Part shown: positions 1 to 37,753 of the stretch, one piece after another
How positions within the stretch are numbered: the first letter of the stretch is position 1
How the letters are laid out: the number at the start of each line of letters is the position of its first letter
Virus record (IMG/VR): IMGVR_UViG_3300021959_000145
Coordinates: 1 to 37,753 of that record
Strand: one strand, 5' to 3'
Source: a virus
DNA: 37,753 nucleotides
Made by a program: the position numbers and the translations under genes
Notes under the pieces: model-generated
What the model was told of the DNA's origin: nothing
Database searches by the model: none
Seen by the model: the letters and a program-made list of their open reading frames with translations, nothing else

Positions 1-130
1 AACTAAGTCAGCAACTCGACGCTGCAAAACTTCTTTCATGTCTGCGCGTACTTGGTACTGGCTCCACTGCGGGTTGCCGACCTGTTTGCAAAAAGTGTCA
101 ATAAATTTGCCACGGGTGTCGCCTAACCTT
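1..130. repeat. Terminal overlap, left copy (circular closure)
   Basis: Bases 1-126 are identical to 37624-37749; then one mismatch (C at 127, T at 37750) and three more matching bases to the window end. The overlap lies inside the helicase reading frame and joins its two halves in frame. It is therefore more likely the redundant end of a circular or circularly permuted assembly than a physical terminal repeat. Removing it leaves about 37,623 bp. Confidence 0.93.
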
Positions 131-663
131 TTGCCACCGTCAAGAAGATAAATCTGAGGCCACAACTCCATTAAGGTGTTGGGTGACGGCGTTCCGGTTA
201 ACTGCACCATCCGTTTGATCTTGCCCGTCTTCACCACCTGACGCAGCGCCTTCCACCTCTGGCTGCTGTGACTTTTGAAGCTGCTGGACTCGTCTATTAC
301 TACGCTGTCGTAGTGCCAATTGCGCCCTAAATTTTCTACGAGCCAAGGTAGGTTCTCCCTGTTGATGATGTGGATGTTTGACGAAGAGTGCATCGCCTCT
401 TCTCTTTCGGTAGGACTCAACCCCGCCAGCGCAGAAAACCGTAAGGCTTTAAGGTGCGACCAGTTTTGAATCTCTTGAGGCCAAGTGTGTTGCGCCACGC
501 GCAATGGCGCGATAATGAGAACTTTTTTCACCTCTTTGGTCGCAATCAAATCGACTAATGCGGTCAAGGTGCTAACAGTCTTGCCCAACCCCATATCCAC
601 CCAAAGGGCGCACGCTCGATTGTCTTTTATAAACTGGGCTGCGCGTAGCTGATATTGATGCAA
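1..663 (-). CDS. SNF2/DEAD-like DNA helicase, N-terminal part (continues at the right end of the window)
   Basis: This is the N-terminal ATPase half of a phage SNF2-family helicase; the rest is at 36928-37753. Read leftward it shows a Q-motif-like start (HQYQLRAAQF), Walker A DMGLGKT near 577-597, an IIAPLRV segment, the Walker B variant VIDESS and the LTGTPSPNTL motif. It then runs off base 1 in frame with the C-terminal part. The joined protein is about 455-460 residues, a usual length for phage members thought to remodel DNA during replication. There is no ATG near the start. TTG at 663 is the first conventional codon, but an ATT at 681 lies about nine bases after an AAGG and would overlap the VRR-NUC stop. 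It is the last replication gene of the leftward operon before the repressor. Confidence 0.9.
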   Translation of the reverse strand, partial: MHQYQLRAAQFIKDNRACALWVDMGLGKTVSTLTALVDLIATKEVKKVLIIAPLRVAQHTWPQEIQNWSHLKALRFSALAGLSPTEREEAMHSSSNIHIINRENLPWLVENLGRNWHYDSVVIDESSSFKSHSSQRWKALRQVVKTGKIKRMVQLTGTPSPNTLMELWPQIYLLDGGKRLGDTRGKFIDTFCKQVGNPQWSQYQVRADMKEVLQRRVADLV

Positions 664-674
664 GTCGCTGTGAT

Positions 675-935
675 CTAAAATAGTAATTTTCCTTGAGCTA
701 CGTTATCTACGACATAAACGTGAAAGCCATGTGCTTTTAACCGTTTATGAATAGCGTGTTGGTATACAGTGGGTTTTTTGCCTGGGGCTTTGAACTCGAT
801 CATCAAACATTCACTATCACGGAAATAGATCATGTCTGGCACACCCCGCTGGCTGGGGGAGGTCCATTTGAAGGCCAGCCAGCCTCGCTCTCTGGCGTAG
901 CTGTTGACAGTCCGCTCAACGCTGGACTCTCTCAC
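675..935 (-). CDS. VRR-NUC domain nuclease
   Basis: An 86-residue stand-alone VRR-NUC protein of the PD-(D/E)XK superfamily. The catalytic signature is visible as GVPDMIYF followed by an E-x-K (MIEFKAPGKKPT) near residues 47-54, and the conserved QxxxHKRLKAHG helix follows. Family members are often structure-specific nucleases, and phage genomes commonly place one beside the SNF2 helicase and DNA polymerase, as here. The start is GTG at 935, overlapping the polymerase stop by four bases (GTGA), so translation is probably coupled. Its 3' end abuts or overlaps the helicase start. The substrate in this phage is inferred (replication or recombination intermediates). Confidence 0.9.
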   Translation of the reverse strand: MRESSVERTVNSYARERGWLAFKWTSPSQRGVPDMIYFRDSECLMIEFKAPGKKPTVYQHAIHKRLKAHGFHVYVVDNVAQGKLLF

Positions 936-2401
936 TTCCGGTATCTCTCCGACTCATAGCCCTCAACGTCCACGGGTAAACCTTTGGCCCACGAAGGCAG
1001 CTTGCACATTAAGGAGTTAAATTCGTCTAACGATCCAAAATCTTTGGGTACGTCCGCGACAATTTCGTCATGGACAGTCAAAACCACGGGGTATCCAGCG
1101 TTCTCTATGTTCAACACTGACTGAGCTAACAGATCTCTAGCGACAGCCTGTGTGATAGACTGCACAAGCGAACCGCCGTAGCTGTCTATCTGGCCCCAGC
1201 GGTGGGTGTGATTGTTGATGCCTTCGTAAATTAGCTTTTCACCGTATGCACCGTCAGTCAGTGAGGCTCTGGGGAATGAAAGTATTCGTTTCGATGGCAG
1301 CTTGAAGAGAAGGTCACGTTCAACAAGTTTGAACGATCCGCAACGGGTATCTTGCTCAGTCCCATAACGCACAGCGTTCATTGCTGCGCGTTCAACTTCG
1401 TTCCATAACTTTGCTATCGGCTTGTTGGCTGCACGCCATTCGTCTCTGATCTTGATAGCGGTGGGTTCATCAACATTAGTGCCGTAGTTCTCTGACATTT
1501 TCTGGAAGGCGCGAACTCCACCCTGATAGGCGAGTGCTAAGCTTGCTACTTTTCCTCGAAATCGTTGATCCTTGTCCACATCGTCGTAGTCGCAACCCTC
1601 CATCGCCGCCGCAGTAACTTTGTACAGATCAAGCCCATCACGGAATGACTGCAACACCGTGTCATGCCCTGAAAGCCAAGCAATGACACGCGCTTCGATG
1701 GCGCTGTAGTCGCTGACGATTAGCCTGTTACCTTCGCTGGCGATAAGCATTCCCCGCAGACAACTGGAAAGTGCCTCCATCGGTTCGCATGGAAAGAGTG
1801 ACGGATCTCTGTGTTTGAATAGTTCGATGACTGCGTCAACGTCATCAACTGTTGGGCGCGGTAAGTTTTGAGGTTGGAAGTGACGGCCCGTCCACCGCCC
1901 CGTGGCAGCGCCGCAGTAAATCATGCTGCCATGTGCTCTGCCATCGCGCCCCAAACAAGACAACATAGCTTGATACTTCTTCGTGCTACTGCGCGACAGC
2001 GCCTGTCTGATTTGCAGGAATCGCTCAACTTTTGGTGGGCAAACACCTTCTAATGCACAAACAACGGCAGCTTTGTCGTAGCTGTCCATCGACACGCCTT
2101 GGCGATTGATCCAATCCAGAGCCTTGGCACGGCTGCTGGTTGATGACATCTCGCCATTTGTTAGCTCAAACACTTCGGCGTTTAACTTTTTCTCTACGTC
2201 CGCGATGATCGCCAACGCATGTTCAATGTTCTCTTTATCTAAGCGCACGCCTCTCCAGTTAATCTTCTGGTCAAGCTCCCATATTTGGCGCTCAGTCCCG
2301 CGCAGATCGCGCAGGCGTTTTCGTATTTCGCTCTCTGCAACAACGTCCTGTTCACAGTAGTCGTACATTTCCTTCAGCAGTTCTGGATCTCTATTTCGCA
2401 C
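932..2401 (-). CDS. Family A DNA polymerase, polymerase part of a split gene
   Basis: This frame holds the polymerase domain of a phage family A (Pol I-like) DNA polymerase. Motif A is DYSAIEARV (Asp231), motif B is RFRGKVASLALAYQGG around residues 279-295, and motif C is VHDEIVADVP (His444-Asp445-Glu446). It also carries, at residues 13-20, the YDYCEQDV segment that is normally motif III of the 3'-5' exonuclease. It therefore begins inside what is usually the exonuclease domain. The upstream frame (2391-2831) has the remaining exonuclease motifs and is offset by one base; together they give about 632 residues, the normal length for an intact enzyme. GTG at 2401 is preceded by AAGGG at a workable six-base distance, so reinitiation is possible. 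A +1 shift at AAA-TAG or a sequence error would instead fuse the frames. Confidence 0.93.
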   Translation of the reverse strand: MRNRDPELLKEMYDYCEQDVVAESEIRKRLRDLRGTERQIWELDQKINWRGVRLDKENIEHALAIIADVEKKLNAEVFELTNGEMSSTSSRAKALDWINRQGVSMDSYDKAAVVCALEGVCPPKVERFLQIRQALSRSSTKKYQAMLSCLGRDGRAHGSMIYCGAATGRWTGRHFQPQNLPRPTVDDVDAVIELFKHRDPSLFPCEPMEALSSCLRGMLIASEGNRLIVSDYSAIEARVIAWLSGHDTVLQSFRDGLDLYKVTAAAMEGCDYDDVDKDQRFRGKVASLALAYQGGVRAFQKMSENYGTNVDEPTAIKIRDEWRAANKPIAKLWNEVERAAMNAVRYGTEQDTRCGSFKLVERDLLFKLPSKRILSFPRASLTDGAYGEKLIYEGINNHTHRWGQIDSYGGSLVQSITQAVARDLLAQSVLNIENAGYPVVLTVHDEIVADVPKDFGSLDEFNSLMCKLPSWAKGLPVDVEGYESERYRK

Positions 2402-2831
2402 GCTTGGCCCTTACTTTTTGTGGTTTACACAACCGCTGGATTAGCAGCTTGCCGCGCTTATCTTTAGCTTGGTCACCTTCCAGCCCCAAAAACGCGCCAC
2501 AATTACCCAGCGCACGGGGATAAGCCTGTACAGAGCTAAGGGCTGCGGTGTCATTCCACTGCCCAAAGGGGATGCGAGGCCAATCCAAAACTAAATTCCA
2601 AATACACATCTCAAAGAAACTGTTCCATGCCCAAATCTGAGCGCCTTTCTCTATGTAATTAAAAAGCTGGATGGGAAGCGGATCTCCCCAAAGCCAAAGC
2701 TCTGGGGGTTCCTCGTTGACGCGCCACGCCAAGCAGATCACTTCCGTGCTCGGATGATCTGCGTAGGCGTAAGCGCCAGCGGAGCGAATGTCAGACTCGC
2801 TGTAAGTCTCAAAGTCGATTGAGATGATCAC
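2391..2831 (-). CDS. Family A DNA polymerase, 3'-5' exonuclease N-terminal part
   Basis: A 146-residue N-terminal piece of the same DNA polymerase. DnaQ-like exonuclease motif I is visible as SIDFETYS (Asp6, Glu8), followed by an AWNSFFE segment (Asn70) and WNDT (Asp94). It continues into the conserved KDKRGKLLIQRLCKP linker and stops at TAG 2391-2393. The third exonuclease motif (YxxxD) lies only in the next frame, so this chain alone should not be a complete proofreading nuclease. It overlaps the polymerase frame by 11 bases. Its own start overlaps the stop of the upstream ssDNA-binding protein gene by four bases. Either a single ancestral gene was frameshifted, or the two parts are made by coupled initiation or +1 frameshifting. 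Confidence 0.88.
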   Translation of the reverse strand: MIISIDFETYSESDIRSAGAYAYADHPSTEVICLAWRVNEEPPELWLWGDPLPIQLFNYIEKGAQIWAWNSFFEMCIWNLVLDWPRIPFGQWNDTAALSSVQAYPRALGNCGAFLGLEGDQAKDKRGKLLIQRLCKPQKVRAKRAK

Positions 2832-3388
2832 TCGAAAAACGAGTCCTCTGCTTCTGCAACGACATCCGCAGCGGCTTCGTCCCCTATGTCATCCAACAGG
2901 TTGGCTTTGCTACCGCCACCACCACCAAACCGATCACCTTCTTTAACAAACTGAATCAAGTCCAGATTAGCGTTTACTCGCTTACCGTACTGGTTGTCCT
3001 GCACCCACAAACCTATGACCGCGTTGACGTAGCAACCGGAGTAGGGCTTGTCATCCAACTCCACTAACTCCATTTTGTCGCGATCAATAATTTCTGGTTT
3101 TCTGACAGTGCTTGCGCTCAGAAACATCTGGCCTTCGTAACCTTCATAGGATTTTTCTTCGCCATCGCCCAAGCACCGCTTGATGCCCTTGGGCGGTTTG
3201 CCGTTAAAAAAGTCCAAGGCCATTTCTGACATTTTCTTTTCTAACGCTTTAATTTGATCACCCTGCGTCTCTTTATCTAATAAAAAGTTGCAAGAGTATT
3301 TTAGCGGTGAGCCTGGGTTAAACGCTTTTGGTTGCCAAATGTCTGCAAATGACAAACGCACGTTTTTCAAAACTACTGTCTTATCCAT
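2828..3388 (-). CDS. DUF2815-family ssDNA-binding protein
   Basis: A 186-residue protein of the DUF2815 type, regarded as phage single-stranded DNA-binding proteins similar to T7 gp2.5. Visible family features are the opening TVVLKNVRLSFADIWQPKAF, the acidic-aromatic YSCNFLLDK strand, and the SGCYVNAVIGLWVQDNQYGK core near residues 116-135. A Gly-rich linker (FGGGGG) leads to a very acidic C-terminal tail ending in EDSFFE. Such tails in SSB-like proteins dock replication partners. It lies between the DUF2800 nuclease and the DNA polymerase, and this order recurs in many phage replication modules. An AGGTAA precedes the ATG. Confidence 0.9.
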   Translation of the reverse strand: MDKTVVLKNVRLSFADIWQPKAFNPGSPLKYSCNFLLDKETQGDQIKALEKKMSEMALDFFNGKPPKGIKRCLGDGEEKSYEGYEGQMFLSASTVRKPEIIDRDKMELVELDDKPYSGCYVNAVIGLWVQDNQYGKRVNANLDLIQFVKEGDRFGGGGGSKANLLDDIGDEAAADVVAEAEDSFFE

Positions 3389-3401
3389 TTCTATTACCTA
3401 T

Positions 3402-4544
3402 TTAGTCCAATTTATCTAGCAGATCTGCCGGTTTACTTAATGCCTGTCTCTTATCTGATACAGGAACCAGTGTCGGTTTTCCCGCTGGTTTGACGATGAT
3501 CGAATTTACGTCATCGCATTTCGCTCCAAGCAAGCCAATGGCTTGGGTTGGCGAAATTGGTTTAGCCGAATACACAGGCTCATTCGTTAGTCGCTGCATC
3601 ACTCGGATAGCTTCTTGATCGTCCGACCAGCGTCTGTTTGTTCGTGATTCGACAAGCTTGTAGCCAGCGATCTCTTGACCGTCCCGCGCCAGTTCAGATG
3701 CGTGGGCCGCAACTTTGTCGCACCAAGATTTTATTAGTCCAAGCTCTGGCAGCAGCTTTGAGATTTCTTCAACGGTTAATGTTTCAGGCGTAGGCGGTGT
3801 GACCGGCTCATCGATGGCGGCTTCAAGCAGCTCCATGTTGTGGTTTGCTATCGCTCTGCACGTTGGTGCGGCTTTGCAGAAGCGGCATTGGCTCTCGCCA
3901 ACCTTGAATTCGGGGTTGTCGCCTAAAGCGGCGGTGGCGGCGGGTTGTAGCACATCCTTCGCCCACTTCAGTAGCTCTGTGACGCGCATCGTGTGAGTAT
4001 CTTTATGGTGGATGCGGGGTTGCACAATCGTCATATTTACAATGTCGATCTGAGCGTCGAAACCAAACGCGCGTATTACGCCTAGCGCGTAAACTTTAAG
4101 CTGGTCGCAATCGGCGTACACTATGTTGCGCCCGAATTTTAGATCGACAACCCATGCTTCGCCTTCGCGAATCGACACAAAGTCCGCAGTGCCAAATCCG
4201 TCAGGCACCCACATCGAAAAGTCTAATCGCTGCTCTATGTAGCTTCGGTCCTGCGGCAACGCACGGCAGAAATCGACGTAGCCCTGTACGCCGTCTGCCA
4301 TCTCTTTGCTGACTGCGTAGCCGTTAAACGTTTCACCTAAAAAGTCGTGGGGCTGCGAACTAGTCAACAAGCAGCGTTCAGCCAGTTCGTGAGCGGCTGT
4401 TCCTTCAGCGGCTGCGGGACTAGAACTGTCAGGTATCCCTCTGCTGGCTTGAACGCTTGCAGGGCAGGCTATCCAGCGGTGCGCGGAGCTTGCGCTTAAC
4501 TCAGCATGAGCAGGGCCGTCCAGTTCTAAATCAAATTGCTGCAT
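3402..4544 (-). CDS. DUF2800 PD-(D/E)XK nuclease, Cas4/RecB-like
   Basis: A 380-residue DUF2800-family protein. The nuclease core is visible: GTAAHELAE (His52), GTADFV (Asp121), VVDLKFG (Asp134, Lys136) and a downstream Gln148 in DQLKVYALG. These are the usual catalytic positions of the RecB/Cas4 branch. Four cysteines (Cys27 near the N terminus; Cys220, Cys223 and Cys229 in a CRFCKAAPTC cluster) match the Fe-S cluster arrangement of that branch. It is the first gene of the leftward replication operon, with GGAGG six to seven bases ahead of ATG 4544. A role in processing DNA ends for recombination-dependent replication is inferred from family and context. Confidence 0.9.
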   Translation of the reverse strand: MQQFDLELDGPAHAELSASSAHRWIACPASVQASRGIPDSSSPAAAEGTAAHELAERCLLTSSQPHDFLGETFNGYAVSKEMADGVQGYVDFCRALPQDRSYIEQRLDFSMWVPDGFGTADFVSIREGEAWVVDLKFGRNIVYADCDQLKVYALGVIRAFGFDAQIDIVNMTIVQPRIHHKDTHTMRVTELLKWAKDVLQPAATAALGDNPEFKVGESQCRFCKAAPTCRAIANHNMELLEAAIDEPVTPPTPETLTVEEISKLLPELGLIKSWCDKVAAHASELARDGQEIAGYKLVESRTNRRWSDDQEAIRVMQRLTNEPVYSAKPISPTQAIGLLGAKCDDVNSIIVKPAGKPTLVPVSDKRQALSKPADLLDKLD

Positions 4545-4560
4545 TAACCCTCCGTAAATC

Positions 4561-4575
4561 TCAACAAAATGTTGA
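4561..4575. promoter_or_regulatory. Dyad operator candidate TCAAC-N5-GTTGA (site 1)
   Basis: A perfect inverted repeat, TCAAC-AAAAT-GTTGA, sits between the divergent early promoters and the DUF2800 start. The same architecture recurs at 13495, 36941 and 36035, with weaker forms at 7906 and 34725. It lies just downstream of the predicted leftward promoter, where a bound repressor would block replication-gene transcription. Which phage protein binds is not shown. Confidence 0.6.
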
Positions 4576-4590
4576 AAGTGATAATTTAGG

Positions 4591-4620
4591 TTGCAAAGCG
4601 TATTTCCCCTCGTTTATCTT
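4591..4620 (+). promoter_or_regulatory. Predicted rightward early promoter (cro-like gene)
   Basis: TTGCAA at 4591-4596 and TATCTT at 4615-4620 are separated by 18 bases, a moderate sigma70-type match. It would start transcription about 30 bases before the Cro-like gene, which has an AAGGAG in front of its ATG. Its -10 abuts the -35 of the opposing leftward promoter, so the two cannot easily be occupied together. Confidence 0.45.
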
Positions 4621-4625
4621 GTCAA
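4597..4625 (-). promoter_or_regulatory. Predicted leftward early promoter (replication operon)
   Basis: On the minus strand a perfect -35 TTGACA (plus 4620-4625) is followed after 17 bases by a poor -10 TACGCT (4597-4602). It points toward DUF2800 and the replication genes. The consensus -35 with a weak -10, face to face with the rightward promoter and next to operator site 1, suggests a regulated promoter. Confidence 0.45.
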
Positions 4626-4658
4626 CATGAAATCGCAACTAAAAGGAGATTTTGCGAA

Positions 4659-4934
4659 ATGCGTTATCAAAGTGATCCGAATCGAAGAAAAGCTATCGAG
4701 CAACTTGACTTTGCTTGTCATCTTTTAGCCAACGATTCTTTTAATAGACTCGCTGGACGGCTTGACGTTACGAAGCAAGCCATTAGTAAGTGGCGGACAA
4801 GTGGCGTGTTGCCAGCGTCGAGAGCTTGTCAAATCGAACTTCTCACCAAGGGTGAAGTGACATGGCAGTCTTTGTGCCCCGATCTGGTCGCCTCAACCGA
4901 ACAGTTAGCTGCTGAGTGGAAGAAAGGGCTATGA
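4659..4934 (+). CDS. Cro/YdaS-like helix-turn-helix protein
   Basis: A 91-residue small HTH protein of the Cro/YdaS type. The recognition region is FNRLAGRLDVTKQAISKWRTSGVLP at about residues 29-53, with the A-x-Q-A-I-S-K-W pattern typical of Cro-like repressors. The following segment (ASRACQIELLTKGEVTW) is the usual YdaS-like tail. It is the first gene of the rightward early block and faces the replication operon across a 114-base control region. This is the classic place for a Cro protein, although here the CI-like gene is elsewhere. An AAGGAG sits eight to nine bases before the ATG. Repression of the divergent promoters is inferred. Confidence 0.82.
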   Translation: MRYQSDPNRRKAIEQLDFACHLLANDSFNRLAGRLDVTKQAISKWRTSGVLPASRACQIELLTKGEVTWQSLCPDLVASTEQLAAEWKKGL

Positions 4935-5077
4935 CAAAATATCTATATAAAACCCTGGGTTATACGGTCAAAGTTTTTGAAATCGTGTTTTTCTTTCTTG
5001 CTGCTCTTTTTGAAATGGCCGGAGAGAGATGCCGCGAATGCGCGGATTGGTGCGATCAAGTGACCGGCAAGATTTAG
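4931..5077 (+). CDS. Small single-pass membrane protein
   Basis: A 48-codon reading frame whose ATG overlaps the stop of the Cro-like gene (ATGA), indicating coupled translation. The product opens MTKYLYKTLGYTVK and continues into one hydrophobic segment, about residues 16-30 (FEIVFFFLAALFEMAG). A short polar tail contains three Cys residues (CRECADWC). It ends 15 bases before the primase start. I do not recognise a family. The tight packing and clean membrane segment argue that it is real. Possible roles include superinfection exclusion or a replisome tether, but nothing in the sequence decides this. Confidence 0.6.
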   Translation: MTKYLYKTLGYTVKVFEIVFFFLAALFEMAGERCRECADWCDQVTGKI

Positions 5078-5092
5078 TTTAAAGGGGGAGTT

Positions 5093-7357
5093 ATGTTGGA
5101 AGAAATCGGAACACGGTTGATAGACCGTGGCTATAAAGTCATCCCTATTAAAAAAGGTAAAAAGTTTCCATGCATAGATGAGTGGCAGAAAGCTAACGCC
5201 ACGCATGACGATTTAGCGCGATGGTCAAAAGAATTTCCTGAGAGCGGAATCGGCGTGCTGTGCAAAAACACAATTGCAGTCGATGTCGATTGCAGAAACG
5301 TAAGTTTAGTTAAGCTGTGTGCTAAATGGCTGGAAGAGAATGTCGGAATCGCCGCTGCGCGGATCGGCAACCAGCCAAAGATGCTTTTCGCCTATCGCGG
5401 AAGCCCGCGCAAAAAGATCAAGTCCGTTGAGTTTGAGTGTCAGGAAGGCAACAAGCACGCCGTAGAAGTCTTAGGTGACGGGCAGCAGTTTGTCGCGTTC
5501 GGAGTGCATCCAGATACGCAGAAGCCCTACCGCTGGTTGAAGTCCTACGCCTCGTTGGACTCGGTAAATCACGACGAACTGCCTGAGTTAACAGAAGAAA
5601 CGGCGCGGAGGTTCGTAGAGTTCTTTGAGCGCAAGGCACGCGAGGCTGGTTGGCAGGAAAGCCGGAAAGGTATGGACAGCAACCTCAGTGAGTACGACGA
5701 ACTGCTTGCGCTGCGTCCGAAGTTTGAAGCGGAAGCCGAAGATGTCAGCGAGATGCTTGGCAAGGTTGATCCAGACATCGATCACGATCACTGGTTCCGA
5801 GTTGGGATGGCTCTACACCACCACTTCGATGGTGATGACGAAGGGCTACAGCTTTGGGCAGAGTGGTCTGCTGACGGTGAGAAGTTCAAAGACGGGGAGT
5901 GCGAAAAGCGTTGGGAGAGCTTCGACAGCAACGGCAAGGTGCCGGTGACGCTGGCCTATGTAGCATCCCTCGCTAAGAAAGAAGAGGCTGAAGAGGTCAT
6001 GCGGGAAAAGGTCGATGAGGTTTTACCGCACATGCTGGAGAACTGGTCATTGGTGCTGGTTGAAGGCCATGCACGGGTGGTGCGCGACGATATATTTCAA
6101 GACCGGACAGTCCTGTACGGCCTAGAAGATGTGAGAAAAGAGTTTCAGAACCAACGGGTTATGAGCTATGAGGGCAAAACGCCAAGGCTAGTCAATCTGG
6201 TCGATATGTGGCTTGAGCATGAAGAGCGCAAGACATACCCCGCCGGTCTGGCGTTCAGCCCAGACGGCGAATCAATCAATCAATATAATTTGTGGCGCGG
6301 GTGGTCAGTTGAGCCAGTGGAGGGCGATGTACGCCCGTGGATTGACTTCATAACGTACGTTATTGCGGACGGGAATGTCGCAAACGCAAACTGGATAATA
6401 GCATGGGCCGCGCAGATGGTTCAGCAGCCGCAAGTCAAAATCGGCATAGGTCTAGTGCTAAGAGGGCTGAAGGGTACAGGCAAGACAAAATTTGCCGAGT
6501 TGCTAGGTTGGCTTGTGAAGAGCCACTTCACCAGCGCCAGTAAGGCAGAGCACATCACCGGCAACTTTAACAAGCACCTACAAGAGACGTTGCTGCTGGT
6601 AGGCGAAGAGGCTTATTGGGCAGGTGCTAAGGCTGCGGAGTCGGCATTGAAAGACCTACTGACCGCCAGCCAAATTTTTGTAGAGAAGAAAGGCGTGGAC
6701 GGTTATATGGCACCAAACTACACACGCATTGTGTTTACAAGTAACGATGACTTCGTTGTGCCAGCTACGCTGGATGAGAGGCGGTTTGCAGTTTTTGATA
6801 TCAGCGACTGCCGCAAAGAAGACAGCAAGTATTTCGAGTCGCTCGACTCATGGTTTCACAACGGTGGCGGCTCCGCACTTCTCTATTACCTCAAGCACTT
6901 TGACCTATCGTCAGTTAACGTGCGAAAAGCACCCCAGACTGCCGCCCTGGACGAACAGAAGTTGGAAAACTTGGGCGGTGTAGATGCGTTTTTGTTAGCC
7001 AGTTTACAAAACGCAGAATTCAGAGAGCATAAAATTGCAGGAGAATCGCTTCAGTTCGGTGATGAGGTAAGCAAGACACAGCTTTACGCTATCTATACTT
7101 CAAGCGTGAAGGGACGCTACGAGGCCATAACCCGTGAGAACAGTTTCTGGAAGGCGCTGCGCAAGACCGGCATCTACACCGAAGAGGTGCATAAAAGAGC
7201 GGGAGGCGCACGGTTTAGAGCAGTTAAGTTAGCGGGGCTAAAACAGGCGCGTAAAAGCTTTCAAGAGTATTTAGGCATTAGCGTTGAGTGGACGGAAGAC
7301 GATAGGTTAGATCCGTTAGACCCATCTAACTGGAGCGACGAAGACGTACCCTTCTAG
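5093..7357 (+). CDS. Primase-polymerase / replicative helicase fusion
   Basis: A 754-residue multidomain replication protein. Residues 1 to about 180 are an AEP-type bifunctional primase-polymerase: the metal-binding D-x-D is AVDVD (Asp64, Asp66) and the motif-II-like segment is FVAFGVHPDTQKPYRW. Residues about 214-280 match the PriCT-2 primase C-terminal domain (DIDHDHWFRVGMALHHHF). The C-terminal half is a DUF5906/NrS-1-type helicase: Walker A GLKGTGKT at residues 458-465, then FNKHLQ, EEAYWAG, and VFTSNDDFVVPATLDERRFAVFD-type sensor motifs. It likely primes and unwinds DNA for the phage polymerase. GGGGGAG precedes ATG 5093. It is separated from the other replication genes by the divergent control region. 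Confidence 0.93.
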   Translation: MLEEIGTRLIDRGYKVIPIKKGKKFPCIDEWQKANATHDDLARWSKEFPESGIGVLCKNTIAVDVDCRNVSLVKLCAKWLEENVGIAAARIGNQPKMLFAYRGSPRKKIKSVEFECQEGNKHAVEVLGDGQQFVAFGVHPDTQKPYRWLKSYASLDSVNHDELPELTEETARRFVEFFERKAREAGWQESRKGMDSNLSEYDELLALRPKFEAEAEDVSEMLGKVDPDIDHDHWFRVGMALHHHFDGDDEGLQLWAEWSADGEKFKDGECEKRWESFDSNGKVPVTLAYVASLAKKEEAEEVMREKVDEVLPHMLENWSLVLVEGHARVVRDDIFQDRTVLYGLEDVRKEFQNQRVMSYEGKTPRLVNLVDMWLEHEERKTYPAGLAFSPDGESINQYNLWRGWSVEPVEGDVRPWIDFITYVIADGNVANANWIIAWAAQMVQQPQVKIGIGLVLRGLKGTGKTKFAELLGWLVKSHFTSASKAEHITGNFNKHLQETLLLVGEEAYWAGAKAAESALKDLLTASQIFVEKKGVDGYMAPNYTRIVFTSNDDFVVPATLDERRFAVFDISDCRKEDSKYFESLDSWFHNGGGSALLYYLKHFDLSSVNVRKAPQTAALDEQKLENLGGVDAFLLASLQNAEFREHKIAGESLQFGDEVSKTQLYAIYTSSVKGRYEAITRENSFWKALRKTGIYTEEVHKRAGGARFRAVKLAGLKQARKSFQEYLGISVEWTEDDRLDPLDPSNWSDEDVPF

Positions 7358-7375
7358 TACGTCTATACTGCCGCA

Positions 7376-7855
7376 ATGAAATTAAAAATTTGCGTTGCCT
7401 GTGGGGAGGACAAGCAAACCGATCTGTTCTATCAAAGGCTAGACGGTTCCGTTGAAAACACTTGTCGGAAATGCCGCACTGTAGCGGAGTTCCGTATCCA
7501 AAATAACAGCCCTAGAGATTACCTGCGCAACACCGTTGCCAAGGCAAAGTACGGAGCCAAAAAGCGTGGGCTAGAGTGGGATATCGACATAGATCAAGTT
7601 ATGCAGATCTGGCAAGAGCAGGACGGGCGTTGCGCCCTGTCCGGTGTGCGGATGCAAGCAGCAAAAGACGGCAAGGGTCGAAAGGGCAAAGATATGAACG
7701 TGTCTCTTGACCGAATTGATCAAGAAAAGGGCTACGTTTTCTCCCCGCGAAACGTACAGCTTGTATGTTTGCGCGTAAATCTGATAAAACATGACATGGA
7801 CGAACACGATCTATTTTGGTGGTGTCATAACATCGTGGACAAAAATGTAATGTGA
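7376..7855 (+). CDS. HNH endonuclease with N-terminal zinc ribbon
   Basis: A 159-residue HNH protein. The N terminus carries a zinc ribbon (CVACGE at Cys6/Cys9, CRKC at Cys30/Cys33). A basic helix region (AKAKYGAKKRGLEWDI) leads into the HNH core: GRCALSG near residue 86, VSLDRID (Asp112), GYVFSPRNVQLVC (Asn126) and a final VNLIKHDM. This arrangement is common in free-standing phage HNH endonucleases, many of them homing enzymes. It starts 18 bases after the primase stop, with no recognisable SD sequence before ATG 7376, unlike nearly all its neighbours. That fits a mobile insertion, possibly poorly expressed. It is not within an intron as far as I can see. Confidence 0.85.
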   Translation: MKLKICVACGEDKQTDLFYQRLDGSVENTCRKCRTVAEFRIQNNSPRDYLRNTVAKAKYGAKKRGLEWDIDIDQVMQIWQEQDGRCALSGVRMQAAKDGKGRKGKDMNVSLDRIDQEKGYVFSPRNVQLVCLRVNLIKHDMDEHDLFWWCHNIVDKNVM

Positions 7856-7897
7856 TGCGATGCATGAGTCATTCCGCAATTAAATGTTTCCCGCAGG

Positions 7898-7926
7898 TTG
7901 ATAAGTTAACTTTTTGTTGTTAGATT
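7898..7926 (+). promoter_or_regulatory. Predicted sigma70-like promoter with embedded dyad
   Basis: TTGATA (7898-7903), a 17-base spacer and TAGATT (7921-7926) form a good promoter for the 7974 gene and the cluster behind it. Bases 7906-7920 of the spacer read TTAAC-TTTTT-GTTGT, a weaker copy of the dispersed dyad. Its 13-base core AACTTTTTGTTGT is identical to the site at 36943-36955. Confidence 0.55.
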
Positions 7927-7973
7927 CTTTCTTGAGCGATAACGCTGTTATGGTTTTCTTCAAGGAGGATGAT

Positions 7974-8519
7974 GTGCCATATTTATCTAAGGCTGCGCAG
8001 ATAGTCAATTTGACGGAGATAGCGCAGGAAAGACTGAAAGAAGTAAATGAACTGCAAAAGGAGAATGACAAACTAATAAAGGATCGAAACGACAGGCAGG
8101 AAATTACTGCCGCCGCTTTCGACAGAGAAAACACTTACCGTTCGCAGCGCGAAGAATTAAATAGTCTTCGTCAGCTAAAGTTTAAAGCTGAAGACATTTG
8201 GGACTTATCCGCGCAGCTAACAATCGAAGATGTAAGCGACCTGCTGAATATTTTCCGTGATCGGATAGTCGTTCAAGACTACGACTCACCTTTCACCCAC
8301 GAAACTGATTTCAACGAATCGTTCTGCCATAGAGATAAGAGTGCGGCGGTAATTGCTCAAACTGTGAGCGCAGCCTATCGCAGTAATGATCTTAAAAAGG
8401 GCAGCACTTTTGCGGAGTGGCTACAGTACGCCCCGCAGAACGTTAAGCACGATTACGACGAAGAAAACGTTTACACAGACGGCGTGAAAATAAAATTCCA
8501 TTTGGACAACACAGATTAG
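7974..8519 (+). CDS. Coiled-coil early protein of unknown function
   Basis: I chose GTG 7974 because AAGGAGG ends five bases before it; longer starts upstream lack an SD. The 181-residue product begins MPYLSKAAQIVNLTEIA. Residues about 10-75 are strongly charged and heptad-like (ERLKEVNELQKENDKLIKDR), a likely coiled coil. A C-terminal half with IEDVSDLLNIFRDRIVVQDY and a run of acidic and aromatic residues follows. No catalytic motif, signal or membrane segment is visible and I do not recognise the family. It is served by its own promoter carrying a copy of the phage dyad, so it is probably regulated with the lytic programme. Confidence 0.78.
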   Translation: MPYLSKAAQIVNLTEIAQERLKEVNELQKENDKLIKDRNDRQEITAAAFDRENTYRSQREELNSLRQLKFKAEDIWDLSAQLTIEDVSDLLNIFRDRIVVQDYDSPFTHETDFNESFCHRDKSAAVIAQTVSAAYRSNDLKKGSTFAEWLQYAPQNVKHDYDEENVYTDGVKIKFHLDNTD

Positions 8520-8703
8520 GGGGCGCACTTCCTCAACAGGCGAGTAGCAGCGTCAGTTTGTGCGCAAAAAAAGCTTTTCATAGGCTGGTTTCCTGCGACG
8601 AGAAACAGAGTAGATGTACGATGGTGGCCCCCGAAACATCATATACGCCATCAATCTGCTCAACTGCTACATTTTATTTCAACAAGAAGTGGTGTATACA
8701 ACA
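8520..8703. other. Intergenic gap before the HTH gene
   Basis: These 184 bases have no convincing gene. A GCGCAC near 8523 and GTGCGC near 8561 could pair over a long loop, followed by seven A residues. This does not look like a terminator on either strand. No strong promoter was found. An upstream extension of the following frame (from 8614) lacks an SD and looks non-coding. Confidence 0.5.
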
Positions 8704-8958
8704 ATGAGTGATATATTTTACCAAGCGACGAGGGTCGTTATTGATGGACGTTTGCTACGAATTTTTAACGGCCCACGTTCTAAGGGAGCTACGGGTTTAA
8801 GGCTTGACCAAAACGAAGAAATCGTAAGCACGATTGTCGGTGATACCCGTAAAGGCAAAAGCGCAAAACAAATAGCGCGAAAGCTAGGTATAGCGCCCAG
8901 CACAGTAACCAAAATTAAAGACATTTTCCGCGAACGCTGGGAAGGTTTTAAGGAGTAA
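8704..8958 (+). CDS. Small helix-turn-helix protein
   Basis: An 84-residue basic protein starting at ATG 8704, chosen as the first ATG giving protein-like sequence; the SD is weak. The C-terminal half is a clear helix-turn-helix, KSAKQIARKLGIAPSTVTKI at about residues 56-75, resembling resolvase- or LuxR-type recognition helices. The N-terminal half (VVIDGRLLRIFNGPRSKGATG) is strand-like and basic. It could be an early transcription factor or a DNA-binding accessory protein. It ends three bases before the next ATG and its final codons supply the next gene's AAGGAG, so the two are translationally linked. Confidence 0.72.
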   Translation: MSDIFYQATRVVIDGRLLRIFNGPRSKGATGLRLDQNEEIVSTIVGDTRKGKSAKQIARKLGIAPSTVTKIKDIFRERWEGFKE

Positions 8959-8960
8959 GT

Positions 8961-9137
8961 ATGAACGCTGCGACAAGTGCCGCCTTAGCGGCTCTATTTT
9001 TCGTTCTTTTAGGATTGGCAGGAGAGCAGGATTATCAGGACGCACTCGCTTCAGAGTCCGCCTATTGCTCTCGTCTGGCGGACGGAGCGCACACCGACTA
9101 TTTAAAAATAGAGGGGGTGTGCAATGACCGATTATAG
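8961..9137 (+). CDS. Small exported or membrane-anchored protein
   Basis: A 58-codon gene immediately after the HTH gene, with AAGGAG six bases before ATG 8961. The N terminus (NAATSAALAALFFVLLGLAG, residues 2-21) is a membrane segment or signal peptide. The polar remainder begins EQDYQDALASESAYCSRLA and has two Cys (36 and 54). Similar short proteins with a membrane anchor and an EQDYQ-type stretch occur in other phages, but I cannot name a function. It overlaps the next gene by 14 bases. Confidence 0.68.
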   Translation: MNAATSAALAALFFVLLGLAGEQDYQDALASESAYCSRLADGAHTDYLKIEGVCNDRL

Positions 9138-9297
9138 GTGCTGCAAGTGCCAGAAGCTTTGCGATGTCATAGAAGAAATCTGCATCGATATGGAGCCTTA
9201 TGGTGACCAGCGGGTTGAGAGGTGGACTTACGAATACTGGTCAACCTGCTGCCGGTGTGAAGTTGATTTTTTAGAGATTGAGGAGACGATCCATTGA
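9124..9297 (+). CDS. Small zinc-ribbon protein
   Basis: A 57-residue protein with two Cys pairs that look metal-binding: CCKCQKLC near residues 6-13 and STCCRCEVDF near residues 41-50, about 32 residues apart. The rest is acidic (EEICIDMEPYGDQ), so it is more likely a protein-binding zinc ribbon than a DNA-binding one. GAGGGGG precedes ATG 9124. The gene overlaps its neighbours on both sides, by 14 and 4 bases, typical of compact phage early operons. The function is not recognised. Confidence 0.68.
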   Translation: MTDYRCCKCQKLCDVIEEICIDMEPYGDQRVERWTYEYWSTCCRCEVDFLEIEETIH

Positions 9298-9506
9298 GGC
9301 CATCTACTGATCCAAAGAGAGAAGCTGAAAGGCGAAAAACTGCTGACGCGGTCCAGAAGTTTCTTGATGAGGGCGGTGAGATTCAAGTCGCTGACTCGAC
9401 CATGTACAAGCGTGAGCGGGGTATATTGACCAGGGATCAGATCGCAAAGACGTTTGCTTATCAGAGTCAAATAGGCAAAATAAAGAAACAGCATCAAGGC
9501 TTGTAA
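9294..9506 (+). CDS. Small basic early protein, unknown
   Basis: A 70-residue basic protein starting at TTG 9294, which overlaps the preceding stop (TTGA) and has GAGGAG upstream. The sequence (RPSTDPKREAERRKTADAVQ, then VADSTMYKRERGILTRDQIA) suggests a helical DNA- or RNA-associated protein without a canonical HTH. It is the last gene of the rightward early block, and a strong terminator follows 43 bases later. I do not recognise a family. Confidence 0.62.
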   Translation: MRPSTDPKREAERRKTADAVQKFLDEGGEIQVADSTMYKRERGILTRDQIAKTFAYQSQIGKIKKQHQGL

Positions 9507-9515
9507 GGAGGTGAT
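9504..9515 (+). promoter_or_regulatory. Orphan perfect Shine-Dalgarno sequence
   Basis: TAAGGAGGTGAT, beginning in the stop codon of the preceding gene, is fully complementary over 12 bases to the conserved 3' end of bacterial 16S rRNA. No ATG, GTG or TTG with an open frame lies at normal spacing. The GTG inside it opens only a 12-codon frame, and a terminator follows within 35 bases. Confidence 0.6.
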
Positions 9516-9549
9516 ATCTCTTTCGCGTTCGACCCCCACCCCCACCTAG

Positions 9550-9579
9550 ACCCCTCTACTCAGAGGGGTTTTTTTTTTT
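9550..9579 (+). terminator. Rho-independent terminator of the rightward early block
   Basis: A perfect 8-bp stem ACCCCTCT / AGAGGGGT (9550-9557 and 9562-9569) with an ACTC loop is followed directly by an 11-base T tract. It ends the transcription unit whose last gene stops at 9506. Confidence 0.93.
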
Positions 9580-9936
9580 GAAACCAAACATCAATATCAA
9601 AACCGTTCAAGATTTTTGACCTTTCAGGTTTGGTTTTCAAAAACGACCCCAAAACACCTCTGAAGCAGATTTGCCAGAAAAAACGGGTGAAAAGTAAAGC
9701 GGTGTCGGTAGGCACGGGTTGGGCCAAAAGGCACAGGTTGGGCACGGGTTGGTTTTTTGCACCCTGTACCAAGAAACCCCGCTGCGTTGCGGCTTTGCAG
9801 GTAAGGAACGGGTGGCACAGGTTATTACTCTTTATTTTAAGAGAGAAATATAAGAGTAATACTTTTAGCCGTTCCGCCGTGCCTACTGGCCCCGTGCTTG
9901 CACGCGCACACCTGCCCCCCAGCAAACCGGAAAGTT

Positions 9937-9963
9937 ACCCGTGCCACCCGTGCCACCCGTGCC
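9937..9963. repeat. Three tandem ACCCGTGCC repeats
   Basis: ACCCGTGCC is repeated three times without interruption. The same word, in either orientation, appears five more times within 9711-10050, including in the arms of the leftward terminator. Confidence 0.9.
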
Positions 9964-9991
9964 TAGTGACCTAACTCATTGATTTATAAGC

Positions 9992-10030
9992 AAAAAAAAG
10001 GCACGGGTTAGCGAAAACCAACCCGTGCCT
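9992..10030 (-). terminator. Rho-independent terminator of the leftward accessory operon
   Basis: The perfect 11-bp arms AGGCACGGGTT (9999-10009) and AACCCGTGCCT (10020-10030) pair across a 10-base loop. On the minus strand the stem is followed by a T tract (plus-strand A run 9992-9999). It lies 36 bases beyond the last gene of the leftward operon (stop at 10066). The stem is built from the local repeat word. Confidence 0.85.
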
Positions 10031-10065
10031 AAACCGCTCTAACCCGTGCCTTGCCTATTTATGGC

Positions 10066-10281
10066 CTAAATGAGGCTTTCTAACTCTCTTTCTTCTGCTT
10101 TTTTCATTTCCCCCTTGGTTTCCCGCACGAAACGCTGCGCTTTTCTGAATGCCGATTCGCCACCAATATGAGATTCGAAGAATTCTTCACGATAGGTTCG
10201 GCAATCCCAATTGGTGAATTCGCTGGGATAGGTCACCAGCCACCCGTGATAATATCGGCGAATTTTTACATCTGTTTGCAT
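10066..10281 (-). CDS. Hypothetical small protein of the accessory operon
   Basis: A 71-residue charged protein, the last gene before the leftward terminator. It opens MQTDVKIRRYYHGWLVTYPS and has a helical, mixed-charge C-terminal half (AFRKAQRFVRETKGEMKKAE). No Cys cluster, HTH or membrane segment is seen. Its start overlaps the stop of the upstream gene by one base, so it is translated as part of the operon. I do not recognise a family. The aromatic N-terminal strand suggests a small beta-plus-helix fold. Confidence 0.65.
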   Translation of the reverse strand: MQTDVKIRRYYHGWLVTYPSEFTNWDCRTYREEFFESHIGGESAFRKAQRFVRETKGEMKKAEERELESLI

Positions 10282-10493
10282 TACTTCTCACTCCGCGAGT
10301 CTTCTAGAGCGAAACTGATTCCTAGAGAAATAACTTCGTTAGCGGTTTCTTCGTTGGGGGCCATATCAAAGGCCATCTTCGCGAAGAATTGAATACCTAC
10401 CGCAATCGCTTCTTGAGGTTCTATCCCATCTTGCGCGAGTGCTGTAATTGATAGCAAAGCTTCGCGATAATCCTCGATTCTTTCTTTGTTCAT
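10281..10493 (-). CDS. Hypothetical acidic helical protein
   Basis: A 70-residue acidic, alpha-helical protein (MNKERIEDYREALLSITALA; MAPNEETANEVISLGISFAL). It overlaps the upstream gene by four bases and the downstream gene by one, so all three are translationally coupled. Small acidic phage proteins of this kind often act by binding a host protein, sometimes as nucleic-acid mimics. That is only an analogy here, because no motif supports a target. Confidence 0.65.
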   Translation of the reverse strand: MNKERIEDYREALLSITALAQDGIEPQEAIAVGIQFFAKMAFDMAPNEETANEVISLGISFALEDSRSEK

Positions 10494-10900
10494 ATTTTCA
10501 CCTTTAGAGGGGTAACGTTTAAATTCTGATTTACTAAATAAGCAAAATCAGGTTGGCGGGTGACATTAGCACAGATCATCGCCTGACCTTTCTCGTCGAT
10601 TTTAAACGTGAAAGCGATGGTATCGCCTACGCTGGCCTGTGCGCGAAGATCTGCGGCGGGGATGTTGTAGCGTTTGTCTTGTCGCCCACCTTTGCCCGTC
10701 ACTCGGTAAAAGCGGATAACGCTCACACTCCCATCGGTAAATGCCAGCGGCACCTCTATGCGCTGCCCGTTTTCAAGCGCGTCAAAATCGACACCAAACA
10801 AACGGGCGAAAGTTGCCAGTTCCGCCCAGCAATCGGGGTTCCCTTTTTCGATCATAGTTTTGGTTAACGTCTTATAAATCGGTGGAATTAGTTTTTCCAT
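10490..10900 (-). CDS. Hypothetical beta-rich accessory protein
   Basis: A 136-residue protein of unknown family. The N-terminal 50 residues are helical (MEKLIPPIYKTLTKTMIEKG, then ATFARLFGVDFDAL). The remainder alternates strands, including VIRFYRVTGKGGRQDKRYNI and VGDTIAFTFKIDEKG. The basic turn followed by GDTIAFTF loosely recalls B3/EcoRII-N-like DNA-binding barrels, but this is a weak visual resemblance. An AAGGAA lies about 12 bases before ATG 10900, and a 90-base gap without obvious signals separates it from the DUF2786 gene. Confidence 0.65.
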   Translation of the reverse strand: MEKLIPPIYKTLTKTMIEKGNPDCWAELATFARLFGVDFDALENGQRIEVPLAFTDGSVSVIRFYRVTGKGGRQDKRYNIPAADLRAQASVGDTIAFTFKIDEKGQAMICANVTRQPDFAYLVNQNLNVTPLKVKI

Positions 10901-10990
10901 ATTTTTTATTTCCTTAATTTTCTGAATGACACCGGAGCGGCATCGCGGAGCGCACCACCGAAGCTATGCGCTCGACGCTACCGCTTTCAG

Positions 10991-11665
10991 CTATCGGATT
11001 GCGGAGCGGCTGGTGCCGCCGATTTGGGAAGTTAAAGACACCTTCTTGCCCGCTGCCAAACCTGCGCGGTAGCTGGTAAGACTCGAAACGTTAACCCGCT
11101 TGGCTTTGCTATAGCGTAGGTTGAAGGTGCTTTCGATTAGAGCGCCCTTTGCCTCGACTAAATCGGTGCCGGTGGTGTTGGCTTGCGCGAAAGCTTCACG
11201 CCGTTCCTGTTGGATTTTTCTAGCGGAACCGCCGATGCCCATTACCGCGCCCATCTTGAAAGCGTTTCGTTCGGAGCGGGTTCCCGCATAGTTTTTGGCT
11301 AATCGTTCAACTACGTTTGTCAGGTAATCGAAAAACATCAATGCAATTTGAACATCTTCAGTAACCCCGACAAATTGCACTAGCCCTTGCCGCTTGGTGG
11401 GCTTGGTGTCGGTAACGTTAGCCGCCGCCCACGCCAAATACCAAACCCACAAACTATTTCGGCTTTCGTTAGTGTCGCCGCGCATCATATCGTCCGCTTT
11501 AAGCTTGCTGGCCTCTAATTCGGAGTGCGCGATGTCATACCTGCGCATTAAGGACTCTGCTTGCCGCAGAGCCGTTGCCGCTTCGTTTTCATTGCTGGCG
11601 TTGTGCTGCGCCATGCTTAACAGCTTGCGCACCTTGTCGATGTGTTTTTGTCGGTTATCGGTCAT
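10991..11665 (-). CDS. DUF2786-domain protein
   Basis: A 224-residue protein whose N terminus is a DUF2786 domain: KVRKLLSMAQ, NENEAATALRQAESLMRRYDI, about residues 11-45. The central part (WVWYLAWAAANV, QFVGVTEDVQIALMFFDYL) and a basic C-terminal part (NLRYSKAKRVNVSSL) follow. DUF2786 occurs in many phage and prophage accessory regions, and no biochemical function is established to my knowledge. GAGGGG stands six bases before ATG 11665. The start overlaps the previous gene by 11 bases. It is the largest gene of the operon together with the Cys-rich protein at 11850. Confidence 0.82.
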   Translation of the reverse strand: MTDNRQKHIDKVRKLLSMAQHNASNENEAATALRQAESLMRRYDIAHSELEASKLKADDMMRGDTNESRNSLWVWYLAWAAANVTDTKPTKRQGLVQFVGVTEDVQIALMFFDYLTNVVERLAKNYAGTRSERNAFKMGAVMGIGGSARKIQQERREAFAQANTTGTDLVEAKGALIESTFNLRYSKAKRVNVSSLTSYRAGLAAGKKVSLTSQIGGTSRSAIR

Positions 11666-11846
11666 TTTGAACCCCTCGGCTGGATGTGAGAATCGCGTAC
11701 TCGTTCACTAATTTTTGAAGCTGCTTAATGTGGCATTCGTTTTTGTTGGGCATTTGGTGAAGATGCTGAATGCCGCGTCGAATGAAGCGAAGGCGTAGGC
11801 CGGTGTCGCGCAACTGCTTTGCTTTGGTGTTGGGTGATATGTTCAT
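11655..11846 (-). CDS. Hypothetical small basic protein
   Basis: A 63-residue basic, helical protein (MNISPNTKAKQLRDTGLRLR; IQHLHQMPNKNECHIKQLQK). A GAGAGG precedes the ATG, three bases separate it from the upstream stop, and it overlaps the DUF2786 gene by 11 bases. The spacing supports a real gene. No recognised family. Positive charge and helical periodicity would suit binding nucleic acid or an acidic partner, without direct evidence. Confidence 0.6.
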   Translation of the reverse strand: MNISPNTKAKQLRDTGLRLRFIRRGIQHLHQMPNKNECHIKQLQKLVNEYAILTSSRGVQNDR

Positions 11847-11849
11847 TGC

Positions 11850-12533
11850 TTAACCTCTCGCTATGATGTCGGCGCTTTTTGCGCGTGTACCGTGAACTGT
11901 GAAGCCTACAATCGTTGTTCGCTTTGCATGGCTGCAAAGTTTGCAAGACTTACAAGTAACGCCCTCTTTATATTCAGCCGGGCATTGCACGAATCGCACG
12001 CCGCTGCGCTCAAACCCGTGCCAGTTTTCACCACGTTCTTGCTTGCTGATAATGGCTACCGTTGGCAAACCGCGCTTGGCGTAGTCTAGGGCTTGCGCCT
12101 CAGTGTTTGCGCTGGCGTTGATCGTGAACCCGCTAGAATTAGCAGCGCGGACAATGCGCGAGTTAACGCGGTCCATTGGGTAGTGCGTGTAGGTGAACCC
12201 GCGCTTACCTTTATTAGCTGCAACTAACTCCGACACTTTGGTGTCGTCGATTTCGTCGGGTGCGATGGGTGGCAGGTCGCCGCTGACATTGTGCCGCCAT
12301 AACGTACCATCGGGCAGCGCCGCGATATCCGCCACGAATTCGCGCCATTCTTTGCCGCGCTCACCTGCGTCGAGTTTGTCCCAGTTCAAACGGGTATGAA
12401 ATCCTGCTTCGGCATAGCAACCACCCGCACCCGCTAATGGGCAAGCTGGTGGGCATGTTGCGCGTGCGCTATTGGTTGCAGGGATCGGCCCTATTTTGGC
12501 GTTGCTTGATTTTTTAACTAGTTGAAAGCGCAT
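11850..12533 (-). CDS. Cys-rich phage protein (CPPACPL...GCYAE type)
   Basis: A 227-residue protein. ATG 12533 overlaps the upstream stop (TAATG) and is preferred over a longer start inside that gene. After MRFQLVKKSSNAKIGPIPAT it shows a conserved-looking Cys cluster, CPPACPLAGAGGCYAEAGFH (about residues 26-45). A middle region has GTLWRHNVSGDLP and FTYTHYPMD, and a second cluster near the C terminus reads CPAEY, CKSCKLCSHAKRTTIVGF. I have seen this architecture in other phages as an uncharacterised family; it vaguely recalls DUF5131-type proteins, which share GCYA-like Cys motifs and have a radical-SAM-like look. Two Cys clusters suggest Zn or Fe-S binding. No function is known to me. Confidence 0.78.
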   Translation of the reverse strand: MRFQLVKKSSNAKIGPIPATNSARATCPPACPLAGAGGCYAEAGFHTRLNWDKLDAGERGKEWREFVADIAALPDGTLWRHNVSGDLPPIAPDEIDDTKVSELVAANKGKRGFTYTHYPMDRVNSRIVRAANSSGFTINASANTEAQALDYAKRGLPTVAIISKQERGENWHGFERSGVRFVQCPAEYKEGVTCKSCKLCSHAKRTTIVGFTVHGTRAKSADIIARG

Positions 12534-12772
12534 TACTTGGCGCTCCTCATAACGTGGGTGTCTAGGTTGGTGTTGCAGCCGTTTTCGTGTTCTGCGAACT
12601 GGATCACCGCATCGCGTACGCAACGATCAGCCACAATGCTGTCGAATTGGGCGCGTTGCCCTAGATCTAGCGCACAGTACGCGCTGAATAATTCTTTCAT
12701 GGCGAAGCGCAGCGGGTGCGCCCTTGAATCAACAACGCCGTTAGATGTTAAAAAGTCCGAGTAATTGGTCAT
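12533..12772 (-). CDS. Hypothetical accessory protein
   Basis: A 79-residue protein (MTNYSDFLTSNGVVDSRAHP; FAMKELFSAYCALDLGQRAQ), mostly helical, with two Cys near residues 33 and 50 and another at 66. It has AAGGGA nine bases before the ATG and one-base stop/start overlap with the downstream Cys-rich gene. No domain recognised. It begins a tightly packed sub-operon after a 78-base gap holding two hairpins. Confidence 0.65.
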   Translation of the reverse strand: MTNYSDFLTSNGVVDSRAHPLRFAMKELFSAYCALDLGQRAQFDSIVADRCVRDAVIQFAEHENGCNTNLDTHVMRSAK

Positions 12773-12800
12773 TTTTGGTTCCCTTGTTTGGTTTTCTAAT

Positions 12801-12832
12801 ACGCCTCGCGGCGTTTCGGTTGGTTACCAACC
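12801..12832. other. Two intercistronic hairpins inside the accessory operon
   Basis: ACGCC-TCGC-GGCGT (12801-12814) and GGTTGGT-T-ACCAACC (12818-12832) are perfect inverted repeats in the gap between two leftward genes. Neither is followed by a T tract on the minus strand. RNA processing, partial attenuation or a protein-binding site are more likely than full termination. Confidence 0.55.
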
Positions 12833-12850
12833 AACGCTCGTCAGTTAGAA

Positions 12851-13192
12851 CTAGCAGCCAAGGCCCATTTCAGCGCGGTAAGTTATGTAGTCGGCGTGCC
12901 GGTCTTCAGCTTCTTGGCGGCGCTCGATCTCATAACTGCTAAATTGTTCTGGCGTTAACGAGGAAAGGTCGTCTACTTTTACAGTCGTTCTCCCACCGCA
13001 TTCAGCGCAGGAAACGTCAAAGTCCCCAGAAAAATAGCCGTCAAGGAATTCTTCATCGAAATCAGATATAGGAGCGCCATCAAAAGCGGGGTTGCCATGG
13101 CTACCCGCACCCGCGCAGCGTGGGCAAACCTCCCAGCGAGTGCCTATCTGAACGGCTTCACCATCGATATAAATTGTTTGCAGTTCCATCAT
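12851..13192 (-). CDS. Zinc-ribbon protein of the accessory operon
   Basis: The frame is open further upstream, but GGGAGG lies six bases before the ATG at 13192 (a second ATG follows directly at 13189), and the preceding gene stops there. That gives 113 residues: MMELQTIYIDGEAVQIGTRW, then CPRCAGAGSHG and CAECGG, a DnaJ/zinc-ribbon-like pair of Cys motifs about 45 residues apart. A charged helical tail follows (FSSYEIERRQEAEDRHADY). The spacing between the Cys pairs holds an acidic loop (PISDFDEEFLDG). Likely a metal-stabilised adaptor or regulatory protein; family unknown. Confidence 0.7.
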   Translation of the reverse strand: MMELQTIYIDGEAVQIGTRWEVCPRCAGAGSHGNPAFDGAPISDFDEEFLDGYFSGDFDVSCAECGGRTTVKVDDLSSLTPEQFSSYEIERRQEAEDRHADYITYRAEMGLGC

Positions 13193-13410
13193 TTCGCGCC
13201 TCCCGTGTTTTGCACAATCAAAGCCATTCTTCTTTGTTGAAGACGTGCTCGGCGTTTTTCCGATACCGCGTCGATTTCGGCCCATCGTGCTGCCATATAT
13301 GCGTCGTGCTCGGCCCATTGCTTGGCCCGTTGTGCTTCTTGCTCCGCCATGCGCTCTGACCACCGCTGGTCCCGCTGTGCTGATCTTTCTTTTCTTTGTT
13401 CTGATGTCAT
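13189..13410 (-). CDS. Arg/Gln/Ala-rich helical protein, first gene of the accessory operon
   Basis: A 73-residue, highly charged helical protein (MTSEQRKERSAQRDQRWSER; AKQWAEHDAYMAARWAEID), with Trp residues recurring at roughly 15-residue steps, probably one long coiled coil. It is the first leftward gene after the predicted operator-controlled promoter at 13469-13498, with an AGGTAACG before the ATG. Its stop overlaps the ATG of the zinc-ribbon gene. The amphipathic helical composition resembles small DNA-mimic or host-inhibitor proteins only in general character. Function unknown. Confidence 0.6.
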   Translation of the reverse strand: MTSEQRKERSAQRDQRWSERMAEQEAQRAKQWAEHDAYMAARWAEIDAVSEKRRARLQQRRMALIVQNTGGAK

Positions 13411-13468
13411 TTTTCGTTACCTGATTATTTATACAGTTATCGTGCGCGGCATCCCCGCCAATGCCTTT

Positions 13469-13498
13469 ATTCTAATCTACAACCTGTTGATATATCAA
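13469..13498 (-). promoter_or_regulatory. Predicted promoter of the leftward accessory operon
   Basis: On the minus strand TTGATA (plus 13493-13498), an 18-base spacer and TAGAAT (plus 13469-13474) form a good sigma70-type promoter. It would start about 50 bases before the first accessory gene. Its -35 lies inside the palindrome 13486-13499 and touches the dyad at 13495-13509, so it should be repressible. Confidence 0.6.
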
Positions 13499-13499
13499 C
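13486..13499. promoter_or_regulatory. 14-bp palindrome over the accessory promoter
   Basis: GTTGATATATCAAC is a perfect palindrome covering the -35 of the accessory promoter. It overlaps the first arm of the adjacent TCAAC-N5-GTTGA dyad, so the half-sites GTTGA, TCAAC and GTTGA follow each other at roughly one-turn spacing. Confidence 0.6.
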
Positions 13500-13509
13500 C
13501 AACGGTTGA
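13495..13509. promoter_or_regulatory. Dyad operator candidate TCAAC-N5-GTTGA (site 3)
   Basis: TCAAC-CAACG-GTTGA has exactly the same arms and spacing as site 1 at 4561. It lies in the 209-base control region between the leftward accessory operon and the rightward terminase genes. Its right arm also forms part of a consensus TTGACA (13506-13511), but I could not find a matching -10 at normal spacing for a rightward late promoter. Confidence 0.6.
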
Positions 13510-13619
13510 CATTTAGCAGGGAGATTCGGTTTTTATGATATAAATCAACGGGTTGGCGCTGGCACCGATACCGCTGCGCTGGCATAATCACGGCACATTT
13601 ACACGCTTACGAGGCATAG

Positions 13620-14015
13620 ATGGCACGACTACCGGTAGACATAGATATAGAACAAGTGCGACAGCTTGCTGCGCAGGGAATGAGCGAAATCCAAATAGCT
13701 CAATCGTTAGGCGTTAGCCCGTCAACCATCGATAGACGAAAGCGTGATGATCCTGATGGTTTTGGGTGCGCCATAAGAGAGGGACGCGCCGCGGGTATTA
13801 AAGCGGTTACATCGAGCTTATTCCAAGCCGCTACCGACCCCGACAGGCCCAACGTGGCGGCGGCGCAGTTCTACCTTAAGAACCGGGATCGAGCGAACTG
13901 GTCCGACCGGCAAGAACACGATGTGACGGGCCACATAAGCCACGACCACGATCACAACGTACAACGTGCAATGCAAACGCTCATCGACAACGGGGTTGAT
14001 CCTGCAAGCCTTTAA
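13620..14015 (+). CDS. Terminase small subunit
   Basis: A 131-residue DNA-binding protein, first gene of the late block. The N terminus is a helix-turn-helix (VRQLAAQGMSEIQIAQSLGV, then SPSTIDRRKRDDPDGF). The middle carries AIREGRAAGIKAVTSSLFQA and AAQFYLKNRDRANWSDRQEH, the stretch typical of small terminase subunits that recognise phage DNA and recruit the large subunit. GAGG lies six to seven bases before the ATG. The large subunit follows after a gap of about 260 bases. Confidence 0.85.
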   Translation: MARLPVDIDIEQVRQLAAQGMSEIQIAQSLGVSPSTIDRRKRDDPDGFGCAIREGRAAGIKAVTSSLFQAATDPDRPNVAAAQFYLKNRDRANWSDRQEHDVTGHISHDHDHNVQRAMQTLIDNGVDPASL

Positions 14016-14276
14016 CGTTGTGTCGGATGCGGCATCAACCGCAACGCGATGTAGGGTAAGGGCTGGCGGTCCATCTGGTACAGCTATCGGCGCACTGGTG
14101 ACTTTAGGCGGGTGCGGATGCACCCATTCATCCCGTATCGCCATTGCAGAATCGTTAGGTATCGGCACCCATACATCTCTTAAAACCTTAACGCAGTCGT
14201 TAGGCTTCGCAAAATTGGGACTCCGGTGGGGGCGGGTACGGGGCCATATGCTGAGATACATACTTGGGACGGTTTT
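14016..14276 (+). other. Gap between terminase subunits, possible small frame
   Basis: A 261-base stretch between the two terminase genes. One plus-strand frame stays open from within the small-subunit gene to 14289. It contains a hydrophobic segment ending in LGGC (GTAIGALVTLGGCGCTHS), which superficially resembles a lipoprotein signal, but there is no SD and no good start. The opposite strand is also open from 14312 to 13818. I cannot decide whether anything here is translated; codon patterns favour neither frame clearly. Confidence 0.3.
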
Positions 14277-15767
14277 ATGGCGGAAGTGACTTCGCAAAAA
14301 GATGGTTCGCAAAAAGGGACTCCGGTATTAACAGAGGCCCAGCAAGAGAAAGCGGAAGAACTGGCGCAAGCGATTGAACTGGTAAAACAGCACAGACGCG
14401 AGAACCGCATGTCGTTTTTCAAACCGTACCCGTGGCAAGCTGATTTCTACAAATCCGGTAAGACTAACAAGCAGCGTCTTCTCATGGCTGCAAACCGTGT
14501 CGGCAAAACTGCGTCTATGGCGTTGGAGGTTGCGTTTCACCTCACAGGCGAATATCCAGAATGGTGGGAAGGCGTAGAGTTCAAACGCCCCGTAAACCTT
14601 TGGAGCCTGGGAGTTTCTGGAGAGCAGTTACGCGATGTGTTGGTCAAAGAGCTATTCGGTGCCTACCTTGGTGACGGAAAGTTTGACGGCTCTGGATTGA
14701 TTCCGCAAAAGCTGGTGTACCAAGTGACCCCTGCTATGGGTACGCCAAGGCTCCCAAGGGACGTTGCAGTGAGACACGCCAGAGGCAACACAAGCACGGT
14801 CAGTTTTAAGAGCTACACGCAGGGCCAGCATGTCTTGATGGGGTCGAGCCAAGACTTCATCTGGATCGACGAAGAGCCTGTTGACCCCACTATTTATCCG
14901 CAGTGCCTAACTCGCACAGCCACTGGCAACGATGGCAAGGGTGGATATGTGGTGATGACGTTCACGCCAGAGAATGGTGTGACTGAGTTGGTGTCCCAGT
15001 TTATGGACAACCGTGCTAAGGGGCAGCATCTGGCAAACGCCACATGGGAAGATGCAACGCACTTGGACAAGGATACAAAGGAGCAGTTACTGGCTGCAAT
15101 TCCTGAATATCAACGGGATATGCGGAGTAAGGGCATACCCGTTTTGGGTGAAGGCATGGTGTTCCCGATAGCGGAAGAGGCTGTGAAGTGCGAACCGTTT
15201 GAGATACCGCCTCACTATAAGAAACTGGCTGCAATAGACTTTGGTATCACGCACCCAACCACTGTTGTTTGGACAGCCTACAACGCGGACACGGATACGA
15301 TATACGTTTATGACGTTTACAAAAAAGCCGACGAGGTTCCAGCGATACACGCAGCGGTAATCAAGTCCAGAGGTAAAGATATCCCCGTCATTTACCCCCA
15401 TGACGGAGATTCGACGGAGAAGGGCAGCGGCAAGACCTTGGCTGAAATGTATTTAGAGTCGGGGGTGTTAATGATTGGCAAATTTACCAACCCAGATGGC
15501 ACAAACTACGTCGAACCCGCCCTTATGGAAATGTTAGAACGTTTTCGCACAGGCCGATTGAAGGTTTTCAATAACTTGTTACCTTGGTTTGAAGAATTTA
15601 GAAGGTACCACCGCAAAAAAGGCAAGATTCACAAAGAGTTTGATGACCTTATGGACGCGACACGCTATTCCGCAATAAGTGTGACTCGTTTTGGTCAAAA
15701 TCGAGCAGAGCGTGAGAATGTCGGCACACGAACAGGAGCTTATACAAGCCATGATTACGACTATTGA
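14277..15767 (+). CDS. terL: Terminase large subunit
   Basis: A 496-residue packaging ATPase-nuclease. ATPase: Walker A AANRVGKT (residues 71-78) after the adenine-binding FKPYPWQADFY, and Walker B DFIWIDEEP (Asp198, Glu199). The coupling-motif region (VVMTFTPENG) follows. Nuclease (RNase H-like): AIDFG (Asp321), HDGD (Asp376, Asp378) and DDLMDATRYS (Asp456-Asp460). All catalytic residues seem present. ATG 14277 was chosen over a GTG at 14226 that would add a Gly-rich lead. Its end overlaps the portal gene by 17-50 bases. It drives DNA into the prohead through the portal. Confidence 0.95.
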   Translation: MAEVTSQKDGSQKGTPVLTEAQQEKAEELAQAIELVKQHRRENRMSFFKPYPWQADFYKSGKTNKQRLLMAANRVGKTASMALEVAFHLTGEYPEWWEGVEFKRPVNLWSLGVSGEQLRDVLVKELFGAYLGDGKFDGSGLIPQKLVYQVTPAMGTPRLPRDVAVRHARGNTSTVSFKSYTQGQHVLMGSSQDFIWIDEEPVDPTIYPQCLTRTATGNDGKGGYVVMTFTPENGVTELVSQFMDNRAKGQHLANATWEDATHLDKDTKEQLLAAIPEYQRDMRSKGIPVLGEGMVFPIAEEAVKCEPFEIPPHYKKLAAIDFGITHPTTVVWTAYNADTDTIYVYDVYKKADEVPAIHAAVIKSRGKDIPVIYPHDGDSTEKGSGKTLAEMYLESGVLMIGKFTNPDGTNYVEPALMEMLERFRTGRLKVFNNLLPWFEEFRRYHRKKGKIHKEFDDLMDATRYSAISVTRFGQNRAERENVGTRTGAYTSHDYDY

Positions 15768-17841
15768 TGAAAACGAACTGCTGAGTACGCTTGAGCAGAA
15801 TATTGACAGTGCAGACACCTACGCTAACAGCGAGGTTGGTGAGCAAAGGGATAAAGGTCATCGATACTATTACGGTGAACCTATGGGTAACGAGATCCGT
15901 GGTCGGAGCCAGCACGTTTCAATGGATGTGTTCGACGCGGTCGAAGGGGTTAAAGCGTTATTGCTTGAAACTTTCTCAAGCGACAAAAACATTTGTCGCT
16001 TTGACGCTCAATCGCCCGAAGATGTAATGGGCGCACGCATGGCAACATCATGGGTCAATTATAATTTCTACAGACAAAATGACGGGATGAGAATTCTTTC
16101 GTCAGTTATCCACGATGCGCTTATTGCGAAAACGGGGATCGTGAAAAGGTACTACAAGGACGATTATCGTTACGAAACGATGGAGTTTGAAGGCATTACC
16201 GAGGCTGAGTTTAATGTGATGATGTCTGACCCGTCTATGACACCTATGGAAGTTGTTGAGGAGATGGTTTCTACAATAGACCAGCAAACAGGTGTTGAGT
16301 ACGCGGAGATGTCTATCTCAGGCACTGCTCACAAACGCATAGACACCAGTAAGGTGTGCGTTGAGACGGTAGAGCCAGAAGACTTCTTGATTAGCCCACG
16401 GGCCAAGGACATAGAGACAAGCGACTTTTGCAGCCACCGCATGGCTAGGACTCGCGGTGAGCTTCTAGCGGAAGGGTTTGAACAGTCTGTTGTAGATCGT
16501 CTTGATGAAGAAGAAATGTTGAAGGAGGACGGCTCGTTAGGGCGGGACTCTGTAGACAGTTTCCGAAAAGACTCAACAGGGATAAACGACTCTAAGGACA
16601 GAGAGTACGTCACGCTGTACGAGTCCTACATTAAGAAGTACGACGAAGAGATCAACGCCTGTGTCTACTATAAGGTCATACACAGCCGACGAGTAATGTT
16701 AGACGTTGAGTTGGTTAGTGAGATGCCGTTCCGCAGCTTCTGCCCATTCCCGTTACCGCATCGCTTCTACGGCATGAGCCTTGCTGATGTTCTATGCGAC
16801 TTGCAGAAGACGCAGTCATCGTTAAAGCGCGGCGTGGTCGATCATTTGTTCTTAACTACAACAAGCCGTTGGGTAGCCAACTTATCGTTGGTTAAGAACC
16901 CACGCGACTTGCTAGACAACAGAGTTGGCGCAGTGATTGACGTTAACTCGCCAAATCCCGAATCAGTGGTCAGACCTCTTCCAACTCCGCAGCTAAACGG
17001 AAACGTTTATACAGCTATAGAGAATTTTGAGAAAGAGAAGGAGGCGCGTTCGGGGTCTAGCCGCATGAGCAGGGGCATGGACTCTACTGCTGTCAGCAAA
17101 CAAAACTCCAGTGATTTGATTAACACGTTTATGAACGCAAGTAATCGGCGTGTGATGATCATGGCGCGTAACTTAGCCGAGAACTTTCTAAAACCTTTAA
17201 TGCATGACCTGTACAGGCTTGCAGTTGAGTACGAAAAAGAAGAGAAGCTGTTACAGCTAGACGGGCAGTTTGTTCCGGTAAATCCTGCGTTCCTTGGTGA
17301 TCGAACTGAGATGACCGTTGCAGTTGCGCTAACGCCAGATGAGCAATCACAAGAAGCTCAGACGCTGTTGAGCTTGGACACCCAGTTCACATCAAACCCA
17401 CAAGACCCAACCCTTGGCGGTTTATATGGTCAGCAGCAGCGGCACGCGATGCTTAGTAGAGCGTTTGATCTTCTAAACATCAAAGACGCGGCTGCGTATC
17501 TGGCAGATCCAAACTCGCCAGAGTTTCAGCAGATGCAGCAACAGCAACAGCAGCAGCAGCAGGAAGAAGCGCAGCGCCAAGAGCAGATGCAGATGGAGCA
17601 AGTTGAGTTTCAAGCAGAAATGCTGCAACGGCAGGTTAGCGTTCAAGAAGGCCAGTTAGAGCTAGACATCTTGAAGGAGCAAAACCGTAGCGTAATAGAA
17701 CGCGACAAGCAGGAGCACCAAGAAGAGAACGAGGACTCTCGTTTGCTCATGGATGCAGAAAAGATGAAGCATCAGATGAAAATGGACGAAGCTGAACTGG
17801 TTCTTGAAAAAACGCAGAGCCGCAACGTGAGTATCGGCTAA
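15718..17841 (+). CDS. Portal protein
   Basis: About 707 residues, matching the large portal proteins of P22/SU10-like podoviruses. Visible signatures are KGHRYYYGEPMGNEIRGRSQ, the SWVNYNFYRQNDGMRILSSV segment, PEDFLISPRAKDIETSDFCS, and the clip/stem region PFRSFCPFPLPHRFYGMSLA. The C terminus is a helical barrel-like tail with nine consecutive Gln (residues about 610-620), followed by long charged helices. The start is uncertain: ATG 15718 has no clear SD, ATG 15751 has AGGAG twelve bases upstream, and both overlap terL. The dodecameric portal is the docking point of terminase, then of the adaptor and tail. Confidence 0.93.
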   Translation: MSAHEQELIQAMITTIDENELLSTLEQNIDSADTYANSEVGEQRDKGHRYYYGEPMGNEIRGRSQHVSMDVFDAVEGVKALLLETFSSDKNICRFDAQSPEDVMGARMATSWVNYNFYRQNDGMRILSSVIHDALIAKTGIVKRYYKDDYRYETMEFEGITEAEFNVMMSDPSMTPMEVVEEMVSTIDQQTGVEYAEMSISGTAHKRIDTSKVCVETVEPEDFLISPRAKDIETSDFCSHRMARTRGELLAEGFEQSVVDRLDEEEMLKEDGSLGRDSVDSFRKDSTGINDSKDREYVTLYESYIKKYDEEINACVYYKVIHSRRVMLDVELVSEMPFRSFCPFPLPHRFYGMSLADVLCDLQKTQSSLKRGVVDHLFLTTTSRWVANLSLVKNPRDLLDNRVGAVIDVNSPNPESVVRPLPTPQLNGNVYTAIENFEKEKEARSGSSRMSRGMDSTAVSKQNSSDLINTFMNASNRRVMIMARNLAENFLKPLMHDLYRLAVEYEKEEKLLQLDGQFVPVNPAFLGDRTEMTVAVALTPDEQSQEAQTLLSLDTQFTSNPQDPTLGGLYGQQQRHAMLSRAFDLLNIKDAAAYLADPNSPEFQQMQQQQQQQQQEEAQRQEQMQMEQVEFQAEMLQRQVSVQEGQLELDILKEQNRSVIERDKQEHQEENEDSRLLMDAEKMKHQMKMDEAELVLEKTQSRNVSIG

Positions 17842-18077
17842 TGAGTGACGTTTCTCGATTCAACAGCTTTATTAAGAAGGCCACTGACCAGAAGAAGTCT
17901 TCCCACAAGAACGTCAAGCAAGCCTTCAAAGAGTTTTCGGAGTACAGGGAGCAGCAGTCTGCTGCGACCCCTCCAGAAAAGAAACCTCGAAAGAGGAAAC
18001 CTAAGCCAAAGCAACCCGTAAAGGACTTTAATGATGAGCGACCTAGAAACGATGGAACTGAACGAAATACAAACTAA
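17841..18077 (+). CDS. Small basic head-region protein
   Basis: A 78-residue basic protein whose ATG overlaps the portal stop (TAATG). The sequence is Lys-rich (IKKATDQKKSSHKNVKQAF; KKPRKRKPKPKQPVKDF), with a Pro/Lys-rich, probably disordered tail. It may be a nucleic-acid-binding head component or a short assembly factor. It overlaps the next gene by 47 bases in another frame, which is long for this genome but within the disordered tail. Unknown family. Confidence 0.62.
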   Translation: MSDVSRFNSFIKKATDQKKSSHKNVKQAFKEFSEYREQQSAATPPEKKPRKRKPKPKQPVKDFNDERPRNDGTERNTN

Positions 18078-18297
18078 AGCAGATCAGGCTCAAAACCTGA
18101 TGAACTCGCAAGTTTTTAACGAAGCGTTCCAGATGATGAACCAGGGGATAGTAGATCAGATATTGCAAACTCCGGCTGAAGCACAAGAAGAGCGCGAAAG
18201 ACTCTACTCAATGTTTAAGTCTGGGCAGATGTTCGTTCAGCAATTTGCTCAATTAATCAACAACTTAGAGTTGCGTAAGCAACAAGATGGTGAGTAA
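18031..18297 (+). CDS. Small head-assembly region protein
   Basis: An 88-residue acidic helical protein (MSDLETMELNEIQTKADQAQ; ERERLYSMFKSGQMFVQQFA) starting at ATG ATG with AAGGAC just upstream. It lies between the portal and scaffold genes, a position where SU10-like and related podoviruses carry short unnamed head genes. It ends one base before the chosen scaffold start. No domain recognised. Confidence 0.68.
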   Translation: MMSDLETMELNEIQTKADQAQNLMNSQVFNEAFQMMNQGIVDQILQTPAEAQEERERLYSMFKSGQMFVQQFAQLINNLELRKQQDGE

Positions 18298-18298
18298 A

Positions 18299-19264
18299 AT
18301 GGCAGAAGTAGAAAACGAATCAGGAGAACAGACCCTAGAGGACTCTTCTGGTTCAAGCGAGATCGACAGATTAACCGCGCTCTTGGAATCCGAGTTGGAA
18401 CAACCCGAAGGTGAGGAAGAATCCGATCAAGAGGCTGACGAAGCCGAAACGGTAGACGCAGAGTTTGAAGAGGCACCAGAAGAAGAAGCCCCCGAAGATG
18501 AGGAGGTCGATAACGACCCAACCGATGATTCTGACGAGGACAAATCTGAAGAGATAAAGTTTGAGGTTGATGGCGAAAGCTTAACAGCCGAAGAACTGAA
18601 ACTTGGTTATCTCAGACAAAGCGACTACACAAAGAAGACGCAATTGGTAGCCGAGCAGCGGAAGGCTTTTGAAGCCCAAACCGAGCAGACCGAAGCGACC
18701 ATGAACGCCCTTCTATCTGCCGCTAACGCAGACATTTCACGCTTTCAAGGTGTGAATTGGGAAGCTGTAGCCGTAGAAAATCCTGATCAGTATAAGCAAG
18801 CTAAAGCTGCTTTTGAGCAAACTCAGTCCACCTACAACTATATACAGGCGCAGGCGACTCAGTTTCAGGAACAACAACAGCAACAGAACGAGAAAGCCCA
18901 CAAAGAAGCTGCGGCTGAAAGTCTGACTGTTTTGAAAACGAATATCCCCAACTGGAACAACAACCTTTACTACAAGATCGGGGATTTTGCTCAAAAAGAT
19001 TTAGGTGTGACAGGTGAAGAGTTTAATCAAATTACCGATCACCGAGTCATAACAGCGTTGTGGAAAGCGATGCAATTTGATCAGGCAAAACAGGTTACGG
19101 CTAAAAAGAAAATTAAGCCGTCACCAACTAAAACTTTGTCAGGTGGCAAAGCGGATTCTAGCAAAGCGGTTCAGTCCGAAAGCTCTCGTAAAACGCGAGA
19201 ACGATTAAGAAAGTCCGGTACGTTAGACGATGCGGCTGCTGCCCTTTTGAATAGGATTAAATAA
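18299..19264 (+). CDS. Scaffolding protein
   Basis: About 321 residues, highly acidic at the N terminus (EEEAPEDEEVDNDPTDDSDE around residues 60-85) and helical and Gln-rich in the middle (FQEQQQQQNEKAHKEAAAES). The basic C terminus reads KKKIKPSPTKTLSGGK and ends RKSGTLDDAAAALLNRIK. An acidic body with a basic C-terminal capsid-binding helix is characteristic of scaffolding proteins. The segment EIKFEVDGESLTAEELKLGY is a familiar scaffold motif in these phages. ATG 18299 follows GGTGAG and the previous stop; an in-frame ATG at 18287 is an alternative. The major capsid gene follows immediately. Confidence 0.85.
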   Translation: MAEVENESGEQTLEDSSGSSEIDRLTALLESELEQPEGEEESDQEADEAETVDAEFEEAPEEEAPEDEEVDNDPTDDSDEDKSEEIKFEVDGESLTAEELKLGYLRQSDYTKKTQLVAEQRKAFEAQTEQTEATMNALLSAANADISRFQGVNWEAVAVENPDQYKQAKAAFEQTQSTYNYIQAQATQFQEQQQQQNEKAHKEAAAESLTVLKTNIPNWNNNLYYKIGDFAQKDLGVTGEEFNQITDHRVITALWKAMQFDQAKQVTAKKKIKPSPTKTLSGGKADSSKAVQSESSRKTRERLRKSGTLDDAAAALLNRIK

Positions 19265-19265
19265 A

Positions 19266-20165
19266 ATGCCAACAGTATCAGGCACCCTCAAAACTTTTGA
19301 TCAGGTCGGAAAGCGCGAAGACGTAGAAGACATCATTTACGATATCTCGCCAACAAACACACCAATGCTTTCTAGCATCGGCTCTTCAACTGCGTCAGCT
19401 ACTCTGCACCAATGGCTCCAAGACGAATTGGCTGCTGTGGCGGCGAATGCAAAAGTCGAAGGTTCCGATGCGGGTACAGCCTCTACGATCACTCAGACCG
19501 TAAAGACTGCTAACACGCAAATCTTTGACAAGGTAGTTCAGGTTTCTGGCACCGCAGAAGCGGTAGGCACCTATGGTCGCACCAGCGATCTAGCATACGC
19601 TATCGCTAAAGCCGGTAAGGAAATCAAGCGCGACATCGAGCACAGCTTCGTAGGCGCTGGACAAGCTGGAACCGCTGGTAACGGCACAACTGCGCGTCAG
19701 TTAACTTCTGCTGCGAACCAGATCGCTTCTGCAACGACTAACACCGCTGGCTCGAATCGAGCACTCAGCGAAGCATTGCTGTTAGACGTTTTGCAAAAGT
19801 GTTATGAAGAAGGCGGTGAGCCTAATCAGGTTCAAGTAACTCCTTCGCACTCTGTAACAGTTGCAGGTTTTGCTACAGCATCAGGCCGTCAGCGTGATTT
19901 CGCTACCGGAACTACTCTGGTGAACTCTGTGGACATAATTATAAGTCCATTCGGCCAGGTATCAGTCGTTCCTAACAGATTCCTCAATGCGAACACCGTG
20001 TTGGTTCTGGATACTGAGTATTGGTCACGCGCTGTACTTCGTCCGATGCAGACTGTTGTACTGGCTAAAACTGGTGACTCAGATCGAAGACAGATGCTTA
20101 CCGAACTAACCTTGGTTTGTGAAAACGACAAGGCAAGCGGCAAGATCGACGCGCTAACTGCGTAA
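19266..20165 (+). CDS. Major capsid protein (DUF5309/SU10-like HK97 fold)
   Basis: A 299-residue protein with the recognisable start FDQVGKREDVEDIIYDISPT, then NTPMLSSIGSS, the KTANTQIFDKVVQVSGTAEA segment, and AKAGKEIKRDIEHSFVG. The C-terminal half has SVDIIISPFGQVSVVPNRFL and LRPMQTVVLAKTGDSDRRQM. These are hallmarks of the DUF5309 capsid family of SU10-like and related podoviruses, with an expected HK97 fold. Length is typical (about 300). Two hairpins directly follow the stop codon. It is preceded by the scaffold gene and followed by neck genes. Confidence 0.93.
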   Translation: MPTVSGTLKTFDQVGKREDVEDIIYDISPTNTPMLSSIGSSTASATLHQWLQDELAAVAANAKVEGSDAGTASTITQTVKTANTQIFDKVVQVSGTAEAVGTYGRTSDLAYAIAKAGKEIKRDIEHSFVGAGQAGTAGNGTTARQLTSAANQIASATTNTAGSNRALSEALLLDVLQKCYEEGGEPNQVQVTPSHSVTVAGFATASGRQRDFATGTTLVNSVDIIISPFGQVSVVPNRFLNANTVLVLDTEYWSRAVLRPMQTVVLAKTGDSDRRQMLTELTLVCENDKASGKIDALTA

Positions 20166-20170
20166 AGTTT

Positions 20171-20213
20171 GCTCACTCCTCCCCTGAGCAAGTCTCCCCC
20201 TTCGGGGGGAGAC
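20171..20213 (+). terminator. Tandem hairpins after the capsid gene, possible attenuator
   Basis: GCTCA/TGAGC (20171-20175, 20185-20189) is followed by a very stable 9-bp stem GTCTCCCCC/GGGGGAGAC with a TTCG tetraloop (20192-20213). The U tract expected of an intrinsic terminator is missing (next bases ACACCCTTTG). It may act as an mRNA 3'-end stabiliser or partial terminator that raises capsid over tail expression. Confidence 0.7.
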
Positions 20214-20271
20214 ACCCTTTGCTGCGCCTGCAATTACAACCCACAAGAGTTAAAACCACACAGGGTTATAT

Positions 20272-20571
20272 ATGTCTGATTTAAAATCCCACATAGTTCA
20301 CGACAAGATGGAAGACAAGTTGCATGTAGCGCACACGCAAGATGTCTCACCGATTATTTCCCAAAACATTCGGGACGCAAACGAAGTAGATAAGCACGCT
20401 AAGTGGGGGGACACAGCTAGAGTAGCGTCTATACCCGCCGTGGTTGTTATGGAGTGGATGAAAGAAGGGATCAATATGATGGCCCCAACTTACGAAGACC
20501 AGCAGAAAATAAAGAAAAAGCTGAACTCGCCTGAGTACGCATATTTAAGAACTAGAGGCGGCAGACTATGA
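20272..20571 (+). CDS. Small neck-region structural protein
   Basis: A 99-residue protein between the capsid and adaptor genes (MSDLKSHIVHDKMEDKLHVA; VVVMEWMKEGINMMAP; ending YAYLRTRGGRL). Genes of this size and position are conserved in SU10-like genomes next to the capsid gene, usually unnamed. Its stop overlaps the adaptor start by four bases (ATGA). The role is likely in head completion or decoration, inferred only from position. Confidence 0.72.
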   Translation: MSDLKSHIVHDKMEDKLHVAHTQDVSPIISQNIRDANEVDKHAKWGDTARVASIPAVVVMEWMKEGINMMAPTYEDQQKIKKKLNSPEYAYLRTRGGRL

Positions 20572-21170
20572 GTCTCACTACATATGACGGATTGAAGCTC
20601 TCAGTGGCTGACTGGTTGAACAGAGAGGATTTGTCGTCTGTTATTCCTGATTTTATCGAGCTTGCCGAGAACAGAATATTCCATGAGCTTCGAGCACCCG
20701 TTAACGAGAAGACTATTGTTTTAACTTTGAGCGCCGACGGCTATGCGACTCTACCGTCTGATTTTTTAGAGGCCAAAGATGTTTTTTGGAACTATAACCC
20801 GCTTTCCCGCGTTCCCCTGACACAGATTCACAGCTACACCGAGCTCACAGGTGTCGCGCCAGAGGTTTTTGCCCGTGAGACTTTTCGTCTACGGTTTTAC
20901 CCAGTACCGACTGCCGAGGCCAGCGATGAGCTTCGGATGATTTACTACTTCGTAGCCGATAGATTGACCTCCAGTTCAAACAGTAATGTTGTGTTTGCCG
21001 CCGCGCCAGAGCTTTATCTCTACGGCACACTGGCGGAGGCGGCCCAGTATTTGGGCAGCGATGGCGCACGCTGGGAGGGAGGCTACCAAAACGCTATGGG
21101 CCGATTAATGCAGCACGCCAAAACTGCGGAGTTCGCTGGCGCAACCGCAATTACTCAAATGGGATACTAG
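20568..21170 (+). CDS. Head-tail adaptor protein (P22 gp4-like)
   Basis: A 200-residue protein with strong similarity in pattern to phage adaptor proteins: SVIPDFIELAENRIFHELRA, YATLPSDFLEAKDVFW, RLRFYPVP, LRMIYYFVADRLTSSSNSN and APELYLYGTLAEAAQYLG. This family forms the ring between the portal and the tail nozzle in podoviruses. It starts in the stop codon of the upstream gene and is followed one base later by the long tail fibre gene. Confidence 0.9.
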   Translation: MSLTTYDGLKLSVADWLNREDLSSVIPDFIELAENRIFHELRAPVNEKTIVLTLSADGYATLPSDFLEAKDVFWNYNPLSRVPLTQIHSYTELTGVAPEVFARETFRLRFYPVPTAEASDELRMIYYFVADRLTSSSNSNVVFAAAPELYLYGTLAEAAQYLGSDGARWEGGYQNAMGRLMQHAKTAEFAGATAITQMGY

Positions 21171-21171
21171 T

Positions 21172-24100
21172 ATGTCTGGATTTTTTAAAGACAACCCCGC
21201 CGTCACCGCCGATGCCTATACGCAGGACGCGCTGACTAGCAAGAACGCCGCCGAGGCCGCGAAGGTAGCTTCGGAGGCAGCGAAAGTAGCTTCGGAGGCA
21301 GCGCAGGCGGCGGCAGAGACTGCCGAGGCTAATGCCGAGACCGCAGAGGCTAACGCCGAGACCGCAGAGGCAAATGCGGAGACAGCAGCCAACGGTATTG
21401 CGGCGGATGCCGCGACGGCGGCCACCAAGGCAAGTGAGTCGGCAGCTTCTGCGACACAAGCCGCCACCAGCGCAGGGCAAGCTGCCATATCAAATTCAGG
21501 TGCAAGCGCCAGCCAGACCGCAGCCGCCTCCTCTGCCACATCGGCCTCTAGCAGCGCCAGCACAGCGACCACTAAGGCCGGTGAGGCGGCAACCTCCGCA
21601 TCAAATGCGGCCACCAGCGAAACAAACGCCGCTGCAAGCGCAACAACGAGCGCAACCGAGGCCACGAATAGCGCGGCCAGCGCCGCAAGCTCTTTGGCGG
21701 CAAAAAATGCAGCCGAGACTGCCGAGTCGAATGCGGAGACCGCAGAGACCAACGCCGCAGCAAGTCAAAGCGCGGCAGCGACATCTGCCACAAACGCCGC
21801 TGGATCTGCTACCACTGCCAGCACCAAGGCCGGAGAGGCGGCAACGTCAGCTACCAACGCCGCTGGCTCCGCTACATCCGCAACAACCAGCGCAGCCACG
21901 GCTACAACTCAGGCTAGTAACGCATCTTCATCCGCCACGGCTGCAAGTAGCTCTGCCTCTTCTGCTTCTGCGGCTCAATCAGCCGCTGAGACGGCGAAGA
22001 CCGCAGCCGAAACTGCGGAGACTAATGCCGAGACCGCAGAGACAAACGCAGCGGCAAGTCAAAGCGCAGCAGCGACATCAGCAAGTAATGCGGCGACTTC
22101 AGCTACCAACGCCGCGTCGAGCGCAACGTCCGCAAACACAGCTAAAACCGCAGCCGAGTCTGCAAAAACTGCGGCGGAAACTGCTGAGACAAACGCTGAG
22201 ACGGCTGAGACAAACGCGGAAACCGCAGAAACAAACGCCGCAGCCAGCGCATCGGCGGCGTCTACCAGCGCCAGCAACGCAGCTACATCGGCCACATCTG
22301 CCTCTAATTCTGCCACCGCTGCCAGCGCCAGCGAGAGCACCGTTGCGTCAAGCGCCACGGCTGCGGCCACATCTGCGACAAACGCTGCCTCCTCGGCCAC
22401 ATCTGCCGCCTCATCCGCTACCTCTGCCTCCAACAGCGCCACCACGGCGACCACGCAGGCTGGCACCAGCACAACGCAGGCCGGTAACAGCGCCACGTCG
22501 GCGACGGCAGCGAGCAACTCAGCCTCCTCCGCCGCGTCGGCTCAGTCAGCCGCCGAGGCCGCACGAGACTCCGCGCTGGCTGCGCTGGACAGCTTCGATG
22601 ATCGTTACTTGGGATCTAAGTCCAGCGCCCCGTCTGTCGATAACGACGGCAACGCGCTGGTGTCTGGCGCACTGTACTTCGACAGCACAAGCAGCGCCAT
22701 GAAGGTCTACGATGGCAGCCAGTGGCTCAACGCCTACGCCTCTCTTGCAGGGGCGTTGATCGCCAACCAGAACCTGTCGGATCTGAATAACGCCGCCACT
22801 GCCCGAACTAATTTAGGACTCGGCACCGCGGCCACCACCGCTTCAAGCGACTACGCGACTGCCGCACAGGCAGATCAGACGGTGTCGTTAACAGGCTCTG
22901 GCGCGACCAGTATCAGCGGGACATACCCCAACTTCACGATCACAAGCACCGACACGAACACCAACACAACTTATTCGGCTGGGTCTGGTATCTCGTTGTC
23001 GGGTACTACGTTCTCGAACTCCGCGCCTGACCAAACCGTATCGCTTACCGGCGCTGGCGCTACAAGCATCAGTGGCACTTATCCAAACTTCACAATTACT
23101 AGCACTGACACAAACACAGACACCAACACAACTTACTCGGCTGGCTCTGGTATTTCGTTGTCTGGCACGACGTTCAGCAACAGCGCCCCTGATCAAACTG
23201 TGTCTCTGACAGGCGCTGGCGCGACCAGTATCTCTGGGACATACCCGAACTTTACGGTCACAAGCACGGACACCAACACTACTTACTCCGTTGGCGATGG
23301 CGGGCTTACTCAGAACAACTTTACGACTACGCTGAAAAACAAGCTGGACGGCATAGAAGCCAGCGCCGATGTCACCGATACAGCGAATGTTGTTTCTGCG
23401 TTAACGGCTGGCACAAATGTGGCGATTGCCTCAAATGGAACTATTAGCAGCACCGATACCAATACCACCTACAGTGCTGGATCGGGTATTTCATTGTCAG
23501 GCACTACGTTTTCAAACTCCGCGCCTGATCAGACTGTTGCGCTTACCGGCTCAGGAGGCACCACCGTCAGCGGGACATACCCGAACTTTACGATCAGCAG
23601 CGCAGCCAGCATCGACGGCACCACGATCAACCCATCGAACATTAAGATATCTGGGGCGCAAGGTAGTGACGGACAGGTTTTAACTTCCACGGGATCGGGG
23701 GTTGCGTGGGAGAATGCTGCGGCTGGTGGAATTACCTCTCATAACATAAATGGTCTAGGATCAAATCGTTTCTATGCGGGCTTAATAAGTGTCAATGGAG
23801 GTAGTCCTCGGACCCTTCCCACTACAACTCTAGATTATTTACCTTTTCAAGTTTTTGAAGACTGCGTAATTGATGGTTTGAATATAATTATTGATGGAGG
23901 CACTGGCACTTCTGGAGATTTAGCTCAAATAGCAATCTATGGGCCAGTTTCACAAGATCTTTCTACTGCGGCTCGTAAGGTAGTTAGCTCTTCATTTGAT
24001 GTTAGCGGGGGCTACGGTAAAACTGTAGCGATCACAGCAACCTCCTTCACCGCAGGCGTTTACCTATACTGTATTACTGCAAACACCGCTAGCTTGAATA

Positions 24101-24300
24101 TAAGAGGTTATGAGTCTCAAGGTAAGTATGTCAACTACATGGTAGGCGTCAATAATGCAAGTTTTCCGGGGGGATTATCAGGTCACCAATACGGACAAAA
24201 CACTGTGACTACTTTTCCTCATAGCTATCCTACTAGCGTTGGTGCATCGCAAGCCAATCCATCTTCAATAGCTTATCAATTTAGATATCTGGTGCAATAA
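21172..24300 (+). CDS. Long Ala-rich tail fibre
   Basis: A 1042-residue fibre. After a short N-terminal anchor (SGFFKDNPAVTADAYTQDAL), residues about 20-470 are almost entirely Ala, Ser, Thr, Glu and Asn in repeats such as AETAETNAETAETN, the coiled-coil rod type seen in lambda side tail fibres. A linker (DDRYLGSKSSAPSVDNDG) starts near 476, followed by four beta-type repeats (DQTVSLTG...) at 22873-23600. The last 200 residues form a distinct tip (from ITSHNINGLG to the end YQFRYLVQ), probably the receptor-binding head. The DNA shifts from GC-rich to AT-rich near 23720. The chaperone-like gene follows directly. Confidence 0.9.
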   Translation: MSGFFKDNPAVTADAYTQDALTSKNAAEAAKVASEAAKVASEAAQAAAETAEANAETAEANAETAEANAETAANGIAADAATAATKASESAASATQAATSAGQAAISNSGASASQTAAASSATSASSSASTATTKAGEAATSASNAATSETNAAASATTSATEATNSAASAASSLAAKNAAETAESNAETAETNAAASQSAAATSATNAAGSATTASTKAGEAATSATNAAGSATSATTSAATATTQASNASSSATAASSSASSASAAQSAAETAKTAAETAETNAETAETNAAASQSAAATSASNAATSATNAASSATSANTAKTAAESAKTAAETAETNAETAETNAETAETNAAASASAASTSASNAATSATSASNSATAASASESTVASSATAAATSATNAASSATSAASSATSASNSATTATTQAGTSTTQAGNSATSATAASNSASSAASAQSAAEAARDSALAALDSFDDRYLGSKSSAPSVDNDGNALVSGALYFDSTSSAMKVYDGSQWLNAYASLAGALIANQNLSDLNNAATARTNLGLGTAATTASSDYATAAQADQTVSLTGSGATSISGTYPNFTITSTDTNTNTTYSAGSGISLSGTTFSNSAPDQTVSLTGAGATSISGTYPNFTITSTDTNTDTNTTYSAGSGISLSGTTFSNSAPDQTVSLTGAGATSISGTYPNFTVTSTDTNTTYSVGDGGLTQNNFTTTLKNKLDGIEASADVTDTANVVSALTAGTNVAIASNGTISSTDTNTTYSAGSGISLSGTTFSNSAPDQTVALTGSGGTTVSGTYPNFTISSAASIDGTTINPSNIKISGAQGSDGQVLTSTGSGVAWENAAAGGITSHNINGLGSNRFYAGLISVNGGSPRTLPTTTLDYLPFQVFEDCVIDGLNIIIDGGTGTSGDLAQIAIYGPVSQDLSTAARKVVSSSFDVSGGYGKTVAITATSFTAGVYLYCITANTASLNIRGYESQGKYVNYMVGVNNASFPGGLSGHQYGQNTVTTFPHSYPTSVGASQANPSSIAYQFRYLVQ
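22873..23600 (+). repeat. Four beta-shaft repeats in the tail fibre
   Basis: Copies beginning DQTVSLTG (DQTVALTG in the last) start at 22873, 23029, 23191 and 23527. The first two periods are 156 and 162 bases. Each copy includes SISGTYPNFT or a close variant and TTYSAGSGISLSGTTFSN or a close variant. The third copy is interrupted by a segment (YSVGDGGLTQNNFTTTLKN) that recurs in the second fibre gene at 25725. Confidence 0.9.
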
Positions 24301-24301
24301 A

Positions 24302-24529
24302 ATGTCAAAAACAAATGATTTTTATGATTTAGACGGAAATTTAATAGGATCTGAGCCTGTTAATGAAGATGATTTACAAGAAAGTAATAACCAGAGTAAC
24401 CGAGCCTATTTAGCAGAAACGGATTGGTACGTTACGCGGAAAAGCGAAACCGGCAAGGCTATACCCGAAGATGTTTTAGCGAAACGCGAAACCGCAAGAT
24501 CCGTAATTGCAGAGGTTAAAAGGGGATAG
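24302..24529 (+). CDS. Tail fibre assembly chaperone-like protein
   Basis: A 75-residue acidic protein starting one base after the fibre stop. MSKTNDFYDLDGNLIGSEPV is followed by NRAYLAETDWYVTRKSETGK and AIPEDVLAKRETARSVI, the last part matching the C-terminal domain of phage tail fibre assembly proteins (the AETDWYVxRKxETG motif). It probably helps trimerise or mature the fibre tip and is AT-rich like that tip, so the two were likely acquired together. A piece of protein-like sequence in another frame follows its stop. Confidence 0.8.
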   Translation: MSKTNDFYDLDGNLIGSEPVNEDDLQESNNQSNRAYLAETDWYVTRKSETGKAIPEDVLAKRETARSVIAEVKRG

Positions 24530-24606
24530 ATGGACAGTTCCATGATTTCGACGGATGGAAAACTCGCATCGCAGCCGTGAAGGCGAAGTATCCGAAGCCT
24601 TCATAA
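24529..24606 (+). pseudogene. Possible frameshifted C-terminal remnant
   Basis: Directly after the chaperone stop, a different frame reads GQFHDFDGWKTRIAAVKAKYPKPS and ends at TAA 24604-24606. This resembles the ending of small tail-associated proteins, but the frame has no start codon. It may be the lost C terminus of the 24302 protein (a shift near the AAAAGGGG run) or debris from a tip exchange. A short hairpin AAGGGT/ACCCTT (24605-24619) follows. Confidence 0.4.
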
Positions 24607-24707
24607 GGGTATAACCCTTTGATTTGATTACAACTTTCAGTAGAATCAACAACATCTAACCTGCTATACCGCGTCCGCGACAGCACACAACCCCCATCTG
24701 GAGCTTT

Positions 24708-25055
24708 ATGGACTTTCGATACTTCAAAATCGAGGACTTTGCGTGCAGCGAAACCGGCGAGAACGGCATCAAGCCAGAGTTCGTTTTGGCCTTGGACGAT
24801 CTGCGTCATGAGTGCGGGTTCCCGTTTGTAGTGACCAGCGGCTTTAGATCCAAGGACCACAGCATCGAGAAAACAAAAAAAGTTGGTGGGCAGCACACGC
24901 GGGGTAATGCCGCCGATATCCAAGTCACCAACGGTCTGCAACGCATGGCAATTGTCAGCAAGGCGCTAGATCGTGGCTTTACCGGCATCGGTGTGGCAAA
25001 AAGTTTTGTGCATCTAGACACAAGAGACTCCGAGCCTGTGATGTGGACGTATTGA
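24708..25055 (+). CDS. Endolysin, peptidase M15 family
   Basis: A 115-residue single-domain M15 (D-Ala-D-Ala carboxypeptidase/VanY-like) peptidase. The zinc site is visible as GGQHTRGNAADIQ (His63, Asp70) and FVHLDTR (His102), with the upstream VVTSGFRSKDHS motif typical of the family. It should cleave the peptide cross-links of peptidoglycan. No signal peptide is seen, so it depends on the holin. Its stop overlaps the next ATG by one base, making a three-gene lysis cassette set inside the tail gene region. Confidence 0.92.
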   Translation: MDFRYFKIEDFACSETGENGIKPEFVLALDDLRHECGFPFVVTSGFRSKDHSIEKTKKVGGQHTRGNAADIQVTNGLQRMAIVSKALDRGFTGIGVAKSFVHLDTRDSEPVMWTY

Positions 25056-25330
25056 TGGACAGAGAGCAAAGACTAGATAGATTCGAGCAGAAGCTCGACG
25101 CGATCAACGAGTCACTTATCTCGTTAGCTCGGATCGAGGAGCGCGTGACCACAATCCTCAAAAACAACGACACCCTCGCCGCGCAGGTCAAGGAGCTAGA
25201 CAACCGGGTTGATGATCTTGAGGGGCAGACGCAGGCCCACCACTTTACCTTAGACAAAGGCGAGAGGATGTTTTGGATCGGGATGACCGTTTTCGCTGGA
25301 ATACTTGCGACAGGAGCGGCAAACGTATGA
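25055..25330 (+). CDS. Coiled-coil protein with C-terminal membrane segment (lysis cassette)
   Basis: A 91-residue protein: residues 1-70 form a heptad coiled coil (REQRLDRFEQKLDAINESLI; QVKELDNRVDDLEGQ) and the last 20 a membrane segment (MFWIGMTVFAGILATGAANV). Located between the endolysin and the 3-TM holin and linked by one- and four-base overlaps. Comparable proteins in phages are annotated as putative holin-associated or spanin-like components. Topology here (cytoplasmic or periplasmic coiled coil, C-terminal anchor) does not match a classical i-spanin, whose anchor is N-terminal, so a second holin or antiholin is as likely. Confidence 0.75.
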   Translation: MDREQRLDRFEQKLDAINESLISLARIEERVTTILKNNDTLAAQVKELDNRVDDLEGQTQAHHFTLDKGERMFWIGMTVFAGILATGAANV

Positions 25331-25725
25331 GTGTTGTAGCCAGCTTAATCGGCCCTGTGAGCGGGCTGCTTGGTAAGGTCATCAAGGACAAGGACAAGGC
25401 TGCTGCCTTGGCCCATGAAATCGCAACGATGAGCGAGAAACACGCCCTGGAACTAGCCAAGGGTCAGATGGAAATAAACAAGGTGGAAGCCTCTAACGCT
25501 AACCTTTTTGTTTCGGGCTGGCGGCCCTTTATCGGCTGGACATGCGGACTTGGAATGTTTGGGAACTTTATCACAATCCCGTTCGCTAACTTTGCGCTTG
25601 CGCTTCTAGACATAGAGATAACGATACCTCTTGTGCCCTTGGAAACCATGATGCCAGTTTTAATGGGAATTCTCGGTTTGGGCGCAATGAGAACTTACGA
25701 AAAGAAAACAGGAGTGAGCCGATAA
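25327..25725 (+). CDS. Holin, GTA/3-TM type
   Basis: A 132-residue protein of the 3TM/GTA holin family. After a short amphipathic start (MSVVASLIGPVSGLLGKVIK) and a charged helix (HEIATMSEKHALELAKGQME), the signature FVSGWRPFIGWTCGLGMFG appears. Two further hydrophobic segments follow, and the end is AMRTYEKKTGVSR. Such holins permeabilise the inner membrane to release the endolysin. ATG 25327 overlaps the preceding stop (ATGA). Confidence 0.88.
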   Translation: MSVVASLIGPVSGLLGKVIKDKDKAAALAHEIATMSEKHALELAKGQMEINKVEASNANLFVSGWRPFIGWTCGLGMFGNFITIPFANFALALLDIEITIPLVPLETMMPVLMGILGLGAMRTYEKKTGVSR

Positions 25726-26498
25726 TGGCACTTGAGTCAACAACATACATAAGCGGCTTGGTGGTAACCAACCCAACAAGCTCCGACAACATATCAGACG
25801 GCGATAATCATATTCGTTTGCTCAAGTCCACGGTGAAGGCAACCTTTCCGAACGTGACTGGCGCAGTTACCGGAACGCACAGCGCGATCAACAGCGCGGT
25901 GACCGCAGCTAACGCGGCAACAAACGCAAACACCGCCTCACAGATTGTGAAGCGCGATGGCTCTGGCAACTTCAGCGCAGGCACGATCACCGCCGCGCTG
26001 ACAGGAAACGTGACAGGAAACGTAAGCGGCAGCGCGGGGACGGCCTCTACCGCAGGGCGCTGGACAACGGCGAGAACCATATCGCTGACAGGCGATGTGT
26101 CAGGCAGCGCATCAATCCGAGGCGACGCAAACGCAAGCATCTCGGTAACAGTCGCGGACGACAGCCACAACCACACAATCGCCAACGTTGATGGACTAAC
26201 AGCAGCTTTGAGTGGCAAGGTTGACGATGGGCAGGTTTTGACTAACGTGCCAAGCGGGGCGGTTTTCACGGACACTAACACCACATACTCTGTCGGAAAC
26301 GGTGGTTTGACGCAGATTAATTTCACCAGCACCTTGAATAGCAAGCTGGCAGGAATTGAAGCTGGCGCAACGGCGGATCAAACCGCCGCCGAGATTGTTG
26401 CTCTCGCAGCGGGTTGCGCGGCAGGAACCGTTGACGGTTTCAGCATAAGCACATCACAATCTGGGTCCGCAGCAAACACCATTTACTTTAGGACTTAG
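25725..26498 (+). CDS. Second tail fibre / tail appendage protein
   Basis: A 257-residue fibre-like protein. The N-terminal motif (ALESTTYISGLVVTNPTSSD, IRLLKSTVKATFPNVTGAV) is the common virion-attachment start of podovirus tail proteins. Gly/Thr/Ser-rich beta repeats follow (ALTGNVTGNVSGSAGTAST). The segment near residues 183-212 (DTNTTYSVGNGGLTQINF) closely matches part of the long fibre at 23273. Starts one base into the holin stop. Likely a short fibre or spike anchoring protein. Confidence 0.82.
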   Translation: MALESTTYISGLVVTNPTSSDNISDGDNHIRLLKSTVKATFPNVTGAVTGTHSAINSAVTAANAATNANTASQIVKRDGSGNFSAGTITAALTGNVTGNVSGSAGTASTAGRWTTARTISLTGDVSGSASIRGDANASISVTVADDSHNHTIANVDGLTAALSGKVDDGQVLTNVPSGAVFTDTNTTYSVGNGGLTQINFTSTLNSKLAGIEAGATADQTAAEIVALAAGCAAGTVDGFSISTSQSGSAANTIYFRT

Positions 26499-26500
26499 AA

Positions 26501-26947
26501 ATGCCTATCGCCGTTGGTGGAACTAACATTACTGATATTCGCATTGGCAGCACGGTCATCAACTCGGTGTGGGTCGGCGGCACGCAGGTTTGGTCGCGGC
26601 TGTCGCTCTCCACCTCGCCTGCTAACGGGTCCAGCACCGCGTACGCGACAAACGCTAACGCATCCGCGCAAGTGAACGTGCTAACGAATCCGAGCACAAA
26701 TGTGTCTTGGACCTTCACCGTCAACTCCCAGAGCGGCAGCGGCACCTTGAGCTATGGAGCTTCGAGCGGTACATCGACCTTTGTCCGTCTTTTTCAAACA
26801 TACACCGCACCGCAGTCTCAAACCTCTACAGCTAGCGTGACCGTAAACGCCGTAGTCGGAGGCACAATTGTCGCAAGCAAGGTGTGCAGCCTGAGCGCAA
26901 ACACTGTGTTCGTAAACTTTGGAAGCGAGGGAGGAGGAGCACCCTAG
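26501..26947 (+). CDS. Small beta-rich virion protein
   Basis: A 148-residue protein with a compact start (MPIAVGGTNITDIRIGSTVI, VWVGGTQVW) often found in phage tail or baseplate-type proteins. A region rich in Ser, Thr and Val follows (ASAQVNVLTNPSTNVSWTF; SQTSTASVTVNAVVGG), like an Ig/BACON-type beta sandwich. No catalytic motif. It sits between a fibre gene and the nozzle gene and is probably a tail decoration or adhesin domain. Confidence 0.72.
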   Translation: MPIAVGGTNITDIRIGSTVINSVWVGGTQVWSRLSLSTSPANGSSTAYATNANASAQVNVLTNPSTNVSWTFTVNSQSGSGTLSYGASSGTSTFVRLFQTYTAPQSQTSTASVTVNAVVGGTIVASKVCSLSANTVFVNFGSEGGGAP

Positions 26948-28504
26948 ATGGCCTACATACCCCTTAGAAAAATCGGCGCGGGCGGCATTGTCACAGATCA
27001 AGATCCGTATGATCTTGAACTCACGCAATTCCCTGACGGTAACAATGTGTCGTTCCACAGCGGGCGCATTGGCAAGGCGCTGGGTCACAGCGTGCGAGAG
27101 TCGCTAAGTTTCTCCCCCACCGCCGTGCAGGGTTGGCTTTACGGTGGCAACAACACTCTGGTGATCGGAAGCCTCAACAAGCTCTATCGCTTCGATGGGA
27201 CTACGGTCAGCAACGTCACTAAGACATCTGACGCGACCAACTACAGCAACTCGCCGCGCTGGCAGTCTGCGCAGCTTGGTACGGCGATGATGATGAATAA
27301 CGGCTCGGAGGCACCGCAATACATGCTCCCATCTGGAACTCGTTTTGCAGACCTACCGGCATGGCCCAGCAACTTGGTCACGCAGTGTCTGAAGCCATTC
27401 AACAGCTTTCTGGTTATGACCGGCTACGAGCTTGGCAGCAGCAAGCGGCCCTTCACCGTCCGCTGGTCAGACGAGTACGATCCATCTGGGATACCCGGCA
27501 GCTACGACATCACGAGCACGACCAACTTATCGGGTGAGACAACACTAGGCGGCTCCAACGGCGAGTTGGTCGATCAATTAACATTAAACAACTCGAACAT
27601 AATCTACGCCGAGCGCGGCGTGTTCGCTATGGACTTTATAGGGTTCCCGCTAGTGTTTAGCTTCAGGGATGTCTTTAACGACGATGGCATCATCAACAGA
27701 GGCGCTGTTGCATCCATTCCTAACGGTCACGTTGTGGTCGGTCAGAACGACATTTACTTACACGATGGTTCGCAGAAGCGCAGCATTGTAGATAACAAAG
27801 TTCGCCGCACGTTCTTCAACGACCTGAGCGATACCCGCTCTGTTTTCTGTCAGGCCATCCCAGACAGCACAGAGGTATATATTTGTTACGCAGATCAGGA
27901 CGCAACTGACTCGCAGTCTGCAAATCGTGCATTGGTGTACAACTGGACACAAGACGCATTTACCTTTGTTGATCTCCCAAACGTCAGGGGTTTGACGGTT
28001 GCAGATCGAATGGACACAAGCGGCAACTACACCAACTCTAGCGCGACTTGGAATGAGTCAACCGACTACTGGTCAAACGTATCCCTTGGTACGCAGGCCA
28101 ACAACATTAAGGTTTTTGGTGCCGACTCGGTTGGCGAAAAAATCAGATTGATGAACGACACCAACGGTTTATCTGGCTCGGTGATGAGCGCCTACCTTGA
28201 GGCGACGAAGATTGACTTGGATCAGGTGCTGGGTAAATCGACACGAAACATAAAGCAGCTAAACGGGATAATGCCTCAGATGGAAGGCACCGGAACCGTC
28301 CGGGTGCAGGTTGGCATATCTGACGCACCGCAAGATGGTATCCGTTGGCAGGTAGATAAGACGTTCAACGTCGAGTCGGATCACAAGATTGACTTCCGCA
28401 CGTCAGGTAGGTACTTCGCTTTGCGAATCGAGTCAACATCAGCGTCAGACTACTGGCGTCTGACCGGGTTGGACATCGACGTTCAGGAGGTTGCAGGCAG
28501 ATGA
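26948..28504 (+). CDS. Tail nozzle protein (beta-propeller, P22 gp10-like)
   Basis: A 518-residue protein of the podovirus tail-nozzle type. It opens with the typical MAYIPLRKIGAGGIVTDQDP and LELTQFPDGNNVSFHSGRI. Repeated propeller-blade patterns follow: VIGSLNKLYRFDG, RPFTVRWSDEYDPS, ERGVFAMDFIGFP, VVVGQNDIYLHDGSQ and ALVYNWTQDAFTFVDLP. The C terminus contains RYFALRIESTSASDYWRLTG, common at the end of these proteins. It should attach beneath the adaptor ring and close the DNA channel. The four-base stop/start overlap (ATGA) links it to the next gene. Confidence 0.82.
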   Translation: MAYIPLRKIGAGGIVTDQDPYDLELTQFPDGNNVSFHSGRIGKALGHSVRESLSFSPTAVQGWLYGGNNTLVIGSLNKLYRFDGTTVSNVTKTSDATNYSNSPRWQSAQLGTAMMMNNGSEAPQYMLPSGTRFADLPAWPSNLVTQCLKPFNSFLVMTGYELGSSKRPFTVRWSDEYDPSGIPGSYDITSTTNLSGETTLGGSNGELVDQLTLNNSNIIYAERGVFAMDFIGFPLVFSFRDVFNDDGIINRGAVASIPNGHVVVGQNDIYLHDGSQKRSIVDNKVRRTFFNDLSDTRSVFCQAIPDSTEVYICYADQDATDSQSANRALVYNWTQDAFTFVDLPNVRGLTVADRMDTSGNYTNSSATWNESTDYWSNVSLGTQANNIKVFGADSVGEKIRLMNDTNGLSGSVMSAYLEATKIDLDQVLGKSTRNIKQLNGIMPQMEGTGTVRVQVGISDAPQDGIRWQVDKTFNVESDHKIDFRTSGRYFALRIESTSASDYWRLTGLDIDVQEVAGR

Positions 28505-28752
28505 GCTACATACCCTCTTCTACATCTGCCAACACAACAAACGGCCTGCGAAGCTGGCTGGTTCAAGAGCTTAACCGGATCGCCAACGGGTTTACCGTTG
28601 CGGGGCAAACAACAACGCTGCCGGTTCTGAGCGCGGAGCCACCAAAGCCAGAAACTGGTCAAGTGGTGTTCGCGGACGGAACGGCTTGGAACCCTGGCTC
28701 TGGAAGGGGTTTGTACTATTACGACACGAATGCTTGGACGCATATAGCATAG
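28501..28752 (+). CDS. Small tail-associated protein
   Basis: An 83-residue protein. The first half (SYIPSSTSANTTNGLRSWLV, QELNRIANGF) and the C-terminal motif (VVFADGTAWNPGSGRGLYYY) recur as a small domain in phage tail genes, where it looks like a tip or decoration fold. It is translationally coupled to the nozzle gene. Function inferred only from neighbours. Confidence 0.75.
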   Translation: MSYIPSSTSANTTNGLRSWLVQELNRIANGFTVAGQTTTLPVLSAEPPKPETGQVVFADGTAWNPGSGRGLYYYDTNAWTHIA

Positions 28753-28761
28753 GAAAAAAAG

Positions 28762-30060
28762 ATGGGTTTATTTAGTTTCGGAAAAAACAAATCAAAGAGC
28801 AGTTCAAATAGCTCCTCAAATACATATGTTGATCCGACTCAACAGCCGTACCGTCAAGACTTAATGCGCCAAGCGCAAGATCTTAACTCTGGCGGTATGC
28901 CTGTCGAGGGCGTGGCGGGTATCAACAACAACCTGCGCACAACGCTCAATGATCAGTACGCTGGCGGCAATATGATAGCCAACGCTGGAGGTGCGATGGG
29001 CCAATTTGGTAATGGCATGGCCCGTCAAGGATACGGCGGTGCAATGAACTACGCCAACCGCGCTATGGGTAGTGGGCCAATGCGAGGAGCGGGATTCGCA
29101 TTTGGTGCGGGTAACCAATACGCCAGTGGCGCTCAGGGTTTTGATGCCGCGCAGGGCGGCGGCGCAAACTTTGGAATGGCTAACAACATGGGCAACAGCG
29201 CGTCTACCGCTGGCCCAGCCAGTATGAACTCCGCCGTAAACCAAGGTTTTGATCAAAGCAACTTGAGCAACTACATCAACAACGATGTGTTGCAGGGGCA
29301 GATCGATGCCTCAACAAGAGATATCACGCGCAACCTTAACGAAAACCAGTTAACAGGTAATGCGTCAACCGCTGCCGCGTCAGGCAACAGCGGTTCAAGC
29401 CGAAGGGCTGTGATGGATGCGATAGCAGCCCGTGGCGCTAACGACAGATCGGCGGACATCGCCTCCAACATGCGCGGCAATGCATATAACCAAGCGTTGG
29501 GAATTGAGGCTGGGCGTGCAAGCCAGAACGCTGGATTCCAGCAAGGGGCAAATCAGGCTAACGCTAATTTTATGCAAAACGCTAATCAGTTCAACGCTGG
29601 GCAGCAGAACCAGTTGAGGTCGCAGGGTTTCACGATGGGTGCAAACCAGTTGCAGAACAACCTTAGTCGGCAGCAGCAAGCTGATCAGTATAACGCAGGG
29701 CAATTCAATCAAGCCCGTCAGTTCGGAACCGGCGTAGGTCAAGGGGCGTTCAACGCTAACACCTCAAACAACCAGTTTGGCGCGGACATGGCCTTCAGAG
29801 GTGGCGCAGCGGGTGTGGGTATGCAGCAAACAGGGGCCAACATGATTGGCTCTGGGTTAGATAGAGCGCAAGCGTCAGGCCAGTATGGTCGCGACTACGA
29901 GCAGCAGCTTTTTAATCAGCAATACCGTCAACAGATGGCACCGTACAATTCGTTGAACTTCTACAACCAAATTGTGGGAGCGCCTAATAACCTGTCATCA
30001 GCAACCAGCAGTAGCACGGGTAAGAGCAGCGGTATGAATGTCGGCTTCGGCTTTAAATAG
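28762..30060 (+). CDS. Putative internal virion protein, Gly/Asn/Gln-rich
   Basis: A 432-residue protein of low complexity: N, Q, G and A dominate (QGGGANFGMANNMGNSAS; NQLQNNLSRQQQADQYNAGQ) with long helical stretches and no hydrophobic membrane segment. It starts MGLFSFGKNKSKSSSNSSSN. Proteins of this composition, upstream of two larger proteins and behind the nozzle gene, resemble the ejection/internal proteins of podoviruses that leave the capsid with the DNA. No enzymatic motif seen. The assignment rests on position and composition. Confidence 0.75.
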   Translation: MGLFSFGKNKSKSSSNSSSNTYVDPTQQPYRQDLMRQAQDLNSGGMPVEGVAGINNNLRTTLNDQYAGGNMIANAGGAMGQFGNGMARQGYGGAMNYANRAMGSGPMRGAGFAFGAGNQYASGAQGFDAAQGGGANFGMANNMGNSASTAGPASMNSAVNQGFDQSNLSNYINNDVLQGQIDASTRDITRNLNENQLTGNASTAAASGNSGSSRRAVMDAIAARGANDRSADIASNMRGNAYNQALGIEAGRASQNAGFQQGANQANANFMQNANQFNAGQQNQLRSQGFTMGANQLQNNLSRQQQADQYNAGQFNQARQFGTGVGQGAFNANTSNNQFGADMAFRGGAAGVGMQQTGANMIGSGLDRAQASGQYGRDYEQQLFNQQYRQQMAPYNSLNFYNQIVGAPNNLSSATSSSTGKSSGMNVGFGFK

Positions 30061-30071
30061 AGAGAAAAATA

Positions 30072-31664
30072 ATGGGAATATTTAGCTACATAGCTGACAG
30101 CTTCACTAACCGTGGCGCGTTGGATCTTGTTTCCTCGAAAGATGCTGAGAACATTGCCAACTCTCAGTTCTTGGCGGAGAACAAGCCAATAACGCAGGCG
30201 TATACGCCGCAGGCTAAAAACTTGGTGGCGCAAGAGTTTGCGGAACAAACTATGACGGCTTTGCCCCGCACCCAAACAATGCTTCCTCCAGAAGGGGGCG
30301 TAGGTGCGCCTACAACAGAGTACGGCCCTCAAACATATCGCGATCCAGCGGCTGCAACCCGTCAGTATAATGAAAGATTGATTGCTCAAGAGCGTGCTAG
30401 AGAGACAGCGAGAGCGCAGGAGCAATTAAGAGATCCAATGTTCCGATTCAGAGACACCGTGACCGATGTGGCTCGAAACACCATCGGCTTGCCATTCAAT
30501 ATTCTGTCAGGGGGGCAGGCTTTTAACAACGACCCTAGCCGCGAAGCGCAGTCACGCCATGAGCAGCGCCTAAAAGAACTCGATTCGCTTAACGGAGAAA
30601 ACGCGAATTTGTATGACGCGGCGAAGGATAGTCGGTTTACGGCTTTAGAGAACTTGAGTAACCAGCGTTATGTGGCTTCTACTAACCGTACTAATGCAAA
30701 CGCGCAAACCAACCTGTTCAAAAGCAACAATCCTGATTTTTACACTGTTGAGTCACAAGCTGCGGCGCAGCGACTTGCCGAGCTAGGTGCTCCTCTGTCA
30801 GAGCAACGCGCTGCGCTAGTGACTAGAGATAAATATAGAGAAGTAACAGATACTAATGGTCGTGTGGCTTTGTATAACAAAGAAACCGGAGAGTTTGTTG
30901 GTTACAAGTTTGATTTCAACAATGAGCTAAAGCAAAAGGAAATACTGGCTGTGTCTAAAAACTACACCGCAGCACAAGGTGTGTACCACGCAGACAGACC
31001 CCGTATGCAAAGAACAATACGAAGTTTTTCTAGCAAAAGAGATGATGTTGAGAGAGAAGTGAAAGAGGTTATGAGCCTGTTGGAAGGATCAACCCGCGCA
31101 ATCGACGGTGTTTTGCAGTACATCCCAGGAACTGATGAAAAGACAATACAAGGCAAGTTAGAAATGCTTGTGGCAAACATCGGTTTTGCCGAAATACAGA
31201 AGATGCGAGAGCAATCCAAAAGTGGCGGTGCTTTAGGTCAGGTGACTGAAAAAGAACTTGCTTTTTTACAAGCAGTTTTGAATAGACTTTCACTGTTCGA
31301 TAAGCCAGAAATTTTGCGAGAGAATCTAGGAATTGTTTTAGAAAGTTATGACGAATCTGTCTCTTCTTTGGAATATAACCTCTCAGAAATGGACGGTTTA
31401 TACGGAAGTAGCTCGACCAATCGTAAGATATTCAACCCGAACATAGCCTATGACGGAAACACTGCGTTTGAAGCTTTGTTAGGAGATCCTAAACCCCTAG
31501 AAGTTGCTAGCAACAATGCAGGGCCGCAAAGCGGTGCGCTCACCGAACAACCACAAACGAATCTGACAGCACCGCCTTTAAGTTCTGGAGAGCAAGCTGA
31601 ACTGGATGACATAAATGCGCAGATAGAAGCGTTAAGCACTTCAAATCCAAAGGGGCTGAACTAA
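30072..31664 (+). CDS. Putative internal virion (ejection) protein
   Basis: A 530-residue mainly helical protein (MGIFSYIADSFTNRGALDLV; RYNERLIAQ-type charged helices; EVKEVMSLLEGSTRAIDGVL; YNLSEMDGLYGSSSTNRKIF). Charged and polar throughout, no signal peptide or obvious enzyme motif, with a Pro-rich disordered C terminus. It lies second in the three-gene set after the nozzle. It likely travels with the DNA during ejection, by analogy with podovirus internal proteins. It ends immediately before the next ATG. Confidence 0.72.
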   Translation: MGIFSYIADSFTNRGALDLVSSKDAENIANSQFLAENKPITQAYTPQAKNLVAQEFAEQTMTALPRTQTMLPPEGGVGAPTTEYGPQTYRDPAAATRQYNERLIAQERARETARAQEQLRDPMFRFRDTVTDVARNTIGLPFNILSGGQAFNNDPSREAQSRHEQRLKELDSLNGENANLYDAAKDSRFTALENLSNQRYVASTNRTNANAQTNLFKSNNPDFYTVESQAAAQRLAELGAPLSEQRAALVTRDKYREVTDTNGRVALYNKETGEFVGYKFDFNNELKQKEILAVSKNYTAAQGVYHADRPRMQRTIRSFSSKRDDVEREVKEVMSLLEGSTRAIDGVLQYIPGTDEKTIQGKLEMLVANIGFAEIQKMREQSKSGGALGQVTEKELAFLQAVLNRLSLFDKPEILRENLGIVLESYDESVSSLEYNLSEMDGLYGSSSTNRKIFNPNIAYDGNTAFEALLGDPKPLEVASNNAGPQSGALTEQPQTNLTAPPLSSGEQAELDDINAQIEALSTSNPKGLN

Positions 31665-33221
31665 ATGGACACTGAAGAGTTAAAACTGCGGCACAGAAAA
31701 GCACAGTTAACAGGCAACCCTGCCGACGAGCTAAAGTTTGGTCGGATGCTGCTTGAATCGCAAAAAAATGTTGCTGCTGCTAACGAAGGCGTGGATTTTG
31801 ACCTAGGCACAATGGTTAGCAACATACCGTCAAGCCTCTACAATGTAGCTTCTGATACGGCTCAAGCTGTAATGAATCCAATAGACACACTTTATGCTGC
31901 GGGTTCTTTGGCTAAGAGCGGTTTGCACAATGCTGCTCAAGAAGTTAACGAGTTTATTGGGCCAGAAACAACGGCTGCTATAAACAGATTTGGCAATGCT
32001 ATTGGTTTGCAAGAAAGGCCCACTACCGTAGAAGGGTTAGAGGGTTATCAAATTGAAGGGCAAGGCGAAGGTGAAGCGTTTGCCGGTGCGCTTGATGACC
32101 GATACGGTTCTGTTGATAGCGCCAAAACAACATTGATGGAAGACCCTGCGGGAATGCTGCTTGATGTAGCCAGTTTGGTTTCAGGAGCCGGTGCGGGAGT
32201 TAAAGCTGGCTTAAAATCCGCTGGATTAGACACACAATTAGCAGACTCTGTTATGAATGCCGGTGCCAGTTTATCCCCGTTAAGCGGTTCAGTCCGAAGA
32301 CCAACAGCGGTTGTGGAGGAGCTTATGGGTCAGCCTTTGTCGCGTAAGCTATACCAAAGCGCGATGAAGCCAAGCACGACTTTGCCTGAAGCAGAAAGGG
32401 CTAGACTGCTTGACGCTGGATTAGACCTTGGTGCCACACCAACAAAAAGAAGTTTAGAAAAGGTGCAAGGTAAGAAAGAAAAGCTAGGCGCGGCTATTGG
32501 TGCGGCAGAAGGCGCGTTGACTCAGAAAGACGTTGAAATACCCTCAAACAAACTATTTACCTATGTCGATGAGGTGGAAAGAGATTTCGTTCCTCTCAAC
32601 CCTAACGCTAAAAGCAACATGGCAAAAATTGATAAAGTTGTCGAGGATATGAGGGACGGCATTTTCTTTGCCGGTGGTCGGCTTACGCCTCAAGACGTAG
32701 CAAAAATAAAAAGAAACATCTATCAGACTGTGAGCTACGACAAAAAGCTGGGCGACAACAGAAAAATAGACGATGTACAAGAAGCCACTTTAAAAGCCAT
32801 AGCGAAGGCAGCTAAAGAGCAGTTAGAAATACTCGACCCTCAACTGGCTCAAATTAACGCTGCCTATGGAAAGGTTTCTGAAGTGCAACGGAAAATACAA
32901 AACCCAGCCGCCTCCAGAATTGGGAACAGAGACTTAGTTGGAATCGGCGCTCCAATCAAAACAGCCGCAGGCGCGGCGAGTGGGGGTGGTGTAGGGGCGG
33001 CAATCGGTTTAGCTCAAGGAATTATAGATGCGCCAACTGTAAAATCTAATTTAGCAATACTTACAAACCGAACAGGAAAACTTCTTCGCGACCCAACGTA
33101 CCAAAAGTTGGAAATTGCTGCGGGGCAGGGCGGACGGCTTGAAGAAGAAGCGTTGAGCCAGTTTGATAAAGATATGAACGCCCTGATGGGCGGCGTGTTA
33201 GACACAAGGAAGGTCAAGTAA
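31665..33221 (+). CDS. Putative internal virion (ejection) protein
   Basis: A 518-residue helical protein with small-residue-rich amphipathic segments that could insert into a membrane during ejection (AAGAASGGGVGAAIGLAQGI near residues 430-450; LLDVASLVSGAGAGVKAGL near 160). The N terminus is charged (MDTEELKLRHRKAQLTGNPA). Its C-terminal tail (SQFDKDMNALMGGVLDTRK) is closely similar to the tail of the next gene's product. Stop and next ATG overlap by one base. No lytic transglycosylase motif was seen. Confidence 0.72.
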   Translation: MDTEELKLRHRKAQLTGNPADELKFGRMLLESQKNVAAANEGVDFDLGTMVSNIPSSLYNVASDTAQAVMNPIDTLYAAGSLAKSGLHNAAQEVNEFIGPETTAAINRFGNAIGLQERPTTVEGLEGYQIEGQGEGEAFAGALDDRYGSVDSAKTTLMEDPAGMLLDVASLVSGAGAGVKAGLKSAGLDTQLADSVMNAGASLSPLSGSVRRPTAVVEELMGQPLSRKLYQSAMKPSTTLPEAERARLLDAGLDLGATPTKRSLEKVQGKKEKLGAAIGAAEGALTQKDVEIPSNKLFTYVDEVERDFVPLNPNAKSNMAKIDKVVEDMRDGIFFAGGRLTPQDVAKIKRNIYQTVSYDKKLGDNRKIDDVQEATLKAIAKAAKEQLEILDPQLAQINAAYGKVSEVQRKIQNPAASRIGNRDLVGIGAPIKTAAGAASGGGVGAAIGLAQGIIDAPTVKSNLAILTNRTGKLLRDPTYQKLEIAAGQGGRLEEEALSQFDKDMNALMGGVLDTRKVK

Positions 33222-33703
33222 TGGGACTACTAGATAGCGTAATGGGCAGGGCTTCTAAGGCTTTTAGCGTTTTAGGTGGCGGTGAGCAGGGCGGCACTGC
33301 AAACATGCTAAGTGATTTAGATAAGCAGTACGGAACCAGCGTGCTAGGTTTTATCAACAACCCAGCAACAGCTACGCCTACTGGCATGGTTGACAGCGGG
33401 TCATTGCTAAAGCAGATCAATCAGTCGGCGGGTGTGCAGGACGCATCCGGTATGTTATCTGGCGGTCTGCCTTCTCTGGCTACGCCGCCACCTCCCCAAT
33501 CTATGACTAGTGTTGACCCCAGAAAGGCAATGGGCGGCGGCTCTTTAGAAGAAGAACCGCAACCCTTTTACGGAGAGCTAGGGCGGCAGATGTTGGATGA
33601 CTATGCCAACTTAGCAGACCCCAATGACTCAAACCTGAGCCAATACGAAAGAGACATGAACGCAATACGAAGCGGGATGCTCGATTCTAACGTAGTCAGA
33701 TAG
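33221..33703 (+). CDS. Small virion protein sharing a C-terminal tail with its neighbour
   Basis: A 160-residue protein beginning MGLLDSVMGRASKAFSVLGG, Gly/Ser-rich and mostly disordered in the middle (PSLATPPPPQSMTSVDPRKA). It ends LSQYERDMNAIRSGMLDSNV. That tail parallels the upstream protein's C terminus (Q-F/Y-x-x-DMNA-x-x-x-G-x-LD). Probably an internal or tail-associated virion protein. Family not recognised. Confidence 0.7.
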   Translation: MGLLDSVMGRASKAFSVLGGGEQGGTANMLSDLDKQYGTSVLGFINNPATATPTGMVDSGSLLKQINQSAGVQDASGMLSGGLPSLATPPPPQSMTSVDPRKAMGGGSLEEEPQPFYGELGRQMLDDYANLADPNDSNLSQYERDMNAIRSGMLDSNVVR

Positions 33704-33707
33704 TCAG

Positions 33708-34148
33708 ATGATTATTGAAGCCGTAGCGGCGGTAACTGCGGCCTGTAAGGCATTGGAAATGGCTGCCGGTGCCGCGTCAAATATTGAATCACTAGGAGCT
33801 TACATTGGGCGATTAGGGGAGTCGGAATTTGACCTCCAACGGGCAAAGAACAGCAAGAACTTATCCGAATCGGAAAGCATGAAAATTGTTATGGCTGAAG
33901 AGCAACTGCGCCAAAGCCGAGCAGCTATCCGTCAAGTCTTTGAGGCGACACACAGACTTGATCTTTGGAATGAGATACAGGTTAAGACCGCTGAAGCGAG
34001 AAAGAATCGACAAAAAGAAGTGAAGCGGCTTGAGGCTTTGAGGCGTAAAAAACGAAAACAAATAATTCAAATTTTAATAGTTGCGGCCCTGTGCCTTGGC
34101 TTAGTCCCTCTGGCTATTGGCTTGGTGCTTTGGTGGGTCAAAGGATAG
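33708..34148 (+). CDS. Small protein with C-terminal membrane anchor
   Basis: A 146-residue protein: an Ala-rich N terminus (IIEAVAAVTAACKALEMAAG), then a long charged helical region (VKTAEARKNRQKEVKRLEAL), a very basic stretch (RRKKRKQ), and a final membrane segment (IIQILIVAALCLGLVPLAIG, LVLWWVKG). Similar tail-anchored proteins occur at this place in marine podoviruses. It may act in lysis or ejection. No SD stands out beyond AGTCAG before the ATG. Confidence 0.7.
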   Translation: MIIEAVAAVTAACKALEMAAGAASNIESLGAYIGRLGESEFDLQRAKNSKNLSESESMKIVMAEEQLRQSRAAIRQVFEATHRLDLWNEIQVKTAEARKNRQKEVKRLEALRRKKRKQIIQILIVAALCLGLVPLAIGLVLWWVKG

Positions 34149-34156
34149 GAGTACAA

Positions 34157-34414
34157 ATGCCAACACCGCGTAAAGGGAAAGCAAAAGTTAAAGTTACAGC
34201 TTCTGGAAAGAAGGTGTCTTACGGTCAGGCCGGTAAGGCTAAAGGGGGCGGCTCCAGAGTGAAGCCTGGGACTAGCAAAGGTGACTCTTACTGCGCCCGT
34301 AGTCTTGGAATCAAAAAGCGTTTGCCTAAGAAGAAAGCAAACGATCCGAACACACCAAACAATTTATCACGCAAACGCTGGAAATGCGCTGGCGCTAAAT
34401 CAAGGAGAAAATAA
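34157..34414 (+). CDS. Small basic phage protein with CxxxxxxxxK pattern
   Basis: An 85-residue strongly basic protein. ATG 34157 follows GGAGTACAA, preferred over a longer in-frame start inside the previous gene. It reads MPTPRKGKAKVKVTASGKKV, GQAGKAKGGGSRVKPGTSKG, then the conserved-looking YCARSLGIKKRLPKK and NNLSRKRWKCAGAKSRRK. The YCARSxGI segment recurs in short late proteins of marine phages. It may be a DNA-condensing or structural protein. Its stop overlaps the next ATG by one base. Confidence 0.75.
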   Translation: MPTPRKGKAKVKVTASGKKVSYGQAGKAKGGGSRVKPGTSKGDSYCARSLGIKKRLPKKKANDPNTPNNLSRKRWKCAGAKSRRK

Positions 34415-34581
34415 TGCCTGCAAAGCGAAAAGGACTTTATGCTAACATCGCTGCAAAGAAGAAAAGGATTGCCGCTGGATCGAAAGAAAAAATGCGGAGC
34501 AAGGGCAGTAAAGGAGCGCCTTCAGATTCTGACTTCAAAGCTGCCGCAAAGACGGCAAAGAAGAAAAAATCAAAAAAATGA
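34414..34581 (+). CDS. Small Lys-rich phage protein (DUF6321-like)
   Basis: A 55-residue very basic protein with AAGGAG seven bases upstream: MPAKRKGLYANIAAKKKRIA, AGSKEKMRSKGSKGAPSDSD, ending in a Lys-rich tail. The pattern GLYANIxAKxxRIxAGSxEKMRxxGxKGAPxxxxF is familiar from many phage and marine viral genomes; I associate it with DUF6321. Function unknown. It is the last gene of the late block. Confidence 0.78.
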   Translation: MPAKRKGLYANIAAKKKRIAAGSKEKMRSKGSKGAPSDSDFKAAAKTAKKKKSKK

Positions 34582-34724
34582 ACCAAGAATGAACCAATCG
34601 GCTCTAAGTCATTGTTTTGTATGACCTATCATTTTATCCATCATCCCCCACAATACATAATAATTGATAATAATCAATAACTTAACGTAACAGTGGGGTT
34701 GCACCAGTGGTGCAATTCCCGTTG

Positions 34725-34739
34725 TCAATTAACGATTGA
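34725..34739. promoter_or_regulatory. Degenerate dyad TCAAT-N5-ATTGA upstream of integrase
   Basis: TCAAT-TAACG-ATTGA keeps the spacing of the TCAAC-N5-GTTGA sites but has T/A in place of the inner C/G of each arm. It is 44 bases before the integrase ATG. Confidence 0.35.
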
Positions 34740-34761
34740 CCCTTTACACTAATGCTCAACA

Positions 34762-34782
34762 TGTACCAAAGGGTGTACCAAA
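34762..34782 (+). repeat. Direct repeats TGTACCAAA before integrase
   Basis: Two exact copies with a 12-base period (34762-34770, 34774-34782) end at the base before the integrase ATG. They may be integrase or excisionase arm sites; no SD sequence is visible there instead. Confidence 0.7.
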
Positions 34783-35841
34783 ATGGGCAGTATTAATAAG
34801 CACGGAAAAGGCTACAGAGTTCTGATTCGCAGAGTTGGAATAGACACAATCTCAGAGAGTGGATTTCTTAAAAAGTCTGAGGCTGAAGCTAGAATGAAAG
34901 AAATAGAATTAGCACTATATAAAGGCACTTGGTTTGAGGACACTTCAAACCTCGGAGTGTTGATCACCACTTATTTAGAAGAATACGGCCCTTTCCGTAG
35001 AGATAAGGTGGGTCACCTTAAAGGTGTAAAGGAGGAACTGGGGCATCTAAACCTTAGCGAGTTAACGTCTCCAATAATAATTAAGTTTGCCAAAAAGCGC
35101 GGGGAGAAAGTTCACCCCAGCACAGTGCAAAAAGACATGCTCTACTTAGGTAGTTTACTAAAAGCTGCTGAAGCGGCGTATGACTGCACACCTAAACTGG
35201 ACGAATTCAGAAAAGCTTCTCACTTCCTGAGATCGATGCGGATCGTGTCAGAAAGTGATGAGCGAGAGGTCAGGATGACCGATGCAGAAATTGACAGGGT
35301 TATCAGCAGCGCCAGCACTAAGATGCCGTTTGAGGACATTGTCAAGTTTGCTGTGCTGTCAGCGATGCGCCGTGGCGAAATACTCGACATGACTTGGGAT
35401 GAGTTAGGCGACGATGGTCGGACAATCGGTCTGTGGAGGAAGTGCCCAAAAAAAGGTAAGCGGTATGTCCGCGTACCTTTGCAAGAGGATGCCGCTAAGA
35501 TTGTCCAAAGGCAAGAGAGAACCAGTGCTAGGATATTTCCGTATCGCGATGAGACATTGAGCAATCGTTGGAGAGCGGCGGCTAAAAAAGCTGGTTTGCA
35601 AGTGCGCTTTCACGATTTGCGGCATGAGGGTATCAGCCGCTTGTTTGAGCTTGGCTACGACATAATGCGCGTACAGCTTTTTTCTGGTCACCGAGACTTG
35701 AACATGCTCAAGAGATACACGCACCTGAACGCTGATAAGGTAGTAGCAGCTATGGACGCTGAGTCGAACAGTGATCTATCAGTCGAGCTAAGTACCATTG
35801 CGCCTTCTGAAGATCCTGCACCACTTGACCTTTATGTCTGA
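34783..35841 (+). CDS. int: Tyrosine integrase
   Basis: A 352-residue phage tyrosine recombinase. The N-terminal arm-binding domain (INKHGKGYRVLIRRVG; FLKKSEAEARMKEIELALYK) precedes a core-binding SAM-like domain. The catalytic domain shows Arg196 (SAMRRGEILDMTW), Lys226 (KKGKRYVRVPL), His277-x-x-Arg280 (FHDLRHEGIS), His303 (LFSGHRDL) and the nucleophile Tyr312 (LKRYTHL). All catalytic positions are present. It integrates the phage at attP, probably within the repeat-rich region just upstream. No SD. Its last 92 bases overlap the 3' end of the opposite-strand DUF3310 gene. Confidence 0.95.
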   Translation: MGSINKHGKGYRVLIRRVGIDTISESGFLKKSEAEARMKEIELALYKGTWFEDTSNLGVLITTYLEEYGPFRRDKVGHLKGVKEELGHLNLSELTSPIIIKFAKKRGEKVHPSTVQKDMLYLGSLLKAAEAAYDCTPKLDEFRKASHFLRSMRIVSESDEREVRMTDAEIDRVISSASTKMPFEDIVKFAVLSAMRRGEILDMTWDELGDDGRTIGLWRKCPKKGKRYVRVPLQEDAAKIVQRQERTSARIFPYRDETLSNRWRAAAKKAGLQVRFHDLRHEGISRLFELGYDIMRVQLFSGHRDLNMLKRYTHLNADKVVAAMDAESNSDLSVELSTIAPSEDPAPLDLYV

Positions 35842-36007
35842 AGCGGTGCATGTACTTCTTTACGTTACCTTCAAGGTAAAAAGAATACCCGTCACCTAAA
35901 TTGTCTTCTAAATAATTTATGCATTCGATCTCCCCTTGGTTATAGTGCGGAGGTCGATTTACATTGTCTTGCTTTGCGTTTGCCCATTCAGTCATATCAT
36001 CTACCAT
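35750..36007 (-). CDS. DUF3310 protein
   Basis: About 85 residues. The family signature is clear: DNVNRPPHYNQGEIECINYL, then YFxEGNVKKYMHR-like (SFYLEGNVKKYMHRFRHKGQ) and DLQKAQWYLARLI. DUF3310 proteins are small phage proteins sometimes labelled nucleotide-kinase-like, but no activity is established to my knowledge. ATG 36007 was preferred over a TTG at 36019; another ATG lies at 35995. It is the last gene of the leftward operon and converges on, and overlaps, the integrase gene. A dyad copy lies 28 bases before its start. Confidence 0.85.
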   Translation of the reverse strand: MVDDMTEWANAKQDNVNRPPHYNQGEIECINYLEDNLGDGYSFYLEGNVKKYMHRFRHKGQVVQDLQKAQWYLARLIDHCSTQRP

Positions 36008-36034
36008 AAAGTAACTCAATTTAATGTTGTGCGA

Positions 36035-36049
36035 ACAACATCATGTTGT
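36035..36049. promoter_or_regulatory. Dyad operator candidate ACAAC-N5-GTTGT (site 4)
   Basis: ACAACAT-C-ATGTTGT is a perfect 15-bp inverted repeat between the small HTH gene and DUF3310. A second overlapping repeat, ATGTTGT-GCGA-ACAACAT (36024-36041), shares one arm, so three half-sites lie about 10 bases apart on one face of the helix. Confidence 0.6.
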
Positions 36050-36241
36050 AATATTTTGCAATCCTTCAAGCCGTCGAGCTTCAAAAAATGTCTCCACAAC
36101 AATTTTATCAGCGACTCTTTGTCTGCCAAGTCGGTATGTGGGTACGGGAAACTCAGATCGTGAGATCGAGTTCATCAAAGCGCCTTTGCTGATACCGAAA
36201 AGATCGGCTAACTCGACGGATGTTAGGTACGGTTTGTCCAT
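36041..36241 (-). CDS. Small HTH protein, excisionase/AlpA-like
   Basis: A 66-residue DNA-binding protein: MDKPYLTSVELADLFGISKG, ALMNSISRSEFPVPTYRLGR, then QRVADKIVVETFFEARRLEG. The layout (short HTH, a wing-like RLGRQRVADK) matches MerR/AlpA-type excisionase-like proteins. It starts two bases after the CI-like gene's stop, with GGAG in front. It could be the excisionase for the nearby integrase or a second regulator of the dyad sites; its own 3' end overlaps one of them. Confidence 0.75.
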   Translation of the reverse strand: MDKPYLTSVELADLFGISKGALMNSISRSEFPVPTYRLGRQRVADKIVVETFFEARRLEGLQNITT

Positions 36242-36243
36242 TG

Positions 36244-36894
36244 TTACTCCAAATAAAACGGTATTTTGGTGTCGCCAACAAGATACTTTCTTTTTGACGG
36301 GTTGGTTATTTTCAGCACAGACATACTGCCTTTCTTTTTAGATTCAGATTCCCACATTTCAGGTTTAACAATCAAAAAATCAAACGACAAGCTGCTGCTT
36401 TGTGTCTTCACTGCAACAATAGAAGTGCTTAAAGAAAGGCTGCTTGATGGAAACCGAACGAACATATGTTCTTCAGCAGACTCGACTGCGCGTACTGTAA
36501 ATTGATTCTGCTCTCCGCCGCGAATGCTAACTACGTCTGTGTCACTGTCGCTTTGTTCAAAAGCTGCGCTGTATCCTTGTTCTAGCATAAAAGCCATAAA
36601 AGCGTAAACGGCGGAGTCCTGCCGTTGCGCAGCCACTTTTTTTATTTCTATTTCCCCGTGCTCTGTTCCCATCATCAGCCAAAGGTAATCAACCTTCAGC
36701 AGCTTCGCTAACTTTCGAGCAGTTGGGCTTTTTGGCTTACTCTCTCCGTAAAACCATTTTCTGACAGCTTCTTGGCTAACCCCAAGATTTTGCGCCAAAA
36801 AAGTTTGTTGCCCTCTGTTAAAAGGGGGGATGTCTGGGTTGTCCAAACACGCTTTCGCAAATCTATCTTTAAATTCTTTCAAAACGCTACCCAA
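36244..36894 (-). CDS. CI-like phage repressor without a visible S24 peptidase domain
   Basis: A 216-residue transcription regulator. The N-terminal XRE-type HTH lies at about residues 28-68 (GQQTFLAQNLGVSQEAVRKW, ARKLAKLLKVDYLWLMMG), typical of phage CI-type repressors. The remainder (AVYAFMAFMLEQGYSAAFEQ; FTVRAVESAEEHMFVRFP; VKTQSSSLSFDFLIVKPEMW) is beta-rich but lacks the Ala-Gly cleavage site and Ser-Lys dyad I would expect of an S24 repressor. Induction may therefore not be by RecA-stimulated self-cleavage. TTG 36894 is the only reasonable start. It follows the helicase gene by 33 bases and has a promoter-like sequence in the helicase 3' end. Confidence 0.82.
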   Translation of the reverse strand: MGSVLKEFKDRFAKACLDNPDIPPFNRGQQTFLAQNLGVSQEAVRKWFYGESKPKSPTARKLAKLLKVDYLWLMMGTEHGEIEIKKVAAQRQDSAVYAFMAFMLEQGYSAAFEQSDSDTDVVSIRGGEQNQFTVRAVESAEEHMFVRFPSSSLSLSTSIVAVKTQSSSLSFDFLIVKPEMWESESKKKGSMSVLKITNPSKRKYLVGDTKIPFYLE

Positions 36895-36918
36895 GGCAAA
36901 ATATCCAATCAGGAATGT

Positions 36919-36944
36919 ATCATAGTATTAAAGAGATTTGTCAA
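36919..36944 (-). promoter_or_regulatory. Possible repressor promoter inside the helicase 3' end
   Basis: On the minus strand a consensus TTGACA (plus 36939-36944) precedes TATGAT (36919-36924), but with a short 14-base spacer. Other -10 choices at normal spacing are poor. It overlaps the dyad at 36941-36955, so the repressor could control its own gene. Confidence 0.35.
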
Positions 36945-37753
36945 CTTTTTGTTGTCTTTGTTTCATTAAATGTACAACTTTGAACAAAGCGTTCTGCTCT
37001 GTTTCTTTACTTTCTAAAACGTTTTTCACCATCCAATCTGCGCCCGTGTCCGCCAGTATGTGAACGACACGAACTGGTTTCTTTTGACCTTGCCGGTGCA
37101 AACGCGCATTGAACTGCTGGTAGAGTTCCAACGACCACGAAAGCCCGAACCATACAACCAGTGACCCACCTTGCTGTAAGTTCAAGCCATGCCCAGCACT
37201 CGCGGGGTGCGCAAGCATCAACGGAACGCCACCTTGGTTCCATTTGTCGATCAACCGATTGTCTTTCCCTAACACTTTTGCGCCTTTAATAGCTTTGCAG
37301 ATCCTTTCAGCGTCAGCTTTGAAGTTATAAGCCACCAGCACAGGTTCATTTGAGGCTTCTACAATTTCTTTCAACGCTTCAATTTTTGCGTCATGCAAAA
37401 CGGTGTATCCGTCCTCGATGTAAACAGAACCGGATGAAACTTGCAGTAGTTTGTTTACTTTTACCGCAGCGTTACTCGCCAAAACCTCACCGTCATCAAG
37501 ATCTATCAAGAAATCTTTTTCCATTTGTTGGTAAGCCTTTTTTGCTTTGGGCGGTAACTGCACAACTACGTTGCTGTCAATGCGGTCTGGCAACTCCAAG
37601 TAATCTTTTGCCGCCATTCGCAGAACTAAGTCAGCAACTCGACGCTGCAAAACTTCTTTCATGTCTGCGCGTACTTGGTACTGGCTCCACTGCGGGTTGC
37701 CGACCTGTTTGCAAAAAGTGTCAATAAATTTGCCACGGGTGTCGCCTAATCTT
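36928..37753 (-). CDS. SNF2/DEAD-like DNA helicase, C-terminal part (continues at the left end of the window)
   Basis: The C-terminal helicase lobe of the gene whose N terminus is at 1-663. In order it shows DYLELPDRIDSNVVVQLPPK, VKVNKLLQVSSGSVYIEDG, PVLVAYNFKADAERI (motif IV region), MLAHPASAGHGLNLQQGGSL (motif V) and ARLHRQGQKKPVRVVHI (motif VI, arginine finger). It ends QRQQKVDKSL. The frame runs off base 37753 and continues unbroken at base 130 of the left end; the single mismatch in the overlap changes an Arg codon to another Arg codon. Its 3' end contains the candidate control region of the repressor. Confidence 0.9.
   Translation of the reverse strand, partial: RLGDTRGKFIDTFCKQVGNPQWSQYQVRADMKEVLQRRVADLVLRMAAKDYLELPDRIDSNVVVQLPPKAKKAYQQMEKDFLIDLDDGEVLASNAAVKVNKLLQVSSGSVYIEDGYTVLHDAKIEALKEIVEASNEPVLVAYNFKADAERICKAIKGAKVLGKDNRLIDKWNQGGVPLMLAHPASAGHGLNLQQGGSLVVWFGLSWSLELYQQFNARLHRQGQKKPVRVVHILADTGADWMVKNVLESKETEQNALFKVVHLMKQRQQKVDKSL
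36941..36955. promoter_or_regulatory. Dyad operator candidate TCAAC-N5-GTTGT (site 5)
   Basis: TCAAC-TTTTT-GTTGT lies in the last codons of the helicase gene, 47 bases before the repressor start. It shares 13 identical bases (AACTTTTTGTTGT) with the promoter spacer at 7908-7920. Confidence 0.55.
37624..37753. repeat. Terminal overlap, right copy (circular closure)
   Basis: Second copy of bases 1-130, with T at 37750 where the left copy has C. See the left copy for interpretation. Confidence 0.93.

Follow-up and report, generated by a model that had tools for sequence, protein, structure and literature searches.

What is the role of a dense cluster of one short word in the non-coding DNA of a phage? 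The cluster occupies the convergent intergenic space of a virus record of 37,753 nucleotides, analysed over its whole length and referred to here as the window, which belongs to a phage carrying Prim-Pol, terminase, portal and integrase genes; the presence of the integrase gene makes this phage probably temperate. A first-pass annotation, made from the letters alone, had offered three readings of the cluster: an iteron-like origin serving the primase-polymerase system, a site for a phage DNA-binding protein, or an expansion of terminator DNA. By comparing the window with its relatives we arrive at the first of these, favoured by the retention of the array, the concerted change of its words and the co-variation of these words with a winged helix. 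We propose that the cluster is very probably an iteron-type replication origin of the phage, recognised by the C-terminal winged helix of its own Prim-Pol/SF3-helicase protein.

Results

The repeat cluster of the window

The word GGCACGGGT is present in eight exact copies between positions 9711 and 10050, three on the plus strand (starting at 9711, 9741 and 10000) and five on the minus strand (starting at 9937, 9946, 9955, 10021 and 10042), accompanied by the near copies GGCACAGGT at 9730 and 9814 and GGAACGGGT at 9805; a position-weight matrix built from the word copies recognises about 15 sites in the region. The rest of the 37.7-kb window contains a single exact copy, on the minus strand at 12014-12022, inside a DUF7227 gene. 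When the whole window was shuffled 150 times with dinucleotide composition preserved, no 9-mer exceeded three copies per 340 bp, against the eight observed; these shuffles and the exact counts bear out the initial report of three direct and five inverted 9-mers, with near copies, in 340 bp. Short mechanical open reading frames across the cluster show no sign of being real genes. The cluster has two properties expected of an iteron origin: it is an array of one short word in non-coding DNA, and a candidate AT-rich unwinding region lies beside the repeats, a layout that recurs in the relatives (Table 1). The GC skew of the window, considered as an origin test, tracks gene direction only and provides no independent origin signal. 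Elsewhere in the window, a tail-fibre-like open reading frame at 21172-24300 has a local GC content of about 62% in a 50% GC genome and contains clustered short repeats, ACAAACGC and CTGCGGTC.

Table 1. Features of the repeat element and its gene setting in the window.
Feature	Position	Strand	Basis or remark
Prim-Pol / PriCT-2 / SF3-type helicase (DUF5906) / C-terminal winged helix protein	5093-7357	+	Pfam; proposed initiator binding the word (co-variation)
Codons of Prim-Pol residues 682-713 (recognition helix 682-692, wing 695-713)	7136-7231	+	Proposed reading head; structure models
Small HTH protein	8701-8958		Between Prim-Pol gene and repeat element
Rightward intrinsic terminator of the Prim-Pol-side operon	9548-9571	+	Terminator scan; conserved in relatives
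Left array, three direct copies	9711-9719, 9730-9738 (GGCACAGGT), 9741-9749	+	
Linker GGCCAAAA in left array	9722-9729		Kept in relatives having other words
Inverted degenerate copy GGTACAGGG, closes left hairpin	9762-9770	-	Reads CCTGTGCC in L008 and L016
Two abutting direct copies, GGAACGGGT and GGCACAGGT	9805-9822	+	
AT-rich core, 44 bp, about 80% AT, candidate DNA-unwinding element	9823-9866		AT-richest 45-mer of 9600-10100
Degenerate inverted copies	9867-9875, 9876-9883, 9890-9898	-	Matrix sites
Three exact inverted tandem copies, 9-bp spacing	9937-9963	-	
Right hairpin (direct copy 10000-10008, inverted copy 10021-10029)	9999-10030	-	Followed by T-tract on minus strand
Last inverted copy	10042-10050	-	
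Terminase small subunit TerS (PHROG 309)	13620-14015	+	Tested and rejected as word reader
TerL	14226-15767		
P22/SU10-type portal	15691-17841		
Phage integrase	34783-35841		

The first-pass annotation had placed the cluster between two facing terminators. Both are found, but the leftward one lies inside the cluster, two word copies forming its stem and a third (10042) lying past it. Its stem, recovered by the scan at 10030-9999, consists of the word and its complement, as had been claimed and as the copy positions also indicate. The right hairpin is followed by a T-tract on the minus strand and is therefore also a terminator of leftward genes in the window clade; among the relatives, the same hairpin has the T-tract in L015 and lacks it in L022. 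The leftward terminator at 9999-10030 is the conserved last hairpin of the putative origin, doubling as a terminator in the clade with leftward genes.

Conservation of the element in close relatives

An element of some 350 bp recurs at an equivalent place in about 40 related contigs, where it follows the Prim-Pol gene by 0.5-4 kb and precedes the terminase genes. Contigs L008, L009 and L014-L017, with Prim-Pols 89-97% identical, have the same element at the same position, and L043 and L200 have the same element by sequence. The element aligns well in L014 and L015, where the next genes on the right have been exchanged or have diverged beyond alignment, and in L014 its identity exceeds that of the left flank. 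L008, L015 and L016 contain an additional copy of the left module, and copy number therefore varies by whole modules. Absence or random divergence of the repeats in close relatives, named at the outset as evidence that would speak against an origin, is not what we observe: close relatives keep the repeats, and distant relatives swap the word in all copies with no random decay. A DNA similarity search of the region among named phages gave no match. Matches in a bacterial-genome scan for the 16-mer GGCCAAAAGGCACRGG, too loose a pattern, look random; most of those to CCCGTGCCACCCGTGCC outside the family are unlike the element, and several resemble low-complexity repeats.

Changing words in a conserved layout

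A search for relatives of the Prim-Pol reported 385. The search for arrays in more distant relatives was blind, any clustered 8-mer being accepted with the word unspecified; a few looser arrays were added by inspection, and the word matrices were seeded with words chosen after inspection. An array was found downstream of Prim-Pol, mostly by the blind search, in most to nearly all relatives having at least about 3.5 kb of downstream DNA; no array was seen in L256, and that of L028 is looser. Around the AT-rich centre, direct and inverted copies follow one another in a recurring order, ---+--++-+++, in most relatives, and the words share a common register, NNNN followed by C-R-R-G. The word itself differs between lineages, and all copies within one genome change together. 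Beside GGCACGGGT in the window lineage, we find CGCACGGGT in L022 and L259, CGTACAAGG/CGTACGGGG in L018, TGGTCAAGG in L019-L025 except L022 and also in L283, TGGTCAAAG in L026, CGTTCAAGG in L248 and L344, CGCACAGG/TGCACAGG in L252, L260-L270 and L290, CTCACAGG in L272, L276 and L280, TGCACAGGT in L287, L294 and L296, AACTCAGGG in L286 and L347, and GTGTCAGG in L243. The pair L018 and L022 illustrates the exchange: their flanks are about 95% identical, their Prim-Pols are 97% identical and they have linkers such as GGCCAAAC in common, but the words differ throughout the array. These two contigs also differ by a gene replacement between Prim-Pol and the element (L018:2910-3146 versus L022:3275-3805) in regions otherwise about 92% identical; L022 has two small genes (92 and 80 aa) in this interval that are absent in L018.

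The Prim-Pol of Ruegeria phage Tedan (L300) is only 25% identical, and two CTTGTAAGGC arrays lie between its Prim-Pol and TerL genes. These are placed about 1 kb apart, at L300:13453-13760 and 14498-14720, which suggests a duplicated origin module. The gene order is also shared by Pseudomonas phage phiH1 and Stenotrophomonas phage DLP4, where only weak repeats are seen; these are CTTAGAT/ATCTAAG-like and surround an AT-rich stretch in the primase-TerS interval (L299:7000-7090 in phiH1, L301:10130-10225 in DLP4), a position as in the window.

Other repeats are found in the same part of these genomes. A 14-bp unit (ACCGCGACAAATCA-like) is repeated in tandem, about 13 times at most, at L021:5316-5500, L019:7960-8060, L023:4780-4850, L024:14085-14160 and L328:2966-3060, in most cases directly after the iteron array; the L328 DNA examined shows no iteron array. 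A related, GCCGCAAA-like tandem occupies L252:16103-16539. Five tandem copies of the 12-bp repeat GCACTCAAATAC (L027:4199-4257) lie just upstream of a small HTH gene homologous to that at 8701-8958 of the window, and this repeat is nearly missing in L028, a close relative of L027.

Co-variation of the word with the Prim-Pol winged helix

The element lies between the Prim-Pol and terminase genes wherever both are visible, so that Prim-Pol and TerS are both candidate readers of the word. The full-length AlphaFold model of Prim-Pol was poor (pLDDT 60); the C-terminal domain alone was taken from it and then superseded by a model of the domain, which is a predicted winged helix with a mean pLDDT of 80. 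The best Foldseek match of this domain, at a weak E-value of 0.015, is archaeal Orc1/Cdc6 on origin DNA.

A sliding scan of Prim-Pol against the word, with the rest of the protein removed, gave the best correlation for residues 686-715 (r = 0.46; 25 non-redundant loci), while equally variable segments outside the winged helix reached r of about 0.1 in the same loci. An unsupervised scan of all 754 residues placed columns 705, 700, 688 and 684 at the top, all of them in the recognition helix or the wing. Among Prim-Pols that are otherwise alike, pairs with different words show 189 differences in the 30 residues of helix and wing against 38.8 expected, and same-word pairs show 108 against 107.9 expected. 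L018 and L259, whose words differ, have 11 Prim-Pol differences, four of them in these 30 residues (p = 6e-4); L022 and L259, which share a word, have 19 Prim-Pol differences and none in helix and wing. A partial Mantel test of the word against helix and wing, given the rest of the protein, yielded r = 0.33 (p = 2e-4), the reverse test r = 0.02, and the 17-locus subset with TerS a weaker r = 0.16 (p = 0.07); because the loci are related and the pairs non-independent, all these figures lend support without being exact probabilities and the Mantel p-values are optimistic, and there were probably fewer than ten independent word switches. Loci added later agreed with expectation and, as close relatives, make a weak independent test.

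At the level of single residues, wing residue 700 is Tyr where the base before C is T (L024, L026, L248 and L344) and His, Gln or Met where it is A. L286 and L347 have Gln at this wing position and yet T before C, which breaks the full rule that residue 700 dictates this base and leaves it only partial.

The word and the Prim-Pol winged helix change together across related phages, a relationship that may be read as one of lock and key; the word is matched, indirectly through this co-variation, to the DNA-binding domain of a nearby putative initiator. The suggestion of a site for a phage DNA-binding protein merges with that of an origin, since the likely binder is Prim-Pol itself.

Discussion

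Alternative explanations of the array

A packaging site (pac/cos), at which TerS would bind the repeats and the element would mark the start of packaging, is improbable. The TerS protein has an HTH, in many relatives 67-220 bp separate the element from the downstream terS, and L018 and L022, which differ in their words, have TerS proteins only about 70% identical. Against this, terS is 2.4-3.7 kb away in the window clade, behind leftward genes, and the words do not follow TerS: L260/L262 and L267/L270 share YGCACAGGG with very different TerS proteins, L267/L270 and L274 have closely similar TerS proteins and different words, and the TerS HTHs of L018 and L262 are nearly the same although their words differ. 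We reject TerS as the reader of the word on these grounds; the repeats do not match its DNA-binding domain, and, once the rest of Prim-Pol is accounted for, the TerS HTH gives a partial Mantel correlation of r = -0.07. The P22/SU10-type portal and Terminase_6 also suggest headful packaging, for which pac typically lies inside terS. An operator or partition (parS-like) site serving a phage regulator instead of replication, such as the small HTH protein encoded at 8701-8958, would suit a probably temperate phage with an integrase, and small HTH genes do sit between Prim-Pol and the element. L018, L022, L024 and L026 retain the element although their matching interval lacks these genes, and the word follows the Prim-Pol winged helix; we consider such a site highly improbable.

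If the region were a structured RNA, or a purely structural DNA of the cruciform or stem-loop kind proposed for pRN1, the word would matter only through self-pairing and the copies would change together to keep that pairing. The region folds far better than its shuffles (z = -7.6 on the plus strand and -8.6 on the minus strand), the right-hand hairpin is retained across lineages, pRN1 requires an intact stem-loop (PMC4234260), and any change of the word also keeps the pairing between copies, so that a role of the hairpins is inseparable from that of the word. Folding is, however, equally strong on both strands, which fits inverted repeats in DNA and not one RNA, and an Rfam search of the region returned nothing above the gathering score. 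Several copies are tandem direct repeats lacking an adjacent partner, and pairing alone leaves the co-variation with the Prim-Pol winged helix unexplained; a purely structural role seems improbable. The expansion of terminator DNA, with repeats that have no role themselves, draws on the one copy pair that forms a strong leftward terminator. It is contradicted by the array of L022 and similar relatives, which has no terminator there, and by tandem direct copies, which are unable to form terminators; the arrays of relatives use other words, and neither the conserved order of the copies nor their concerted change is expected unless the word is under selection. We give this explanation almost no credence.

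Comparison with known systems and a model of initiation

Type specificity in lambdoid phages, where the DNA-binding domain of the initiator O matches ori iterons that are particular to the lineage, offers a precedent for what we propose for the window family; O differs in not being a primase-helicase and in having its iterons inside the O gene. P4 alpha is a multifunctional primase-helicase whose winged helix binds short origin repeats (PMC4234260), and the window family resembles it in combining such repeats with a primase-helicase that has a C-terminal winged helix, as indicated by Pfam, by the structure models and by the weak Foldseek match. P4 alpha has a bacterial Toprim-type (DnaG-like) primase, whereas the window protein has Prim-Pol (PF09250) and PriCT-2 in place of Toprim; unlike P4, the window family has a word that differs between lineages and an array with its own conserved layout. 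The protein itself resembles ORF904 of the Sulfolobus plasmid pRN1, with Prim-Pol, SF3 helicase and C-terminal winged helix in one chain. An essential cis element with fast-changing sequence and conserved structure lies downstream of orf904, and the authors of that study described an origin without iterons and suggested that Prim-Pol/SF3/winged-helix proteins are directed to stem-loops (PMC4234260). In the window family, too, the element follows the gene, at a distance of 0.5-4 kb instead of directly, and it is a clear array of 8-15 words with hairpins as well. The closest solved relative of the helicase part is the Prim-Pol of phage NrS-1 (PDB 6K9C/6K9E; E = 1e-8), which is reported to start on an 8-nt template sequence with two copies in its genome (PMC7102993), and not on an iteron array as proposed here. 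The iterons of PLE satellites vary under attack by the origin-directed nuclease Odn of ICP1 (PMC8263062), a likeness in iteron variation to the window family; PLE differs in its RepA_N initiator and its semi-palindromic repeats of about 30 bp.

The best explanation is an element that would work like P4 alpha/ori, but with an archaeo-eukaryotic primase as in pRN1. By analogy with these two systems, we propose a model in which the C-terminal winged helix of Prim-Pol binds the iterons, its recognition helix and wing reading the variable 5' half of the word and conserved contacts presumably reading the shared C-R-R-G part. Through binding to the direct and inverted copies on both sides, two helicase assemblies would be loaded, each turned towards the AT-rich core of 44 bp; the core would melt, possibly aided by hairpins of the inverted copies, and the Prim-Pol domain would prime synthesis on it, so that replication would start at the element.

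The window family would thus join a pRN1-type protein with a P4-like iteron origin. An iteron origin is a known kind of element; its use, with words particular to each lineage, by a phage replicon that has an archaeo-eukaryotic Prim-Pol appears to be a new variant, and a non-exhaustive search of the open-access literature found no paper describing these arrays. We see about an even chance of a broader interpretation, that of a widespread temperate phage family in which the iteron word has been rewritten repeatedly, in every copy at once and together with a few residues of the Prim-Pol winged helix, which would create a large number of replicon types incompatible with one another, as well as a natural code linking protein and DNA; conflict with satellites or origin-directed nucleases would possibly be the driver. 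Conflict with an origin-directed nuclease, as in the PLE satellites, is a possible driver of the word switches.

If correct, our reading locates a replication origin in a large marine-type phage group for which metagenomes are almost the only source of knowledge, and it points to the protein and the residues expected to read that origin. For this phage group, it would contradict the proposal that Prim-Pol/SF3/winged-helix proteins use stem-loops rather than iterons. The roughly ten natural word types, each paired with its winged-helix variant, would permit a direct test of a joint switch of specificity in an initiator and at least ten repeats, and the type of origin may be readable from the Prim-Pol sequence in other contigs.
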